Part shown: in pieces, positions 1 to 64,000 of the stretch | How the letters are laid out: each line of letters begins with the position of its first letter | Numbering within the stretch: the first letter of the stretch is position 1 | Source: Sphingorhabdus sp. M41 | GTDB taxonomy: Bacteria > Pseudomonadota > Alphaproteobacteria > Sphingomonadales > Sphingomonadaceae | Assembly: GCF_001586275.1 (NCBI RefSeq) | Contig: NZ_CP014545.1 | Span: 558,001 to 622,000, forward strand | DNA length: 64,000 nucleotides | Direction of reading: 5' to 3' | The notes under the pieces: generated by a model | Told to the model about the DNA's origin: nothing | The model's database searches: none | Seen by the model: the letters and a program-made list of their open reading frames with translations, nothing else | Program-made: the position numbers and the translations under genes

Positions 1-323
1 ATTATCTGGCGCTGGAACTGGAAGGCAAGGTTCGCCAGATGGAACGCGAAGGTCTGATCAGTCTGCTTGACGATCTGGCCGCCGGGAATGAAGCGAAACT
101 GGCTCCGAAAACGCCCTGGCATCGTAACAAGATGGATGCGGAAAAATTCGACAAGATGGTCGACGCGATTGTCGGCTTTGAAATGGAAATACTGGCCTGG
201 CGCCCGACCGCCAAGCTGGGTCAGAACAAACCGGCTGCGGCTCGGAAAAATGCGGCTGCGGCGCTTGATGCGACCGGACGCCGCGCGATGGCACATTTGA
301 TGCAGGAATTTGGAGAGACATGA
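1..323 (+). CDS. PaiB-like FMN-binding protein, C-terminal part
   Basis: Only the last 107 codons are present, because the 5' end lies outside the window; the frame is open from base 3. The stretch ending in a PW pair, followed by IVGFEMEI and then KLGQNK, matches the C-terminal signature of the PaiB family (IVGFEIEI ... KLSQNR), an FMN-binding split-barrel family often annotated as negative transcriptional regulators. The stop codon overlaps the next start by 4 bp (ATGA), so the two are probably translationally coupled. Identification rests on this C-terminal motif only; the flavin-binding N-terminal part cannot be seen. Confidence 0.72.
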   Translation, partial: YLALELEGKVRQMEREGLISLLDDLAAGNEAKLAPKTPWHRNKMDAEKFDKMVDAIVGFEMEILAWRPTAKLGQNKPAAARKNAAAALDATGRRAMAHLMQEFGET

Positions 324-976
324 CCAACAAGCTAGCCCTGTTCGATTGCGATGGCACCATGGTCGATAGCCAGGCCAATATCTGCGCCTCGATGGATCAG
401 GCTTTTCAAAAGCACGGTCTGGTCCCGCCTGATCATCATCTGGTGCGGCGGATCGTGGGTCTCAGCCTGATGGAAGCAGTCGCGCAACTCTTTCCCGAAG
501 GCGACAAAAAGATTGTTGCTGCGGTGACCCAATCCTACAAGGACGGCTTCTCCGAACTGCGCCGGGCAGGCGGTTTGCATGAACCACTCTATGACGGATT
601 GATCCAGACATTGGAAGAATTGGACGCATCTGGCTGGGTATTGGGTGTGGCTACCGGCAAGTCGGACCGGGGTCTATCGCATGTGCTGGAAACCCACGGA
701 CTCTCCAATCGATTTGTGACTCTGCAGACGGCAGACCGGCATCCATCAAAGCCCCATCCGGCGATGGTCGAACTGGCAATGGCCGAAGCCGGCGCAGCGC
801 CGGAAACCACGGCGATGATCGGCGATACCAGCTTTGACATGGCGATGGCGGTCAATGCCAGGGTGCGCGCAGTCGGGGTAGACTGGGGCTATCATGACGA
901 GAATGAACTGATCGAGGCTGGCGCAGAAATAGTGGCGGCGAATATGGCTGACCTGAACGGAATATTGAACCAATGA
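320..976 (+). CDS. HAD-family hydrolase, phosphoglycolate phosphatase-like
   Basis: A 218-residue cytoplasmic HAD phosphatase. Motif I DCDGT is at residues 9-13 with the nucleophile Asp at 9. ATGKS near residue 112 supplies the motif II Thr, the Lys of SKPHP is motif III, and GDTSFD from residue 168 is the motif IV acid pair. A cap sits between motifs I and II. Length and motif order fit the Gph/PpaX group, which dephosphorylates small phosphorylated metabolites, but the substrate cannot be read from sequence. It overlaps both neighbours by 4 bp, forming a tight run PaiB-HAD-membrane protein-ATP12. Confidence 0.88.
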   Translation: MTNKLALFDCDGTMVDSQANICASMDQAFQKHGLVPPDHHLVRRIVGLSLMEAVAQLFPEGDKKIVAAVTQSYKDGFSELRRAGGLHEPLYDGLIQTLEELDASGWVLGVATGKSDRGLSHVLETHGLSNRFVTLQTADRHPSKPHPAMVELAMAEAGAAPETTAMIGDTSFDMAMAVNARVRAVGVDWGYHDENELIEAGAEIVAANMADLNGILNQ

Positions 977-1290
977 GCGATCCGATTGAAGACCAGCCGA
1001 TTGACGATGAACCCGAATATGTGCCCGACCCGGTAAAGGAAAAACAGGCCAAGGCAGTGCATTTCATGGTCAGCATGATGCGTTTGCTGGGCGTGATTCT
1101 GGTGATGCTGGGATTGGCGATCGCACTGGATCGGCTGCCGCCGATGCCGGTACCTGTCGGCTATATTCTGATCCTCCTTGGGCTGACGCAAATGTGGGTA
1201 GTGCCGGTCTTGATCATCCGCCAATATATACGCGCGCGGGTTGCCGAAGAAGAAATGGCGAAAGCGGCGGACGGCGCAGACTCTCTATGA
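973..1290 (+). CDS. Small two-helix membrane protein, unknown function
   Basis: A 105-residue protein with an acidic, charged N-terminus (residues 1-30), then two hydrophobic helices at about residues 34-54 and 58-78 joined by a short Pro-rich turn (LPPMPVPVG), and a charged Arg/Glu-rich tail. The start overlaps the HAD stop and its own stop overlaps the ATP12 start (ATGA on both sides), so it is almost certainly co-translated with them. I do not recognise a family. Position next to an F1-ATPase assembly factor suggests, but does not show, a role at the inner membrane. Confidence 0.75.
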   Translation: MSDPIEDQPIDDEPEYVPDPVKEKQAKAVHFMVSMMRLLGVILVMLGLAIALDRLPPMPVPVGYILILLGLTQMWVVPVLIIRQYIRARVAEEEMAKAADGADSL

Positions 1291-1985
1291 AACGCTTCTA
1301 CAAGGAGGTGTCGGTTTCACCGGTCGGGGAGGCATATGCTATCACGCTCGACGGGCGTCCGATGAAGACACCGCAGCGCAATCCGCTTGCCGTTCCGGCA
1401 TCCGGTCTCGCCGATGCGATTTCCGCAGAATGGGCAGGGCAAGGCGAGGATATCATCCCCGCATCAATGCCCCTGACCGCACTGGCGCAAGGGGCGCTGG
1501 ATCAGGTCGAGAGCGAGCGGGAGCGGATTGTCTCCCGCATCGCTGCTTTTGCCGACAGCGACATGCTCTATTATCGTGCCGATCAGGGGCAGCAGGCGCT
1601 GATCGCTCATCAGGCAGAACATTGGGATCCGCTGCTCGATTGGGCGCGGCAACGCTATGATGTCGGCTTCAATCTGATTCACGGCATCCGCTATGAAGCG
1701 CAGCCGGAAGCAACAATCGCGCGTCTGACCAATGTGGTTGAGGCGCAGGATGGCTTTACCATCGCGGCGATGCTGTCGCTTGTCGGACTGTCGGGTTCCT
1801 TGATCGCCACGCTGGGTCTGGTGGAACAGACGCACGATACCAAGACGCTCTGGCCGTTGGTCAATCTGGAAGAGCTTTGGCAGGAGCAGCAATGGGGCCG
1901 CGACGATGTTGCCGTTGCCATGCGCGATCTCAAACGGGCCGAATTCGAGGCGGCGGCGCGCTTCCTCGACCTGTCCCGTAGTTAG
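1287..1985 (+). CDS. ATP12-family F1-ATPase assembly chaperone
   Basis: A 232-residue protein resembling ATP12, the chaperone that protects the F1 alpha subunit during ATP synthase assembly in mitochondria and alphaproteobacteria. The N-terminal MKRFYKEVSV and LDGRPMKTP segment, the central WDPLL motif and the C-terminal sequence around LVNLEELWQ match the family. A longer reading frame opens at 1194, but the ATG at 1287 gives the family N-terminus and an ATGA overlap with the preceding gene, so I use it. No ATP synthase subunit genes are in the window. Confidence 0.9.
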   Translation: MKRFYKEVSVSPVGEAYAITLDGRPMKTPQRNPLAVPASGLADAISAEWAGQGEDIIPASMPLTALAQGALDQVESERERIVSRIAAFADSDMLYYRADQGQQALIAHQAEHWDPLLDWARQRYDVGFNLIHGIRYEAQPEATIARLTNVVEAQDGFTIAAMLSLVGLSGSLIATLGLVEQTHDTKTLWPLVNLEELWQEQQWGRDDVAVAMRDLKRAEFEAAARFLDLSRS

Positions 1986-2040
1986 TTTTTCCCTTTGCCG
2001 GTTTTTTCCGTTAAAGGACTGAAACTGTAACGGAGACTAC

Positions 2041-3483
2041 ATGACAACCGATTCCACTTTATGCGCCACGCCCGCCGAAGCCGTGGCCCTGCTTGAAAAA
2101 CTCTACAGCGAACAAATTGAAATCACGGCAGCCCGCTTTCGCCGCTATGCGACATCGAAATTGTCCAAGGATGACCGGCAACAGGGTCTCTACCCGCAGA
2201 TCAGCGTCGAGATTCCCGCCGATCAGGCCACCGAGACCAGCCATCTGGCGTCCGGCCATCTCGCCGATATCAACACCTATCGGACAACGATTACCGAACC
2301 GAAGCTGTACCGCGAATATCTGCTCGATCAGCTGAAGCGAATCGCCGGGACCTTCACCGCAAAAATCTGGGTCGGGCTATCAGACACGCCGATTCCGCTG
2401 GCCTTTGCCCTGGAAGATGCCGGCGCCGGCCTCGACCGGGCGAAGAAGGAAAAGCTGCCCAATTATTTTCACACGCCCAACCTGGTCAAAACCAATGACG
2501 AGATTGTCGACGGTGGCCAGATTTTTCAGGGCGAGGAAGCCTCCGCTCTGGCCCTGTTCACCGCCGAACGGGTCGATTATTCGCTGCACCGCATCCGCCA
2601 TTATTGCGCGACCGATCCCGAGCATTTCCAGCCGTTCATCCTGTTCACCAACTATCAGCGCTATGTCGACGAATTTGTCGAACATGGCCTCGAGGAAGTG
2701 AAATCCGGCACGGCGAAAATGCTGGTCGAGCCGGGCAACCGGACCACCGGCAAGGATGGCAAGCCGTCCGCCCCGCCAATCGCGAAGCCACCGCAGATGC
2801 CGGCCTATCATCTGGTCCGCAGCGACGGCCGGCCCGGTGTGACCCTGGTCAATATCGGCGTCGGCCCGAGCAATGCCAAGACGATCACCGACCATCTCGC
2901 GGTGCTGCGCCCGCATGTCTGGCTGATGATCGGCCATTGCGGCGCGCTCCGCCGGACCCAGCGGCTCGGCGACTATGTCCTCGCCCATGCCTATCTGCGC
3001 GATGACAATGTTCTCGACGATGTGCTGCCGCCCAGCATCCCGCTGCCGACGATTGCCGAAGTCCAGCTGGCGCTGACCCAGGCGGTGCAGGAAGAAACCG
3101 GCATCGACAAGTCCAAGCTCAAGCAGCAATTGCGCACCGGCACCGTGGTCACCACCGGTGATCGCAACTGGGAACTGCGCTTCGAGCAGATCGCCAAGCG
3201 CCTCAACCAGTCCCGCGCCATCGCGATCGATATGGAATCGGCGACGGTTGCGGCCAATGGCTATCGCTACCGCGTGCCCTACGGGACGCTGCTTTGCGCC
3301 TCCGACAAGCCGTTGCATGGCGAGATCAAGCTGCCGGGCATGGCCGATGCCTTTTATCAGGAGCGGGTCGGCCAGCATCTGGCGATCGGGTTGCGCGCCA
3401 TCGATCTGCTGGCAAAAGAGGCGGATGAGGGGACGTTGCACAGCCGGAAGCTGCGGAGTTTCGGCGAGCCGCTGTTCAGGTGA
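2041..3483 (+). CDS. amn: AMP nucleosidase
   Basis: A 480-residue protein of full length for AMP nucleosidase, which cleaves AMP to adenine and ribose 5-phosphate and so adjusts the adenylate pool. An N-terminal family domain (about residues 1-180) precedes a nucleoside-phosphorylase fold. The latter carries GHCGALR and, near the end, IDMESATVAANGYR followed by LLCASDKPLHGEIKLPG, the purine and ribose pocket of the family. It is transcribed alone, 55 bases after ATP12, and meets the LysR gene tail to tail. No terminator is obvious in the 43-base gap. Confidence 0.95.
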   Translation: MTTDSTLCATPAEAVALLEKLYSEQIEITAARFRRYATSKLSKDDRQQGLYPQISVEIPADQATETSHLASGHLADINTYRTTITEPKLYREYLLDQLKRIAGTFTAKIWVGLSDTPIPLAFALEDAGAGLDRAKKEKLPNYFHTPNLVKTNDEIVDGGQIFQGEEASALALFTAERVDYSLHRIRHYCATDPEHFQPFILFTNYQRYVDEFVEHGLEEVKSGTAKMLVEPGNRTTGKDGKPSAPPIAKPPQMPAYHLVRSDGRPGVTLVNIGVGPSNAKTITDHLAVLRPHVWLMIGHCGALRRTQRLGDYVLAHAYLRDDNVLDDVLPPSIPLPTIAEVQLALTQAVQEETGIDKSKLKQQLRTGTVVTTGDRNWELRFEQIAKRLNQSRAIAIDMESATVAANGYRYRVPYGTLLCASDKPLHGEIKLPGMADAFYQERVGQHLAIGLRAIDLLAKEADEGTLHSRKLRSFGEPLFR

Positions 3484-3526
3484 AGGCGACGGGGACAAAC
3501 TTTTCACCGCTGCAGTTTTGAACGCT

Positions 3527-4441
3527 TCAAGGCCGATGCAAAATCATGCCTCCTGATTGCCCTGCCATCTCCACCATGAAATCAATGAAGACCCGGATAC
3601 GGGATGCCAGCTCGGTTTGTCGATAAAAGACCGCACTAACCTCTTGCCAATCCGGGATGGTCTGTTCGCCCAGAACCTGGACCAGTCGCCCCCGCCGCTG
3701 GTCCTCGTGCGTCATGAAGTCGGCCAGGCAGGCAATGCCTTGTCCCTGCAACGCCAGTTGCCTGATGGTTTCACCGCTCGACGCCCTTATCCGCGGACGA
3801 GCCTTCCATCGACTGCCGGTTGTCGACTTGAGCGGCCAGCCGTTCAGGCTCTCGGGCTGGGTGAAGCCGAGCAGATCATGCTGATCTAGGTCCTCCACCT
3901 TTTGCGGCATATTCTTGCGCGCCAGATATTCCGGGCTAGCCAGCAAGCGGAGTTGCGACACACCCAGTAATCTGGCGTGAAGCGCCGAATCTTCCAGGGT
4001 GCCGATGCGCAAGGCAACATCGGTGCGTTGCTCAATCAGATCGATATTGCCCTCGCTGTTGGTCAGCTCAAGCTCGATCTGTGGATAGCGTCCGCAAAAA
4101 ACGGCCATATGGGGGACAATGCAATGCAACATGAATGGCGAGGCGGCATCCACGCGCAAACGCCCCGAGGGTGCACGGTCACGATCCGTCAGATGGTCTT
4201 CCGCCGCCTGCATCTCGGTGAGCACAGACCGCGCCTTGGCAAGAAAAAATACGCCCTCTTCGGTCAACTCCTGCCTTCTGGTTGTGCGAGCCAGCAGGGT
4301 TACGCCGAGTTTGTGCTCGAGCCGTGTCAGTATCCGGCTCACGCTTGATGGATTCTGACCAAGAACCTGAGCAGCAAGGCTGACCTGACCGCAATCGACA
4401 ACCGTGACGAAGGTCAGAAATTCAATGGAGTTGGTTTTCAT
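3527..4441 (-). CDS. LysR-family transcriptional regulator
   Basis: A 304-residue LysR-type regulator. A winged helix-turn-helix fills residues 1-60 ([20 protein letters not shown] is the recognition region), followed by a linker helix and a periplasmic-binding-protein-like co-inducer domain from about residue 92. It belongs to the CrgA/AaeR-like branch by overall pattern. It is divergent from an SDR gene, the usual LysR regulator/target layout. A perfect inverted repeat touches its own ATG, which suggests autorepression. The inducer is unknown. Confidence 0.92.
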
Positions 4442-4462
4442 ATTTGCGTTATACGCAAATAT
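4440..4462. promoter_or_regulatory. Perfect inverted repeat, probable LysR operator
   Basis: Arms ATATTTGCGT (4440-4449) and ACGCAAATAT (4453-4462) are exact reverse complements around TAT. The site contains the T-N11-A pattern typical of LysR boxes (T at 4445, A at 4457). It overlaps the LysR start codon and lies about 100 bases upstream of the SDR start, placing it to control both divergent genes. Confidence 0.65.
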
Positions 4463-4561
4463 ATATTGTTGATAAGCCTCTTTATGTGCAGCAATATAAA
4501 TTCGATACCGGACGCATCACCAGCAGGAACCCGTTCCGCCAATCCAAAGAAGAGATGCAAA

Positions 4562-5350
4562 ATGAATCTGGACCTTACTGAAAAAACTGCCCTGGTAACC
4601 GCCTCAACCGGAGGAATTGGGTTGGAGATCGCCCGCTCGCTGGCCGCTGAGGGGGCGACTGTCATTGTCAACGGTCGAACCGCTGCAAGCGTGGCAGCGG
4701 CGATCCAGTCAATCAGAAGCGATGTTCCCCAAGCCAGGCTGAAAGAACTCGTTGCCGACAACGGAACGAGTGAAGGATGTCAGTCGACAGTCGAGATGTT
4801 CCCCCACGTCGATATACTGATCAATAATCTTGGCATTTATGAAGCCGTGGGCTTCTTTGACGAGACTGACGAGGCATGGCAGCGACTGTTCGAGGTCAAC
4901 ATAATGAGCGGCGTGAGACTGGCTCGGCACTACCTGCGCGAGATGCTCGCCAGAAACGCGGGCAAGATGCTGTTTATGTCTAGTGAATCTGCCCTGAACC
5001 CGGCTCCGGAAATGGCCCATTACAGCGCGACCAAAACCATGCAAATTTCGCTCTCGAGAAGCTTGGCAGAGCTTACCAAGGGCACCGATGTAACGGTCAA
5101 TTCAGTACTCCCGGGGTCGACCCGAACCGACGGGGTCATGAAGTTTGTCCAGGACGTTTTCCGGGACTTGCCATATGATCAGGCAGAGAAAAAATTCATG
5201 GCAGAAAATCGAGCAACATCTCTGATCCAGCGGTTGATTAATCCTCAGGAAATTGCGTCTTTTGTAGCCTTTCTTTGTAGCCCGAAGTCGTCGGCCATCA
5301 ACGGCGCGGCCTTGCGCATCGACGGAGGGATTGTTCGCACCGTTTCATAG
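4562..5350 (+). CDS. Short-chain dehydrogenase/reductase
   Basis: A 262-residue classical SDR. The cofactor loop TASTGGIG is at residues 12-19, NNLG replaces the more usual NNAG, Ser precedes the YSATK catalytic Tyr-Lys motif, and a C-terminal GAALRIDGG completes the fold. Basic residues after the second strand (NGRT) favour NADP(H). The reading frame is open further upstream, but the ATG at 4562 is chosen because it gives the normal SDR N-terminus with a purine-rich ribosome site just before it. It is the likely target of the divergent LysR regulator; the substrate is unknown. Confidence 0.9.
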
Positions 5351-5466
5351 CCGGTCCGATTTAGCCATGTGCCAGTGGCGCTCCGACAGAAAGACGAAGG
5401 CGCTCGCCGGCGTTGGCCGTTCCATGACGGACGGTGGTGTGCCCGCTAAATGAGGGCGTCTCCGCG

Positions 5467-6423
5467 CTAGACCCCTAACGCCGCCGCAGCCTCCCTGATC
5501 CGCTTCGCTTCCGCCCCATCATTCTTGAACGCCTGCAGCCCGCGATCCAGCGCCTGCTTCGCCTGCACCGTCTGGCCCAGTTGCATGCGGCTGCGGATCA
5601 GCATGATCCAGCCGTTGGCGTCCTTGGGATTGGCCTGCAGGCGCTTGTCGAGGCCATCGACCATATTGGCGATCATCGCTTCCTGCTGGCCGGGGGGCAG
5701 GGCGGCGGCCTCTTTCATTTGCTCGCGGCTGGGGCCGGGGATCGCGGCGGTGGCGACCGTCGGGCCGTCAGTGGAGATGCCGCCGGTCGGTGCTGCGGGC
5801 GCCGCTTTCGCGAGCCGGGCGGCGACATCAATGCCTTCATTTTCCGCCACCTGACCGATCACCCGGCGGATATCGGCTGCATAAGGCGCGTCGGCGGGCG
5901 TGTCCTTGAGCAGGGCGAACCAGTCATCGATCGCGCCCTTGTGATCGCCGGCTATGTCTTTCTGAACCGCCAGAAAATAGCGCGCCCGGGCATCCTTTGC
6001 GTCATGTTTCAGGGCATTGCGGAACGCAGCGGCGGCGTCTGGCGGTACTTGCTTGCCATCGCTCGCCATCACCAGGGCCTCACCCAGCATCGACCAATAT
6101 TCCGGATTGTCCGGGTCAAGCGTGGTGGCGCGTTTCATCGCGGTCGCCGATTCGGCAAATTTGCCGGTTTCGAAATAGCTCCACCCGAGCATTCGCCAGC
6201 TTTCCGCATCGTCCGAATTTTCCTGCAGCTTTTTTTCCAGGCCAGCGATCACTTCGTCGACGCTGGGTGCCGTTTCGCTTTCGGTCCCGGCAACAGGCGT
6301 GTTCGAACCTGTCTCGTCATTCATGCTGCGGTAGACCTGCACCGCTATTGCTCCGAGCGCCAGCAAGGCTGCCAAAATCAATGCAATGCGGTTGATATTC
6401 ATCGATGATCCTGATTTCGCCAT
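5467..6423 (-). CDS. CcmI/NrfG-like TPR protein for cytochrome c maturation
   Basis: A 318-residue protein with one N-terminal membrane helix (about residues 10-30), then TPR units (the first at about residues 70-140, WRMLGWSYFETGKFAESA) and a second TPR-like domain at the C-terminus after an Ala/Pro linker. This is the layout of the periplasmic haem-ligation chaperones CcmI (C-terminal part), CycH and NrfG, which hold apocytochrome c for haem attachment. No other ccm gene is nearby. Instead it is divergent, by 241 bases, from an operon encoding a ten-haem cytochrome c, so I infer a dedicated helper. GAGGG before the ATG at 6423 supports that start; Met at 6402 is an alternative. Confidence 0.75.
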   Translation of the reverse strand: MAKSGSSMNINRIALILAALLALGAIAVQVYRSMNDETGSNTPVAGTESETAPSVDEVIAGLEKKLQENSDDAESWRMLGWSYFETGKFAESATAMKRATTLDPDNPEYWSMLGEALVMASDGKQVPPDAAAAFRNALKHDAKDARARYFLAVQKDIAGDHKGAIDDWFALLKDTPADAPYAADIRRVIGQVAENEGIDVAARLAKAAPAAPTGGISTDGPTVATAAIPGPSREQMKEAAALPPGQQEAMIANMVDGLDKRLQANPKDANGWIMLIRSRMQLGQTVQAKQALDRGLQAFKNDGAEAKRIREAAAALGV

Positions 6424-6507
6424 GATCTACCCTCAAGCTGTTTTATACGGAGATATTCCCGCGCAGAGATACGGAGACCATCGCTAGCTGACAAGCGCCG
6501 AGATGAC

Positions 6508-6523
6508 TGTGATATTTTGCACT
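6508..6523. promoter_or_regulatory. Possible CRP-like half-palindrome
   Basis: TGTGA, six bases, then GCACT resembles a CRP site (TGTGA-N6-TCACA) with one exact and one partial half. It lies in the divergent region between the TPR gene and the oxidoreductase operon, whose products bind or hydrolyse cyclic nucleotides. The match could be chance. Confidence 0.25.
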
Positions 6524-6664
6524 GGCAATGGAGGGGCTTTTTGGTAAGATACTGCCAAAGTTCAATCTTTTGGGTCGCGCTACAGCCGGACAGATAGCAG
6601 AACTGGATCGCTTTGACGTATGAGGGTGCGTTGGTCCGGGTAAGCGATAGGGGGAAGCAAGCGC

Positions 6665-9115
6665 GTGTCGGACAAGTTTCGAGTAGTCATAATCGGGTCC
6701 GGACCGGCGGGCATGAGCGCCGCTGGGCGCGCTGCACAGCTGAAATTGAAGCATGTGCTGCTGGAAAAAACCGATCATCTTTCCGATACGATCTTCAAAT
6801 ATCAGAAGGGCAAGCATGTCATGGCGACGCCGAGCCAGCTGGTGCTGCGCTCGGACATGGATTTTGACGCCGGCAAGCGCGAGGCCATTCTCGGCACCTG
6901 GGACGAGCAGACCGCCGCTCATGGCGTCAATGTCATGTACAAGGCCGAGCCGGTGAAAATCGAGGGTGAGGAAGGCAATTTTACCATCACCCTGAAAAAC
7001 GGCGACACCGTGCAGGCCGAAACAATCGTTATGGCCATCGGGACGCAGGGCAATCCCAATCTGATGCGCTGCCCCGGCGGCGACAATCCGCTGGTCCAAT
7101 ATCAGCTCGACGATCCCGGTGAATATTATGACGAGCATATCACGGTGATCGGTTCGGGCGACGCGGGGATCGAAAATGCACTGGGTCTCGCGGCCGATGC
7201 GGCGCAGAATAATGTCGTTACCATTCTCAACCGGTCGACCGAATTTGCCCGGGCGAAGAAAGCCAATGTGAAGCTGCTTATGGAAGCGGGCGAGCAGGGC
7301 AAGGTGATGATCCGCAACGAGACCACGCCGGCCGAGGTCAAGGACGGCGAACTGGTGCTGGAAACCCGCGATGGTCAGGAAACGATCAAATGCGACCGGA
7401 TCATCGCGCGCATGGGCAGCGCGCCACCGCGCAAATTTGTCGAGGAATGCGGGATCGAATTTACCAGCGAGGATCGCGAGGCCTATCCCAAGCTGTCCCC
7501 CGCGTTCGAAAGCACCAAGAAGGGCATTTATGTCATCGGTGCGCTGGCCGGCTATCCGCTGATCAAACACTGTATGAACCAGGGCTATGATGTTATCGAG
7601 TTCATCAACGGCAACAGCGATCTGAAACCCGCCGACGAGCCGATACTCGAAGCAAAATTCAGCAATCTGCCCAGAGGCCGGTCGGTTGATGAATGGCTGG
7701 AATTCTTCCGTTCCAATATAACGATCCTCAACGAGCTTTCGCCCTTGCAGATGCGTGAATTCATGCTCGACAGCGAGCCGCAAAGCTACAGCCGGGGCGA
7801 GACGATTTTCGAGAGGAATGACCCGGGAAGTTCTCTTTTTGCCATTGCCCAGGGATCGGTCGTGGTCGAAATCAATCCCGCAGATCCCTCGATCACCGTG
7901 CCGATCGAGCAGGGATCGATCTTTGGCGAGGTCGGCCTGATTTCAGGACGGAGGCGGGGCGCGACGATCAAGGCGGCGGATGATGTTATCGTAGTCGAAA
8001 TTTCGCGCACGGCGGCGTTGAAATTGCAGGCATCGGTCCCTGCCGCGAAACGCGCCATCACCCGGATTTCGACCGAGCGGCAGTTGCTGCAAATGTTCGG
8101 TTCGGGCCTGACCAAGGAAGATATTGCCGAGGTCGTCGAGACCAGCGAGATCATCAATGTCCGGGCCGGTGAAGCGATTATCGAGGAAGGTGCCGAGGGC
8201 AACGATATTTACGTCATTCGCGTCGGGTCGATGGTTGTCGAGAAAGAGATTGGCGGAAAACCGGTGTTCCTTTCTTATTTGCCGGCCGGGTCCTATGTCG
8301 GCGAAATGACGCTGATCGCCGGTGGCTATCGCACCGCGACGGTCAAGGCTGCAATCAAGTCCGAAGTGATCAAGATCAGCGGCGATGCGTTCAAGAAAGT
8401 GCTCGACGCCCATCCGGACCTGATGCGCAAGGCGAAGAAGGACATGGCCGCGCGTCAGGATATCAACGCCTTTGTCGAGGCCAAGAAGGACAGCTTCTCG
8501 GGTATTGTCGACTATTATTCCGGGGTTGCCAATTTCCTTGTCGACAATGGCATTGGCGAAGCCACGGACGTGTTGCTGATCGATGAAAATCTCTGCGTCG
8601 GTTGCGACAATTGCGAGAAAGCCTGCGCCGACAGTCACGAAGGCCTGTCGCGCCTCGACCGGGAGGCCGGAAAAACCTATGCTCATCTTCATGTGCCGAC
8701 CAGTTGCCGGCATTGCGAGCATCCGCATTGCATGTCCGACTGTCCGCCCGACGCGATCCACCGGGGTCCCGATGGCGAAGTATTCATCGATGACAGCTGC
8801 ATCGGCTGCGGCAATTGCCAGCGCTATTGTCCTTATGGCGTGATCCGCATGGACAAGGTGCCGCCGAAAAAGCCGGGGCTTCTGAGCTGGCTGTTCTTCG
8901 GCGCCGGTCCTGGACCGGGCGAGCCGGATAAAAAATGGACTGCCGAGCATAGCGACCCGTCCATCGAAAAGCCCAAGAAGGCGATCAAATGTGACATGTG
9001 CTCCGGGATTGACGGTGGCCCGGCTTGCGTGCGCGCCTGTCCGACCGGGGCCGCAATCCGCGTGGCACCGGAAGAATTTCTCACCGTATCCAAGCTTGAA
9101 GGGGAAGAGGTGTGA
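6665..9115 (+). CDS. FAD oxidoreductase fused to two cNMP-binding domains and a four-cluster ferredoxin
   Basis: An 816-residue cytoplasmic fusion. Residues 1-330 are a two-dinucleotide-fold flavoprotein: GSGPAG at 11-16 for FAD and GSGDAG near 163 for NAD(P). No redox CxxC is seen in this part. Residues about 358-455 and 480-600 are two cyclic-nucleotide-binding domains, with phosphate-cassette motifs FGEVGLISGRRRGAT and VGEMTLIAGGYRTAT. From residue 644 sixteen Cys form four [4Fe-4S] sites as in DmsB/NrfC: CVGCDNCEKAC, CRHCEHPHCMSDC, CIGCGNCQRYC and CDMC...CVRAC. The start is GTG with AGGGGGAAG upstream. I infer NAD(P)H oxidation gated by cAMP or cGMP, passing electrons to the membrane proteins encoded next. 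Confidence 0.9.
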   Translation: MSDKFRVVIIGSGPAGMSAAGRAAQLKLKHVLLEKTDHLSDTIFKYQKGKHVMATPSQLVLRSDMDFDAGKREAILGTWDEQTAAHGVNVMYKAEPVKIEGEEGNFTITLKNGDTVQAETIVMAIGTQGNPNLMRCPGGDNPLVQYQLDDPGEYYDEHITVIGSGDAGIENALGLAADAAQNNVVTILNRSTEFARAKKANVKLLMEAGEQGKVMIRNETTPAEVKDGELVLETRDGQETIKCDRIIARMGSAPPRKFVEECGIEFTSEDREAYPKLSPAFESTKKGIYVIGALAGYPLIKHCMNQGYDVIEFINGNSDLKPADEPILEAKFSNLPRGRSVDEWLEFFRSNITILNELSPLQMREFMLDSEPQSYSRGETIFERNDPGSSLFAIAQGSVVVEINPADPSITVPIEQGSIFGEVGLISGRRRGATIKAADDVIVVEISRTAALKLQASVPAAKRAITRISTERQLLQMFGSGLTKEDIAEVVETSEIINVRAGEAIIEEGAEGNDIYVIRVGSMVVEKEIGGKPVFLSYLPAGSYVGEMTLIAGGYRTATVKAAIKSEVIKISGDAFKKVLDAHPDLMRKAKKDMAARQDINAFVEAKKDSFSGIVDYYSGVANFLVDNGIGEATDVLLIDENLCVGCDNCEKACADSHEGLSRLDREAGKTYAHLHVPTSCRHCEHPHCMSDCPPDAIHRGPDGEVFIDDSCIGCGNCQRYCPYGVIRMDKVPPKKPGLLSWLFFGAGPGPGEPDKKWTAEHSDPSIEKPKKAIKCDMCSGIDGGPACVRACPTGAAIRVAPEEFLTVSKLEGEEV

Positions 9116-9130
9116 AGCCGTCCCGTTCCG

Positions 9131-9196
9131 TTCGTCCTGAGCCTGTCGAAGGACCTGATTCGATCGCAAACCGTGCTTCGACAAGCTCAGCACGAA
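9131..9196. repeat. REP-like imperfect inverted repeat
   Basis: Two 24-base arms (9131-9154 and 9173-9196) are inverted copies differing at three positions; the core of each is CTGAGC(T/C)TGTCGAAG. Repeats with this core are frequent in sphingomonad genomes. It lies between the first and second gene of the redox operon and could form a stem-loop that lowers read-through or protects the upstream mRNA. Confidence 0.75.
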
Positions 9197-9242
9197 TGGT
9201 AAGAACAGACGCTGAACCCTCTGAGAATGGGGGAATTGTCTA

Positions 9243-10115
9243 ATGGCGAGTCAGGCAATATCCGGCCGCAAGAAAGTCGTGATGCACGACGGGTTTTTGC
9301 GGCATGCCGGTTTCCGCTGGCTGAAAATTTCTGCGGTGATCATGCTGGTCTGTATCGTCAGCTATTTGTTCATCGATGTGTCACCGCGCCACAATGGCGG
9401 TAGCTGGTATGGCTATACGCTGGGCACGATTGGCGCGTTGCTGATCCTCTGGCTGACCATGCTCGGGGTACGCAAACGGGCGATGACGCCCGGCCAATGG
9501 TCGCTCAAGGCGTGGACATCGGCGCATATCTATCTTGGCCTCAGCCTGATCGTGATCGGCACCCTGCATACCGGTTTCCAGCTTGGCTGGAATATCCATA
9601 CCGCGGCCTATGTGTTCATGATGATAGTGATCATTTCCGGCATTGTCGGGATATATTTCTACGTGACGATTCCCAAGGCGCTGTCCGACAATCGCGACGA
9701 GATGACCGAGACAGAGATGCTCGAAAATCTGCGTTCACTCGACCGGCAGCTGCACGAGGCGGCACAGCCTTTGTCAGCAGAACATGCCAGTCTGGTGCTG
9801 CAGTCGCTTGAACAGGATCCTTTCGGCGGAGGATTTGTCCGCCGAATTTCCGGAAAATATCCGGATTGTGCGACCCGGCAAGCGCAGGCCGATCTGCGGC
9901 GCGAACGCGCCTATCAGCCGAAAATGGGTGGTGACGACCCGCTCGACAAGGTCGACTCGCTGCTCGAGAAAAAGGAATCCACTCTCGGCCGCGTTCGCCG
10001 TCATCTCAAGCTCAAGGCGATGTTGCAGGTCTGGTTGTTCGTCCATGTGCCGATGACATTCGCGCTGATCGCATCGCTCACCGCGCATATCATCAGCGTG
10101 TTTTTTTACTGGTAG
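9243..10115 (+). CDS. Di-haem cytochrome b-like membrane protein
   Basis: A 290-residue integral membrane protein with about five helices: residues 27-47, 55-77, 92-112, 118-140 and 263-287. A soluble, charged loop of roughly 115 residues precedes the last helix. Two helices each carry a His pair with the same spacing, H95/H109 and H268/H282, both H-x13-H. That is the arrangement that holds two stacked b haems in bc1-type cytochromes. Sandwiched between a cytosolic Fe-S flavoprotein and a periplasmic multihaem cytochrome, it is the natural trans-membrane electron carrier of the operon. Haem binding is inferred from His spacing; no named family was recognised. Confidence 0.72.
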   Translation: MASQAISGRKKVVMHDGFLRHAGFRWLKISAVIMLVCIVSYLFIDVSPRHNGGSWYGYTLGTIGALLILWLTMLGVRKRAMTPGQWSLKAWTSAHIYLGLSLIVIGTLHTGFQLGWNIHTAAYVFMMIVIISGIVGIYFYVTIPKALSDNRDEMTETEMLENLRSLDRQLHEAAQPLSAEHASLVLQSLEQDPFGGGFVRRISGKYPDCATRQAQADLRRERAYQPKMGGDDPLDKVDSLLEKKESTLGRVRRHLKLKAMLQVWLFVHVPMTFALIASLTAHIISVFFYW

Positions 10116-10130
10116 GATGGAGAGCCCAAT

Positions 10131-11936
10131 ATGACCTTCATCGTTCGCCAGATTGCGACCACCGCCGATGGCCGGGAAATTATCCGGTCCAATCCGTTTT
10201 CCGAGAATGAAATCGGGATCGGCCGCAGCACGACCAATGCAATCCACTTGCCTGATCTTGCGGTCAATCCCGACCATGCCGTCATCCGGAAACGCGACGA
10301 CGGGCAGATCATCATCGAAAGCATCTCGGGCCAGAATTTCACGCTCGACGGCAAACAGCGGATTTCTGTTACCATCGATCCGGCAGCCGGCGCGGAGCTC
10401 GGCTTTGGTGGCCATGTCATTATCGTCAGCGAAGATGGCGAAGATATTGTCCTGACCGTGAAGCGAGTCGAGGCCCTGTCCGATTCCGCCGAAACGCGCA
10501 GCGAAACGACGCTCTATACGCTCAAGGGACTGCTTCCTGGCAAACGGGTAAGCGCCTGGGGTTTCATTGCGCTGGTGCTGGCGGCGTTTCTTGTCTGGCC
10601 GATCTATACCTGGGCGACCTGGCGCGGGGTCGAGGAACGACCCGACCAGTTCCACGCCGACACCATGTGGTCGGCCGGGGCACTGAGCAGCGCGCATCAC
10701 GGGCTCGAGAAAGACTGTCAGGCCTGCCATGTCGACGCTTTTGTCACCGTCCAGGACAAGACCTGTCTCACTTGCCACGAAGAGGATGCGCATGACCATG
10801 CCGCCAAACCGCGGCTGCTGACCGCGCGCGGTGCACCAGAGGGTTTCGGCAAAATAGGCGCTGCTTTTGCGTCCGCTTTCAACAAACCGCCGGGCAGGTG
10901 TGTCGAATGTCACAGCGAGCATGAAGGCGCTGGTGCTATGGAACCCACTGCGCAAAAATTCTGCGCGGATTGCCACGATGGAATGGATGCACGCTTGACC
11001 GACACAATATTGGAAAATGCGTCGGACTTCGGCATTGAACATCCGCAGTTCCGGCCTGCCGTGCTGGTGAGCCCGGGCGGCAACAAGCCGCTGCGCAAAC
11101 GTGTCTCGCTCGATGACAAGCCGACCGACAATAATGGCCTGAAATTTCCGCATGACGTGCATCTGTCGAAGACCGGCGGCGTCGCGCAAATGGGGCGCAG
11201 ACTGTCAAAGGAATATGGTTTCGGCGCGTCGCTCGCGTGCAAGGATTGCCACACACCGGACCCGAAAGGCGTGCGCTTTGAGCCAGTCGACATGAAGGAG
11301 GACTGCAGCATGTGCCACAGTCTTGCCTTTGACGAGATTGGCGGCACGGTGCGAACCCTGCGCCACGGCGAGCCGGCAATGGTCCAGGCCGATCTCAGAG
11401 CCTATTATCGCTCGACCGGGCCGACCCGACCGATCAATCTTGGCGGGATGGCGCGCCGCCGTCCGGGCAGCGGTAACGAGGCTCGCGTTGCCAGCGATTA
11501 CGCCCGCGCCGTCCAGTTCCGCCCAAGCCGTGCCAATCTGGCGATCAGCCAGGTTTTCTCGCGCGGCGGTGCCTGTTTCGACTGTCACGGGATCACTCCG
11601 CCCACTGCGCGCGGACGGGTGGATTACGGCATCAAGCCGGTTACCCAGACCGATCGCTATATGCACAATGGCTGGTTCAGCCATGACGCCCATGTCGAAG
11701 AAACATGTGAGTCCTGCCACGATGCACCGACGTCCAAGGATGCCAGTGATCTGCTGCTACCGGGGATCAAGACCTGCCGCGAATGCCACGGCGGGGAATT
11801 TCAGAAAGCGTCTGACGTGCCTTCAACCTGCGCCATGTGCCATGATTATCACGCCGATGACGGCGCACCATGGCTGATCAAGGAACAGCAGAAAGACAAG
11901 CAGATCAAGCCGGAGAAACAGATTGCCCGGCAATAG
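10131..11936 (+). CDS. FHA domain fused to a decahaem cytochrome c
   Basis: A 601-residue protein. Residues 1-110 form an FHA fold: IGRSTTNAIHLPD followed by VNPDHAVI, where the usual Ser of the SxxH motif is Asn. One membrane helix follows at about residues 141-163. The rest contains ten CxxCH haem-attachment motifs, from residue 196 (CQACH) to 567 (CAMCH), with extra His residues available as distal ligands. Topology is inferred as FHA in the cytoplasm and haem domain in the periplasm. FHA domains bind phosphothreonine peptides, so a phosphorylated partner may dock here. It starts 15 bases after the cytochrome b-like gene. I know no named family with this architecture. Confidence 0.9.
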   Translation: MTFIVRQIATTADGREIIRSNPFSENEIGIGRSTTNAIHLPDLAVNPDHAVIRKRDDGQIIIESISGQNFTLDGKQRISVTIDPAAGAELGFGGHVIIVSEDGEDIVLTVKRVEALSDSAETRSETTLYTLKGLLPGKRVSAWGFIALVLAAFLVWPIYTWATWRGVEERPDQFHADTMWSAGALSSAHHGLEKDCQACHVDAFVTVQDKTCLTCHEEDAHDHAAKPRLLTARGAPEGFGKIGAAFASAFNKPPGRCVECHSEHEGAGAMEPTAQKFCADCHDGMDARLTDTILENASDFGIEHPQFRPAVLVSPGGNKPLRKRVSLDDKPTDNNGLKFPHDVHLSKTGGVAQMGRRLSKEYGFGASLACKDCHTPDPKGVRFEPVDMKEDCSMCHSLAFDEIGGTVRTLRHGEPAMVQADLRAYYRSTGPTRPINLGGMARRRPGSGNEARVASDYARAVQFRPSRANLAISQVFSRGGACFDCHGITPPTARGRVDYGIKPVTQTDRYMHNGWFSHDAHVEETCESCHDAPTSKDASDLLLPGIKTCRECHGGEFQKASDVPSTCAMCHDYHADDGAPWLIKEQQKDKQIKPEKQIARQ

Positions 11937-11963
11937 GGCGAGCGGAAAAAGGGGAGGGCGTCC

Positions 11964-12812
11964 ATGTTAATGGCGCAGATCACGGATATTCACCTGGGCT
12001 TTGACCCTGATAATCCGGCAGAATTCAACCGCAAGCGGCTCGATCAGGCGATCAAGATGATTTGCGCGATGAGCCCGCAGCCCGATATCTTGCTCGCCAC
12101 CGGCGATCTTGTCGATCGCGGCGATCAGGAAAGCTATCGCCGGCTGGAAAATGCTTTGTCGGTTGTGCCTTTCCCGGTCCACATGTGTCTCGGCAACCAC
12201 GATCTGCGGACGCCGTTCAACAAGCAATTCCCCGATGTCCCGACAGCGGATGGCTTTGTCCAATATGAGGTCGATACGCCGGAACTCCGGCTGCTGTTTC
12301 TCGATACGCTGGAAGAGGGCCGGCATGGCGGCGCCTTTTGCAAGGTCCGCGCTGCATGGCTGTCGGACCGCCTCGCTGAAAAGCAGGACAAGCCGACAAT
12401 CCTGATCCTGCACCATCCGCCGGTGGAAAGTGGCATCGAGTGGATGACCACCCATCCGGACGAGCCCTGGGTGACGCGGCTGGCTGGCACGGTCGCTGGC
12501 CATGATCAGGTCAAGGGCATGATTACCGGTCATTTGCACCGCAATATCTCGACCTGGTGGGGAGACATCAGTCTGGCGATCTGCGCCTCGACCGCGCCGC
12601 AAGTGGCGCTCGATCTCAACCCGATCGATCCCGAGCATCCCGATGGCCGCAACATGATCGTCGCCGACCCACCGGCTATTGCCCTGCATTACTGGAACGG
12701 TCGTCAGCTGATCAGCCATTTCGAAAATGCCGAGGAGCATGTCATGCTGGCTCGTTACGACGAGAATCTGCAGCCGCTGGTCCGCGCTCTGCTGGCCGAG
12801 CGACCGGAATAG
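11964..12812 (+). CDS. CpdA-like class III cyclic-nucleotide phosphodiesterase
   Basis: A 282-residue calcineurin-type metallophosphoesterase. The five metal motifs are in order: DIH at residues 8-10, GDLVDRGD, GNHD, the His of LHHPP and GHLH. Length and motif spacing match CpdA, which hydrolyses 3',5'-cAMP using two metal ions in the cytoplasm. A strong ribosome site (AGGGGAGGG) precedes the ATG. It is the last gene of the redox operon, 27 bases after the decahaem cytochrome. Since the first gene carries two cNMP-binding domains, the enzyme probably resets that signal; this link is inference. Other small phosphodiester substrates cannot be excluded. Confidence 0.85.
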   Translation: MLMAQITDIHLGFDPDNPAEFNRKRLDQAIKMICAMSPQPDILLATGDLVDRGDQESYRRLENALSVVPFPVHMCLGNHDLRTPFNKQFPDVPTADGFVQYEVDTPELRLLFLDTLEEGRHGGAFCKVRAAWLSDRLAEKQDKPTILILHHPPVESGIEWMTTHPDEPWVTRLAGTVAGHDQVKGMITGHLHRNISTWWGDISLAICASTAPQVALDLNPIDPEHPDGRNMIVADPPAIALHYWNGRQLISHFENAEEHVMLARYDENLQPLVRALLAERPE

Positions 12813-12981
12813 CCCTTTTCTCGAAGTCGTTCATCGCTGCTAAATAGTCGTTCGTCTAAAAAGTGATTTCCAACGCAACCTTTTTTGCGTTTCCGCTTCG
12901 CATTGGCTAGACCGTCCCCAAATACACATCAGGTGCTTTGGCGAGATCCGCGATAGCGGTCCCATATTTGGAGAAACATAC

Positions 12982-15198
12982 ATGCGATTCACGATATCCA
13001 CCCGCAAATTCTTTCTGGGCGTGTCCAGCGCCGCGCTGATCGGCGCGACTGCGACACCCGCTCTGGCCGACCATCATGGAAAAAAAATGACAACAGCAGA
13101 ATTGAACAAAATGTCTGCGATGCAGACAGCTCAAGCCGCAACCAGCGACAATGCCGCGAGCGACAATAGCGTTCTCCAGCCATGGACCGGACCCTATGAT
13201 GGCGTGCCACCATGGGATGAAGTCAAGGTTTCCGATTTTCCTGCCGCTTTCCAGGCGACAATGGACAAGATCCAGGCCGACGTGAACGCGATCCGCGACA
13301 ACCCGGCGCCCGCGACCTTCGAAAATTTCACCGTACCGATGGAACTGGTCGGCAATGAAGCCAATAATCTGTTCGCCATCTGGGGCGTGCACAGCAGCAA
13401 TCTTTCCAATGACGAGGTCCGCGAAATCCAGGGCGAATGGATGCCCAAGGTCTCGGCTTTCTTCGACCAGCTGACTCTCGACCCGAAATTGCTGGCCAAG
13501 ACCAAAGCGGTTTATGACAATCGTGAATCCGCTGGCCTCGATGCTATGCAGACCCGGTTGGTCGAGCGCAATTACGAGCAACTGGTCCGTGACGGCGCGC
13601 TGCTGGACGGCGCGAAAAAAGAAACGCTGATCGCTTACAATACCGAATTGTCGAAGGCGTTTAACGATTTCTCCAACAAGGTATTGGCCGATGAAGAAAC
13701 CTTCATCTTCCTGACCGACGAAGCGGATCTGGCTGGTCTGCCGGACAGTTTTGTTGCCTCGCTCAAGGCAGCAGCCGAAGAGCAGGGCAAGACCGGCTGG
13801 GCGCTGAAAAACACCCGCTCGGTGATGCAGCCTTTCCTGCAGAATTCGACCCGTCGCGATCTGCGCGAAAAAGTCTACAATGCCTATATCAACCGCGGCG
13901 ACAATGGCGATGCCAATGACACCAACGCGACCATCGCCAAGATCCTGAAGCTGCGCGCCGACCGCGCCAAGCTCCTGGGCTTCAAGACCCACGCCCATTA
14001 CCGCATGGCCGACACGATGGCGAAAGAGCCGGAAGCGGCGATGGACCTGATGATGAAAGTCTGGCCAGCGGCGGTTGCCCGCGTCGGTGAAGAAGTCGCC
14101 GACATGCAGGCTGTTGCCGATGCCGAAGGCGCTGGTATCACGATCGCGCCCTGGGATTATCGCTATTATGCGGAGAAGGTCCGCAAGGCAAAATATGATC
14201 TCGATGCTGCGGAGATCAAACCCTATTTCCAGCTCGACAAGATGATGGACGCCCTGTTCGATGCAGCGGGCAAGCTCTATGGCATGACCTTCACCGAAAC
14301 CACCGGCACCATTCCGGTTTTCGACCCCGAGGTGCGCACCTTTGAAGTCAAGCGCGATGGCAAGCTGATCGGTGTGCAATTTTTCGACAATTATGCGCGC
14401 AAGGGCAAAAGGTCCGGCGCGTGGATGACCACCTACAAGGACAAATACAAGCTGGGCGGCAATAACAAATATACGATTTCGTCGAACAATAATAATTTCG
14501 TCAAGGGCGGCGACGGCGAGCCGACTTTGATCAGCCTCGACGATGCCACGACCCTGTTCCACGAATTCGGTCACGCGCTGCACTATCTCAACTATGACAT
14601 CACCTATCCCGGTCTCGCCAATACGCCGCGCGACTTTGTCGAATATCCGAGCCAGGTGAACGAGAATTGGCTGATGACGCCCTATATCCTGTCGACTTAT
14701 GCCACCCACTACAAGACCGGCGAGCCGATCCCGAAGGAACTGGTCGAAAAGATCCAGGCGTCCAAGACCTTCAACGAGGGCTTTTCGACGGTGGAATATC
14801 TGTCCTCGGCGATCGTCGACATGAAGCTGCACAACCGCGAGACCCCGGTCACCGATCCGGACAAGTTCGAGCGCGAGACGCTGACCGAAATCGGCATGCC
14901 GAAAGAGATCGTGATGCGGCACCGCCTGCCGCAGTTCAACCATCTCTTCTCGTCCGACGCCTATTCGGCCGGCTATTACAGCTATCTCTGGTCGGAAACG
15001 ATGGACGCCGACAGCTGGGCCGCGTTCGAGGAAGCCGGCAGCCCGTGGGACAAGACCACGGCCGAGCGTTTCCGTACGATCCTGCTGTCGACCGGCAACG
15101 AAACCGACCGCAAGGAAGCCTATCGCGAATTCCGCGGCCGCGATCCGGAGGTAAAATATATCCTCAAGAAGCGTGGTTTTCCTGTACCGGGTGAATGA
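12982..15198 (+). CDS. dcp: M3-family peptidyl-dipeptidase, exported
   Basis: A 738-residue zinc peptidase of the thimet oligopeptidase/Dcp family. An N-terminal signal peptide ends near the Ala-Leu-Ala of TPALADHHG. HEFGHALHYL supplies the HExxH zinc site, with the third ligand Glu in the following NENW region. Dcp removes C-terminal dipeptides from oligopeptides, here in the periplasm. A clear hairpin terminator follows. Two broken copies of its 3' end lie 1.7 and 4.6 kb downstream, so the gene has been duplicated at least twice in the past. Confidence 0.93.
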   Translation: MRFTISTRKFFLGVSSAALIGATATPALADHHGKKMTTAELNKMSAMQTAQAATSDNAASDNSVLQPWTGPYDGVPPWDEVKVSDFPAAFQATMDKIQADVNAIRDNPAPATFENFTVPMELVGNEANNLFAIWGVHSSNLSNDEVREIQGEWMPKVSAFFDQLTLDPKLLAKTKAVYDNRESAGLDAMQTRLVERNYEQLVRDGALLDGAKKETLIAYNTELSKAFNDFSNKVLADEETFIFLTDEADLAGLPDSFVASLKAAAEEQGKTGWALKNTRSVMQPFLQNSTRRDLREKVYNAYINRGDNGDANDTNATIAKILKLRADRAKLLGFKTHAHYRMADTMAKEPEAAMDLMMKVWPAAVARVGEEVADMQAVADAEGAGITIAPWDYRYYAEKVRKAKYDLDAAEIKPYFQLDKMMDALFDAAGKLYGMTFTETTGTIPVFDPEVRTFEVKRDGKLIGVQFFDNYARKGKRSGAWMTTYKDKYKLGGNNKYTISSNNNNFVKGGDGEPTLISLDDATTLFHEFGHALHYLNYDITYPGLANTPRDFVEYPSQVNENWLMTPYILSTYATHYKTGEPIPKELVEKIQASKTFNEGFSTVEYLSSAIVDMKLHNRETPVTDPDKFERETLTEIGMPKEIVMRHRLPQFNHLFSSDAYSAGYYSYLWSETMDADSWAAFEEAGSPWDKTTAERFRTILLSTGNETDRKEAYREFRGRDPEVKYILKKRGFPVPGE

Positions 15199-15248
15199 GG
15201 CTGACGGCGACGCGGCGAAATAGGCCGCTGTTGTCAGGATGAAGTTTG

Positions 15249-15280
15249 AAAAGGGGAGTGCGATTGCGCTCCCCTTTTTC
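15249..15280. terminator. Hairpin terminator after the M3 peptidase, probably bidirectional
   Basis: AAAAGGGGAGTGCG pairs with a GCGCTCCCCTTTT arm and ends in a T-run; the A-run on the other side gives a T-run on the minus strand too. It sits between the convergent M3 and MFS genes, touching the MFS stop codon. Near-identical hairpins recur at 17148 and 19872. Confidence 0.9.
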
Positions 15281-16733
15281 ATTCGTTCCGTCGCCGCCGC
15301 GCGATCAGTTCCTGGATTTGCAGCAACCGTTCCTCGGTCATCGAGAAGCGGAAGGTGAAGACAAACGCCACCAGCATCAACGGCACGATGGCGGCGGCGC
15401 CGATCAAGACCAGCGCGTCGAGTGTTGACTGCTCGACCGATCCCGGCCGCATGCCTTCCTCCAGCCCGACCATGTCGAGCGCAAAGCCGCCGTAAAGTGG
15501 CCCGACCGCGCCACCAAGTTTGGTCGTGAACTGCAGCACGGCATAGAAACCGCCCTCTTGCCGCAGCCCGGTTTCGGCTTCGTGCTCGTCGGTCAGGTCG
15601 GCGGTCAACGACGCGATGGCCACGATCCGCAATATGAAGAAGCTCATGAAGACCGCATTCTGGACGACTAGGATCCCGAAGATCACCGGATCACCATTGT
15701 CCGGGATCAGGTCGAACCAACGCAGAAAATAGGGCCAGGACAGGTCGAGCAGCATCACCACGACCGCCCATTTGACAATGTCATGCTTCGGCATCCGTCG
15801 GCCGGCCGTCTTCAGAAAGACCATCGCAATTGGCACTGCGATCACTACGGACAGGCCGAGCAGCACTCCCATCTCGGTTGCCCCCAGTTCCCAGAAATAG
15901 GTCCAGAAAATGACGTTGAGCGCGATGGTGATGCCATAAGACGCGGTCGCGCCCAGATCATAGCCGAGCACATTGCGGAAATTGCGGTTCTGGAATGTGG
16001 AGAGAAAATCGCGCCACAGTCCGGCAAAACCGGGTGTCGACGGCGCGCGGGCGGGATCGACCCTGGTATGGCCGATAAATTTCCAGGTGCCGGCGATGCA
16101 CGCCGTCGCGGTGATCCAGACGAACAGCGCTGACAGCCATCCATAGGTCACATAATTGCTGGCAATAAACCGGCCATCGCCGCCCGCACCCTCGTCGAAC
16201 AGAAAATAGAGACAGGCCGACGGCAGCAGCAGCGTGGTGAGAAACAGGAACGCCGTACGCTGTCCCATCAGCGCGCTGCGGTCGTGATAATCCTGGGTGA
16301 TTTCGGCGACCAGCGTATAATGCGGGATCGAGAAAAAGGTCAGCGCGGTGCGGATCCATAGCGAACAGCCCAGAAGCCACCCCGCCAGCGATAGCTCGCT
16401 GTCCAGAACGAAATCGGGCGGCGCAAACAGCGCGATAAAGCCGAGCCCCATTGGCACGGTGCTGAAAATCATAAACGGATGCCGCCTTCCCCAGCGGCTT
16501 TTAAACCGGTCGGACCAGCTGCCGACCATCGGATCGGACACCGCGTCCCAGACTAGGCTGAGCGCCAGAACAATCCCCGTCGCCGTCCCGCTCAGCCCGA
16601 GCACCTGCGTGTAGAACAGCAGCACGAACATGACATAGGCCGCTTCCTTCACCGCATAAACCGCCCCGCCAAGGCCATAGGACAGCCGGTTGGGAAGGGT
16701 CAGGTGCAGGGAGGTGGGTTCTTGCTTATTCAC
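15279..16733 (-). CDS. MFS transporter, GPH (sugar:cation symporter)-like
   Basis: About 484 residues and twelve hydrophobic helices. The N-terminal region (LPNRLSYGLGG, then SLVWDAVSDPMVGSWSD with RWGRRHPFM) carries the MelB/GPH signature of sodium- or proton-coupled glycoside symporters. The open frame runs upstream to 16994, but that part is antisense to peptidase remnants and lacks membrane character. The GTG at 16733 (NKQEPTSLH...) gives a normal N-terminus, though no strong ribosome site precedes it. It converges on the M3 peptidase gene. The substrate is unknown. Confidence 0.85.
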   Translation of the reverse strand: MNKQEPTSLHLTLPNRLSYGLGGAVYAVKEAAYVMFVLLFYTQVLGLSGTATGIVLALSLVWDAVSDPMVGSWSDRFKSRWGRRHPFMIFSTVPMGLGFIALFAPPDFVLDSELSLAGWLLGCSLWIRTALTFFSIPHYTLVAEITQDYHDRSALMGQRTAFLFLTTLLLPSACLYFLFDEGAGGDGRFIASNYVTYGWLSALFVWITATACIAGTWKFIGHTRVDPARAPSTPGFAGLWRDFLSTFQNRNFRNVLGYDLGATASYGITIALNVIFWTYFWELGATEMGVLLGLSVVIAVPIAMVFLKTAGRRMPKHDIVKWAVVVMLLDLSWPYFLRWFDLIPDNGDPVIFGILVVQNAVFMSFFILRIVAIASLTADLTDEHEAETGLRQEGGFYAVLQFTTKLGGAVGPLYGGFALDMVGLEEGMRPGSVEQSTLDALVLIGAAAIVPLMLVAFVFTFRFSMTEERLLQIQELIARRRRNE

Positions 16734-16798
16734 ACTGATGTCAGCGTCGCACAACAGGGCGTCTGAAGCTATCGAAATTATGATATTATATGCGCGGC

Positions 16799-16907
16799 AT
16801 TCAGGGTGCCGGTCGCAACCACCTTCTGCGGCGCGTTTGACCGCGCGACCGGTCATGAACCCTTTGATCTCGGGCCGAATTTGGTCAGGGACCGGGCGGG
16901 GAAATAG
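16799..16907 (+). pseudogene. Remnant of a second S46 peptidase gene, 3' end
   Basis: Reading from VPVATTFCGAFDRATG through HEPFDLGP to NLVRDRAGK and a TAG stop, this aligns with the C-terminus of the intact S46 gene downstream (VPIATTLGGTFDRATG, NEPFDLAP, then NLVKELAGK). A block equal to 249 bases of the intact gene is missing between DLGP and NLV, which removes the catalytic-Ser region. No start codon or upstream part remains. Third-position differences from the intact copy show it is an old paralogue rather than a recent copy. Confidence 0.82.
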
Positions 16908-16913
16908 TTGCGG

Positions 16914-17086
16914 GCACCTGGGCGGCTTTCGAGGAAGCAGACAACCCGCGGGATGCGAAAACCGCAGAGCGCTTCCGCTCGATCTTGCTGGCAACCGGCA
17001 ATGAAACCGACCGCAAATTCCGCGGTCGCGATCCGGAGGTTAAATATATCCTCGAGAAGGGTGGCTTCCCGGTACCGGGTGAATGA
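16914..17086 (+). pseudogene. Remnant of an M3 peptidase gene, 3' end
   Basis: The frame TWAAFEEADNPRDAKTAERF onward to KYILEKGGFPVPGE and TGA aligns with the last 62 codons of the intact M3 gene (SWAAFEEAGSPWDKTTAERF ... KYILKKRGFPVPGE), with five codons lost in NETDRK(EAYRE)F. It begins seven bases after the stop of the S46 remnant and is followed by the same type of 3' untranslated region and terminator as the intact gene. The catalytic domain is gone. Confidence 0.87.
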
Positions 17087-17147
17087 GGCGATAAGCATAG
17101 TGAGGATAGTGCGGCAAAATAGGCCGCCCTTGCCTGAATGAACTAAG

Positions 17148-17178
17148 AAAGGGGAGTGCGATCGCGCTCCCCTTTTTT
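17148..17178 (+). terminator. Hairpin terminator, second copy
   Basis: AAAGGGGAGTGCG and CGCTCCCCTTT pair around ATCG, followed by a T-run. It is the relic 3' end of the lost M3 paralogue and may now have no transcript to stop. Confidence 0.85.
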
Positions 17179-17348
17179 GTTGGAGATTGTCGCAATTGAT
17201 ATGGTAATTCCGTTGTAGACTCGCCGCGTCATGCTAAACTCATCCTACCTTTTGGAATGAATTTCGAAGCGACGAAGGAATGCATATTGGCAGTTCGGAC
17301 AGTTGGTCAAAGCCCCCGGTTCTGAACATAAAAAGGAGACAAGTCCTC

Positions 17349-19400
17349 ATGACCCAACGTTCGGTTTATCTCGCTACCGGCATGATTTGCCTTTTCGGCG
17401 CCGCGGCATCGCCCGCTTATGCTGAAGAGGGCATGTGGACCTTCGGCGCCTTTCCGACGGAGCAAATGCGTGAGGCCTATGGCTGGGCACCTGACAAGGC
17501 CTGGCTGGACCGCGTGCAGGCCGCGTCGGTTCGCCTCACTGGAGGATGTTCCGCCAGCTTCGTGTCTAGCCAGGGCCTTATTCTGACCAATCATCATTGC
17601 GTCGCAAGCTGTCTCTATCAAAATTCAGACGATGATAACGACTTCCTGAAAAACGGCTTTACCGCCGGAAACCGGGCTGAAGAAAAGAAATGCGCCGGGC
17701 AGCAAGCCGAGGTGGTGACCATGATCTCCGATGTAACCGCCGATATCACAGCCGCCATTGGCAATCTTAGCGGCGAGGCGCTGACCAAGGCGCGGGACGC
17801 AAAGATCGCGGCTATCGAGAGCGCCGGTTGCCCCGATACGGATACTACAAGATGCCAGGTCGTAACCCTGTTCGGCGGCGGCCAGTATAAACTCTATAGC
17901 TACCGGAAATATTCCGATGTGCGGCTGGCCTGGTCGCCAGAGGACCGCGCGGCAACATTCGGCGGCGACCCGGACAATTTCAATTTTCCCCGCTATTCGC
18001 TCGATGCGTCATTTTTGCGGGCCTATGAAAATGGCAAGCCGGTCGCCACTCCTGCCCATCTGAAGTGGAATCCGCGAGCGCCGAAGGAAGGCGAACTGAC
18101 CTTCGTGGTCGGCAATCCCGGTTCAACGTCGCGGCTCTACACGCAAAGCCAGCTCGCCTTTGAACGCGAAGTGCGTCTGCCGGTGACCGTGGCTACGATG
18201 TCGGAACTGCGCGGGCGACTGATCCGAGCGATGGAGGAAAGCCCGGAGAAAAACCGCGAGGGTCTCGACTTGCTGGGCGGAATCGAAAATTCGCTCAAAG
18301 TCTATATTGGTCGGACCAAGGCGCTGAACGATCCCGCCTTTACGGCAAAGCTTGCCAAGGCCGAAGCCGACCTGAAAGCGAAGAGCGCGGGTAATGACGC
18401 CATCGGCGATCCGTGGGCGGATGTGGACGCGGCGATGCAGGCTTATCGCTCTTATTATCTGCCTGCACGTTTCACCGATCCAACTGGCGATCTTTACAAT
18501 TATGCACAAGTTCTGGTGCTGGCGGCGATAGAAAGCGCAAAACCCAACGCCGAGCGGCTGCCGGGTTTTACTGACAGTGCGCTTCCGCTGACCAAGAAAC
18601 GCCTGCTCGATGAGCGGCCGATCTACCCATGGCTCGACGAACTGAAGTTCGGCTGGAGCCTGTCGAAAGCGCGGGAATATCTGGGGCCAGACGATTCTGA
18701 TACCAAGCTGCTGCTCGGCAAGGAAAGTCCTGAACAGCTGGCCGAGCGACTGGTTGCCGGCACCGGACTGGCGGATCCCAAGATGCGTCAGAAATTGTGG
18801 GACGGAGGCCTCGCCGCGATCGAGGCGTCGGACGATCCGATGATCCTCTACGCGCGCAAGCTGGAAGCGCGCCAGCGCGAGCTCAAGCAGCAGATTGATG
18901 AAAATTATGCCGGTCCATTGACCAACGCCGGTGCGAAGCTCGCCGACGCGCGTTTCGCGGCCTATGGGGACAAGCTATACCCCGACGCGACATTCACGCT
19001 GCGGATCAGCTATGGTCAGGTCAAAGGCTGGATGGAGCGAGGCAACCAGGTGCCGATAGCGACGACCCTCGGCGGCACGTTCGACCGTGCCACCGGCAAC
19101 GAACCTTTCGATCTCGCGCCCGCTTTCGTCGCCAACAAGGACAAGATCGATCCCTCGATCACCTATGACTTCGTCTCGACCAACGATATTATCGGCGGCA
19201 ATTCCGGTTCGCCAGTGATCGACAAGGCTGGCACGGTGATCGGCGCGGCGTTTGACGGAAATATCCATTCGCTGGGCGGAAATTATGGATATGATCCTGC
19301 GCTCAATCGGACCGTCTCGGTATCCGTGGCGGCGGTGCAGGAGGCGCTGGAGACGATCTATCCGGCTCCGAATCTGGTGAAGGAACTGGCGGGGAAATAG
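17349..19400 (+). CDS. S46-family serine dipeptidyl peptidase, exported
   Basis: A 683-residue S46 peptidase (DPP7/DPP11 family), which releases dipeptides from the N-terminus of oligopeptides in the periplasm. A signal peptide ends at SPAYAEEG. TNHHC holds the catalytic His early in the protein, an Asp lies near GGDPDNFNFPR, and GGNSGSPV near the C-terminus holds the catalytic Ser. The frame opens at 17280, but the ATG at 17349 starts the signal peptide and follows AAAAGGAGA, so I use it. Specificity (hydrophobic or acidic P1) cannot be set by eye. A decayed paralogue lies just upstream. Confidence 0.92.
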   Translation: MTQRSVYLATGMICLFGAAASPAYAEEGMWTFGAFPTEQMREAYGWAPDKAWLDRVQAASVRLTGGCSASFVSSQGLILTNHHCVASCLYQNSDDDNDFLKNGFTAGNRAEEKKCAGQQAEVVTMISDVTADITAAIGNLSGEALTKARDAKIAAIESAGCPDTDTTRCQVVTLFGGGQYKLYSYRKYSDVRLAWSPEDRAATFGGDPDNFNFPRYSLDASFLRAYENGKPVATPAHLKWNPRAPKEGELTFVVGNPGSTSRLYTQSQLAFEREVRLPVTVATMSELRGRLIRAMEESPEKNREGLDLLGGIENSLKVYIGRTKALNDPAFTAKLAKAEADLKAKSAGNDAIGDPWADVDAAMQAYRSYYLPARFTDPTGDLYNYAQVLVLAAIESAKPNAERLPGFTDSALPLTKKRLLDERPIYPWLDELKFGWSLSKAREYLGPDDSDTKLLLGKESPEQLAERLVAGTGLADPKMRQKLWDGGLAAIEASDDPMILYARKLEARQRELKQQIDENYAGPLTNAGAKLADARFAAYGDKLYPDATFTLRISYGQVKGWMERGNQVPIATTLGGTFDRATGNEPFDLAPAFVANKDKIDPSITYDFVSTNDIIGGNSGSPVIDKAGTVIGAAFDGNIHSLGGNYGYDPALNRTVSVSVAAVQEALETIYPAPNLVKELAGK

Positions 19401-19458
19401 GCGCCGGTATGGATGGTGGACAATCCCCGGCACGTCTATCCTATTGAAACTCAAAAAA

Positions 19459-19485
19459 GGCGCGCCGTTCATCGAACGGCGCGCC
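19459..19485 (-). terminator. Palindromic terminator of the outer-membrane protein remnant
   Basis: GGCGCGCCGTTC and GAACGGCGCGCC are exact inverse arms around ATC, with a T-run on the minus strand. The intact outer-membrane protein gene has an almost identical hairpin at 20993. It may also end S46 transcripts. Confidence 0.8.
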
Positions 19486-19510
19486 CCTCTGGTACTAGGC
19501 TGGCTCCGGC

Positions 19511-19755
19511 TTAAAAGCGGAAACCGACGCCCGCGACGACCTGGTGGCGGTCGAGGTCGACGCCGATTTCATTGTTATCGTTGAACAATGTGTCGTTATA
19601 TTTGAGCGAGCTATAGTTCGAATAGCGGTACTCGAGTTTGACGAACGCGCCGGAACCGTTGCCGGATCCGCCGGTTCCGATCAGCTGCTCGACACCGGCA
19701 CCGAGGCGATAGCCGTCGACCGACTGATCGAGCGTGTTATTTTCGAAAATGCCGT
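19511..19755 (-). pseudogene. Remnant of an outer-membrane beta-barrel protein gene
   Basis: Nearly identical, base for base, to the intact gene at 21046-21768 (its stop codon to position 21252, then 21562 to 21600). The middle 309 bases (103 codons) are missing exactly between two copies of AGCCGTC present in the intact gene, pointing to a slip or recombination deletion. The N-terminal end is replaced by a piece of M3 peptidase gene in the opposite direction. High identity means this duplication is younger than the peptidase ones, or has been kept alike by gene conversion. Confidence 0.88.
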
Positions 19756-19809
19756 CCGGAGGTTAAATATATCCTCAAGAATCGCGGGTTTCCGGTACCC
19801 GGGGAATGA
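19756..19809 (+). pseudogene. Short remnant of a third M3 peptidase gene
   Basis: Seventeen codons and a stop, PEVKYILKNRGFPVPGE, match the last residues of the intact M3 peptidase (PEVKYILKKRGFPVPGE). They abut the outer-membrane protein remnant with only two shared bases (TC) at the junction. The following 60 bases and terminator also resemble the 3' region of the intact gene. Confidence 0.85.
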
Positions 19810-19871
19810 GGTGATACGTTTCGCGAGGATGACGCGGTGAATTGAGCCGCTACTATCTGGCTGAATTTAGG

Positions 19872-19903
19872 AGAGGGGAGTGCGATTGCGCTCCCCTTTT
19901 TTT
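19872..19903 (+). terminator. Hairpin terminator, third copy
   Basis: GAGGGGAGTGCG pairs with CGCTCCCCTTT and is followed by seven T. It is the third copy of the M3-gene terminator and sits 62 bases after the short M3 remnant. A second small inverted repeat (CCCTCTCCC / GGGGTGAGGG) follows at 19905-19926. Confidence 0.85.
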
Positions 19904-20029
19904 ACCCTCTCCCTTAGGGGTGAGGGGGGCGGAGGGCGATGACACAGCGGGAAACGCTCCGATTTCGCTGTTGCTGGGAGAAACTAGTAAATTGCCTCCG
20001 TAATTCCAGATTGGGAATTGTTGCAACTG

Positions 20030-20686
20030 TCACGGTAATTTCGATAAGTAATTTAATGCTTCCACGGTATCGAGCGAGTTAAAGTTCAGCATATATCGCA
20101 CCGTCTCATCACCCCAAACGCAACGCGTTCTGCCGGGATTATAGGAACGGCAGTAAATGCCATGCTTATGATTTACATAGGATAATAATCGTCGATCTAT
20201 GCCGGTTTTGATATTGTACCCTATTGGTTCTGAAACAACTGCCTTGTCGAATCCGTCTACATCCGGATATCTTTGCGCGACATCAGCATATTTCTTCTGC
20301 CCGTTCGCCATCACTTCAGGACTAAAACCCCAATGACTCGCTATACTTTCATAGGACCCATTAAGCGTTATGCCTCCGCTGATGACTCGCCCGCTCCGCT
20401 CAGACCCCATTCCGGTATCAACGATGAAACCCATTAAGCCTCTTGCCGCATTTTGTTCGGAAGATTCGGGATTTCGTGGGCTCCAGCTTGGTGGAGCTAG
20501 TCTCCGATAAAGCGCTGCGTCATATCGATCCCAGTCAACCGATGAGCTATTGTTTTTCTTGCCAATAACCTTGTTGGAAATTGTATCGTTTTGATCTTCT
20601 TTCAGTTCAGCACAAGACGAACATCCACCCAACGGCAATCCTATGACAAATATGGAGAAACTAGAACGACAATTAGCTATATACAT
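20030..20686 (-). CDS. Hypothetical lipoprotein
   Basis: A 218-residue protein I do not recognise. The N-terminus has a hydrophobic stretch and a plausible lipobox (PLGGC, Cys at about residue 22), so it is probably an envelope lipoprotein. The rest is soluble, with scattered aromatic residues and two Cys in a CRSYNPGRTRC segment near the C-terminus that could form a disulfide. A strong ribosome site (GAGGAGGG) lies just before the ATG. Base composition is unlike the surroundings: 24 of the 60 bases from 20521 are G or C. It sits among decayed duplicates, so acquisition by transfer is plausible. Confidence 0.68.
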   Translation of the reverse strand: MYIANCRSSFSIFVIGLPLGGCSSCAELKEDQNDTISNKVIGKKNNSSSVDWDRYDAALYRRLAPPSWSPRNPESSEQNAARGLMGFIVDTGMGSERSGRVISGGITLNGSYESIASHWGFSPEVMANGQKKYADVAQRYPDVDGFDKAVVSEPIGYNIKTGIDRRLLSYVNHKHGIYCRSYNPGRTRCVWGDETVRYMLNFNSLDTVEALNYLSKLP

Positions 20687-21045
20687 GCTGCCCTCCTCTC
20701 AGGCTTTGGCTCACTCTTCCTCTTCGTAGCCTGCCTTCTAACCTTCATTTTACAATTCTTCGCCCCAATCAACCCAACCGGCCCCGGCCCTGAATTCACC
20801 GGAATAGTCCGCCCTTCCGTGCCATGCTAAATCGCGATCCACGCCTTTGCCATCTTCAAACTGTATCCCGAGTTCTGGCTGCGCCTGCTTGCTGCCCCGC
20901 TGTGTTTCACTCAAATTACGGTGCCAGCATACTAAATGCACTAATTTCCTGAAAAAAACTGTCATGTGTGCCCGACCCCAAACCAACAAAAAGGGAGCGC
21001 CGTTCATCGAACGGCGCGCCCTTCTGTTGCTAGACTAGCTCCGGC
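20687..21045. other. Gene-free stretch upstream of the lipoprotein gene
   Basis: Apart from the lipoprotein ribosome site and the terminator at 20993 I see no gene. The plus strand is markedly pyrimidine-rich from 20690 to 20780. The short frames crossing it have no ribosome site or recognisable product. The lipoprotein promoter should be here, but no clear -35/-10 pair was found. Confidence 0.5.
20993..21021 (-). terminator. Terminator of the outer-membrane protein gene
   Basis: On the minus strand GGGCGCGCCGTTC pairs, with one mismatch, with GAACGGCGCTCCC around GAT and is followed by TTTTTG. It lies 25 bases after the stop of the outer-membrane protein gene and is homologous to the hairpin at 19459. 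Confidence 0.87.
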
Positions 21046-21768
21046 TTAAAAGCGGAAACCGACGCCCGCGACGACCTGGTGGCGGTCGAGGTCGACGCCG
21101 ATTTCATTGTTATCGTTGAACAATGTGTCGTTATATTTGAGCGAGCTATAGTTCGAATAGCGGTACTCGAGTTTGACGAACGCGCCGGAACCGTTGCCGG
21201 ATCCGCCGGTTCCGATCAGCTGTTCGACACCGGCACCGAGGCGATAGCCGTCAACCTGCTGGCTGTCGTCGAAGTTGAGATCGACGCCATCGGCTTCAGC
21301 ACGGTCCTGGAAGCGGGATTCGACTGCGGTGTTGGTGTAGCCGCCCTTGGCATAAAGCAGGGTGGTCGGGGTGACCTTGGCACCGATACGCGCGCCGATA
21401 TAGAGGTCGCGCTTCAGGTTGATGCGATAGCCAAACGGTGCGTTGACGCTTTCATCGCCTTCCTGACGGCCGGTCGAATCCATATATTCGCCTTCGATAC
21501 CGAAGACCACTGGACCCGCATCGATGTCATAGCCGAGCGCGACGCCATAAGCGAAGCCGTCGACCGACTGGTCGAGCGTGTTATTTTCGAAAATGCCGTC
21601 ATTGTCGGTGTCGACATCGACATCGCTGCCGGAACGGAGCGTGTCATAGCCGCCGATGATTTCAGCGCGCGGGCCGGTGAACGCCGAGTTTGACTGTGCG
21701 GCTGCCGGTGCGGCGAAAGCGCCAGCGATAGAACATAGGATGAGGGGGGTGATTACACGGGACTTCAT
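21046..21768 (-). CDS. Outer-membrane beta-barrel protein, OmpA/Opa-like porin family
   Basis: A 240-residue exported protein. A signal peptide ends at AAPAAAQS. The mature part is rich in alternating aromatic and polar strands (EYMDSTGRQ, LYIGARIGAKV, VKLEYRYSNYSS, HQVVAGVGFRF) and ends in Phe, the usual outer-membrane assembly signal. An Asp-rich loop near residues 48-62 (DVDVDTDNDGIFENN) resembles a calcium-binding loop. Size fits an eight-stranded barrel. Function is unknown. A near-identical 3' fragment lies at 19511. Confidence 0.87.
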   Translation of the reverse strand: MKSRVITPLILCSIAGAFAAPAAAQSNSAFTGPRAEIIGGYDTLRSGSDVDVDTDNDGIFENNTLDQSVDGFAYGVALGYDIDAGPVVFGIEGEYMDSTGRQEGDESVNAPFGYRINLKRDLYIGARIGAKVTPTTLLYAKGGYTNTAVESRFQDRAEADGVDLNFDDSQQVDGYRLGAGVEQLIGTGGSGNGSGAFVKLEYRYSNYSSLKYNDTLFNDNNEIGVDLDRHQVVAGVGFRF

Positions 21769-22316
21769 TATTTTACTCCAACTAACAAAACAGGGAACAT
21801 GATTGTTCCGGACTATGCCCGCTATCCTTGCGGGCTTCTCTTCGATCAGCCGCTAAATTGGGGGTGCGATTGATCGATGAACCAAGGGAACGGCCAGAGA
21901 GGCAGAGCGTTCCATCGGAAATCGAATTAGCGCTACTAATATTGCGCCCGATGCAAAAATATCACAGTTCGATCTGTGCCATTGATCGATAGCTGCTGTC
22001 CTACAGAGGCGCTTCGGGCATATGCTTCGCGTCGCTATGAGTCTTTCGTCTTTCTCTCCTTCTTGTTACCGGCGCTTTTCTGCCAGCGGCTTTAAAGGTT
22101 ACACTCGGGACGATCCTGATACTGAAAATTTCTCTGTTTTCCGTGGGTTTGGGGCAAAAGTCGCAGAAAATAAAAGGTCCGGACACTGTAAAGTTTGCTG
22201 TGATATTTCATCATGTTCGTGGCGCGGCGCAGATCATTCAATGGAGCGCTGTTGGTCCTTGACCGGTTCGCTGCACCCTGCCAGCTTTGCCATCAAAAGC
22301 TGAGAGGAACCCGATC
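21769..22316. other. Divergent intergenic region with a structured leader
   Basis: A 548-base gap between the outer-membrane protein gene (minus) and the dehalogenase gene (plus); it must hold both promoters. Two inverted repeats at 21794-21835 fall in the outer-membrane protein leader. Short frames at 22001-22303 on both strands lack ribosome sites and recognisable content. The dehalogenase ribosome site AGAGGA ends the region. Confidence 0.5.
21794..21835 (-). promoter_or_regulatory. Two stem-loops in the outer-membrane protein 5' leader
   Basis: GGAACA / TGTTCC (21794-21809, loop of four) and GCCCGC / GCGGGC (21817-21835, loop of seven) are perfect inverted repeats 26 to 67 bases upstream of the start codon. 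If transcribed they would form a structured leader, which could affect mRNA stability or small-RNA control, common for outer-membrane protein genes. Confidence 0.4.
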
Positions 22317-23225
22317 ATGACTATCGCCGCCGTCCGCACGCCCGATGAACGTTTCGCCGACATCCCGGACTTTGATTTTCCGGTGCATTATGTCGATAAC
22401 CTGCCCGGCTGTGAAGGCTTGCGCGCCGCTTATGTCGATACCGGGCCTGCGGACGCGGATCGCACGTTCCTGTGCCTTCATGGAGAGCCGAGCTGGTCGT
22501 TCCTCTATCGCAAGATGATCCCGCATTTCACAGCCACCGGTGCGCGGGTCGTCTGCCCGGATTTCTTCGGCTTTGGCCGGTCCGACAAACCGACAGAACT
22601 CGCAACCTATACGTTCGATTTTCACCGCAATCACATATTGGCTCTGGTCGAGCGACTGGATCTGACCAATATCACATTGGTGGTGCAGGACTGGGGCGGA
22701 CTGATCGGGCTGACTCTGCCGGTGGACGGCGATTTCAAGGCGCGACTGTCACGGCTGATCATCATGAATACCGCCTTGGGGCTGGGCACCGGGGCGGGCG
22801 ATGGTTTCAATTCATGGAAAGAATATGCGCTGACCGTTCCGGTGTTTGACGCCGGCCAGATTATCGCGCGTGGTACGCCGGAGATGTCCGAGGCGGAAAC
22901 GGCTGCCTATAATGCACCCTATCCGGATGACAGCTATCAGGCCGGTGCGCGCAAATTTCCGGCTCTGGTGCCGGTCGAACCGGATATGGACGGAGTCGCG
23001 GTCAGCAAGCAGGCTGCCGCTTTCTGGAGCACTGAATGGTCCGGGCCCAGCTTCATGGCTATCGGCGGTTCAGATCCCGTGCTCGGTCCGCCGGTGATGA
23101 AGATGATGCACGGCCTGATCAAGGGCTGTCCCGAGCCGCTGCTGATCGAGGAAGCGGGGCATTTTGTGCAGGAATGGGGTGATATCGTCGCTCCGGCTGC
23201 GCTGCAGTCATTCGGTGATATCTGA
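22317..23225 (+). CDS. Haloalkane dehalogenase, DhlA-like (HLD-I)
   Basis: A 302-residue alpha/beta hydrolase. QDWGG places the nucleophile Asp at residue 125 with the halide-binding Trp next to it. A second Trp in the cap (DGFNSWKEY) corresponds to the other halide ligand of DhlA, followed by YPDDSYQAGARKFP, very close to DhlA. GGSDPVLG holds the acid and EAGHFVQEWG the catalytic His. Such enzymes hydrolyse carbon-halogen bonds of short haloalkanes to alcohol and halide without cofactors. The ATG at 22317 is chosen for AGAGGA eight bases upstream. No haloacid or alcohol dehydrogenase gene for a full pathway is adjacent. Confidence 0.9.
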   Translation: MTIAAVRTPDERFADIPDFDFPVHYVDNLPGCEGLRAAYVDTGPADADRTFLCLHGEPSWSFLYRKMIPHFTATGARVVCPDFFGFGRSDKPTELATYTFDFHRNHILALVERLDLTNITLVVQDWGGLIGLTLPVDGDFKARLSRLIIMNTALGLGTGAGDGFNSWKEYALTVPVFDAGQIIARGTPEMSEAETAAYNAPYPDDSYQAGARKFPALVPVEPDMDGVAVSKQAAAFWSTEWSGPSFMAIGGSDPVLGPPVMKMMHGLIKGCPEPLLIEEAGHFVQEWGDIVAPAALQSFGDI

Positions 23226-23258
23226 TGGTGGGTCACCACGGACGGCAACCACCGGCCC

Positions 23259-24803
23259 CTATTTGATCGCGGCCAGCTGATACAGGAAGTCAGCATAGCC
23301 CATGGTCGCATCGACCAGGCCGGCGACCTTCGGATTGGTCGACTCGATCACATAATATTCGTCGGGCGCGTGCGCGCCGGCGCCGTGGCCCATGCCAAAA
23401 TGGCCAGCCGGAATCGACACGGGCGGGGCTGTGAAGGTTGCTCCGGGCCAGGACCCGGCAAGACGCGGATTGAGCGTCGCAGTGATGCCCGCGCGTTCAT
23501 AGGTGGCCAGTTCGGTGCGGATCAGCAGGCTGTTTTCGTCGGTTTCGGTCGGATCATAGCCGCCGCCGACCCTGATCTCGATATCCGGGAAGCCGTTGGC
23601 ATCAAGATGGGCGCGCAATTTGGTCTCGGCTTCAGCACGAGTCTGATTGGGGACGAGGCGCAGATCGATCTTGGCGGTGGCCATGCCCGGCAAGACGGTC
23701 TTGCCACCGGGTCCGGTATAGCCAGCGACCAGGCCTTCGATGTTGACCGTGGGTTCCTGCGCAAGCCGCTGGAGCGCCTGTTCGAACGGCAGGTCGTCGA
23801 TCCAGGTCTCGACGCCCAAAATAGCCTTGCGCTGGGCTTCGTCGGAATTGCGGGCGGTCTCTGCGATCAGCGCCTTCTCGCGCGCGGTCAGCGGCCGCAC
23901 ATTTTCGAACCATCCGTCAATCGCCGGAGTGTTGCCGTCAGGGGTTACCAACGTCTGCAGCGCCTGCACCAGCCGCCAGCTGGGACTGTCGACCATTGCC
24001 TTGAGGCTGGAATGAATGTCGCCCTTGGGCCCGCGGCCCCATTTCTCGCCGCTCGCGACAAGTTCCAGTTCGACGATGCCCTTTGAGCCCAGATTGACGC
24101 TGACATTGCCATTCTTGTCCTGCCAGCTCGCCGGGATGAATATGCCTTCGCATTTCTTGAGCGCAGCCAGCACATTGGGTTTGGTCGCGACCTGCTTGAA
24201 ATGGGGTGAGCCGATCTCTTCCTCGCCCTCGCAAATCAGCACGATATTGACCGGCAGCTTGCGACCCGCTGCGCGGATGGCGTGCAGCGCGGCCAGAAAG
24301 GTTGCTTCCGGGCCTTTCTGGTTCACAGCTCCGCGCCCCATGATCGCCTTGCCGAAACCGGGCCTGTCGACGATAGAGCCTGCCAGGGGCGGGGAGGACC
24401 ATTCGGACGCGTCAAATTGTTTGACGTCATACATGAAGTAGATGCCCAGCGTCCGCTTTGCGCCAGCATCGAGGGTAGCGAAGACGCCGGGATGACCGTC
24501 TGTCGGCACGATCTCGACATGCTGGAAGCCGGCGTCTTTGGCCAGCGCTGCCATATAATCCGCGCCTTCGGCCATATTGCGGTCTTCCGCAGCGATCGAG
24601 GGGAGTTTTATCCAGTCCTGAATCCGCTTGATCGATGCGTCGCGCCCCGCTTCGGCTGCCTTGCGGATCGCGGTCATGTCGTTGTCGGCAGCGGCGGAGA
24701 GAGCCATGCCGGGCGATATCATTATCGCGCCGGCGCCAGCCATGGCGGCTCCGCGCAGCGCCTGGCGGCGGTCGATGGGTAGATATCGGTTATCTGTGGT
24801 CAT
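23259..24803 (-). CDS. M20-family peptidase with altered metal ligands, exported
   Basis: A 514-residue M20/M25/M40 protein. RRQALRGAA with a following hydrophobic stretch is a Tat-type signal, so the enzyme should act in the periplasm. The catalytic domain has ICEGEEEIGS for the Glu pair, a dimerisation domain in the middle, and a His-rich C-terminal part (GHFGMGHGAGAHAPDE). However, the usual GHYD motif reads FMYDV and the usual GRGxxDxKG reads GRGAVNQKG, so one His and the bridging Asp are replaced by Met and Asn. It may bind metal differently or be a distinct subfamily. AGGGGAAAG precedes the start. Confidence 0.86.
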   Translation of the reverse strand: MTTDNRYLPIDRRQALRGAAMAGAGAIMISPGMALSAAADNDMTAIRKAAEAGRDASIKRIQDWIKLPSIAAEDRNMAEGADYMAALAKDAGFQHVEIVPTDGHPGVFATLDAGAKRTLGIYFMYDVKQFDASEWSSPPLAGSIVDRPGFGKAIMGRGAVNQKGPEATFLAALHAIRAAGRKLPVNIVLICEGEEEIGSPHFKQVATKPNVLAALKKCEGIFIPASWQDKNGNVSVNLGSKGIVELELVASGEKWGRGPKGDIHSSLKAMVDSPSWRLVQALQTLVTPDGNTPAIDGWFENVRPLTAREKALIAETARNSDEAQRKAILGVETWIDDLPFEQALQRLAQEPTVNIEGLVAGYTGPGGKTVLPGMATAKIDLRLVPNQTRAEAETKLRAHLDANGFPDIEIRVGGGYDPTETDENSLLIRTELATYERAGITATLNPRLAGSWPGATFTAPPVSIPAGHFGMGHGAGAHAPDEYYVIESTNPKVAGLVDATMGYADFLYQLAAIK

Positions 24804-24878
24804 GAACTTTCCCCTTTTTCAGGGATCAAGTCTGACCGCAAAATATGCTTATCGCAAGTGTGAACAAGCGTCCGCCTG

Positions 24879-25139
24879 TCAGGCCATCATCGCCGTCTTG
24901 CTGAGATGTTCGGTGAAGCGCGGCTGCATCGGTTGACTGGCGACCATAGCCAGCGGTAGAGCGGTCTCGCAATGGGCGCATTCGGCGCTGAAGCGACCGA
25001 CGTGCCAGTGCGATTTACCGCAACCGGGGCAGCGGTTAACTATGTCGAGATGATAAAGCGGCTGATAGCCACGCTCTTGTTCCTGTTCGGCCAATGCTGG
25101 AGCAGGCTGATTGATGAATGATCTAGGAGATAAGTACAT
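24879..25139 (-). CDS. Small zinc-ribbon-like protein, unknown function
   Basis: An 86-residue protein with two Cys pairs, CPGCGKSHWHVG and CAHC, nineteen residues apart, the pattern of a one-zinc ribbon. Flanks are low in complexity. No enzyme domain is visible. It stands alone behind the M20 gene, with a long A+T-rich upstream region. It may be a small regulatory or nucleic-acid-binding protein, but there is no direct support for that. Confidence 0.62.
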   Translation of the reverse strand: MYLSPRSFINQPAPALAEQEQERGYQPLYHLDIVNRCPGCGKSHWHVGRFSAECAHCETALPLAMVASQPMQPRFTEHLSKTAMMA

Positions 25140-25488
25140 CGTTTCTTCCTTCTTGATTGAGCCAAACTTACTTCAATAACTTCGCATCAAATGGCAATTC
25201 GTTGCTGTACCATCGATGAACCGTTTGTTTTGGTAGATGAAATGATAATCAATCCATTGAAAATTTATAGGAATAATTCGCCATTTCCCCGTGATTAGCG
25301 TCACATCCACGGTTAACCATCTGAATTTGAGCGGGAATAATTTGAAGTCCGTTGGCGAATTTGAGCCGAATGGTTAACCGACAGGGTTTAGGGACAATGT
25401 TAACCCAGCGCCTTGCTCGGCCATTGAACCTTTTTGCCGCTTTCCCGCTCATTCTGTTCTCCGGCGCGCTCGCAAGCCAGCGAAGCGA
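25140..25488. other. A+T-rich intergenic region with GGTTAACC palindromes
   Basis: No gene is seen. GGTTAACC occurs at 25311-25318 and 25372-25379, with GTTAACC at 25399-25405. TTAACC is the half-site of the alphaproteobacterial cell-cycle regulator CtrA, but no full site with correct spacing is present. The promoter of the zinc-ribbon gene (minus strand) should be here. Confidence 0.4.
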
Positions 25489-27012
25489 TCAAGTCGCTCC
25501 CAGCCTTCGCCAAGCCAGATCGGCAAATTCGCATAACAGCGGTCGTGTTTCGCGCGGGTCGATGATGTCCTCGACGCTGAACTGCTCGGCTGTGCGGAAG
25601 GGTGAGGTGACCTTGTCGAGTTTCGCCTTGATCTCTGCCAGCCGCGCCGCCGGATCTGCGGCGCTTTCGATATCGCTCTTGTAGGCGACTTCCAGACCTC
25701 CGGCGATTGGCAGCGATCCCCAGTCACCGCTTGGCCAGGCAAAGCGATATTGGAAATTTTCCGCGTTGCTCATTGCGCTGCCGGCGATCCCGTAGGCGCG
25801 ACGAACGATGACGCTGGCCCAAGGCACAGTCGCTTTATAGACCGCGTTCATTGCCTGCACGCCATAGCGGATCGTACCGGTGCGCTCCGCCTCGCCGCCG
25901 ATCATGAAGCCGGGATTGTCGACCAGATGGACGACGGGCAGATGAAATTGTTCGGCCAGCTTGGCGAAGCGTTCGACCTTTTCCGATGATTTGGCTTCCC
26001 ATGATCCGCCGAGAAAGGACGGATCATTGGCGAGCACTGCGACGGGCCAGCCGTCGAGCCGGGCAAATGCGGTGATCGCGGCGCGGCCCCAGCGCTTGCC
26101 CATTTCGAATACCGAGCCTTCATCGAATACCGATGTCATGATCTTGCGCATCGAATAGACCTGCTTGTCGGCGCGGGGTACAGCGGAGAGCAGGCTCTCA
26201 TCCTTGCGGTCGACGGGGTCCCAGCTTTTGGTGCGTGCGGACAGCTGGTTCACGTTGCTCGGCAGGTAGGACAGGAATTTGCGCGCGGTGAGAAAGGCCT
26301 CGGCTTCGCTGGCGACCTCTTCGTCGACCACGCCATTCGTGGTGTGAATGTCGGAGCCGCCTAATTGCTCCTTGCTGAGATCATCGCCAATCGCGGCGGC
26401 GACGGCAGGACCGGCGGCAAATATTTGCGAAAGACCCTTCACCATGATCGAATAATGGCTTGCGACGGTACGCGCTGCACCCATGCCCGCCGTTGGTCCG
26501 AGCGCCAGTGCGACCACGGGAACCGTGTCCTGATTCTTGATAATATCTTCCCAGCCCGGAACGGCAGGAACATAAGTGAAGCCCATATCCTCGAGGCTCT
26601 TGACCGATCCGCCACCGCCGGTGCCGTCGATCATCCGGATCATCGGAATGCCGAGCGTGTGCGCCATTTTCTCGCACTGAGTGAATTTCCGGTGCAGCGC
26701 GGCATCGGCCGCCCCGCCGCGCACGGTAAAGTCGTCGGCAGAAGCGACAACCGGTCGCCCTTCAATATTGGCGCGACCGAAAATCAGATTGCTCGGCGCA
26801 AAATCCTCGAATGTCCCGTCCTCGGCATAAGTCCCGCGCCCGGCGATCTTGCCGATCTCGCGAAAACTGTCCTCATCGACAATTCCGGCAATCCGGGCCC
26901 GCGCATCCAACTTGCCGCGACCATGCTGGCGAGAAACTTTTTCCTCCCCGCCCATTTTTTCGGCCAGCCGCTGGCGCTCGGCCAGTTCTTCGAGTTCGGG
27001 TTTCCATGTCAT
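25489..27012 (-). CDS. Acyl-CoA carboxylase, carboxyltransferase (beta) subunit
   Basis: A 507-residue biotin-dependent carboxyltransferase with two crotonase-like halves. The first holds the acyl-CoA side (DGTGGGGSVKSLEDMG, LGPTAGMGAARTVASHYSIM), the second the carboxybiotin side (LVDNPGFMIGGEAERTGTIRYG, then RRAYGIAGSAMSN). This is the pattern of propionyl-, methylcrotonyl- and geranyl-CoA carboxylase beta subunits; the exact acyl-CoA cannot be set by eye. No biotin carboxylase/BCCP subunit gene is adjacent, so its partner must be encoded elsewhere. Confidence 0.9.
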   Translation of the reverse strand: MTWKPELEELAERQRLAEKMGGEEKVSRQHGRGKLDARARIAGIVDEDSFREIGKIAGRGTYAEDGTFEDFAPSNLIFGRANIEGRPVVASADDFTVRGGAADAALHRKFTQCEKMAHTLGIPMIRMIDGTGGGGSVKSLEDMGFTYVPAVPGWEDIIKNQDTVPVVALALGPTAGMGAARTVASHYSIMVKGLSQIFAAGPAVAAAIGDDLSKEQLGGSDIHTTNGVVDEEVASEAEAFLTARKFLSYLPSNVNQLSARTKSWDPVDRKDESLLSAVPRADKQVYSMRKIMTSVFDEGSVFEMGKRWGRAAITAFARLDGWPVAVLANDPSFLGGSWEAKSSEKVERFAKLAEQFHLPVVHLVDNPGFMIGGEAERTGTIRYGVQAMNAVYKATVPWASVIVRRAYGIAGSAMSNAENFQYRFAWPSGDWGSLPIAGGLEVAYKSDIESAADPAARLAEIKAKLDKVTSPFRTAEQFSVEDIIDPRETRPLLCEFADLAWRRLGAT

Positions 27013-27860
27013 ATTTGGGTCCGGTCATCTTTACAGTTATGGAGGGTATTATTTTCTGTGACTTTTGGCTGGAGGCGGCAGAAAAGTGAGGATCGCGCGC
27101 CGGCGCGGGGTCGCCTAGTGTAAACTTTCGGGAAGGCAGTCACGATAACACAATCTGATGTTATGTCGGTCATCCAGCTAACATAGCGCGGTCCAGCAAT
27201 GTAGGACAGGATCATAAGATGGTAGCCGGTTGCGATATCATGGCAGGGGTTTAACCGAGTGATTAAGGCAGGGGAAGCGGCAAATTTTTCGACTCTGTAC
27301 TCGAGCCTCAACGCAATTCAGCTTTTGCTTATCTGCGTCTGCAACAGCTCTAAAAGTAGACAATCCCTGCAGACTTGCTCGAACGTCAATTACTGGGTGG
27401 TTTTGCGACAATCCGCTATAAGCTGGCCAAGTAGAAATGGCGGACGTCAGGCAATTAGTCATTGCGACGGCATCAACCTTGGAAGCAAAAAGATTAGTCA
27501 AAACGATGGAGTTAGAAGGAAACTACGGCGCTCAATGTCTACTTCTGACTATTGTTTGTGAGTGCTTGAATTGTTTGATCAACATGAATTGCGGCGATTG
27601 CACAGACAGGCATTTTGTCGAGCACTTCGAGAACGCTTTGCAGTCGTTGTGCGATATTATGGAACTCTGAATCAAATAACTTCTGATCATAGCTTTGATC
27701 TTGAGCGGCTATCATCAACCCGAGGTTCAGAAGCATAAGGTGTTAAAATTTGGATGCAAATGCCTCTGCTCAACTGAACCGACATTCGGGCGGGGAACTA
27801 AGTTAACCGGACATTCAGCCGAGCAAATTGGGCGGCGACATGAGGGAACATGGAAATAAT

Positions 27861-27894
27861 GAAGCCCCGCCCGGGTCGCAAACGGCGGGGCTTC
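27861..27894. terminator. Isolated GC-rich hairpin
   Basis: GAAGCCCCGCC (27861-27871) and GGCGGGGCTTC (27884-27894) are exact inverse arms with a 12-base loop. T-rich sequence on the plus side (TATTTGCTT) is only fair for termination. No gene ends nearby, so it may close an unannotated small transcript. Confidence 0.55.
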
Positions 27895-27919
27895 TATTTG
27901 CTTAAAAACTAGTCACTTC

Positions 27920-27944
27920 TAAGCAAAACTTGTAATTTGGTGAA
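27920..27944 (+). repeat. TAAGCAAAA...TTTGGTGAA element, copy 1
   Basis: TAAGCAAAACTTG, three bases, then TTTGGTGAA. It matches the element at 28207-28229 except for a two-base indel and a few changes. The two copies lie 287 bases apart, both upstream of the LuxR-type gene. Confidence 0.5.
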
Positions 27945-28105
27945 CTGGTTATAGTAATGACTCTTTGGTTCGCACTGCGTCATTAATCGCTCCACAACTG
28001 GAAATCATAACCGACCATGTCGCAAGTTTGTTTGTTCCTTTGATTGCATTACTTAATCAATCCAGCTCCGATGTCTCGGGCTAAAGGATGTATCCCTTGG
28101 ACGCA

Positions 28106-28121
28106 CCACCCAATTGGGTGG
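28106..28121. promoter_or_regulatory. 16-base perfect palindrome upstream of luxR-type gene
   Basis: CCACCC-AATT-GGGTGG is a perfect palindrome about 200 bases before the regulator start, followed by GTTTT. It could be an operator for a dimeric regulator or a short terminator. Confidence 0.45.
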
Positions 28122-28206
28122 GTTTTCGAGAATATTGTAAATAATATGCAGGACAACCTCGTGTTGTCTCAATCTGAGGCAATCTGAGGCAGGTTGACAC
28201 AAGTTT

Positions 28207-28229
28207 TAAGCAAAATTTGCTTTGGTGAA
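28207..28229 (+). repeat. TAAGCAAAA...TTTGGTGAA element, copy 2, with inverted repeat
   Basis: The second copy contains a perfect inverted repeat, AAGCAAA-A-TTTGCTT (28208-28222). A TTGACA hexamer resembling a -35 box begins at 28194, just before it. The site is about 100 bases upstream of the regulator start and may bind it. Confidence 0.5.
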
Positions 28230-28321
28230 TACAATATGTTTTATTGCTCGCAATTTACCGACAATCCGGTTTTACTGGAAATCAAACAAGTATCGATTAG
28301 GGTAAATGCAAAGGGGCGTGT

Positions 28322-29410
28322 GTGGGTGATGACGAGCTAACATTGTTAGCGGCGAAGTGCCGTGAAGCGAGTATCGGAAATTACGATTGGGCAGAATTGC
28401 TATCCGATGTAACAGTTTGGGTTGGCGGCGACAAAGCGCTTTGGTTGACCGGGGATGCGGTGGGTCCATATCAATACGGCTTGCAGTGCGGCCATGATCC
28501 TGACATCCTGAAACTCTATAATGAAGGTTATAACGCGCTCGACCCTCGTCGGCATCAGTCACGCGATACCAAGCCAGGGCAGGCTGTGCCGGGGCAACGC
28601 TATTTGCGCAATCATGAAGTAGCGCATACCGATTATTTTGAAGCTATCAATATCGGCGGCGATGTAAAGGACAGCTGTTTTGGCGTGCTATGCGATGATC
28701 CGGCAATCGGACGCCATGGCATCAGTATCCAGCGCGGATTCAGGGAAGAATTTTTCGATAATGATGACGCCGCGCGACTGTCCGCCGTCATTCCCTATCT
28801 GACCGAGGCTTTACGCCATTCTATCTCGCTAACGCGCATTTTGGCGCACAAAAGAAATCAAGCAAGCGGGGGCTTCGGTTTCCTCGATGCCGATTGGAAC
28901 CTGACTGAACTTGAGAACACAGCGAGCGCCTTGTTAAATGGCTCAGATGTGTTTGCATGTGCTCGGGGGAAAATAAGTTGCAGTTCAACCAAGATAAAAA
29001 GAGCATTTCATTATGCTGTCGGGAAGGCTTTGTCCGGGCAATACTTCTTTTTTCGAACACCTTGGCAGGATAACAGCAACTCTAAAGAACTCGTACTGGA
29101 GTTCGCTCCGATTCCTGATGCAGCACGCTGGGTAGCACAGGACAGGTCCAGAATTTTGCTAACTGTATCTTTAGAGCGTCACGAGTTTTCAGAAATCGCC
29201 GGTTTCTTTGCTGAGGTCAACGGCCTGAGCAAGAAAGAGGAAGCGCTGATATACGCGCTACTTGATCACGATGATCTTCGGGACGTCGCAAGGCAATCCC
29301 AGATCAGCTATGAAACAGCGCGCTGGCACCTCAAATCCATATTCGCAAAGACAGGATATAAGCGACGCGAGGATTTGCTGAATGCTGTTCGCCAACATGA
29401 TCTGTCGTGA
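28322..29410 (+). CDS. LuxR-type HTH transcriptional regulator
   Basis: A 362-residue protein with a C-terminal LuxR/GerE helix-turn-helix: LSKKEEALIYALL at about residue 302, then VARQSQISYETARWHLKSIF and the usual AKTGYKRREDL ending. The N-terminal 280 residues form an unassigned sensor region, perhaps PAS-like, with no acyl-homoserine-lactone motif and no receiver Asp. Start is GTG. It lies alone after a 1.3-kb desert that carries several repeated or palindromic sequences which could be its targets. The ligand is unknown. Confidence 0.88.
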   Translation: MGDDELTLLAAKCREASIGNYDWAELLSDVTVWVGGDKALWLTGDAVGPYQYGLQCGHDPDILKLYNEGYNALDPRRHQSRDTKPGQAVPGQRYLRNHEVAHTDYFEAINIGGDVKDSCFGVLCDDPAIGRHGISIQRGFREEFFDNDDAARLSAVIPYLTEALRHSISLTRILAHKRNQASGGFGFLDADWNLTELENTASALLNGSDVFACARGKISCSSTKIKRAFHYAVGKALSGQYFFFRTPWQDNSNSKELVLEFAPIPDAARWVAQDRSRILLTVSLERHEFSEIAGFFAEVNGLSKKEEALIYALLDHDDLRDVARQSQISYETARWHLKSIFAKTGYKRREDLLNAVRQHDLS

Positions 29411-29735
29411 CAGATGATTGCGCGGTTGAGCTCGGCAGTGCGGTGCAGATGCCACTGCATTTGATGAACGTAATCGGGTTGAAGGCACCGCCCAATGGTC
29501 AAATTTCTGTTACTTTTCCCAACTGAGTTAAAGCCGGCATTACGCCAACGGCCTATTATAGGGCCTTCATGCTCTTTTCGATTTAACGGCAGGTTTCAGG
29601 CAAGAAAAATATCCGGAGAAACGACAGCGAATGGGGCGCTTGCTAAAAGGTAGCTATTATAGCTGAAATGCCCACGTTTTATTTCACAGCGGATGCTCGT
29701 TCTAGTATTGCAAAGCTGTTGCTCGGCTGTCCGCC
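29411..29735. other. Intergenic region between convergent genes
   Basis: The LuxR-type gene and the isoaspartyl peptidase gene face each other across 325 bases. An imperfect palindrome, GGCCTATTATAGGGCC, near 29550 is the only structure noted. No gene or clear terminator is seen. Confidence 0.4.
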
Positions 29736-30833
29736 TCACTCATCCCCATAGATCGCCACGCTCTGCTCACCCTCGCTGGTTGCCCGTCCGCGATACATGC
29801 CGGCGGTGTTGAAGCTGTAGCCAGCCTGACCCCATGGCGTCGCGTAGATGATGCCGCCGTCGCCGCCAAGATCCCCGAGTTCGGCGATCACGTCATCAGC
29901 GATCTGCTGGATTTCCTCGTCTGACAGCTGGAATTCGCTGCCGTGGACGACATAGGTATCATTGCCGTCGGCATCTTTCGGCACCGCCCGTTGCGCTTCC
30001 TTGATCGCTTCGGGGAAGCGCATCCGGATGCGGGCGCAGATTTCGTGGGCGACGCCGAGACGGATGAAATATTCGCCCGATCCGGTCGCCGAAATCGCGC
30101 AGCTGCGGTCGTCGGCATAGGTGCCTGCACCGATGATCGGACTATCGCCGATCCGGCCCCAGCGCTTGCCGGTCATGCCGCCGGTCGAGGTGCCTGCAGC
30201 CATATGGCCATCCTTGTCCATGGCGACCGCACCGACCGTGCCGAACTTATAGTCGACATCGGCGGCGCTGACCTCTTTTGCGAGCAGCTTGTCGATCTGC
30301 TCCAGCCGGTAGGGCGTGGCGTAATAATCGGGGTTCACCTGTTCCAGCCCCTGTTCGCGGCTGAACTGGTTGGCGCCTTCGCCCGACAGCATCACGTGCG
30401 GGCTGTTGTCCTTGACCGCGCGGGCCAGCAAGATCGGGTTTTTGGTGCCGTTGATCCCGGCGACCGCGCCGGCCGACAGGTCGCTGCCATCCATGATACT
30501 GCTGTCGAGTTCGTTGGTCTTGTCCCAGGTGAAGACCGCGCCCTTGCCGGCATTGAAATTGGGGTCATTTTCGAGAATGATGATGGTCGCGGTAATCGCC
30601 TCGATCGCACTGCCGCCATCTTTCAATATTTTCGAGCCTGCCTCGAGTGCGGAGCCCAGAGCCGCGCGAATGGCGCTGTCCTGTTCGGCTGTGATCTTGT
30701 CGCGGTTGATGGTGCCGGCACCGCCGTGAATGGCGATCGACCAGCGGCTGTCGCCAAAATCTTCTTCGGGCTGCGCCATCGCCGTGCCTGTCCCGCAAAG
30801 CATGACTATTGCTGCAAGGGTGAATCTGAACAT
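29736..30833 (-). CDS. iaaA: Isoaspartyl peptidase / plant-type L-asparaginase, exported
   Basis: A 365-residue Ntn-hydrolase precursor. A signal peptide (ends near TAMAQPEED) sends it to the periplasm. IHGGAGTIN near the N-terminus of the mature part is the family start. GTVGAVAMD holds the Thr that becomes the N-terminal nucleophile after self-cleavage, and STGGMTGKRWGRIGDSP with GAGTYAD lines the active site. The enzyme removes isoaspartyl residues from damaged peptides and hydrolyses L-asparagine. It adds to the many exported peptidases in the window. Confidence 0.93.
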   Translation of the reverse strand: MFRFTLAAIVMLCGTGTAMAQPEEDFGDSRWSIAIHGGAGTINRDKITAEQDSAIRAALGSALEAGSKILKDGGSAIEAITATIIILENDPNFNAGKGAVFTWDKTNELDSSIMDGSDLSAGAVAGINGTKNPILLARAVKDNSPHVMLSGEGANQFSREQGLEQVNPDYYATPYRLEQIDKLLAKEVSAADVDYKFGTVGAVAMDKDGHMAAGTSTGGMTGKRWGRIGDSPIIGAGTYADDRSCAISATGSGEYFIRLGVAHEICARIRMRFPEAIKEAQRAVPKDADGNDTYVVHGSEFQLSDEEIQQIADDVIAELGDLGGDGGIIYATPWGQAGYSFNTAGMYRGRATSEGEQSVAIYGDE

Positions 30834-30892
30834 CGGCGGGCTCCTTTTATCATCGGTCTAGATGCCAAAAGAAGCCGCCGCAAGCCGCTTGT

Positions 30893-31558
30893 CTACCAGG
30901 GAATTTCCCGCCCGCTATAGTCATAAAATTTACCATTTTGATCTTGGGTCAGGCCGTCGATGACCGACCGCATGCCCCCGACACTCTCCTCAGGCGTCAA
31001 GTCGGCATTCTCGCCGCCCATATCGGTCTGGACCCAGCCGGGGTGCATCATCGCAAGAGTCAGGCCTTCATCCTTCCACTGCTGCGCCAGGCTGTTCCAT
31101 GCCTGGTTTATCGCCGCCTTGCTGGTCCGGTAGTATATCATGTTGCCGCTGTCATTTTCGGCGATGCTGCCAACCTGGCTGGAGATGACCACCATTTTCC
31201 TGGCTTTGGATTGAGCGACATTGTCCTTAAGCGCGGTCGCCAGCGCGACTGGACCAATTACATTGATGTTGAGCAGATCGAGCCAGCCCTTGCGGTCAAA
31301 TTCCGACGGGCCGTAGATGCCGGCATTGTTGATGAAGAGGTCAACCGGTTGATCGCCCAGCTGTTCGGCAAATTTCCTGATGCTTGCGTCCTCCGCCGCG
31401 TCGAGCTGCATGACCGTAACCTTGTCGATCGCCTGCAGTTCCTCTGCCTTGTCCGGTTCGCGTGCGGTACCAATCACGTTCCAGCCGTTCGCGGCATATT
31501 GTCTGGCCATTTCGAGACCAAGTCCCCGATTGGCGCCGGTGATGATGATGGTTGGCAT
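30893..31558 (-). CDS. Short-chain dehydrogenase, C-factor-like
   Basis: A 221-residue SDR with TGANRGLG cofactor loop at residues 7-14, NNAGIYG, a Ser in VISSQVGSI and YRTSK as catalytic Tyr-Lys. The short length and the missing C-terminal substrate loop fit the C-factor/CsgA-like SDR subgroup. The frame opens at 31603, but Met at 31558 starts the typical PTIIITGA strand and follows AGAGGAAG, so I use it. The substrate is unknown. Confidence 0.88.
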   Translation of the reverse strand: MPTIIITGANRGLGLEMARQYAANGWNVIGTAREPDKAEELQAIDKVTVMQLDAAEDASIRKFAEQLGDQPVDLFINNAGIYGPSEFDRKGWLDLLNINVIGPVALATALKDNVAQSKARKMVVISSQVGSIAENDSGNMIYYRTSKAAINQAWNSLAQQWKDEGLTLAMMHPGWVQTDMGGENADLTPEESVGGMRSVIDGLTQDQNGKFYDYSGREIPW

Positions 31559-31675
31559 ATGAACTTCCTCTTGATTGGTGCAGTTTTTTCGCGACAAGGC
31601 CAATCGCCCCTCGCACCTGCGGGGTGAAGCCGCTATATATGATTACATGAGCAACAGTCCCGCAGGTTTCAACCG

Positions 31676-32803
31676 ATGACAGCTGAAAATTCGTCCTTGC
31701 GTCCCTGGCGCGATATCGAGCGGCGCAAGTCCCGCCAGATCATGGTCGGTGACGTCCCGGTCGGCGGCGATGCGCCGATTACCGTGCAGACGATGACCAA
31801 TACGCTGACGAGCGATGCCAAGGCGACGATTGACCAGATCCGCCGCTGCGAGGAAGCTGGCGTCGATATCATTCGCGTATCCTGCCCCGATGTCGAGAGC
31901 ACGGCTGCGCTGAAGCAGATTGTCCGCGCCAGCAATGTGCCGATCGTCGCGGATATCCATTTCCACTATAAGCGCGGGATCGAAGCCGCGGAGGCGGGCG
32001 CGGCCTGCCTGCGGATCAATCCGGGCAATATCGGCTCTTCAGCGCGGGTGCGCGAGGTCATTGACGCGGCCAAGTCCAATGGCTGCGCGATCCGCATTGG
32101 GGTGAACGCAGGCAGTCTGGAAAAGGACCTGCTTGAAAAATATGGCGAGCCCTGTCCCGAGGCGCTGGTCGAGAGCGCGCTCGACCATATCAAGATACTG
32201 CAGGACCATGATTTTCACGAGTTCAAGGTCGCGGTGAAGGCCTCCGACGTATTTCTGGCCGTCGCAGCCTATTCGCAGCTTGCCGACGCGGTGGACTGCC
32301 CGCTGCATCTCGGCATTACCGAGGCCGGTGGCCTGATCGGCGGCACGGTGAAAAGCTCGATCGGCATGGGCAATCTGCTCTGGGCCGGGATTGGCGACAC
32401 GATCCGCGTGAGCCTGTCGGCGGAACCCGAAGAAGAAGTGCGCGTCGGCTATGAAATGCTCAAGGCGCTAGGTCTGCGCACGCGTGGCGTCCGGGTGGTC
32501 AGCTGCCCGAGCTGCGCGCGGCAGGGCTTTGACGTGATCCGCACGGTGCAGAAGCTGGAAGAACGGCTGCAACATATCCGCACGCCCTTATCGCTTTCGG
32601 TGCTTGGCTGCGTTGTCAACGGTCCGGGCGAGGCCCGCGAAACCGATATCGGCATCACCGGCGGCGGCAAGGGCAAGCATATGGTCTATCTCTCCGGCGT
32701 TACCGACCATCATGTGGCGGATGCGGATATGGTTGATCATATTGTGAAGCTGGTCGAGGCCAAGGCGGCGGAGATCGAGGCGGGGCTTAGCGAGGCAGCT
32801 TGA
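31676..32803 (+). CDS. ispG: 4-hydroxy-3-methylbut-2-enyl diphosphate synthase (flavodoxin)
   Basis: A 375-residue IspG (GcpE), the penultimate enzyme of the MEP isoprenoid pathway. It uses a [4Fe-4S] cluster to reduce MEcPP to HMBPP. A TIM barrel carries VQTMTNTLT and DIHFHY, and the C-terminal domain holds the three cluster Cys in SCPSCARQG and [11 protein letters not shown]. It is the two-domain bacterial form of usual length. It is divergent from the SDR gene; the A+T-rich protease gene follows 9 bases later. Confidence 0.97.
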
Positions 32804-32812
32804 GGTGCTGGA

Positions 32813-33694
32813 GTGATAACAGTTTCTCGGAAAGAAAGTAATGCGGCAGTACAGATTCATCTGAACCGGGAAGGTATAGAAAGCACGGCCGATGCAACTG
32901 GTTTCTTATGGGAGGAAAATAACAAGATTTATCTTGTTACCAATGTCCATTGTTTAACTGGCTGGAATTTTGACACTAATACACCAATTGGAGGTTTTGT
33001 TCCTGACCACGTCGCAATAAACTGGTCTCTGATATTCTCCGATGATGAAATAACAGGAGGTTCTATGTCAGGTCGCCGAGCGGCCAATGCCTCACTATTT
33101 GATAAAAATGGCGCACCGGAATGGCTTGTGCACCCTGAATACTTTGAAAGGGTGGACGTCGCAATTATTGAACTTAGTGATGATTCATTATCGACGTTTC
33201 TCGCTCACCACAGTGCCCTTCGCCTTGCAACGGATCCAATAAACAAACTTGATTGGTTTGATTTCGAGCCTGCCGTCGGAGATGAAGCTTTCGTTCTTGG
33301 CTTTCCATTGTCACTAAATCGTGGCCATGGTTTTCCGCTTTGGAAGCGAGCGACCATTGCGACGGAACCAAGCTTCAATATAAGCGACCTGCCACTAACA
33401 CTTTTTGACACTGCTACGAGAAGGGGAATGTCAGGATCTCCGGTTTTTCTTCGTCGGAGCGGTTTGACATATCCACGAGGCGTAACACCACCTCAAAACT
33501 CTATCGGTGGTGACGCGGTGTTAGGCGAAGTTAATTGTTTCTATGGAATATATTCGGGTCGGATCATAGATGTGGACCTGAATGAAGAGGACAACGAATT
33601 CCAAGCTCAGTTGGGCCGTGTATGGAAGGCTTCCGTAATCCAAGAAATACTGGCGGGTGGAGCCAAAGGAATTCAAGGTGGTGAAATTAGATAG
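32813..33694 (+). CDS. Trypsin-like serine protease, A+T-rich
   Basis: A 293-residue chymotrypsin-fold protein without a signal peptide, so probably cytoplasmic. The triad is visible: His46 in VTNVHC, Asp115 in VDVAII and Ser209 in GMSGSPV. Start is GTG, 9 bases after ispG. Composition stands out: 24 of the 60 bases from 32881 are G or C, far below the flanking genes. That suggests recent transfer. Free-standing trypsin-like domains of this kind occur in defence and stress settings, but no partner gene is next to it, so a role is not assigned. Confidence 0.82.
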   Translation: MITVSRKESNAAVQIHLNREGIESTADATGFLWEENNKIYLVTNVHCLTGWNFDTNTPIGGFVPDHVAINWSLIFSDDEITGGSMSGRRAANASLFDKNGAPEWLVHPEYFERVDVAIIELSDDSLSTFLAHHSALRLATDPINKLDWFDFEPAVGDEAFVLGFPLSLNRGHGFPLWKRATIATEPSFNISDLPLTLFDTATRRGMSGSPVFLRRSGLTYPRGVTPPQNSIGGDAVLGEVNCFYGIYSGRIIDVDLNEEDNEFQAQLGRVWKASVIQEILAGGAKGIQGGEIR

Positions 33695-33750
33695 GAGAAT
33701 AATCCAGCCATGTATAAGGCTAGCAAATTCCTAGGAATGGATCGCCGGAT

Positions 33751-34641
33751 ATGACCCGCAAACGCGCAAGCGACTTCCACCCCCATATTCTCGAGATTTT
33801 TGACGGCTATGTGCATGGTCTGATCTCGAAGCGGGACTTCATCCGGCAGGCCGGGAAATTTGCCGCCGCCGGGGTGACCGGAGCGATGATCCTTGACCAA
33901 CTGCAACCCAATTACGCCTGGGCGGCGCAGGTCGAACCGGATGATCCGGCGATCATGGCCGAGCGGATCAGCTACGACAGTCCGGAAGGCCATGGCAAGA
34001 TCAATGCGCTGATGGCCCGGCCGGCGGGAGCGACAGGCACGCTGCCGGCGGTGCTGGTGATCCACGAGAATCGCGGGCTCAATCCCTATATCGAGGATGT
34101 CGCGCGGCGGGTGGCCAAGGCGGGCTATCTGGCGCTGACGCCCGACGGTCTGTCACCCTTGGGCGGCTATCCCGGCAATGACGATGACGGGCGGACGATG
34201 CAGCGCACGCTGGACGGTGCCAAGCTGATGGAAGATTTTTTCGCCGCATTCGAATTTCTGCGCGATCATGACAGATCGACCGGCAAGGTGGGCGCGGTTG
34301 GTTTCTGCTATGGCGGCGGCGTGTGCAATGCGCTGGCGGTCGCCTATCCCGATCTTGCCGCGTCGGTGCCTTATTACGGACGCCAGCCCGAAGCCGCCGA
34401 TGTTCCGGCGATCGAGGCACCGCTGATGATACATCATGCAGGCAATGACGAGCGGATCAACGCCGGCTGGCCAGCTTATGAGGCGGCTCTTTCCGAGCAC
34501 CAGAAAGAATATAGCGTGCATTTCTATCCCGATGTGAACCACGGTTTCCACAATGATACGACACCGCGCTATGACGAGGAAGCGGCAAGCCTTTCATGGA
34601 AACGGACGCTGGCCTTTTTTGAAGCTCATTTGCGTGGTTGA
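33751..34641 (+). CDS. Dienelactone hydrolase-family protein, exported
   Basis: A 296-residue alpha/beta hydrolase. Residues 1-55 are an N-terminal extension with a Tat-like [19 protein letters not shown] stretch, so the enzyme is probably periplasmic. The DLH domain has [17 protein letters not shown] with the Cys nucleophile, an Asp near NDERINAGW and DVNHGFHND with the catalytic His. The family includes carboxymethylenebutenolidase, but most exported members have no known substrate. The next gene begins 4 bases after its stop. Confidence 0.88.
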
Positions 34642-34645
34642 CCGG

Positions 34646-35140
34646 ATGCTGTTGCGATTCATGCCGCTTCTGCTGGTGTCTGTGGCTGCCGCGGTCTCGC
34701 CGAACGTGGTGCATGCCGAAAAAACGGTGGCTGGACATCCCGAGGCGCGACCGTTTGAGGAAAGGGCAGATGCGGCAGCGGAGGTCGACGCGGCGCTCGC
34801 CCGGGCTGATCTCTCTGAAAAACGCGTCATTCTCGTGATGGGCGCCAACTGGTGCCATGACAGCCGCGGACTGGCAGGCTGGTTTTCGCAGCCTCGTTTT
34901 GCCGACATGCTCACAGCCAAATATGAGATTGTCTATGTTGATGTCGGGCACAGGGATCGCAATATAAATATCGCGCAGCGCTTTGGGATCAAGGCGATCA
35001 AGGGTACGCCGACCGTGCTTGTGCTTTCTCCGCAAGGGGCCTTGCTAAACCGCAGATCGGCACCGCAGTGGCGCGATGCGGCGAGCCGGGAGGAAGAGGA
35101 TATCTTCGCCTATTTCGACCAATTTTCTATCGAACCCTGA
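34646..35140 (+). CDS. Exported thioredoxin-like protein with CxxS motif
   Basis: About 164 residues. A signal peptide (MLLRFMPLLLVSVAAAVS ... VHA) precedes a thioredoxin fold with GANWCHDSRG: the active site is C-H-D-S, lacking the second Cys. A cis-Pro loop (KGTPTVLVLS) follows. A one-Cys site suggests isomerase, mixed-disulfide or chaperone activity rather than a normal reductase. The frame is open from 34553, but that part overlaps the hydrolase gene; the ATG at 34646 begins the signal peptide. Confidence 0.8.
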   Translation: MLLRFMPLLLVSVAAAVSPNVVHAEKTVAGHPEARPFEERADAAAEVDAALARADLSEKRVILVMGANWCHDSRGLAGWFSQPRFADMLTAKYEIVYVDVGHRDRNINIAQRFGIKAIKGTPTVLVLSPQGALLNRRSAPQWRDAASREEEDIFAYFDQFSIEP

Positions 35141-35155
35141 AGCGAAGGAAAGCAG

Positions 35156-35887
35156 GTGCCGCGCGCATTGACCTATGTTCTGATCCTGTTGGCGGTGATC
35201 GCCGTGGCCTTGTTCTTCCTGCCGCTAAGGCTCGCGGTGGGCATGGCGGGGCTGGAAGGGTCGCGTTTCTCGGCCAAGGCGATCAGCGGAACGGTCTGGA
35301 ACGGCCGGATCGAGGGCGCGCAGCTTGGGCCGTTTCCGCTCGGCGATCTCGGTGCCGGGGTGCGGGTGCTGCCGTTGCTGACCGGTCGGGTGCTGATGGA
35401 TCTGGAACGGCCGCCGGTCGCGGGTGATTCCGGACTGGTCGCAACCGTCGGCAAGTCGGGCAACAGCCTGTTGCTGCAGGATGTGACGACAATGTTGAGC
35501 GTCGGCCGTCAACTGGCGCCGCTACCGGCCTCCGCGATCGACCTGCAGGGGGTCAGCATCAGCTTTGCCGGTGGCCGCTGCCAGTCGGCGAGCGGACAGG
35601 TGCGGGTGTCGCTCGACGCCAATATCCCCGGGCTGAACCTCAAGCAGGGTCTGCTCGGCAAGGCAGAATGTCAGGATGGAACGCTGGTGCTGCCGCTGCA
35701 AAGCGGGTCCGGCATGGAGAAGCTCACGGTAAAACTTGAAGGCAATGGCTTTTATACCGCCAGACTGTTCTTGTCCGGTAGCGACCGCGCCTGGACCCTG
35801 CTATTGCCGACCCTTGGCTTTCGCAAGGTTCCCAGCGGCTACGCGATCAAGGTTGCAGGACAGTTGGGACAGAGGAACGGACAATGA
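35156..35887 (+). CDS. GspN-like type II secretion protein N
   Basis: A 243-residue protein with one N-terminal membrane helix (residues 6-25) and a beta-rich periplasmic part. It contains SGTVWNGRIEGAQLG and a G-V-S-I-S-F-A-G-G strand typical of GspN, an accessory protein of type II secretion. Start is GTG. No other gsp gene is nearby, so it is separated from its machinery or works apart from it. The stop overlaps the next start by 4 bp. Confidence 0.75.
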   Translation: MPRALTYVLILLAVIAVALFFLPLRLAVGMAGLEGSRFSAKAISGTVWNGRIEGAQLGPFPLGDLGAGVRVLPLLTGRVLMDLERPPVAGDSGLVATVGKSGNSLLLQDVTTMLSVGRQLAPLPASAIDLQGVSISFAGGRCQSASGQVRVSLDANIPGLNLKQGLLGKAECQDGTLVLPLQSGSGMEKLTVKLEGNGFYTARLFLSGSDRAWTLLLPTLGFRKVPSGYAIKVAGQLGQRNGQ

Positions 35888-36897
35888 GTGAAATGGGCCC
35901 CAAGGCGGTAAAATTTTCGATCCTTGACCTCTCCCCGGTGCCGCTGGGGAGCGACGTGAAAACCGCGCTCGACCGGTCGCTGGCGCTTGCGCAGCATGGC
36001 GAGGCGCTTGGCTACGAGCGATTCTGGATGGCCGAACATCACGGCATGGAAGGTATTGCCAGCGCCGCGACTGCAGTCGCCCTGTCGCATATCGGGCAGG
36101 GGACCAAGACCATCCGGATCGGTGCCGGCGGGATCATGCTGCCCAATCATGCGCCGATGGTGATCGCCGAGCAATTCGGTACCCTGGAAGCGCTGTTTCC
36201 GGGCCGGATTGACCTTGGCCTCGGTCGCGCACCAGGATCGGACCAGCGGACAGCCCAGGCGCTGCGCCGCAATCTCAACAGCGATGCCAACGAGTTTCCG
36301 CGCGACGTGCTCGAATTGCAGGCATTTCTTGCCGGTGATGACCGGCTCGGTATCCAGGCGACACCGGGGCAGGGGACCAATATCCCGCTATATATTCTCG
36401 GCAGCAGCCTGTTCGGCGCGCAACTGGCGGCGGCTCTGGGTCTGCCCTACGCCTTTGCCTCGCATTTTGCGCCGCAGATGCTGGATGAAGCGCTCCGGAT
36501 TTACCGCCGGGATTTCAAGCCGTCCGACCAGCTTGCAGAGCCCTATGTCCTGTGCGGCTTCAATATTTTTGCGGCCGACAGCGACGAGGAAGCGGAATAT
36601 CTGTCCAGCTCGATGATGCAGAGCTTTGTCGCTCTGCGCACTGGCAATCCGGGCAAAATGCCGCCGCCGGTAGAAGGCTATCGCGCGAGTCTGCCGCCGC
36701 AGGCCCAGTCGATGCTCGAACAGATAATGCAGGGCAGCGCTATTGGTTCACCGGACAAGGTCAAGCAGGGTGTCGAGCGGTTCATTGACCGGACCGGTGC
36801 CGATGAACTGATCATTTCCGGATCAATCTTTGATCAGGCCGCGCGCGAGAAAAGCTATACTATCGCCGCCAATATTCGGGAATTGATCGCTGCCTAG
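35884..36897 (+). CDS. Luciferase-like (LLM) flavin-dependent oxidoreductase
   Basis: A 337-residue TIM-barrel flavoprotein of the bacterial luciferase family. The start SILDLSPVPLG, then GYERFWMAEHHGMEGIASAA, IRIGAGGIMLPNHAP and GRIDLGLGRAPGSD match the MsnO8/YhbW-type subgroup, which uses reduced FMN. The substrate is unknown. It is coupled to the GspN-like gene by an ATGA overlap, though a functional link is not evident. Confidence 0.92.
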   Translation: MSEMGPKAVKFSILDLSPVPLGSDVKTALDRSLALAQHGEALGYERFWMAEHHGMEGIASAATAVALSHIGQGTKTIRIGAGGIMLPNHAPMVIAEQFGTLEALFPGRIDLGLGRAPGSDQRTAQALRRNLNSDANEFPRDVLELQAFLAGDDRLGIQATPGQGTNIPLYILGSSLFGAQLAAALGLPYAFASHFAPQMLDEALRIYRRDFKPSDQLAEPYVLCGFNIFAADSDEEAEYLSSSMMQSFVALRTGNPGKMPPPVEGYRASLPPQAQSMLEQIMQGSAIGSPDKVKQGVERFIDRTGADELIISGSIFDQAAREKSYTIAANIRELIAA

Positions 36898-36944
36898 GAC
36901 GAAAATGGTTTGAACAAGCCTTGATTTTACGGTCCGGCCTGCGC

Positions 36945-38276
36945 ATGACTCTGGCCGATCAAAATTCCGAAATATACGCCCCCAAGGGAGACGACATATT
37001 GCCACGTTCAGGTAGAAACTCAGCACTTCGGGACTTTCTAAAAAGCGAAGCGGCAGGCGGCATATTGTTGATGTTCGCTGCCGCGCTGGCGATGGTGGTG
37101 GCCAACAGTCCGCTTTATGAAATGTACCATCATTTTCTGCATGAAATGAAGGGGCCGGTCCTTTCCGCCAAATTGGGGCCGATGACCCCGCATTTGTGGA
37201 TCAATGACGGGCTGATGGCGATTTTCTTCCTGCTGGTCGGGCTGGAAATCAAGCGTGAATTTGTCGACGGCCGGCTCAACAGCTGGGATCGCCGGCGTCT
37301 GCCGGTGGTCGCTGCCGCGGCCGGGATGGCGGTCCCGGCGCTGATCTACCTGGTCATCGTCAAGGATTTTCCCGCGCTCTACAATGGCTGGGCGATACCG
37401 GCGGCGACCGATATTGCCTTTGCGATTGGCGTACTTGCCCTGCTCGGGCCGCGCGCTCCAACCTCGCTCAAGCTGTTTCTGGTCACCGTCGCCATCGTCG
37501 ACGACATGGGAGCAGTGGCTATTATCGCGCTGGTCTATACCGCCGAGATCAACGGTGCGGCGCTTCTGGCCAGCGCCGCGATATTGGCGATCATGTATAC
37601 GATGAACCGCAATGGCGTGCTCAAGCTCTGGCCTTATCTGATTTTTGCCGGATTGCTGTGGTATGCCGTGCTGATGTCCGGCGTCCATGCGACAATAGCC
37701 GGGGTATTGGCGGCTATGGTTATCCCGATCGTGGTCACGCCAACCTCGCCGGATGCGGAAAATTCCCCGCTCCACCGGCTGGAACACGCGATTTCGCCGT
37801 GGAGCGCCTTCCTGATCGTACCGGTTTTCGGCTTTGCCAACGCCGGCGTGTCGCTTCAGGGTATTGGCATGGACCAGATTTTTGCGCCTTTGCCACTGGG
37901 CATCGCCGCCGGCCTGTTCTTCGGCAAGCAGATCGCGATTTTTGCCAGCGTCTGGATTTCGGTTAAGACCGGTTTCGCCGGACGGCTTGGTGGAGCCAGC
38001 TGGTTGCAAGTCTATGGTGTGGCGATGCTTTGCGGTATCGGTTTCACGATGAGTCTGTTCATCGGCGCGCTGGCATTCCCCGGCAATGAACTGCTGATCG
38101 AGGAAGCCAAGATCGGCGTACTTGGCGGATCGGTGCTTTCGGCGGTTGTCGGTTTCTGCATATTGCGCTTTGCGCCGCAGGGCCGCCATCTGGAATCGCT
38201 GGACGAGGAAGAGGCAGAGGAACTGCTTGACGTTTTGCCGGATGCGGAAGCGCAAAAGCTGAAAGACGCCCTTTGA
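36945..38276 (+). CDS. nhaA: Na+/H+ antiporter NhaA
   Basis: About 443 residues with eleven or twelve membrane helices. PAATDIAFAIGVLALLG carries the conserved TD of the unwound helix and VAIVDDMGAVAIIA the ion-binding Asp pair. NhaA exports two Na+... per cycle is not seen directly, but the family exchanges Na+ (or Li+) for protons at the inner membrane and sets internal pH and salt balance. An acidic tail (LDEEEAEELLDVLPDAEAQ) is extra. Start is uncertain: TTG at 36999 has AAGGGAG seven bases upstream and may be the true one. Confidence 0.93.
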   Translation: MTLADQNSEIYAPKGDDILPRSGRNSALRDFLKSEAAGGILLMFAAALAMVVANSPLYEMYHHFLHEMKGPVLSAKLGPMTPHLWINDGLMAIFFLLVGLEIKREFVDGRLNSWDRRRLPVVAAAAGMAVPALIYLVIVKDFPALYNGWAIPAATDIAFAIGVLALLGPRAPTSLKLFLVTVAIVDDMGAVAIIALVYTAEINGAALLASAAILAIMYTMNRNGVLKLWPYLIFAGLLWYAVLMSGVHATIAGVLAAMVIPIVVTPTSPDAENSPLHRLEHAISPWSAFLIVPVFGFANAGVSLQGIGMDQIFAPLPLGIAAGLFFGKQIAIFASVWISVKTGFAGRLGGASWLQVYGVAMLCGIGFTMSLFIGALAFPGNELLIEEAKIGVLGGSVLSAVVGFCILRFAPQGRHLESLDEEEAEELLDVLPDAEAQKLKDAL

Positions 38277-39613
38277 AAACTGCCGGCCTTGTTGCCGTTG
38301 CCTGGCTGGCGATTTCCGCCGGGACATTGGCCGCTGCACCGGGAGCTGCGCCAGCGATCACCGACACGGCTGGCCTGAAAGCATCGAGCGAGCTTGGCGA
38401 TATAGCCTCCGACTATGTGAAGCTTACGCTGGCGCTTGGCGAAAAAGAAGCCGGCTATGTCGATGCCTATTATGGTCCGGCGCAATGGGCAGAAGCGGCG
38501 AAGACAGACCCGCGCGATATGCGCGAACTTGGCAATGCGATTGTTGATCTGATGCTGCGGCTCGATGCGCTGACCGTCAGCGATGATCCGCTGGTCGAGG
38601 CGCGCAGGCACTTTCTGTCGGCACAGCTTGAGGCAGCCCACACTCGTCACGCGATGATGCAGGGCGAGAGCTTCTCCTTCGTCAGGGAAGCCAAGGGGCT
38701 GTTCGGGGTGACGCCCGAGCTGAGGCCGTTGGTGGAATTTGATCCGGTACTCGAGGAGATCGAAAATATAGCGCCGGGCGAAGGACCGCTCAGCGAGCGG
38801 GTGGCGGCGTTTGAAAAGAACTATATCATCCCTGCGGACCGGCTGCAGACGGTGTTCGATACCGCAATCGCCGAATGCAAGGCGCGGACGGCCGCATATT
38901 TCGATCTGCCCGAGGGCGAGAATTTCAAGCTGGAATTTGTCACCGGCAAAAGCTGGAGCGGTTATAATTATTACCAGGGCAATTATCAGAGCCTGATCCA
39001 GGTCAACACCGACCTGCCGATCTTCATCGGGCGCGCCGTCGATCTCGGCTGCCACGAAGGCTATCCCGGCCATCATGTCTATAATATGCTGCTCGAGAAA
39101 AATCTGACCAACGGTCATGGCTGGCAGGAATTTTCCGCCTATCCGCTCTATTCGCCGCAAAGCCTGATCGCCGAAGGGTCGGCCAATTACGGTATCGAGT
39201 TGGCGTTCAGCGGCCAGGAGCGGCTGGATTACGAGCGCGATGTTCTTTACCCGCTCGCCGGCCTCGATCCCGACACGGCGGCGGCTTACTGGGCGCTGCA
39301 GATCGCGAAACAGGCGCTCAGCGGCGCGCGGATGACGATTGCGCAGCAATATCTCGATGGAGAGATTACGCGCGAGCAAGCGATCGCGCTCAACCAGAAA
39401 TATCAGCTGGTCTCGCGCGAGCGCGCCGAGCAGATGACCGATTTCAACGAGCAATATCGCAGCTATGTGATCAACTATGGTCTTGGCATGGAAATGGTCC
39501 GCGACTGGGTCGAAGCGCAAGGCGACGCGCCGCTGTGGCGCTGGAAGGCGATGGAGCGGTTGCTGAGCGAGCCGATGCTGCCGGGGGACCTTGCAGCTGA
39601 ATCCGTGAAGTGA
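38273..39613 (+). CDS. DUF885-family exported metallopeptidase-like protein
   Basis: A 446-residue protein with a signal peptide (KTAGLVAVAWLAISAG ... LAAA). The DUF885 signature is GCHEGYPGHHVYN, an HExxPGHH variant zinc site, with a downstream Glu in SLIAEGSANYGIE. The family is thought to be zinc carboxypeptidase-like. The start is a TTG overlapping the nhaA stop (TTGA) and is followed directly by the signal peptide. Its end overlaps the YkvA gene by 4 bp. Confidence 0.87.
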   Translation: MKTAGLVAVAWLAISAGTLAAAPGAAPAITDTAGLKASSELGDIASDYVKLTLALGEKEAGYVDAYYGPAQWAEAAKTDPRDMRELGNAIVDLMLRLDALTVSDDPLVEARRHFLSAQLEAAHTRHAMMQGESFSFVREAKGLFGVTPELRPLVEFDPVLEEIENIAPGEGPLSERVAAFEKNYIIPADRLQTVFDTAIAECKARTAAYFDLPEGENFKLEFVTGKSWSGYNYYQGNYQSLIQVNTDLPIFIGRAVDLGCHEGYPGHHVYNMLLEKNLTNGHGWQEFSAYPLYSPQSLIAEGSANYGIELAFSGQERLDYERDVLYPLAGLDPDTAAAYWALQIAKQALSGARMTIAQQYLDGEITREQAIALNQKYQLVSRERAEQMTDFNEQYRSYVINYGLGMEMVRDWVEAQGDAPLWRWKAMERLLSEPMLPGDLAAESVK

Positions 39614-39975
39614 GCCTCAGAACCTGGGCACAGAATCTCAAACGGGACATATTGGCGCTGTGGGTCGCCGCACGGGACAAGCGGACCCCTTTGGCAGCAA
39701 AAATTCTGGCTGCTGCGGTTGCTGCTTACGCGTTCAGCCCGATCGACCTGATACCGGACTTCCTGCCTGTTATCGGTTATCTGGATGACTTGATAATCAT
39801 CCCTATCGGGGTTGCGCTCATCTTGCGGATGATTCCCAAAACGCTGATGGCCGAATATCGGCAGAAAGCCCTGAAGATCGATTTCAGGCCAAACAGCCGC
39901 AGGGCCGCAATTTGCATATTGCTGATGTGGATTGGCGCTGCCTACTGGCTGATTCGGGCGCTGGATTTAGTGTAA
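39610..39975 (+). CDS. YkvA family (DUF1232) membrane protein
   Basis: A 121-residue protein with the DUF1232 signature AYAFSPIDLIPDFLPVIGYL followed by DDLIIIPIG, and a second helix near the C-terminus (ICILLMWIGAAYWLIRAL). Start is GTG overlapping the previous stop (GTGA). The molecular role of the family is not known. Confidence 0.9.
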   Translation: MSLRTWAQNLKRDILALWVAARDKRTPLAAKILAAAVAAYAFSPIDLIPDFLPVIGYLDDLIIIPIGVALILRMIPKTLMAEYRQKALKIDFRPNSRRAAICILLMWIGAAYWLIRALDLV

Positions 39976-40138
39976 ACGAATATCGAAACCGTCGTGAAAA
40001 ACGGCCCCGGTCGCGGCCTTATAAATCGCGCTTGCACAACTTCCAAAAGGGAGTAATGGCGATTCGCTACGGTCGAGATTGTCTTCCTAACGCCGCGAGC
40101 AACGTTGTTTGTGTGTTTATTCAGGGAAACAGGATAAT

Positions 40139-41704
40139 ATGCCCTTCAATCTCTTCGGACGTATCAAACCCCTCGACGCCATCCTCGCTACCGCAGAAAA
40201 AAAGGCCCTGACCCGCACGCTCGGGCCGGTCCAGCTGACCTTATTGGGCGTCGGGGCGATCATCGGCACCGGGATTTTCGTGCTGACATCGGAGGCGGCG
40301 CAGAAGGCGGGCCCCGGCATGATGTGGAGCTTCGTGATCGCCGGGCTGGTGTGCGCGGTTGCCGCGCTCTGCTATTCGGAACTGGCCTCGATGGTGCCGG
40401 TATCGGGCTCCGCCTATACCTATACATATGCGGTGATGGGCGAGCTGCTCGCGTGGATGGTCGGCTGGGCGCTGATCCTGGAATATGCGGTGGCGGCGAG
40501 CGCGGTTTCGGTCGGCTGGTCGGGCTATTTTGTCGGCCTGCTGGCCAATGCCGGGATCCATTTGCCGACCGCGCTGACCATTGGCAGCTATGCGCCGGGC
40601 GGGCTGATCAATCTGCCGGCGCTGGTGATTGCGCTGCTCGTCACCTTTCTGCTGATGATCGGCACCAGCGAGAGTGCCAAGGTCAATGCGGTGCTGGTCG
40701 CGATCAAGGTCACGGCGCTGACCATGTTCATCGTGCTCACCCTGCCGATGATGCAGGGACAGAATTTCGATCCGTTCCTGCCCAATGGCTGGTTCGGCGA
40801 GAGCCGCGGTTTTGGTGCAGTCGGTGCCGCAGCCTCGATATTTTTCGCTTATGTCGGTTTCGACGCGGTGTCGACCGCGGCCGAGGAGACCAAGAATCCG
40901 CAACGCAATGTGCCGATCGGCCTGATCGGCAGCCTGGCGATTTGCACGGTTTTCTATCTGCTGGTCGCCGCCGGCGCGATTGGTACGGTCGGTGCGCAGC
41001 CGATTGTCGATGCCGCCGGCAATGTGCTGGCGCCCGGCAGCACTGCCTTTGCCGCGCAATGCCAAGCCCTGCTGACGGCGGGCCACGAACCTCTGGTGTG
41101 CAGCCACGAGGCGCTGGCTTTCGTGCTGCGGAATATCGGTTATCCGGCCTTTGGCAATATCATAGGGATAGCCGCGTTCCTCGCCTTGCCATCGGTCATA
41201 TTGATCATGCTGTTCGGCCAGACCCGGATTTTCTTCGTGATGGCGCGCGACGGGCTGTTGCCGGAAAAGCTCGCCACTATTCACCCGAAATGGAAAACAC
41301 CACATATCGTGACCGCCATCACCGGGGTCGCGGTATCGATATTCGCGGCCTTCCTGCCTGTCGGCAAGCTGGCTGATATCTCCAATTCGGGGACCTTGTT
41401 CGCCTTTCTGATGGTCGCAGTGGCGGTGTTGATCCTGCGCCGCACCGATCCCGGCCGGCATCGCCCGTTCCGCACGCCTCTAGTGTGGATCGTCGCACCA
41501 CTGGCGATCGTCGGCTGTCTGGGGCTTTTCTATAATCTGCCGATGGAAGCGAAGCTGGTATTGCCGATATGGGGCGGCATCGGGCTGCTGCTCTATTATG
41601 CTTATGGTTACAGAAAGAGCCATGTCGGGCGCGGCCATATCGAGGTGCACGAGGCGGATGCCGATGCACCACCCCAGCCAGTTCCGCCAATCAGCGACCA
41701 ATAA
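40139..41704 (+). CDS. Amino-acid permease, APC superfamily (CAT-like)
   Basis: A 521-residue transporter with twelve to fourteen helices. GVGAIIGTGIFVLTSEAA is the helix-1 substrate motif of APC carriers, and FFAYVGFDAVSTAAEETKNPQRNVPIG is the CAT-type signature in the middle. It probably imports cationic or other amino acids by proton or exchange coupling. The ATG at 40139 follows AGGA and is preferred over one 30 bases earlier. It stands alone with its own upstream region of about 160 bases. Confidence 0.92.
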   Translation: MPFNLFGRIKPLDAILATAEKKALTRTLGPVQLTLLGVGAIIGTGIFVLTSEAAQKAGPGMMWSFVIAGLVCAVAALCYSELASMVPVSGSAYTYTYAVMGELLAWMVGWALILEYAVAASAVSVGWSGYFVGLLANAGIHLPTALTIGSYAPGGLINLPALVIALLVTFLLMIGTSESAKVNAVLVAIKVTALTMFIVLTLPMMQGQNFDPFLPNGWFGESRGFGAVGAAASIFFAYVGFDAVSTAAEETKNPQRNVPIGLIGSLAICTVFYLLVAAGAIGTVGAQPIVDAAGNVLAPGSTAFAAQCQALLTAGHEPLVCSHEALAFVLRNIGYPAFGNIIGIAAFLALPSVILIMLFGQTRIFFVMARDGLLPEKLATIHPKWKTPHIVTAITGVAVSIFAAFLPVGKLADISNSGTLFAFLMVAVAVLILRRTDPGRHRPFRTPLVWIVAPLAIVGCLGLFYNLPMEAKLVLPIWGGIGLLLYYAYGYRKSHVGRGHIEVHEADADAPPQPVPPISDQ

Positions 41705-41829
41705 GCTGCCTTTGCAGCCCGTAAATTACAGCGCGGAATTAACTATCTGCTAACCAATTTCGTTCACTCCTGTTTGTGAAACATGCACCGCACCCGCAAT
41801 GGGCGCACCATGGACAGGGAACGGACTTT

Positions 41830-43416
41830 ATGACCAGACAGAGCACGCCCGCGAATTCACCGGTAGATGTAGCCATTATTGGCGCGGGGCCGGCGGGGCT
41901 GACCGCGGCCTATCTGCTTTCGAAGAAGGGCTTTTCGGTCAAGGTGATCGAAAAAGACCCGAAATATGTCGGCGGGATCAGCCGGACGGTGGAGCATGAA
42001 GGTTTCCGCTTTGATATTGGCGGGCATCGCTTCTTTTCGAAAAGCCAGGAAGTGGTTGATCTGTGGAATGAGATCCTGCCTGACGACTTTATCCAGCGCC
42101 CCCGGATGAGCCGGATCTATTATGAGGGCAAATTCTACAGCTATCCCCTGCGTGCCTTTGAAGCGCTCTGGAATCTCGGCATCTGGCGTTCTACGCTTTG
42201 CATGCTCAGCTATGGCAAGGCGAAGATCTTCCCGAACAAGAATGTGAAGAGCTTTGAAGACTGGACGGTCAATCAGTTCGGCTACAAGCTCTATTCGATT
42301 TTCTTCAAGACCTATACCGAGAAGGTCTGGGGCATGCCGTGCGACGAGATGTCGGCTGACTGGGCGGCGCAGCGGATCAAGGGCCTGAGCCTGTGGAACG
42401 CGGTCACCGATGGCCTGAAGCGCTCGCTCGGCCTCAACAAGACGCCCAATGACGGACAGGAAGTCAAAACCCTGCTCGAAACCTTCCGCTATCCCCGCCT
42501 CGGCCCAGGCATGATGTGGGATGCGGCGAAAGCGCATGTCGAAGCCAGGGGCAATGAAGTGTTGATGGGGCATAGCCTCAAGCAGCTTGCCCAGGATGCT
42601 GACGGCAACTGGCGGATGAGCACGACCAGCGCCGATGGCGAAACCATCATCAATGCCAAACATGTCATTTCGAGCGCGCCGATGCGCGAGCTCGCGACCC
42701 GGATCCACCCGCTGCCGCAGTCGTTGCCGGAAGCGCAGGATCTCAACTATCGCGACTTTCTGACGGTGGCGATCAAGGTCAAATCGGACGATCTGTTTCC
42801 CGATAACTGGATCTATATCCATGATGATCGCGTGCAGGTTGGCCGCGTGCAGAATTTCCGCAGCTGGTCCCCCGAAATGGTGCCGGACGAGAATATCGCC
42901 TGTGTCGGCCTGGAATATTTTTGTTTTGAAAACGACCGCCTCTGGTCCTCTTCCGACGAAGACCTGATCGAGCTGGCCAAGAGTGAAATGGCGATCCTGG
43001 GCCTGTGCAAACCCGAAGATGTCGTTGGCGGCTCGGTTGTCCGTCAGGAAAAGGCCTATCCGGTCTATGACGATGCCTATGAACAAAATGTCGCCACCAT
43101 GCGCGATGATCTGGAAAATCGCTTCCCGACGCTGCACATGGTTGGTCGCAACGGCATGCACCGCTATAATAATCAGGATCATGCAATGATGACGGCGATG
43201 CTGACGGTGGAAAATATCGAGGCCGGCACCCGCAAATGGAATGTCTGGAACGTCAACGAAGACGCCGAATATCACGAATCGGGTGATGAAGGTGCACAGC
43301 AGGTCATCGCCGAAGAAATCAGCGAAGACCGTCTCGCGGCGCTCGAAAGCATGCGCGATGTGCCGAAGCGGATCGAGGAAGCCGTGCCCGCAGCCAAGCC
43401 ATCCAAAGCGGCGTAA
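41830..43416 (+). CDS. UDP-galactopyranose mutase-like FAD oxidoreductase
   Basis: A 528-residue flavoprotein. VAIIGAGPAGLTAAYLL binds FAD, GFRFDIGGHRFFSKS follows, and near the end GRNGMHRYNNQDHAM resembles the flavin-contact region of UDP-galactopyranose mutase and related NAD(P)/FAD enzymes. It is longer than Glf by over 100 residues, with an Ala/Glu/Lys tail. The ATG at 41830 (AGGGA upstream) is preferred to 41776. Followed by GtrA, a sulfatase-fold membrane protein and a GT-C-like protein, it probably makes or isomerises a sugar for a surface glycan. Confidence 0.82.
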   Translation: MTRQSTPANSPVDVAIIGAGPAGLTAAYLLSKKGFSVKVIEKDPKYVGGISRTVEHEGFRFDIGGHRFFSKSQEVVDLWNEILPDDFIQRPRMSRIYYEGKFYSYPLRAFEALWNLGIWRSTLCMLSYGKAKIFPNKNVKSFEDWTVNQFGYKLYSIFFKTYTEKVWGMPCDEMSADWAAQRIKGLSLWNAVTDGLKRSLGLNKTPNDGQEVKTLLETFRYPRLGPGMMWDAAKAHVEARGNEVLMGHSLKQLAQDADGNWRMSTTSADGETIINAKHVISSAPMRELATRIHPLPQSLPEAQDLNYRDFLTVAIKVKSDDLFPDNWIYIHDDRVQVGRVQNFRSWSPEMVPDENIACVGLEYFCFENDRLWSSSDEDLIELAKSEMAILGLCKPEDVVGGSVVRQEKAYPVYDDAYEQNVATMRDDLENRFPTLHMVGRNGMHRYNNQDHAMMTAMLTVENIEAGTRKWNVWNVNEDAEYHESGDEGAQQVIAEEISEDRLAALESMRDVPKRIEEAVPAAKPSKAA

Positions 43417-43421
43417 ACCTG

Positions 43422-43874
43422 ATGGAACGCAGCGGCGCAGACAGACGGTCGGTCATCGGTGGCTGGATAGGCAATTTGCCTGCTCCGCTGGCGCTGCTCA
43501 ACCGGTTCTCGATCACTCGCTATTTACTGGCGAGTGTCGTCAGTCTGGCATTTGATGTCGCCCTGTTCATGGTGTTGGTCGCTTTTCTGGTCGATCCGGG
43601 ATGGGCTTCGGCAGCGGGCTATAGCGTCGGCATCATCGTCCACTGGCTGATTTCATCCAGCTTTGTCTTTCCCGGCAAGGCGCGCAATGGCGCGGCGCTG
43701 CAATTGCAGCGGCTTGGATTCATCGGCACGGCTGTGCTCGGGCTCGGCATAACGGTCAGCATCGTCAGCGGGCTTACCAGTGCTGGCGTCCTGCCGGTCA
43801 TGGCCAAGGCAGCGGCCGTCGCAGTCAGTTTCTTTGCCGTCTATTTTACGCGCAAATATGGTGTGTTCCGGTGA
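43422..43874 (+). CDS. GtrA-family membrane protein
   Basis: A 150-residue protein with four hydrophobic helices. RYLLASVVSLAFDVALFM, then HWLISSSFVFPG and FFAVYFTRKYGVF at the end, are GtrA/DPMS signatures. Family members help move polyprenyl-linked sugars across the inner membrane or anchor their synthases. It begins 5 bases after the flavoprotein gene and its stop overlaps the next start (GTGA). Confidence 0.9.
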   Translation: MERSGADRRSVIGGWIGNLPAPLALLNRFSITRYLLASVVSLAFDVALFMVLVAFLVDPGWASAAGYSVGIIVHWLISSSFVFPGKARNGAALQLQRLGFIGTAVLGLGITVSIVSGLTSAGVLPVMAKAAAVAVSFFAVYFTRKYGVFR

Positions 43875-45250
43875 GCTATATGGATGCCACCATCGATGTG
43901 CCTGTGACCGGGCACCGCTTCCGTCCTGACTTTACGAAATTTATGAACTGGGCGCTGGTCTGGATATTGCTGGCCAATATTCCCTTCATGGCGATGTGGA
44001 TGGTCGGTGCGCCACCGCGCACGATTCCGATTGTGCTGGCGGGACTGGTCGGCCTGATTGTCAAACGCATGCCGAGAATGGTGCAGTGGATCGCCTTTGT
44101 CGGGGTGATGGTTTATTCCTTGCTCTCTTTCGTCTCCGGGCTGTTCAGCCTGACGCTGGATTCCCTGCTCTATTCGCTGCAGTTTTTCGCTGAAATCAAG
44201 CCGGGCGATTCCATCGAATATATTGCTGCAGCGGTGGTCATTTTCGGCATATTGATCGGTAGCTGGTTCCTGCTCAAGCGCGATACGAACTTCTCCAGAC
44301 CGCTCTATATTCTATTGGGCGGAGCCTTGATATTTGGACTTGTCGGCGCGGATTCAGCTGTCGGCGAAGGGATGCGTGGTCATTATTTCCGCCCCGCCCC
44401 GGTCGGCGCGACATTTGAATCGGCGGTCAACAAGTCGGGCTTTGCCGACCGCGCCGATGGCCAGCGCCATCTGGTGCTGATCATGGTTGAATCTCTGGGC
44501 GTTCCGAAAAACAACAAAGCGATGTCAGACAAGCTGTTCGCTTATTATAACAGTAGCGCCGTCAAGGAGCGCTACGAAGTCAGTCAGGGTACGAGCCTCT
44601 ATTATAACAGCACCACCTCGGGCGAGATGCGCGAGCTCTGCGGTCGCTGGGGTGATTATTATGAATTGCTCAAGACCGATGATCCCAAGACACTGGATTG
44701 CCTGCCCGCGCAGCTTGCCGAAAAAGGCTATGCGACACAGGCGATGCACAGTTTCAAGGGTCCTTTCTTCAAACGCGAAGACTGGTATCCCAGGATCGGT
44801 TTCCAGAAACGCGAATTTGCGGTCGATCTGGAAAAGCGCGGCGCAGAATGGTGCGGCGGGGTTTTTGCCGGCGCCTGCGACCGCCAGGTGCCGAAAATGT
44901 TGGCCGAAAATCTGAAGCGGGCGACACAGCCGACCTTCCAGTACTGGCTGACGCTGAACACCCATTTGCCGGTTCCGACAGAGCAGAATCTCAATGCCGG
45001 TAATTGCGAAAAAGTGTCGGTCGAACTGGCCCGCGATTATCCGATGATCTGCCGTCAGTTCGCGATATTTGACGATATCGACAAGGCGCTGATCAGGGAA
45101 ATTACCGCGAGCGATTTTCCGGAAGCGGATATATTGCTGGTAGGCGATCATATGCCGCCCTTTTTTGACCGCCATCACCGTTCGCAATTTGACCCGGAGC
45201 GGGTTCCATGGCTTTATCTGAAAGCCAAGGGCTCAACACCCAAGGGGTAA
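43871..45250 (+). CDS. Membrane-anchored sulfatase/alkaline-phosphatase-fold transferase
   Basis: A 459-residue protein with about five N-terminal helices (residues 20-165) and a periplasmic sulfatase-fold domain. VLIMVESLG supplies the first metal acid, NSTTSGEMRELCG probably the Thr nucleophile, MHSFKGPFFKR and LLVGDHMPPFFDRHH the remaining metal ligands. The layout is that of lipoteichoic-acid synthase and phosphoethanolamine transferases, which move phospho-groups from lipids to surface glycans. Start is GTG. Context supports modification of the glycan made by this cluster; donor and acceptor are unknown. Confidence 0.82.
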   Translation: MSYMDATIDVPVTGHRFRPDFTKFMNWALVWILLANIPFMAMWMVGAPPRTIPIVLAGLVGLIVKRMPRMVQWIAFVGVMVYSLLSFVSGLFSLTLDSLLYSLQFFAEIKPGDSIEYIAAAVVIFGILIGSWFLLKRDTNFSRPLYILLGGALIFGLVGADSAVGEGMRGHYFRPAPVGATFESAVNKSGFADRADGQRHLVLIMVESLGVPKNNKAMSDKLFAYYNSSAVKERYEVSQGTSLYYNSTTSGEMRELCGRWGDYYELLKTDDPKTLDCLPAQLAEKGYATQAMHSFKGPFFKREDWYPRIGFQKREFAVDLEKRGAEWCGGVFAGACDRQVPKMLAENLKRATQPTFQYWLTLNTHLPVPTEQNLNAGNCEKVSVELARDYPMICRQFAIFDDIDKALIREITASDFPEADILLVGDHMPPFFDRHHRSQFDPERVPWLYLKAKGSTPKG

Positions 45251-45254
45251 GAAT

Positions 45255-47027
45255 TTGGAACGCTTGCGCGGCAACCTGACATTATTGCTAATCTGGCTCG
45301 CGGTCTCAGCGGTGCTGATTGTGGTGACACGCGGCCAGATCATGAGCGGCATTGGCTGGGATCCGGATGACCAGTTGCGCATCGTGCAATTGCGCGACTG
45401 GCTCGGTGGACAAAGCTGGTTTGACACCACACAATATCGGATCGGCGAACCGGACAGCCAGCCGATGCACTGGCCGCGCTGGATCGAATTGCCGCTGGCT
45501 TTGAAATTCCTGCTGTTCAAGCCATTGTTTGGTGCTCCGACCGCAGAAATCGCGGCAATGGTCATCATGCCGCTGATCACGCTGGGTATCGCCATGTGGC
45601 TGGTCATGAAAATTACCGAACAGGTTTTCGATCACAGGATCGCGCTTCTAGCGGCTGCGCTGACGGCAACTGCGGTTCCGATCGTAGCGCAAATCCGGCC
45701 GATGCGTGTCGATCATCATGGGTGGCAGATTGTGCTCGCGCTGGCCGCGCTGTGGACGATGCTATGGCCAGCAAGGCGCAAGGGCGGAATCGCCCTGGGG
45801 GCAGCGCTCGCGCTATGGCTTTCGATATCGCTGGAAGGATTGCCGCTATCGGCCGCTTTTGTCGTGCTTCTGGTCTGGCGCTGGGTCTGTCAGACCGAAG
45901 AAGGGGTAAGACTATTCTGGACATTATTGTCCTTTCTGATTGCCAGTTTCATTCTCTACGGCGCCGCTCAGGGCGGTTTTGACGTCGCCATCAACTATTG
46001 TGATGCCCTGTCGCCAGCGCATTTGCTGGCCTGTACGGCGGGCGCCGTCGTCATATTGCCGGCGATCAAATGGTTGCCTGCGAACATTCCGCTGCGCATC
46101 GGGAGTCTGGCTATCGCTGGCGTTGCGGCCTTGGCTGTTCTCTATGGCTTTGCACCGCAATGCATGGGCGGGGCGTTTAACACAATGGATCCGATCGTCC
46201 GCGAATATTGGCTGGTCAATGTCCTCGAAGGCTTGCCAATCTGGTATCAGAATGGGAAAGCCATGGTCACCCTGCTCGGCGGATCTATCATCGTCGGGCT
46301 GGGCAGCCTGATATATATCATCCGGGTCCGGCCAGGCGAGATTGATCGCAGCACATTGTTCATCCTCTGCTATGCCTTTCTCTGGGCGTTGCTACTGTCG
46401 CTGTTTGTCCAGCGCGCCACGGCGGTTGCGGCAGCCTTTGCCCTTCCATTCATGGCATGGGCTGTGCATCAGGCTTTTGTCCGGGCACGCGAGATCCAGC
46501 GCCCGTTATCGCGTATACTTGCCACCGCTGCGGTCGTGTTCTTGATCATGCCGGGGCCGCTGGCCATCGCATTGTTCAACCGCGTCGGCGGAGATGAAAC
46601 GCTATCTGACACCAGCCCCGATAACCTAGCGTGCAGAGATGACGATTCGCTCGCCCGGCTCAATGCCTTGCCCCGGTCCAACATCCTGGCACCATTTGAT
46701 TTCGGACCGCGCATCTTGCTGCTGACCCCACATAGCGTGCTCGCCACCAGCCACCATCGTAACGATCAGGCAATGGCAGATCAGATCCGGGTTTTCATAT
46801 CTGCCCCAGATGTGGCCCGTGGCATGCTGGAGGCCCACAATATTCGCTATATCGTTACCTGCGATGGCGAGGCCGAACTGGCCTCTTATGCAAAGAAGCA
46901 TCCCGACGGCCTTTGGGCCCTACTGGTCAGAGAGCAAAAGCCGGATTGGCTGCAATCTGTCCATATTCGGGACAATAGCTTGAGAATCTGGCGAGTGACG
47001 GCAAAGGGCTTGCCTAACGATCGGTAA
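45255..47027 (+). CDS. GT-C-like polytopic membrane glycosyltransferase, probable
   Basis: A 590-residue protein with about twelve helices. A first periplasmic loop carries WDPDDQLRIVQLRDWL, with an Asp pair like the catalytic DxD/DD of GT-C enzymes, followed by HWPRWIELPLA. A second acidic/His motif is RVDHHGWQIVLALA. The C-terminal 130 residues are soluble. GT-C enzymes use polyprenyl-phosphate sugars. Start is TTG with AAGGGG seven bases upstream, 5 bases after the previous stop. It closes the surface glycan cluster. The family is inferred from topology and loop motifs only. Confidence 0.7.
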   Translation: MERLRGNLTLLLIWLAVSAVLIVVTRGQIMSGIGWDPDDQLRIVQLRDWLGGQSWFDTTQYRIGEPDSQPMHWPRWIELPLALKFLLFKPLFGAPTAEIAAMVIMPLITLGIAMWLVMKITEQVFDHRIALLAAALTATAVPIVAQIRPMRVDHHGWQIVLALAALWTMLWPARRKGGIALGAALALWLSISLEGLPLSAAFVVLLVWRWVCQTEEGVRLFWTLLSFLIASFILYGAAQGGFDVAINYCDALSPAHLLACTAGAVVILPAIKWLPANIPLRIGSLAIAGVAALAVLYGFAPQCMGGAFNTMDPIVREYWLVNVLEGLPIWYQNGKAMVTLLGGSIIVGLGSLIYIIRVRPGEIDRSTLFILCYAFLWALLLSLFVQRATAVAAAFALPFMAWAVHQAFVRAREIQRPLSRILATAAVVFLIMPGPLAIALFNRVGGDETLSDTSPDNLACRDDDSLARLNALPRSNILAPFDFGPRILLLTPHSVLATSHHRNDQAMADQIRVFISAPDVARGMLEAHNIRYIVTCDGEAELASYAKKHPDGLWALLVREQKPDWLQSVHIRDNSLRIWRVTAKGLPNDR

Positions 47028-47099
47028 ACTCTGATAGGTTTTCCATCGATGGTCGCACATTGAGATGGTCAAAAAATAATAAGAACCACGGAGTTTATA

Positions 47100-47477
47100 A
47101 TGGCAAGGGTCACCGGTCTCGGTGGGGTTTTTCACAAAGTGAAAGACCCGGCAGCAACACGTAAATGGTACAAGGATTATCTGGAGCTGGACGGGGAATA
47201 TGGTCCGATGCTCAACTGGTCGGACGAGAAAGGTGCCAAACCGTACAGCCTGATCAGTCATTTCCCTGAAAACACCGAATATCTGAAACCCAGCGAAGCG
47301 CAGTTCATGATCAACCTGCGGGTTGACGATCTGGACGCTTATGTCGAGCAGCTTAAAGAAAAAGGTCTGGAAATTTTGGGCCAGATTGATGAAGGCTATG
47401 GCAAATTTGCCTGGATCCTTGATTGCGACGGGATCAAGCTGGAATTCTGGCAGCAGGTAGACGCGCCAGAAAGCTGA
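47100..47477 (+). CDS. VOC-family (glyoxalase-fold) protein
   Basis: A 125-residue protein with the beta-alpha-beta-beta-beta modules of the vicinal oxygen chelate superfamily: GGVFHKVKDPAATRKWYKDYL at the start, FMINLRVDDLDAYVEQL in the middle and ILDCDGIKLEFWQ at the end, where Glu is a likely metal ligand. Members include glyoxalases and resistance proteins; no substrate is assigned. It converges on msrB with 10 bases between. Confidence 0.88.
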   Translation: MARVTGLGGVFHKVKDPAATRKWYKDYLELDGEYGPMLNWSDEKGAKPYSLISHFPENTEYLKPSEAQFMINLRVDDLDAYVEQLKEKGLEILGQIDEGYGKFAWILDCDGIKLEFWQQVDAPES

Positions 47478-47487
47478 TCCCGGCGGT

Positions 47488-47994
47488 TCAGGCGGGGATG
47501 AATTTCAGAGCGAGCCCGTTAATGCAATGCCGCTTGCCGGTTGGTTTCGGACCATCATTGAAAATATGCCCGAGATGCCCGCCGCAACGCGCGCAATGAA
47601 CTTCGGTGCGTGGATAGCCGATCTTGTAATCTCTGGTCGTGCCAATCCGGTCCTTGGCGATCGGTGCCCAAAAGCTAGGCCAGCCGGTGCCGCTGTCATA
47701 TTTCTTGTCCGATTTGTAAAGGCCGAGATTACAGCCGGCACAAGCGTAGACGCCGTTGCGCTTTTCGCCATTCAGCGGGCTTGAATAAGCGCGCTCCGTG
47801 CCTTCCAAGCGCAATATCCGATAGCGGGCTGCACCCAGCCGCTTCTGCCATTCCGCCGGTGACCGGTTGATCGCGAACTTTTCGCTGGACCGCGCCTTTG
47901 CCTTGTCGAACCGGCCGGACAGTCCGACCACCGCAAAGGCTCCGGCGGCGGCCAGGGTACCGGATATGATAGTCCGCCGATCAGGTGATTTCAT
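47488..47994 (-). CDS. msrB: Peptide-methionine (R)-S-oxide reductase, exported
   Basis: A 167-residue MsrB. An RRTIISGTLAAAGAFAV Tat-like signal precedes the domain. YACAGCNLGLY and VHCARCGGHLGHIF give the four zinc Cys, and GKRHCINGLAL the catalytic Cys. It repairs oxidised methionine in periplasmic proteins. The frame opens at 48024, but Met at 47994 follows AAGGGA and starts the signal peptide. Confidence 0.93.
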   Translation of the reverse strand: MKSPDRRTIISGTLAAAGAFAVVGLSGRFDKAKARSSEKFAINRSPAEWQKRLGAARYRILRLEGTERAYSSPLNGEKRNGVYACAGCNLGLYKSDKKYDSGTGWPSFWAPIAKDRIGTTRDYKIGYPRTEVHCARCGGHLGHIFNDGPKPTGKRHCINGLALKFIPA

Positions 47995-48074
47995 CTGCAA
48001 TCCCTTTCCATATTCCCTATCCATTCGAGACAGGAAGCAGATTGGTTACAGACTGACGCCTGAACGGGAACTGA

Positions 48075-49388
48075 TCAATATTTCGAGAGCTCGACTTCCA
48101 GTTCGCGGAACCCGTGGACGAAACTGGCATGGACGCGGCGATGTTTGCCGGTCGGATTGACCTGCATCCGCCGCTTGTGCATTTCTTCCAGCAATATCCG
48201 GATCTGCAATTCGGCGAGACGGGCGCCGACGCAGCGGTGGATGCCATAGCCGAATGCCAAGTGACGCCGGGCATTTTCCCGGTCGACGATGATCTTGTCG
48301 GCTTCCGGAAAGACCTCTTCGTCGCGGTTGGCAGATATATACCACATCACGACTTTGTCGCCCTTCTTGATCTGGTGACCGAACAGGTCGTGATCTTCCA
48401 GGGCAGTGCGTCGCATATGGGCAAGCGGGGTTTGCCAGCGGATGATTTCCTGCACCGCATTGGGAATCAGGTCGGGATTCTGCTGCAGCTTGGCACGTTC
48501 CTCGGGAAACTGGCTCAGGCCAAAGGCCAGGCCTGACATGGTGTTGCGGGTGGTATCATTGCCGCCGACGATCAGCAGCACCAGATTACCCATGAATTCC
48601 ATTGGATCCATATCGCGCATATGTTCCGAATGGATCATCATCGAGATCAGGTCGGGTGTCGGCTCTGCATTCACCCGTTCATTCCAGAGCTTGGTGAAAT
48701 AGGCCCCCATTTCCATCAGAATCTGCCGCCGCTGATCGTTCAGCTCTTCGGCAACCGATAATTCTACATCGCCGGCCCAGTCGGACCAATAGGTCAGCAG
48801 CCGGCGGTCTTCCCAGGGGAATCCGAAAAGAATTGCGAGCATGCCAGTGGTCAGTTCGATTGACACCTTGTCGACCCAGTCAAATTTCTCGCCCCATGGC
48901 AGGCTGTCGAGCACTTCCTCCGTGCGCTGACGTATTTCGACTTCCATGCGCTTCATCTCAGTCGGCGTGAAAGCCGGCGCCACGGTACGGCGCTGGCCCG
49001 TGTGCTTGGGCCGGTCCATGGCAATGAACATCGGCAGTTGAAAGTCGTCGTCGAATGTCGGATCGGCAATGGTGATGCCGCCATGCGCGACATCGGAAGA
49101 ATAAATTTCGGGCAGCGCCTCGACATGCTGAATTGGCTTATAGGTGGTGATGTTCCAGAAATCTCCGTGGACGCCGCCTTCGACCTTGTTTATCGGTGCC
49201 GTTGCACGCATTTCTGCAAAAGGCTTGCGCCAGAGATCCTTGCTGTACAGCTCTGCGCGGCTGACATCCCAGGGATTGGCATCTTTCTCGGCGATGGGAG
49301 GATTGCGCTTATACCATGCTTCCAGCGCCTCATCGGCGGTGGGAGAGGTGGTCAGATTATCAAGGTCGATTTGCGGAACGGATGCCAT
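48075..49388 (-). CDS. Cytochrome P450, CYP153-like alkane hydroxylase
   Basis: A 437-residue soluble P450. GGNDTTRNTMSG is the I-helix oxygen-activation motif, the K-helix E..R pair follows in VQEIIRW, and FGYGIHRCVGARLAE holds the haem Cys. The I-helix wording and FIAMDRPKH near residue 125 are typical of CYP153 enzymes, which oxidise medium-chain alkanes at the end carbon. No ferredoxin or ferredoxin reductase gene is adjacent, unlike many CYP153 operons. A perfect inverted repeat lies about 70 bases upstream. Confidence 0.9.
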   Translation of the reverse strand: MASVPQIDLDNLTTSPTADEALEAWYKRNPPIAEKDANPWDVSRAELYSKDLWRKPFAEMRATAPINKVEGGVHGDFWNITTYKPIQHVEALPEIYSSDVAHGGITIADPTFDDDFQLPMFIAMDRPKHTGQRRTVAPAFTPTEMKRMEVEIRQRTEEVLDSLPWGEKFDWVDKVSIELTTGMLAILFGFPWEDRRLLTYWSDWAGDVELSVAEELNDQRRQILMEMGAYFTKLWNERVNAEPTPDLISMMIHSEHMRDMDPMEFMGNLVLLIVGGNDTTRNTMSGLAFGLSQFPEERAKLQQNPDLIPNAVQEIIRWQTPLAHMRRTALEDHDLFGHQIKKGDKVVMWYISANRDEEVFPEADKIIVDRENARRHLAFGYGIHRCVGARLAELQIRILLEEMHKRRMQVNPTGKHRRVHASFVHGFRELEVELSKY

Positions 49389-49454
49389 AATTCTCTCCTG
49401 CCGTTGCTGCTTTCAGCAATCGGTTGCGTTTCAAAACTTGTTCAATCTGCCGCT

Positions 49455-49472
49455 ATTGACAGTAATGTCAAT
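49455..49472. promoter_or_regulatory. Perfect inverted repeat, probable operator of the P450 gene
   Basis: ATTGACA and TGTCAAT are exact inverse arms around GTAA, a TetR-type operator pattern. Read on the minus strand it contains TTGACA, a possible -35 box of the P450 promoter, so a bound repressor would block transcription. No TetR gene is adjacent. Confidence 0.5.
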
Positions 49473-49503
49473 GTCTTTTCGGCAAATGGCGTGAATCCCA
49501 AGG

Positions 49504-50703
49504 TTATTTTCCGGTGACTCTCGCGAACAGGCTTTTTTTGCGCGCCGCTTGTCCCGATTTCATCACATTGCGACGGAACAGCATCACCGAAAAGCGGATG
49601 ATGATCATGGTGAAAACAGCCTGCCAGATCAGGGCCAGACCATGCTGCCAGATATTGTCCATCTGCGCCGCCCGCGCGATCATCGCGAAAGGCGAGCTGA
49701 ACGGGAACAGCACCGCAAACCATTCCATCGGTTCACCCAATTTGGTGATCGAGGAATAAGCGAGAAAGAAGACCAGCAGTTGCCCCATGGTGACCGGCAT
49801 CGAGAGGGTTTGTACCTCGCGCACGGTAGTTGCCATCGCGCCGATCCCGAGAAACAGCGAGCCGAGAAGCAGATAAGCCATCGAAAAATAGAGAACCAGC
49901 AACAGGCCGAATAAGGGCCAGCCGACGGCGGGCGGGGGCAAGGCATTCCAATTCCCGCCAATCAGAACAATGATCGAAAATCCTATCGTGCCCCACACGG
50001 CGATTCCGACGAGGGCCATTCCCAGCATCGCGAAAAGCTTGCCGAGAAATATCGCATCCATCGGGATGGCCGCGGCCAGGATTTCGATGATCTTGTTGGT
50101 TTTTTCCTCGACCAGATTGGACAGAACCATGCCCGCCAATATCATTGTCAGCAATATCAATATTGCCTGACCCGCCTGCGCTGTCAGCAGTTGATTGCGT
50201 TCGCTGGAACTGCTGGTCTGGGTCACAAATCTTGCGGCGACATTCACCGTAGCGGGTTGTGACAGGGCGGTTTCCGCAAGCAGCGCTATTTTCCCCTGCC
50301 ACCGTTTGACGTCGCCGCTGGAACCGGTCAGCACGGGCGCAGCCAGCGTTCCTGACAGGATTGCGGCATAGGATTGCTTGCTGCGCAATTCCGCAACAAT
50401 ATCTGCTTCTTGTCCTGAAAAATCTTTCAGCAGGACCAGCTCGGGCAGCGCATCTGCACCGAGGCTCTGGGATAGGCGCGATCGTGCTGCGAGCAATATG
50501 TCCGCTTCGTCAGAGCTGATTGCGACACCGATGACGGGGTTGTCAATGTCCCGGGACACTTGCGATCCCAGTCCTCCAGCAGCGATCCCGATTCCGAGCG
50601 GAAACAGCGGGCCCAGCAGGAAGAAAAAGAAGGATTTGGAGAATATGATCGCGGTGAAATCACGGCGAGCGATAACAAAGGCAGCGCGGATGGTTTCGAT
50701 CAT
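49504..50703 (-). CDS. ABC transporter permease, NatB/ABC-2 type
   Basis: A 399-residue membrane protein. One N-terminal helix (residues 20-40), a large extracytoplasmic domain to about residue 170, then five or six helices with VEEKTNKIIEILAAAIP, the NatB/YhaP signature of ABC-2 exporters. It overlaps the ATPase gene by 4 bp (ATGA), forming one exporter. NatAB exports sodium in Bacillus, but homologues have varied or unknown cargo. Confidence 0.9.
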   Translation of the reverse strand: MIETIRAAFVIARRDFTAIIFSKSFFFFLLGPLFPLGIGIAAGGLGSQVSRDIDNPVIGVAISSDEADILLAARSRLSQSLGADALPELVLLKDFSGQEADIVAELRSKQSYAAILSGTLAAPVLTGSSGDVKRWQGKIALLAETALSQPATVNVAARFVTQTSSSSERNQLLTAQAGQAILILLTMILAGMVLSNLVEEKTNKIIEILAAAIPMDAIFLGKLFAMLGMALVGIAVWGTIGFSIIVLIGGNWNALPPPAVGWPLFGLLLVLYFSMAYLLLGSLFLGIGAMATTVREVQTLSMPVTMGQLLVFFLAYSSITKLGEPMEWFAVLFPFSSPFAMIARAAQMDNIWQHGLALIWQAVFTMIIIRFSVMLFRRNVMKSGQAARKKSLFARVTGK

Positions 50704-51662
50704 GCGGCTTCGTCCATATTGTTGGTTTTGGCATCTTCATCCATCTTCCGGGCAGCCGCTTCGCCAGCGATCTGGACAAAGGCATCGTGCAGACCGGGGC
50801 GCTCGATCGACAGGGATTCGATGCCGGCACCACCTTCTACAAGGGCGTGAAGCAAGGGTTCAACGCCGCTTTCCGGCAAAGTGAAATGCCAGTTGTGACC
50901 GAGCGGTTTGCAGTCTGCAGGGATAGCCGTGCGCCAGGGGCCATCAAGATTGCGCGTCTCGAGATGCACTTGCGGACGGAGCCGGTCGCGCGCCGTCGAA
51001 ACCTTTCCTTTGAACGGAATTTTTCCATCGGCGATAATGGCGATTTCTTCGCACAGGCGCTCGGCATGAGCGATCACATGGGTCGAGAAAATTATCGTGA
51101 CGCCCTTGTCGGCCTGATCGCGGATCAACCGCTCCAGCTTGCCCTGGTTGAGCGCGTCCAGACCGGAAAATGGCTCGTCAAGAATGATCAGATCGGGAGC
51201 GTGCACCAGAGTGCCAAGCAATTGCACCGTTTGCGCCATGCCCTTTGATAATTGGCGAATCTGCTTGTCGGCCGCATCGCCCAGGCCGTGATCTTCCATC
51301 ATCCGGCGCCCGCGCTTGCGGCCTTCGGCCAGCGGCAGTCCGCGCAGAGCGCCCATGAAGGCAATCGCATCATAGGCTCTCATCGATTGGTAGAGGCCGC
51401 GCTCCTCGGGAAGATAGCCGACCTGGTGCGCTTTCGATATCGGTTCCGGTGATCCGAGCAGAAAGCGTTCGCCTTCATCGGGATCGATGATACCGAGCAG
51501 CATTCGCAAGGTCGTGGTCTTGCCCGCGCCATTCGGTCCCAATATCCCGAATATACTGCCTTTCCTGATCGTCAGGTCAATGCCATCAACGGCGGTCTCG
51601 CCATCAAATCTTTTGACAATATTGCGAGCCTCGACGGCAAATTCGGAATGGGGCGCGTGCAT
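50700..51662 (-). CDS. ABC transporter ATP-binding protein, NatA-like
   Basis: A 320-residue ATPase. GPNGAGKTTTLR is Walker A, a Q-loop follows in YLPEERGLYQ, LSKGMAQ is the signature, LIILDEPFSGLD Walker B and STHVIAHAE the H-loop. A C-terminal DUF4162-like part (residues 220-310) is common in NatA-type exporter ATPases. It is upstream of and overlaps the permease gene. Divergent from queG by 44 bases. Confidence 0.93.
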   Translation of the reverse strand: MHAPHSEFAVEARNIVKRFDGETAVDGIDLTIRKGSIFGILGPNGAGKTTTLRMLLGIIDPDEGERFLLGSPEPISKAHQVGYLPEERGLYQSMRAYDAIAFMGALRGLPLAEGRKRGRRMMEDHGLGDAADKQIRQLSKGMAQTVQLLGTLVHAPDLIILDEPFSGLDALNQGKLERLIRDQADKGVTIIFSTHVIAHAERLCEEIAIIADGKIPFKGKVSTARDRLRPQVHLETRNLDGPWRTAIPADCKPLGHNWHFTLPESGVEPLLHALVEGGAGIESLSIERPGLHDAFVQIAGEAAARKMDEDAKTNNMDEAA

Positions 51663-51706
51663 TTACAGCTTTCATATGTGACGGGAGTGTTTGATAGGGA
51701 AAGCCT

Positions 51707-52762
51707 ATGCCGGATGACAAGTTAAGATTGACCAAAGCGCTGGAAAATAAGGCGTTGGAAGAGGGCTTTTCTGCGGTCGGCATCGCCCCGGCTCGGCTGG
51801 GGCCGGAAACAGGACAGCGTCTGCGGCAATGGCTCGGTGAAGGCCGTCAGGGGGACATGCTCTGGATGGCCAGCCGGGCGGACGAGCGGTCCGATCCGGC
51901 AACATTGTGGCCCGATGTGCAGACAATTGTCATGCTGGGCATGAGCTATGCGCCGGCTACCGATCCTTTTGCACTCGAAGGAGTCTCCGATCACGGTCGC
52001 ATTTCGGTCTATGCGCAGGGCAGGGATTATCATGATGTCGTGAAAGGCGCGCTCAAGCGGACCGCCCGCTGGCTGGTTGAACAGGCCGACTGTGAAGTGA
52101 AGGTTTTTGTCGACACTGCGCCGGTGATGGAAAAGCCCCTCGCCGAAGCCGCTGGACTGGGTTGGCAGGGCAAGCATACCAATGTCGTCAGCCGGGATCA
52201 TGGCAGCTGGCTGTTTCTCGGCGCGATTTACACGACCCTTGATCTGGAACCGTCAAAGCCCGGAAAGGACAGTTGCGGTAGTTGTTCTGCCTGTCAGGAT
52301 ATCTGTCCGACGGGCGCCTTTCCCGCGCCTTATCAGCTCGATGCCCGGGCCTGCATTTCCTATCTGACGATCGAACATAAAGGGCCGATCCCGCACCAAT
52401 ATCGCAAGGCGATCGGCAACCATATATATGGTTGTGACGATTGTCTGGCGGTATGTCCGTGGAACAAATTTGCCCAAGCGGGGTCGGCGAACAAGGCCTT
52501 CCTGCCGCGCGCCGAACTGGCTGCCCCGGCTTTGGTGGATATATTGTCGCTCGACGATGCCGGTTTCCGGCAGGTGTTTTCAGGATCGCCGATCAAGCGC
52601 ACCGGCCGCAACCGAATGGTGCGCAATGCGCTTATCGCCGCTGGCAATAGCGGGGATGCCGCATTGGTTGCGCCGGTGCAGGCGCTGCTGGGCGATGATG
52701 ATGAAGTGGTCCGGGAAGCGGCTGGCTGGGCGCTCGATCAACTGGCGTCAGCGCAACCTTAG
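51707..52762 (+). CDS. queG: Epoxyqueuosine reductase
   Basis: A 351-residue QueG, which converts epoxyqueuosine to queuosine in tRNA using cobalamin and two [4Fe-4S] clusters. CGSCSACQDICPTGAF and CDDCLAVCPWNKFA hold the cluster Cys. The N-terminal domain has FVDTAPVMEKPLAE, whose Asp is the family active-site acid. HEAT-like repeats end the protein. Its 3' end overlaps the convergent lipoprotein gene by 15 bases. Confidence 0.95.
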   Translation: MPDDKLRLTKALENKALEEGFSAVGIAPARLGPETGQRLRQWLGEGRQGDMLWMASRADERSDPATLWPDVQTIVMLGMSYAPATDPFALEGVSDHGRISVYAQGRDYHDVVKGALKRTARWLVEQADCEVKVFVDTAPVMEKPLAEAAGLGWQGKHTNVVSRDHGSWLFLGAIYTTLDLEPSKPGKDSCGSCSACQDICPTGAFPAPYQLDARACISYLTIEHKGPIPHQYRKAIGNHIYGCDDCLAVCPWNKFAQAGSANKAFLPRAELAAPALVDILSLDDAGFRQVFSGSPIKRTGRNRMVRNALIAAGNSGDAALVAPVQALLGDDDEVVREAAGWALDQLASAQP

Positions 52763-53125
52763 CGCATTGACACAGCTGACCCGGTCGACCGCTGCGCCGT
52801 CGCTGCGGCGGGTGTCGATATGCGTCACCCGCTGGCTTCCGCCAGATTCCTGCGGGTAGAGATAGGCGTCGAGGATACAGGCGCCGCTGGCAAATTGCAG
52901 TTTCCGCGCCGGCGGCTCGGATATGTCGAGTTGGGGATTGCCGAATAGGCGGGTCAGCTGGTCGGCGGTCTTGCCCATGACGATATCCAGTCCTGCCACG
53001 GAACTGAGCGGCGATCCCGAAACGGCAGGCAGGCCGGTGCTTCCGGTCGTCGTGGCGGTCGAGGCGCAGGCGGCCAGCGCCGGCAGGCCGAGCAAAACAA
53101 GAAATTTGGCTTTCATGCGGATCAT
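52748..53125 (-). CDS. Small hypothetical lipoprotein
   Basis: About 125 residues. A signal peptide with lipobox (LPALAACAS) is followed by a Thr/Ser-rich linker and a small domain: MGKTADQLTRLFGNPQLDI, then LQFASGACILDAYLYP and a CVNALRL ending, with two Cys that could pair. This resembles SmpA/BamE-like small outer-membrane lipoproteins in outline only. The longer frame from 53263 runs inside the EI24 gene; ATG at 53125 overlaps the EI24 stop (ATGA) and is preferred. Confidence 0.75.
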   Translation of the reverse strand: MIRMKAKFLVLLGLPALAACASTATTTGSTGLPAVSGSPLSSVAGLDIVMGKTADQLTRLFGNPQLDISEPPARKLQFASGACILDAYLYPQESGGSQRVTHIDTRRSDGAAVDRVSCVNALRLR

Positions 53126-53802
53126 ACTCTCTTTTTCCCATGCACCAGATGAGTCGCCATAGCGGCTGCCAAAACCGGCGCAAGAAAATTGACCAGGGGG
53201 ATGGCGAGCAACAGGGCGGCGATCAGGCCGAGAAAGAAACGCTGGACCTTGGGCAGACTCCATTCCGCCGCGAGATTGCGGTAATCAGTGACATGTCGGG
53301 CTGCGACCATGTCCTGCAGATCGCGGCCCAGCAAGATAGCGTTGACCGCAAAAAAGGCGATCGGAACGCCGACGCCGGTCACGAGAAGCAATATATAGAC
53401 CGGCGCTGCAAGAATATTATAGCCCAGCGCGCGACCAGCCGAAGCGAGGCCCATTTTGATACCGATACCATAGCCCGGCGGTTTGGCCATTTCCGCCCGC
53501 TGCGGATAATAACGCCGCTCGACCGCATCGACGATATCGTCCGAAAAGATGTTGAGCACGAAAATGGCGACGATCCGGAATAACAGAAGCCCGGTTAAAA
53601 TCGCGATGATCGCCGCTGCGGCTGCGGCGGCAAATCCGCCATTGGACCAGTCCAGCCAGGCGAACAGCCACAGCAGTCCGAAATAGGCCGCCACACCGAA
53701 TAGAGCGAACAGCAGGATAGTGAGCAGGATGACCTTCAACAGGATCGCCAATATCGACCGGTCGGTGAGCTGCGCCAGAGCGCGTGTGAATGCCTGTATC
53801 AT
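53122..53802 (-). CDS. EI24/CysZ-like integral membrane protein
   Basis: A 226-residue protein with four to six helices. SILAILLKVILLTILLF near the start and the long helices with the PVYILLLVTGVGVPIAFFAVNAILLG region match the EI24 domain, the family of the sulfate carrier CysZ. No cys genes are near, so sulfate transport is not shown. The gene is coupled to a small lipoprotein gene. Confidence 0.85.
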   Translation of the reverse strand: MIQAFTRALAQLTDRSILAILLKVILLTILLFALFGVAAYFGLLWLFAWLDWSNGGFAAAAAAAIIAILTGLLLFRIVAIFVLNIFSDDIVDAVERRYYPQRAEMAKPPGYGIGIKMGLASAGRALGYNILAAPVYILLLVTGVGVPIAFFAVNAILLGRDLQDMVAARHVTDYRNLAAEWSLPKVQRFFLGLIAALLLAIPLVNFLAPVLAAAMATHLVHGKKRV

Positions 53803-53909
53803 TTCTGCTTCATGTCACGATTGCCAAGCCAGCGTCAATTCTGCTTGATGGTGCACAGCCTAACCCCTAACGCACCCCGAACCATGCAAACTGCCGCAAG
53901 AGGATTTTT

Positions 53910-54908
53910 ATGACCACCGAAGCCCGCTATGATATCGTCGCCATTGGCAATGCGATTGTCGATGTAATCTCCCAGTCCAGCGACGATTTCCTCGACGAGG
54001 AGCAGCTGGTTAAGGGCAGCATGGCGCTGATCGATGCTACGCGGGCGCAGGAATTATATCGCGACATGGGACCCGCACGGGAAATTAGTGGCGGTTCGGG
54101 TGCCAATACTCTGGCCGGTGCCTCCACATTGGGCCGTCAGTGTGCGCTGATCGCGCAAGTCGCTGACGATCAGCTCGGCGAAGTTTTCGCCCATGATATT
54201 CGCGCGACCGGGATTGATTTTGACGTGCCGCCGCTGGGCAAAGAGCCACCGACTGCGCGCTGCCTGATTTTTGTCACGCCGGATGCACAGCGGACGATGA
54301 ACACCTTTCTCGGCGCATCGCAATTTCTGCCACCGGCTGCGGTCGATGCCGATCTGATCGCCAGCGGCGCAATCCTCTATCTTGAAGGCTATTTGTGGGA
54401 TGCAGACGAACCCAAGGCCGCCATGGCTCTGGGAATCGATATTGCCAAGCAACATGGCCGCAAGGTCGCCTTCACCCTGTCCGATACTTTTTGTGTCGAT
54501 CGGCACCGGGCAGAATTTGTCGGCCTGATTGACAATGGCAAGATTGACATCCTGTTTGCCAATGAGGCAGAAATCCTGATGCTGAACGAAACCGAAGATT
54601 TCGATTCTGCGGTTGCGCAAACGGCTGCCAAAGTGGAAACGCTGGTGGTGACGCGAAGCGAAAAAGGGGCGATCGCGGTTCGTGATGACAAGACGACTGC
54701 CGTTGCTGCGGAACCCGTCGACCATATCGTAGACACGACCGGCGCCGGGGACCTTTTCGCAGCCGGCTTCCTGAGCGGCTATATCGAGCAGCGCCCGATG
54801 GAAGAATGTCTGACCATTGGCGCGGTCGCCGCAGCGGAAGTCATTTCCCATTATGGCGCCCGTCCGGAAGGGGATTTGAAGGAACTGGTCAAGACCCGGT
54901 TAGGCTGA
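53910..54908 (+). CDS. Adenosine kinase-like PfkB-family kinase
   Basis: A 332-residue ribokinase-fold kinase. NAIVDVISQ opens the protein, GGSGANTLAGASTLG binds the sugar and DTTGAGDLFAAGFLSGY is the PfkB signature 2 with the catalytic Asp. The pattern is that of adenosine kinase (AdoK) of alphaproteobacteria, converting adenosine to AMP, though other nucleosides are possible. Together with amn at 2 kb it would serve adenylate salvage. Its stop codon directly abuts that of the convergent flippase gene. Confidence 0.9.
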   Translation: MTTEARYDIVAIGNAIVDVISQSSDDFLDEEQLVKGSMALIDATRAQELYRDMGPAREISGGSGANTLAGASTLGRQCALIAQVADDQLGEVFAHDIRATGIDFDVPPLGKEPPTARCLIFVTPDAQRTMNTFLGASQFLPPAAVDADLIASGAILYLEGYLWDADEPKAAMALGIDIAKQHGRKVAFTLSDTFCVDRHRAEFVGLIDNGKIDILFANEAEILMLNETEDFDSAVAQTAAKVETLVVTRSEKGAIAVRDDKTTAVAAEPVDHIVDTTGAGDLFAAGFLSGYIEQRPMEECLTIGAVAAAEVISHYGARPEGDLKELVKTRLG

Positions 54909-56432
54909 TCAGCCTTTCATCTTGAAAAGCTTCCGGTCCTCCGGGCCGAAGCCCCATTTCCAAATGACCCAGGCATAGCTGCCGAGGATCAGCGGAATGC
55001 CGACGATCAATTCCGCCCATTCGGGCAGATAAGTTGCGAGATAGCCGATCGCGCTGGCGACGAAAACGGCGATCATCAGGGTCCAGCGCCAGCCGTTGAC
55101 CGGGGCGTCGAGCAGCTTTGACAGGAAGATGGCTTTCACCACCGAAGCATAAGCAAGCGCAACCATCAGGGCAGCCGCCACCGCAGCAGCCTGAAACAAT
55201 GGTCCCAGGTCGAGATAGATACAGATCTGGATGAAGGCGACACTGAGCGCGGCTTGCAGTAGCAGCATCGACAGCGAGATCAGCAGATTGCGGTGGCGGG
55301 CGATATAGACCAGCGCTGATTCGCTGACCACGGCGGTTGCAGCCACGGCTTCGGCCGCCAGCAGGAAGGCCAGGGCGCCGGTTCCGCCGACAAAACCTGG
55401 CCCGACCAGTCCCATGACCGCTTCGCCCGGGATTGCCAGAGCCAGCGCAATGCCTATTTGCGCGGCAATGATCCAGTAACCAACCTGGCTCACCTGGCTG
55501 GCAATGGCTTTCATATTGCCCGCCTCAAGATTGCGGGTGATGACGGGGCCGAGAATTGGATCGAAGCTGGTCTTGAGTTTCTGCGGCAGGCTCGCCACTT
55601 GCTGGGCGATATAATAAATACCGACGATCGCGGGTGAAGCAAACAGGCCGAGAATGGCCAGGTCGAGACGGCGCGATCCCCATTCGGCAGCGTCGGCAGC
55701 GGCGAGCGGCATGTTCCGCCGGGCGATTTTCGCAATTTTCAGCGGTTCCGGTCGCCAGCCATGGGGCAGGCCATAGCTTTTGAACAGGGGCCAAAGCGAA
55801 GCGAGCAGCGCCGCGATCATCGACACGACATAGGCAAGGATCAGTCCGTCGCGCAGCGAATAATAGGAAAAGAGAAATGCGGCGATGCTGATTGTCCAGG
55901 GCTCGACAATCGACCGGGCGCGTACCGTCGAGGCAATGTCGTAACGATAGGCGAGAGCAGCCAGAGCAATATCCGCTCCGACGACAGTGAAAATGACCAA
56001 TGGCAAAAACCGGTCGAGTCCGTTGATTTCGCTATTGGGGAACATGATGAACGGAAAGGCGATCAATATGCCAGCCGCTAGTGCAGAGGCGAGAAAGCTG
56101 ACCAGCAGACCGTCCCACACCACATGAACATGGGGCCTCTGGGTCTTGCTTAATTGTGCCGCCAGCCCGCGTTTGAGACCGAGGGTTGCTAGCTGGGCGG
56201 CAAATTCTACCACCAATATTGCATAGGCAAAACGTCCCAGCGCTTCCGCACCATAAATTCGACCGGCGATAAACAGGAAGGGCAGGCGCGCGGCAAGGCG
56301 CAGCAGAAAGCCGAATATATTGGTCCGTCCGCCTTTGGCCAGCGCGGCAATATCGTCCTTGCTTTTTTCAGCTTGCGTGTCGCCATCAAGTGGCTTCGCA
56401 CCAGCCGTGCCTGATGGTTCAGGACTGTTCAA
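54909..56432 (-). CDS. Polysaccharide flippase, MOP/Wzx-like
   Basis: A 507-residue protein with twelve to fourteen helices after a 30-residue soluble N-terminus. GGRTNIFGFLLRLAARLPFLFIAGRIYGAEALGRFAYAI is the usual first-helix pattern of oligosaccharide flippases (split here by the membrane turn). The YYIAQQVASLPQKLKTSFDP region matches the central part. Such proteins move undecaprenyl-linked glycans across the inner membrane. No glycosyltransferase gene is adjacent, but the glycan cluster at 41.8-47 kb is a possible partner. Confidence 0.87.
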   Translation of the reverse strand: MNSPEPSGTAGAKPLDGDTQAEKSKDDIAALAKGGRTNIFGFLLRLAARLPFLFIAGRIYGAEALGRFAYAILVVEFAAQLATLGLKRGLAAQLSKTQRPHVHVVWDGLLVSFLASALAAGILIAFPFIMFPNSEINGLDRFLPLVIFTVVGADIALAALAYRYDIASTVRARSIVEPWTISIAAFLFSYYSLRDGLILAYVVSMIAALLASLWPLFKSYGLPHGWRPEPLKIAKIARRNMPLAAADAAEWGSRRLDLAILGLFASPAIVGIYYIAQQVASLPQKLKTSFDPILGPVITRNLEAGNMKAIASQVSQVGYWIIAAQIGIALALAIPGEAVMGLVGPGFVGGTGALAFLLAAEAVAATAVVSESALVYIARHRNLLISLSMLLLQAALSVAFIQICIYLDLGPLFQAAAVAAALMVALAYASVVKAIFLSKLLDAPVNGWRWTLMIAVFVASAIGYLATYLPEWAELIVGIPLILGSYAWVIWKWGFGPEDRKLFKMKG

Positions 56433-56511
56433 ATCGCTCTCCGGCTGGCCCGTTTCAGGGATGGCTGTCTATAGCAGTTTGGAGATTTTGTCATCATCAT
56501 GGCTTGCCGGT

Positions 56512-57507
56512 CTATCTGCTTTCGGAAACCAGCGGCCTTTTCATAAGCCGGGTGACTACAGACTGAACATCAGCCTTGCCGCCCAGCAGGGCGCAGACGG
56601 CATCGACAATCGGCATGTCGATCTGGCGCGCTCTTGCATCCTGCTGCAGGACCGGTGCCGTGGATGCGCCTTCGGCAACCGTTGTCCGGTCCGACATTAA
56701 CGACTCGGCCGACCGGCCTTCTCCCAACCCCTTGCCGAGCGAGAAATTGCGCGAGCTGGTCGAGGAACAGGTGAGCACCAGATCCCCGAGGCCGCACAGC
56801 CCGGCAAGCGTGTCCGCCCGGGCGCCGCGCGCTGCGCCATAGCGCAGCATTTCAGCAAAGCCGCGACTGATCAGCGATGCGCGGGCATTCTGCCCCAGCC
56901 CCGCTCCGTCGACCACACCGCAGCCGATCGCCAGCACATTCTTCACCGCACCACCGATTTCCGCGCCGACGATGTCGTCGGAATAATAAGGCCGGAAACT
57001 TGGCTTGGCGATCAGCGGTTTGAGCCGCTCCCAAAGCGCTTCGCTTTCGCACGCCAGCGTCAATGCGGTTGGCAGGCCTTGCGCCACTTCATGGGCGAAC
57101 GTCGGACCGGACAAGACCGCGAGGTCATTATCCGGTCGCACGACCTTGGCAACCTCGCTTAACAGCAAGCGGCTGCGCGCTTCGATTCCCTTGCAGCACA
57201 AGATCAGCGCGGCGCCGGAATCGGGCAGCGCCTGCAGGGTGGCGCGTAGATGTTGTGCCGGCGTGACCAGCAGCAGCACATCGCAGGCCGCCATTGCGCC
57301 TAAATCCTGCGTCGCGCGGATATTGTCACGAAGACGGTGCCCGGGAAGAAAGGATTTATTTTCATGGGTGCGATTGATCTGGTCGATAACCTCCGCTTCG
57401 CGGGCCCACAGTAACAACTCGTCCTGACCCTCGGAAAGGACCTGTGCCAGAGCCGTGCCCCAGGCACCCGCGCCGATGACGCCAATTTTAGCTGTCGCAA
57501 CAGTCAT
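56512..57507 (-). CDS. gpsA: Glycerol-3-phosphate dehydrogenase [NAD(P)+]
   Basis: A 331-residue GpsA, making sn-glycerol 3-phosphate for phospholipid synthesis. GVIGAGAWGTALAQVL binds NAD(P)H, LCCKGIEA and SGPTFAHEVAQGLPT follow, and GGAVKNVLAIGCG contains the catalytic Lys. It overlaps the upstream tsaD gene by 4 bp (ATGA), a common alphaproteobacterial pair. Confidence 0.96.
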   Translation of the reverse strand: MTVATAKIGVIGAGAWGTALAQVLSEGQDELLLWAREAEVIDQINRTHENKSFLPGHRLRDNIRATQDLGAMAACDVLLLVTPAQHLRATLQALPDSGAALILCCKGIEARSRLLLSEVAKVVRPDNDLAVLSGPTFAHEVAQGLPTALTLACESEALWERLKPLIAKPSFRPYYSDDIVGAEIGGAVKNVLAIGCGVVDGAGLGQNARASLISRGFAEMLRYGAARGARADTLAGLCGLGDLVLTCSSTSSRNFSLGKGLGEGRSAESLMSDRTTVAEGASTAPVLQQDARARQIDMPIVDAVCALLGGKADVQSVVTRLMKRPLVSESR

Positions 57508-58538
57508 GCCTTCACCCCGGCGCCGCGCGCTTTTTCTGCCGTCGGATCGAGCGGCCAGCGTGGTTTGGCGACAAAATCCAGTGGATCGCTGAGACCGGCT
57601 GCAAAGCGTTCGACGCCCGCCCAGGCAATCATCGCGGCATTATCGGTGCACAGCCATTGCGGTGGCGCGGTAAAGGCCATGTCATTCTCTTGTGCAACCT
57701 CTTCGAGCATCGTGCGGATCGGTGTATTGGCAGCCACCCCTCCTGCGACGACCAAATGTGCGCAGCGTTCCTGTTCTGCTATCGCTTTTTCCAGACGGTC
57801 GCGCAGGCAATCGACCGCCGCCTGTTGAAAAGACGCGGCAATATCTTCGGGCCTGTGCGCGCCGCTCTGATGCGCGCGCACGACGGCGCTTTTCAACCCG
57901 GCAAAGGAGAAATGCGGTTCGGCCGATTTTATCAGTGGGCGGGGCAGGGGGACAGCCTTCGGATCGCCTTTTTTCGCCAAGGCCTCGACCCTGGGGCCGC
58001 CGGGATAGCCGAGGCCCAATATTTTCGCGGTCTTGTCGAACGCTTCGCCTGCAGCATCGTCGATTGTGGTTGCCAGCCGCCGATATTGACCAACGCCTTC
58101 GACGCGCAATATCTGGCAATGGCCACCGGACACCAGCATCAGCAGATAGGGAAAGGCCAGATCCGCGTTGACCAGTCGCGGCGACAGCGCGTGGCCTTCG
58201 AGATGATTGACGGCGATCAGGGGCTTGCCCGACGCCATCGCCAGCGCCTTGCCAGTGACCAGCCCGACCATCACCCCGCCAATCAGGCCGGGGCCGGCGG
58301 TGGCGGCGATCGCGTCCACATCATCGAGCGATTTTCCAGCCTCTTCGAGTGCCTCTGCGATCAGCGGTGTCAAAATCTCGGCATGGGCGCGAGCGGCGAT
58401 TTCGGGGACCACTCCGCCATAAGGCGCATGTTCCGCTTCCTGCCCAGCCAATTTGTGCGCCAAAATCTCCCGATCAGACGTGACTAGCGCGGCTGCCGTT
58501 TCATCGCAGCTGGATTCAATTCCCAAGATCAGGCTCAT
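57504..58538 (-). CDS. tsaD: tRNA threonylcarbamoyladenosine transferase TsaD
   Basis: A 344-residue TsaD (Gcp/Kae1), which attaches the threonylcarbamoyl group to A37 of ANN-decoding tRNAs with TsaB/TsaE. LGIESSCDETAAALV opens the ASKHA fold. NHLEGHALS supplies two His iron ligands, LVSGGHCQIL the nucleotide loop and CTDNAAMIAWAG the C-terminal metal Asp. It is divergent from hemC by 44 bases. Confidence 0.97.
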   Translation of the reverse strand: MSLILGIESSCDETAAALVTSDREILAHKLAGQEAEHAPYGGVVPEIAARAHAEILTPLIAEALEEAGKSLDDVDAIAATAGPGLIGGVMVGLVTGKALAMASGKPLIAVNHLEGHALSPRLVNADLAFPYLLMLVSGGHCQILRVEGVGQYRRLATTIDDAAGEAFDKTAKILGLGYPGGPRVEALAKKGDPKAVPLPRPLIKSAEPHFSFAGLKSAVVRAHQSGAHRPEDIAASFQQAAVDCLRDRLEKAIAEQERCAHLVVAGGVAANTPIRTMLEEVAQENDMAFTAPPQWLCTDNAAMIAWAGVERFAAGLSDPLDFVAKPRWPLDPTAEKARGAGVKA

Positions 58539-58582
58539 GACGCTTTTACTTAGGCGCTCAAGCCATTAGGACAAGCGCTATC

Positions 58583-59536
58583 ATGAATGAAAACGCCAAA
58601 AAAGAGATTCTTGCCGGGCTGGACCGGCCCTTGCGTATCGGTACGCGCCAGTCCCCGCTTGCAATGGCACAGGCGCAAATGACCGCCAATGCGTTGCTGG
58701 CCACCCATGGCTGGCGACCCGATCAGGTCGAACTGGTGCCGATGATTGCTAGCGGCGACAGGATTCTCGATCGAGCGCTGGCAGAAATTGGCGGCAAGGC
58801 GCTGTGGACCAAGGAACTTGATCGCGCCCTCGGCGATGGCGAGATTGACTGCGCAGTGCATAGTATGAAGGATGTAGAAACCATCCGGCCTGGGGAGTTC
58901 ATTCTCGCGGCGATGCTGGAACGGGCTGATATCCACGATCGGCTGATCGGAGCGGATTCGATTGACGCTCTGGCCGAGCGCGCGATCGTCGGCACCGCAT
59001 CTCCGCGCCGCAAGGCACAGCTTCTGCGGCTGAGAAGCGACCTCGATATCAGGCTGATACGCGGCAATGTGCAGTCCCGGTTGCAGAAGATTGATGACGG
59101 CGAATATGATGCAACCCTGCTCGCTGCTGCTGGCCTGAACCGGCTGGACATGGAGGATGTGGGAAGCGATATTTCCGAGGATGTCATGCTTCCCGCGCCG
59201 GCGCAGGGCGCGATCGGGATAGAAGCGCGGTCCGATGACCCTCATGTCCGCAGGCTTATGCACGCCATATCGTCGACGAATACATTTCGTGCGGTTATTG
59301 CCGAACGGCTGTTTCTGGAACAATTGACCGCAGATTGTCATAGTCCGGTTGCTGCGCTGGGCACGATTGATGGCGCGACCATCCATTTGCGGGCCGAGAT
59401 TTTATTGCCGGATGGTTCGGAATGTGTCGCGGGTAGTTCCAGCTTTGATACCGGGGATGTTGCTGCTCCCGGCAATCTGGCGGACAAGCTTCTGGGTCAG
59501 GCGAGCGCAGAGTTGAAGGCCGTATTTGGCCGATGA
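58583..59536 (+). CDS. hemC: Porphobilinogen deaminase (hydroxymethylbilane synthase)
   Basis: A 317-residue HemC, which joins four porphobilinogen units into hydroxymethylbilane. IGTRQSPLAMAQAQ opens the protein, VHSMKDVE and TASPRRKAQLLRLR bind substrate, and TADCHSPVAALG holds the Cys carrying the dipyrromethane cofactor. It overlaps hemD by 4 bp. Haem made here would feed the multihaem proteins at 9-12 kb, although that link is only general. Confidence 0.97.
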   Translation: MNENAKKEILAGLDRPLRIGTRQSPLAMAQAQMTANALLATHGWRPDQVELVPMIASGDRILDRALAEIGGKALWTKELDRALGDGEIDCAVHSMKDVETIRPGEFILAAMLERADIHDRLIGADSIDALAERAIVGTASPRRKAQLLRLRSDLDIRLIRGNVQSRLQKIDDGEYDATLLAAAGLNRLDMEDVGSDISEDVMLPAPAQGAIGIEARSDDPHVRRLMHAISSTNTFRAVIAERLFLEQLTADCHSPVAALGTIDGATIHLRAEILLPDGSECVAGSSSFDTGDVAAPGNLADKLLGQASAELKAVFGR

Positions 59537-60219
59537 CGCTGCCGCTGCTGATCCTGCGGCCGCTCGACGGCGCGCTGCAGACCGAGCGGCGGGCGAAGGA
59601 TCTGGGATTGAATCCGGTTGTAGATCCCCTGTTCACCGTCGAGCCGATTGTCTGGTCTGGACCGGCTGCGCAGGATTTTGATGCATTGCTGCTGACGAGT
59701 GCAAATGCAGTGACATATGCCGGTGCTCAGCTGGACGCATATAAATCACTACCGGTTCTGGCAGTCGGCCAGGCAACCGCCCAGGCCGCAGGAGATGCTG
59801 GGTTTACCATTGCGCAAACAGGTGAATCCGGCGGGCAGCAATTGTTGAACCAGCTGACAGGGGACCGCTACCGCAGCATATTGTGGCTGGCTGGCGAGCA
59901 GCATAGCGTGCTCGATTCAGTGGACCGACAATTGCACATTGTTCCAGTATACCGCTCGCGCGCAATCGCTTTGGGCGAGAAGGCCGCTGCTTGTCTGGAG
60001 GGGGAAACGGTTGTCCTGATCCACTCGGCGCGTGCGGCGAAACATCTTGTGGCGGAACTGGATCGGCTGCAAATTAAGAAGAGCCGCCATCATGCTGTGG
60101 TATTTTCCGCTAAAGTAGCGGCAGCGGTGGGGCAGGGATGGAGAAGCATTCAAATCGCGGCTCGTCCGGATGACGAGTCTTTACTGTCTCTGGCGAGCCG
60201 CCTATGCCGGAATGAATGA
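59533..60219 (+). CDS. hemD: Uroporphyrinogen-III synthase
   Basis: A 228-residue HemD, which closes hydroxymethylbilane to uroporphyrinogen III. The sequence is typically divergent, but LILRPLDGALQTERRAKDLG at the start, LLLTSANAVTYAG in the first domain and VLIHSARAAKHLV in the second fit the two-domain fold. Overlap with hemC (ATGA) gives strong context. Confidence 0.9.
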   Translation: MTLPLLILRPLDGALQTERRAKDLGLNPVVDPLFTVEPIVWSGPAAQDFDALLLTSANAVTYAGAQLDAYKSLPVLAVGQATAQAAGDAGFTIAQTGESGGQQLLNQLTGDRYRSILWLAGEQHSVLDSVDRQLHIVPVYRSRAIALGEKAAACLEGETVVLIHSARAAKHLVAELDRLQIKKSRHHAVVFSAKVAAAVGQGWRSIQIAARPDDESLLSLASRLCRNE

Positions 60220-60264
60220 GAGAATTTGGTTCGCCACAGGGCCGGGCCGGGAAGGAAAACCCGA

Positions 60265-61233
60265 ATGAGCCGGGATTATGAAAGGCTTGCGCCAATCAAT
60301 GGCAAGAGCAATTTGACTCGCAACGTACTGATTTTGATGGTGGTGGCGTTCATCGGAGGTGTGATCCTGACCGGATGGCTATTGTCCCGCTACAATCCCT
60401 TTGACAGCGCTTCGGAGACGGAAGCCGCAGCGGTTGCCAATCGCGACGGCACAGCGGCAAATCCTGACCCGGCGACGGCCCTTGCCAGCCGAATCGACGC
60501 TGACGGCAGCGTCTTGCCAGCGCCCGCACAGTCAGCCGACGATTCCCCCGTTGCGACACTTACACCTGATCTGGAGCGCGCGCTTGCGGTCCGCGTCGCC
60601 GATCTGGAAGACCGGTTGTCACGGATCAATGTGCAGGCGCAGGCCGCCTCGGGCAATGCTGCCAGAGCAGAGGGGCTGTTGATCGCCTTTGCCGCGCGTC
60701 GTGCGCTGGATCGCGGATCGCCGCTTGGCTATATCGATCCCCAGTTGCGGCTGCGTTTTGGCGACGCTCAGCCCAAGGCGGTGACGACGATTGTCAACGC
60801 CTCTCGCGAACCGGTGACGCTGGAAGAACTGTCCGCGGGACTGGACGAACTGGGACCGGCGCTAATGACCGGTTCAAGCGGTGCAGGCTTCTGGACCGAT
60901 TTTCAGCGGGAGCTGTCCGAACTGTTCGTAATCCGCCGTCAAGGTACTCCGTCACCGGCGCCGCAACAGCGCCTGATCCGTGCGAAACGCTATGTCGAAA
61001 CCGGTAATGTCGACGCGGCAATCGCGGAAATCGAGAAGCTGGCCGGCGCCGACAAGGATGATGAATTTCTCAAATGGATGGAAAAGGCCCGGCGCTATAA
61101 CGAAGCGCGGCGCGCGCTGGACGTCATTGAAACGGCAGCGATCCTGGAACCACAACAATTGCGGACTGCCGAAGGGGAACGGGTAGACCAACCCTCTCCG
61201 CTGGCGCCCTCCAGCCCGATACCAGCGCCTTAA
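60265..61233 (+). CDS. Mitofilin-like membrane protein downstream of hemD
   Basis: About 322 residues. One membrane helix (residues 17-38) follows a short cytoplasmic tail. A Pro/Ala/Asp-rich linker leads to a helical, coiled-coil-prone periplasmic region (RVADLEDRLSRINVQAQAASG) and a C-terminal domain like that of mitofilin/Mic60 relatives. Alphaproteobacteria commonly place such a gene after hemCD. The ATG at 60265 (GGAA upstream) starts just before the helix and is preferred to 60226. It overlaps the convergent thioesterase gene by 4 bp. Confidence 0.78.
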   Translation: MSRDYERLAPINGKSNLTRNVLILMVVAFIGGVILTGWLLSRYNPFDSASETEAAAVANRDGTAANPDPATALASRIDADGSVLPAPAQSADDSPVATLTPDLERALAVRVADLEDRLSRINVQAQAASGNAARAEGLLIAFAARRALDRGSPLGYIDPQLRLRFGDAQPKAVTTIVNASREPVTLEELSAGLDELGPALMTGSSGAGFWTDFQRELSELFVIRRQGTPSPAPQQRLIRAKRYVETGNVDAAIAEIEKLAGADKDDEFLKWMEKARRYNEARRALDVIETAAILEPQQLRTAEGERVDQPSPLAPSSPIPAP

Positions 61234-61637
61234 TCCTTCAGAAATAGCTCCGCCAGATCAGCGGGCACACGAACCGGCCGTCCGCTGGCTCGCTCTATAA
61301 TCGCCCAGTTGGTTTTCGCTCCGACCTTGACCTTGCCATCAGGCCCGGTGAAACTGACATTGCGCCAGAAACGCGCGCCGCGGGGCGGTTCTGAAATCCA
61401 CGTTTTCCCGGTCACGGTTTCGCCGACCCCGACATTGCCGCGATAGTCGATCTCGTGCCGGGTCACGACCCAGATATAGCGATCAATGGCGTCCTGCGGC
61501 GCGACCGCATTCCAGTGCGCCGTCGCCATGTCCTGAATCCAGCGTACCCAGACCGCGTTATTGACATGACCAAGTTCGTCTATGTCTTCCGCTTGAGCGA
61601 TAATCGAGAGGGAGAAGGCTGTTTCCGGCGGGTTCAC
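61230..61637 (-). CDS. Acyl-CoA thioesterase, 4HBT hotdog fold
   Basis: A 135-residue hotdog protein. DIDELGHVNNAVWVRWIQD is the 4-hydroxybenzoyl-CoA thioesterase motif with its catalytic Asp in the first strand-helix turn, and RHEIDYRGNVGVGETV follows. It probably hydrolyses acyl-CoA esters. It overlaps the upstream S9 peptidase gene by 4 bp. Confidence 0.9.
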   Translation of the reverse strand: MNPPETAFSLSIIAQAEDIDELGHVNNAVWVRWIQDMATAHWNAVAPQDAIDRYIWVVTRHEIDYRGNVGVGETVTGKTWISEPPRGARFWRNVSFTGPDGKVKVGAKTNWAIIERASGRPVRVPADLAELFLKD

Positions 61638-63700
61638 TCGGCCAAGCCCATCTGCCAGAGAATGAAGGCGAACTCCTCCGCCGTTTCTTCCAGTGAATTC
61701 CAGCGGCCCGATTTACCACCATGACCTGCGCCCATATTGGTCTTCAGCAGCAGGATATTGTCATCGGTCTTGGTTGCGCGCAGCCTGGCGGTCCATTTGG
61801 CCGGTTCCCAATAAGTGACGCGCGGATCGTTGAGCCCTCCGGTGATCAGCATCGGCGGGTAATCCTGCGCGCTCACATTGTCATAGGGCGAATAGCTGCG
61901 GATATATTCGAACGCCGTCTTGTCGGTGATCGGATTGCCCCATTCGGGCCATTCGCCGGGGGTCAGCGGCAGACTTTCGTCCTGCATCGTGTTGAGCACG
62001 TCGACAAAGGGCACATGGGCGACGATGGCGCCCCAGAGACCGGGATCGCTGTTGACAATTGCGCCCATCAACTCGCCGCCAGCGGAGCCGCCCGAGGCGG
62101 TGATCCTGCCTTCGCTGGTATAGTTCCTGGCAATCAGGCCCCTGGCGACATCGACGAAATCGTTGAACGTATTGGTCCGCTTGGTCAGCTTGCCGTCGAG
62201 ATACCAGTTGCGGCCGAGATCATCACCACCGCGGATATGCGCAATCGCATAGACAAACCCACGGTCGACCAGACTGAGCCGCGTTGTCGAGAAACTCGGG
62301 GGCACGGCATAGCCATAGGCGCCGTAGGAATAGAGATGCAGCGGGGCGCTGCCGTCGATCTTGGTGTCCTTGCGATAGACCAGCGATACCGGCACCATCG
62401 TGCCGTCGCGTACCTCGATCGTCAGCCGCTCAGTGACATATTGGCTGGCATCATAGCCCGAGGGAATTTCCTGCACCTTGAGCGTTTCGAGCGATCTGTC
62501 GGCGAGATGGTAATCGTAGACCGTGTCCGGCGTGACCATGGAATCATAGCTGAGCCGGAGCTTGTCGACATCATATTCGGGGTTGCTATCCAGGCCCGCA
62601 CTATAACTGTCTTCCGGAAAGGCAATGCGCTCGATCTGGGCCGGATCATCATAGCTCCGGATTTCTATCTGATCGAGCCCGTTCTCCCGGCCTTCGGTCA
62701 CGTAGAAATCCTTGAAGGTGCAGACGTCCGTCAGGTAAAATTCGTCCGATCCGGCGATGAGTGTCGTCCAGTTGTCCGGGTCAGCAAGCGGTGCCGTGGC
62801 CAGCCGGAAATTCACATGGTCGTCGTTGGTCAGGATGTAGAGCGTGCCGTCATGTTCCTCGACGTCATATTCGCGGCCGGCCTGACGCGCCGATACCAAT
62901 ATCGGTTTGGCCAGCGGATCGGCGGTTGGCACCAGCCGCACTTCACTGGTTTCGTGATCGCCGGTTGCTATGGCGATATATTTTTCCGAATGGGTGAGGC
63001 CAATGCCGACGCGAAAACCTTCATCCTCCTCGTGATATAGTTCTACATCGTCGGCAATATCGCTGCCCAGAACGTGGAGCCGGGCATTGTCGGTGCGCCA
63101 TTGTTCATTGGCGAGCCCGTAGAGCAGCATTTTGGAGTCGGCCGACCAGACCAGACTCGACAAGGTGCCGGGGATGACGTCGGGCAACAGCTCTCCGCTG
63201 GTCAGATCCTTGATCCGGGCCTCGAACCGTTCCGAGCCGTTATCGTCATAGGAATAAGCCAGCAAGCGGCCATCGGGCGACACTGACGCCGCGCCCAGCC
63301 GGAAATATTCCTTGCCCTCGGCCAGGACATTTTCGTCCAGCATCAGCTGGTCCTCGCCGCCCGAAACCGCTTTGCGCCAGTGCTGGCGATATTGCATGCC
63401 TTCCTCGAACTTGCTCCAGTAGAGCCAGTCGCCGTCCTTTTGCGGGACCGTGCTGTCCTCTTCCTTGATCCGCGCCTTCATCTCCTGAAACAGCGACTGG
63501 GTCAGCTTCTTGCGGTCCGCCATATTCTGCTCGAACCATTGATTCTCTGCGTTCAGATAGGCGAGCACATCCTGGTCCTCGACCACCGGATATCGCCCAT
63601 CTTTCAGCCAGTGCCACGGGTCATCGACGACATATCCGTGCCGCTCGTAACTATGGGGACGCTGTTCTGCAAATGGCGGACGAGTCAGCTTTTTGGTCAT
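61634..63700 (-). CDS. S9-family oligopeptidase B-like peptidase
   Basis: A 688-residue prolyl-oligopeptidase-family enzyme. A beta-propeller (about residues 60-400) covers a C-terminal alpha/beta hydrolase with GGSAGGELMGA (Ser nucleophile), an Asp near LNDPRVTYWEP and GAGHGGKSG (His). The YLDGKLTKRTNTFNDFVDVA segment matches oligopeptidase B, which cuts after basic residues in short peptides. No signal peptide is seen, so it is likely cytoplasmic. Divergent from the M24 gene. Confidence 0.92.
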   Translation of the reverse strand: MTKKLTRPPFAEQRPHSYERHGYVVDDPWHWLKDGRYPVVEDQDVLAYLNAENQWFEQNMADRKKLTQSLFQEMKARIKEEDSTVPQKDGDWLYWSKFEEGMQYRQHWRKAVSGGEDQLMLDENVLAEGKEYFRLGAASVSPDGRLLAYSYDDNGSERFEARIKDLTSGELLPDVIPGTLSSLVWSADSKMLLYGLANEQWRTDNARLHVLGSDIADDVELYHEEDEGFRVGIGLTHSEKYIAIATGDHETSEVRLVPTADPLAKPILVSARQAGREYDVEEHDGTLYILTNDDHVNFRLATAPLADPDNWTTLIAGSDEFYLTDVCTFKDFYVTEGRENGLDQIEIRSYDDPAQIERIAFPEDSYSAGLDSNPEYDVDKLRLSYDSMVTPDTVYDYHLADRSLETLKVQEIPSGYDASQYVTERLTIEVRDGTMVPVSLVYRKDTKIDGSAPLHLYSYGAYGYAVPPSFSTTRLSLVDRGFVYAIAHIRGGDDLGRNWYLDGKLTKRTNTFNDFVDVARGLIARNYTSEGRITASGGSAGGELMGAIVNSDPGLWGAIVAHVPFVDVLNTMQDESLPLTPGEWPEWGNPITDKTAFEYIRSYSPYDNVSAQDYPPMLITGGLNDPRVTYWEPAKWTARLRATKTDDNILLLKTNMGAGHGGKSGRWNSLEETAEEFAFILWQMGLAE

Positions 63701-63795
63701 ATTCTCTCTATATCTCCGGCCGGATTTAGGTGGCGAATGGGTCTCGGAACCCCTATGTGTTCCCCTATAAGCTTATTCAAGGAGTTTGCTCGCCG

Positions 63796-64000
63796 ATGTT
63801 GATGTCTACATATGAAGCCCGCCTCAAGGCGTTGCGGGAACAAATGCAAAAAGACGGTCTCGACGGATTTGTCGTGCCGATCTGTGACGAGCATATGAGC
63901 GAATATGTCGGCGAATATGCGCAAAGGCTGGGCTGGCTGACCGGTTTTGGCGGTTCGGCCGGTTCGGCTATCGTGCTGAAAGACAAGGCGGCGATGTTTA
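63796..64000 (+). CDS. M24 aminopeptidase P-like, N-terminal part
   Basis: The first 68 codons of a gene cut by the window end. YEARLKALREQMQKDGLDGF, then VPICDEHMSEYVGEYAQRL and WLTGFGGSAGSAIVL, match the creatinase-like N-terminal domain of Xaa-Pro aminopeptidases, which remove an N-terminal residue before proline. The catalytic domain is not visible. AAGGAG lies 11 bases before the ATG; a second ATG at 63802 is possible. Confidence 0.88.
   Translation, partial: MLMSTYEARLKALREQMQKDGLDGFVVPICDEHMSEYVGEYAQRLGWLTGFGGSAGSAIVLKDKAAMF

Follow-up and report, generated by a model that had tools for sequence, protein, structure and literature searches.

Gene content of the locus

A set of four genes lies at positions 6665–12812 on the forward strand of the window, the whole 64,000-nucleotide stretch of DNA analysed from Sphingorhabdus sp. 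M41 (Sphingomonadaceae), as delineated from open reading frames and domain calls. The original prediction had placed four products here: a flavoprotein that combines [4Fe-4S] sites with cNMP-binding domains, a membrane protein of b type, a decahaem cytochrome with FHA and TM parts, and a phosphodiesterase. Domain searches bore out its coordinates, domain calls, and gene content. The features are as follows.

5467..6423, minus strand: CcmI/CycH-type TPR protein, divergent from the operon (PF23914, 95.5 bits)
6665..9115, plus strand: gene 1 (816 aa), oxidoreductase of FAD/NAD(P) type carrying two cNMP-binding domains in tandem and ferredoxin sites for four [4Fe-4S] clusters
6677..7585, plus strand: pyridine-nucleotide/FAD domain of gene 1 (residues 5–307), YpdA/TrxR-like, YpdA Cys absent
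7781..8026, plus strand: cNMP-binding domain A of gene 1, E422 and R431 kept in all 13 homologues
8156..8413, plus strand: cNMP-binding domain B of gene 1, E547 and R556 kept in all 13 homologues
8573..9073, plus strand: HycB/HydN/DmsB-like ferredoxin region of gene 1, 16 Cys in four sets
9131..9196, no strand: pair of inverted repeats, intergenic between gene 1 and gene 2
9243..10115, plus strand: gene 2, membrane protein, putative dihaem cytochrome b (290 aa)
10131..11936, plus strand: gene 3, FHA domain, one transmembrane segment, and ten CXXCH haem c sites (601 aa)
10218..10370, plus strand: FHA domain of gene 3 (residues 30–80), presumably cytoplasmic (23.5 bits, cut-off 20.7)
10548..10604, plus strand: single transmembrane segment of gene 3 (residues 140–158)
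10716..11843, plus strand: decahaem region of gene 3, CXXCH at residues 196, 212, 257, 278, 370, 392, 482, 526, 549, and 567
11964..12812, plus strand: gene 4, class III (calcineurin-like) phosphodiesterase (282 aa)

The four genes are separated, in order, by 127, 15, and 27 bp and are likely to share a transcript; a promoter and terminator scan was uninformative (three promoter-like sites against 3.3 expected). Among the matches listed, 62 named loci exceed 20 kb, and 61 of them contain the divergent CcmI/CycH-type TPR gene, whose product is possibly a helper for haem c attachment. The main ccm operon was dropped as a regular neighbour because CcmF occurred in only 4 of 112 sources.

Conserved cofactor and ligand sites

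Pfam searches assigned Pyr_redox_2/3, two cNMP_binding domains (PF00027, 108.5 bits in all), and a Fer4-type region to gene 1. Its N-terminal half resembles YpdA/Bdr bacillithiol disulfide reductase and thioredoxin reductase in both fold and sequence, but scored 121.8 bits against TIGR04018, for which the cut-off is 339.9. Where YpdA has Cys in its GGGPCG motif, gene 1 has Ala (GSGPAG), and a function as bacillithiol reductase was therefore dropped; in an alignment of 13 homologues (44–78% identical to gene 1), this position reads G-P-A/G-G in all 13, with no GxGPCG Cys. The same alignment retained all 16 Cys residues of the ferredoxin region, as well as, in both cNMP pockets, the phosphate-binding cassette residues Glu and Arg. 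The tandem domains align with the tandem regulatory domains of PKA and PKG, over about 218 residues and with an E-value of 3.5e-16 to PKA-RI; their ligand would be a cyclic nucleotide, with cAMP the likeliest. Unlike in PKA and PKG, these putative ligand-binding domains are coupled to an oxidoreductase rather than to a kinase.

In gene 2, H95/H109 and H268/H282 form two H-x13-H pairs on two helices, and together with H119, a fifth conserved His, they are invariant among 11 homologues. The match to the b561 type was weak (PF01292, 24.9 bits versus a curated cut-off of 30.1), and a Foldseek comparison of the predicted model with solved folds matched none (best E 0.16). The two His pairs recall the membrane domain of NOX/FRE enzymes, where such pairs, at a spacing of 13 residues, sit on two helices, with FAD/NAD(P)H on the inner side. 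In contrast to NOX/FRE, gene 2 has no match to PF01794 (Ferric_reduct), for which reason membership of the ferric reductase family was dropped, and the system here has a disulphide-reductase-type flavin domain on a separate protein, a [4Fe-4S] relay, and a periplasmic decahaem protein. Genes 1 and 2 are fused in two distant genomes through the ferredoxin end of gene 1, which supports direct electron transfer between the two proteins. The predicted electron path from cytosol to periplasm is also supported.

All ten CXXCH motifs of gene 3 are invariant among 11 homologues, as are nine further His residues, with a tenth nearly so. The invariance of the cofactor residues in genes 1–3 argues that their arrangement is beyond chance. 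The originally proposed control through the FHA domain was weakened. Across 11 diverse homologues the GR motif (G31, R32) is invariant, but the Ser of the S-x-x-H phospho-peptide motif is N46 in gene 3 and is Ser in only one of the 11; H49 is invariant in 37 Sphingomonadales but not across all 11 diverse homologues. Phospho-control through this domain is thus doubtful, and we dropped it.

Gene 4 belongs to the Metallophos family of Pfam, and its best solved relative is Rv0805. Like the class III phosphodiesterases SpdA, CpdA, and Rv0805, it has the metal-ligand motifs D-x-H, GD, GNHD, HH, and GHxH, all of them invariant, with the ligands D8, H10, D48, N78, H79, H150, H190, and H192 kept in 11 homologues. 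Unlike SpdA and CpdA, which were the best named families, it scored below both curated cut-offs (138.1 bits versus 400 and 80.8 versus 225, respectively), and may thus have either 3',5'- or 2',3'-specificity. The tandem cNMP domains and this phosphodiesterase support the suggestion that the set contains a putative sensor and a putative eraser for a cyclic nucleotide.

Distribution and an outer-membrane module

Gene order was compared in 31 loci chosen by a gene 3 match, seven of them outside the family. Genes 1–3 occurred together and in the same order in all 31, and the order was kept in 74 of 76 named loci holding all three among the matches listed, which were the top 80 of at least 556 relatives, every one of them from Sphingomonadales or an unclassified bin. 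Gene 4 adjoins genes 1–3 in 23 of the 31 loci: in 23 of 24 within the family and in none of the seven outside it, being displaced in G400 and not found in six, among which the G149 locus ends about 0.7 kb past gene 3. The four-gene system originally proposed should accordingly be redrawn as a core of three genes, with gene 4 as a family-level addition, and the full set would comprise about ten genes spread over two or three blocks.

The remaining genes, absent from the original prediction, encode an outer-membrane module composed of a decahaem/LVIVD protein of about 1390 aa, a beta-barrel, an HbpS-like lipoprotein, and a tetrahaem c554-like cytochrome. Gene 3 gave 52 strong matches in 149 family genomes, after three weak ones of 55 (G011, G118, and G017) were dropped. 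The giant cytochrome was found in 53 of the same 149, and the overlap was 52, with kinship ignored; the only family genome with the giant cytochrome and without a strong gene 3 match is 67% complete. The co-occurrence tracks in six genera holding both states, where the negatives are those among the matches listed. Across 398 genomes of the phylum, all 11 genomes with a strong giant cytochrome also carry gene 3 (23 weak of 38 matches were dropped for gene 3, and 14 of 25 for the giant cytochrome). Four of the seven gene 3 genomes outside the family (G149, G181, G297, and G298) have no strong giant cytochrome, suggesting that the core could work with another partner or with none.

The inner and outer modules adjoin each other in seven of ten chosen genomes and form one co-directional run in two distant ones, G505 and G513, the giant gene of the latter being cut by the piece. 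In the genome of strain M41 itself, the outer module lies at G000:C1:2335157-2344921, 1.8 Mb from the inner module. A barrel-like protein is encoded beside the giant cytochrome in 13 of 13 loci. Three of these barrel proteins (P0006, P0010, and P0013) matched no Pfam family at E 0.1, and a low-confidence model (pLDDT 53) has 18 strands and is nearest to AlgE-type porins, so that the porin matches are only suggestive. P0014 matched PF22113 (MtrC/MtrF-like) barely over the cut-off (30.6 versus 30 bits). The N-terminus of the giant cytochrome resembles a signal sequence, and a search of solved structures gave no relative at E 0.1. Among NCBIfam families it matched ExtM best (64 bits against a cut-off of 800), a family name that refers to selenite/tellurite reduction.

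A class III cyclase (PF00211) was present in all 52 gene 3 genomes of the family, compared with 11 of 96 family genomes lacking both modules. According to a distance table that leaves out G022, the genes for this cyclase and the giant cytochrome are no more than 40 kb apart in 40 of the 52 and farther apart or unlinked in 12. CHASE2 and PF00211 both exceeded the Pfam cut-off in the strain's own genome (L211, 5001–7052) and in G400 (L072, 15808–17667), where the cyclase gene is directly downstream of a gene 4 homologue.

A possible cyclic nucleotide-switched conduit

The best explanation, which on balance we consider probable, is a conduit to the cell surface that is fed by NAD(P)H, bypasses quinones, and is switched by a cyclic nucleotide. 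Genes 1–3 would form an inner-membrane complex oxidising cytosolic NAD(P)H, with electrons passing from FAD through four [4Fe-4S] clusters and two b haems across the membrane to the ten periplasmic c haems of gene 3, bypassing the quinone pool. From gene 3 they would move on, probably through the tetrahaem c554-like protein, to the outer-membrane module and finally to a surface acceptor. Once produced by the linked CHASE2 cyclase, the cyclic nucleotide would bind the PKA-R-like tandem domains of gene 1 and gate electron entry until gene 4 removes it. Extracellular electron transfer was one of several possibilities listed originally and is now favoured, since the outer-membrane module is linked to and co-occurs with genes 1–3.

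If such a conduit exists, more than one-third of the sampled Sphingomonadaceae genomes (52 of 149) would hold a dedicated wire to the outside, and many of the carriers have been grown in culture and are considered aerobic. Electrons would pass directly from NAD(P)H to the outside, by a route that standard screens relying on Mtr/Omc/Pcc or quinol dehydrogenases might overlook. In cultured strains one could then test whether a second messenger gates an electron-transport enzyme, and several giant, unnamed multihaem proteins would gain a single testable function. We propose more tentatively, leaning slightly against it, that a second-messenger allosteric switch acting on an NAD(P)H-to-exterior chain with its own cyclase, phosphodiesterase, and outer-membrane exit might let aerobes toggle quinone-independent disposal within seconds, which would be a new regulatory principle.

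The conduit could instead end in the periplasm, where genes 1–3 would deliver electrons of low potential to a reductase, detoxification, or haem/iron chemistry, with the outer module being that periplasmic or surface enzyme. The four outside-family genomes without a strong giant cytochrome would fit such an end, as would the haem-degrading annotation of HbpS-like domains and the giant cytochrome itself, whose surface location is putative and whose best match is ExtM. However, the pairing of that cytochrome with a barrel-like protein in all 13 loci examined speaks for an outer-membrane exit, and pairs of decahaem proteins in series typify envelope-crossing wires; we regard a periplasmic end as unlikely.

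It is quite unlikely, in our judgement, that the cNMP domains are structural relics without gating and that the cyclase linkage arose by chance. At least three other cNMP-domain proteins in the strain's genome have the Glu/Arg pattern and look able to bind the messenger, which would thus not be dedicated to this system, and 12 of the 52 genomes show no linkage of the cyclase. Against this stand the Glu and Arg kept in both pockets of all 13 diverse gene 1 homologues, the cyclase found in every one of the 52 genomes, and the phosphodiesterase, which stays in the operon in nearly all family loci and beside the CHASE2 cyclase in G400.

Alternatively, genes 2 and 3 could be a quinol dehydrogenase functionally akin to CbcL/ImcH, and gene 1 a regulated side entry or a quinone reducer acting via gene 2. 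The weak b561-type match of gene 2 would agree with this, for that group includes quinone-reactive members. The inner-membrane partners known in bacterial extracellular electron transfer are quinol oxidases or quinone reductases, according to the part of the source consulted (PMC6295460), and CymA, CbcL, and ImcH, which like the present core provide an inner-membrane entry into a multihaem chain, are described there as partners of the quinone pool. Here, in contrast, an NAD(P)H-oxidising flavo-iron-sulfur protein always adjoins the b cytochrome or is fused to it, and genes 2 and 3 gave no CymA/CbcL/ImcH-type match in NCBIfam or Pfam at E 0.1, libraries that may not hold such models, so that we consider a quinol dehydrogenase improbable. 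Inward flow, with NAD(P)+ reduced via the conduit by electrons from an outside donor, appears highly improbable: porin-cytochrome conduits can be bidirectional, and PioAB is required for inward electron transfer in Rhodopseudomonas palustris (PMC8805035, as far as the consulted part of that source goes), but the operon has no energy-coupling subunit, and on bioenergetic grounds the membrane potential would oppose electrons flowing inward and NAD(P)+ would be a low-potential acceptor.

In keeping with the original prediction, the literature searched, mostly without full texts, yielded no named system that combines these features. The undecahaem cytochrome of Candidatus Tenderia electrophaga, likened here by description only, is also a multihaem protein of an aerobe proposed for extracellular electron transfer, but the consulted part of its description mentions no cNMP, FHA, or NAD(P)H flavoprotein partner (PMC5371394). 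MtrCAB, PioAB, and MtoAB likewise encode decahaem c-type cytochromes together with an outer-membrane barrel, and the module described here may similarly pass electrons across the outer membrane. Unlike in those systems, the barrel is Pfam-unmatched and nearest to AlgE-type porins in its low-confidence 18-strand model, and it is accompanied by a cytochrome of about 1390 aa with an LVIVD propeller, an HbpS-like lipoprotein, and cNMP machinery.

The inner-membrane core

The four open reading frames of the operon (6665-12812 of the window) lie where the original prediction had placed them, and its domain content agrees with the Pfam calls. Gene 1 combines a pyridine-nucleotide/FAD domain with two cNMP-binding domains and a region of Fer4 type; gene 2 has a b561 match below threshold; gene 3 joins an FHA domain to multihaem c domains; and gene 4 is a calcineurin-like phosphoesterase. 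The named relatives in NCBIfam all scored under their own cut-offs for genes 1, 2 and 4, and the sole model passed by gene 3 was a generic doubled-CXXCH domain (27.3 against 25.2 bits).

The first three genes are consecutive and co-directional in all 31 loci picked by their gene 3 match, and gene 4 comes next in 23. It is displaced in one further locus (genome G400) and was not found in seven, including G149, where the piece ends about 0.7 kb past gene 3. Genes 1 and 2 are fused in two of the 31 loci (genomes G297 and G181) and nearly abut or overlap in several relatives. Among the best 80 of at least 556 named relatives, all three core genes were found in 76 and were adjacent in 74; gene 4 occurs in 60, and a CycH-like TPR gene in 61, of the 62 loci from this set longer than 20 kb. 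The closest of those listed are Sphingorhabdus sp. 109 and Parasphingorhabdus flavimaris, with gene 1 at 95 and 94% identity.

Two features were observed upstream of gene 1 and between genes 1 and 2. A CcmF-like gene lies a short way upstream of gene 1 in four loci (L072, L077, L078 and L152), which may link the system to cytochrome c maturation. In the 127 bp that separate genes 1 and 2, an inverted repeat pair occurs at 9131-9196; it is a 20-mer matched with 0 and 2 mismatches, where chance would give 0.01 matches, and we take it to be a common sphingomonad interspersed repeat.

The presumed cofactor sites are strongly conserved. In an alignment of 13 gene 1 homologues, the most distant at 44-49% identity, no change is seen at any of the 16 cluster-site cysteines (four sites) or at E422, R431, E547 and R556 of the nucleotide pockets. 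The tandem cNMP domains can be aligned with PKA-RI and PKG along some 218 residues. Among 11 homologues each, H95, H109, H119, H268 and H282 of gene 2, all ten CXXCH motifs of gene 3 and the metal ligands of gene 4 are retained. Gene 3 has further invariant histidines (H189, H223, H264, H304, H341, H344, H412, H518 and H574, with H521 nearly so), which, judged from the alignment, would be enough for bis-His ligation of the haems. Its FHA domain should be cytoplasmic because a single hydrophobic segment (140-158) separates it from the haems; the domain keeps G31-R32 and has Asn in place of the motif Ser, which is present in one of the 11 homologues. The gene 2 model (pLDDT 83.7) had no solved relative in a Foldseek search.

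Electrons would pass from NAD(P)H to flavin and iron-sulfur clusters in the cytosol, across the membrane through the histidine pairs of gene 2, and on to ten periplasmic haems. The cofactor order and the gene 1-2 fusion, both read from sequence, favour a direct passage of electrons from NAD(P)H across the inner membrane. Since the membrane potential favours electron exit from the negative inside, the module is expected to dissipate energy instead of conserving it. The conduit looks built to get rid of reductant or to reduce something on the outside; it does not look like a device for growth by taking electrons in.

A probable outer-membrane module and its distribution

The exit for these electrons is probably an outer-membrane module, the half missing from the original four-gene picture. 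Neighbour clustering detected, each in 11 of the 31 core loci, a giant cytochrome of about 1300-1390 residues with ten CXXCH motifs and LVIVD repeats, and a barrel-like protein of about 620-660 residues, accompanied by an HbpS-like lipoprotein. The organism's own genome encodes the module elsewhere:

C1:2335157-2344921, outer module, about 1.8 Mb from the window operon

Here a c554-like protein with four CXXCH motifs, the lipoprotein, the barrel and the giant cytochrome stand in a row. The row from lipoprotein to giant cytochrome recurs in 13 of 13 fetched loci, joined by the c554-like gene in 12. The barrel model, with 18 strands and porin-like matches, is of low confidence (pLDDT 53.4) and calls for caution. 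In seven of ten genomes chosen for a wider neighbourhood view, a single block contains both the four-gene operon and the outer module, facing each other; among the best 80 relatives of at least 556, 42 of the 62 loci that exceed 20 kb include the giant cytochrome as well. In G505, which represents another class, one tight co-directional run comprises genes 1-3 together with the genes for the lipoprotein, barrel and giant cytochrome. G513, from another family, has a similar run that also includes, in its interior, the c554-like gene and an additional ORF; its giant cytochrome gene, cut by the fetched piece, was detected by search. The ORF at L070 5834-7366 within this run resembles glutamate dehydrogenase by eye, and homologues of this ORF occur close to the core in three more loci (L061, L063 and L072).

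Across 149 Sphingomonadaceae genomes, gene 3 matched in 55 (52 strongly) and the giant cytochrome in 53, with an overlap of 52 (Fisher p ~1e-39, not corrected for phylogeny). The lone genome with the giant cytochrome and no strong gene 3, G022, is 67% complete. In each of six genera with both positive and negative genomes, the giant cytochrome tracks gene 3. Among 398 genomes of the phylum, with weak matches dropped (23 for gene 3, 14 for the giant cytochrome), all 11 with a strong giant cytochrome fall within the 15 with a strong gene 3. The other four (G149, G181, G297 and G298) have the core and no strong giant cytochrome, which speaks against universal pairing; G298 nevertheless has lipoprotein- and barrel-like neighbours. 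In plasmid records (H1-H25), both genes were seen on twelve Sphingobium megaplasmids; the giant cytochrome is also present, with no gene 3 match, on one plasmid of Sphingopyxis indica. These records annotate the conduit proteins as hypothetical, "cytochrome c3 family protein" or "multiheme c-type cytochrome".

The conduit belongs to the trans-envelope multihaem conduits, a kind already known. PMC8805035 describes MtrCAB and PioAB and reports no more than a single alphaproteobacterial match to MtrCAB. The gene set was not found in the available portions of PMC11475568 or PMC5371394, nor was a name for it found in the literature searched, subscription journals lying outside what can be judged. 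This variant stands apart at its two ends, an inner entry in the form of the NAD(P)H flavo-iron-sulfur protein carrying tandem cNMP domains, and an outer exit made up of LVIVD decahaem cytochrome, small barrel and HbpS lipoprotein. Both ends fall outside the named families tested.

Cyclic-nucleotide machinery

A PF00211 cyclase is encoded in 64 of the 149 family genomes: every one of the 52 gene 3 genomes, G022, and 11 of the 96 genomes that lack both modules. In 40 of the 52, its start lies no more than 40 kb from the giant cytochrome; in 5 it is farther away on that contig, and in 7 the two share no contig. In nine of ten genomes the linked cyclases fall into a single homology cluster; the tenth is the own genome, whose cyclase, cut by the region end and so read separately, combines CHASE2 with PF00211. 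In G400, a CHASE2 cyclase directly follows a gene 4 homologue. The cyclase sequence keeps Lys-x-x-Gly-Asp and has Thr at the adenine-contacting Asp position of mammalian enzymes, the pattern of bicarbonate-responsive adenylyl cyclases, which we regard as a lead only.

PF00027 occurs in seven proteins of the own genome, and the Glu/Arg pattern is present in the conduit protein and three others and absent in three; the messenger therefore probably has targets besides the conduit. Beyond the window, a 1055-residue TPR-CHAT protein (L211 1834-4998) directly precedes the own-genome CHASE2 cyclase; after the cyclase come a small protein that looks secreted and has no Pfam match, and an ShlB/FhaC-type secretion barrel. 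Another own-genome piece beyond the window, L225, encodes a 609-residue protein in which a cNMP-binding domain keeping the Glu/Arg pattern is joined to a part that, by eye, resembles a patatin-type lipase.
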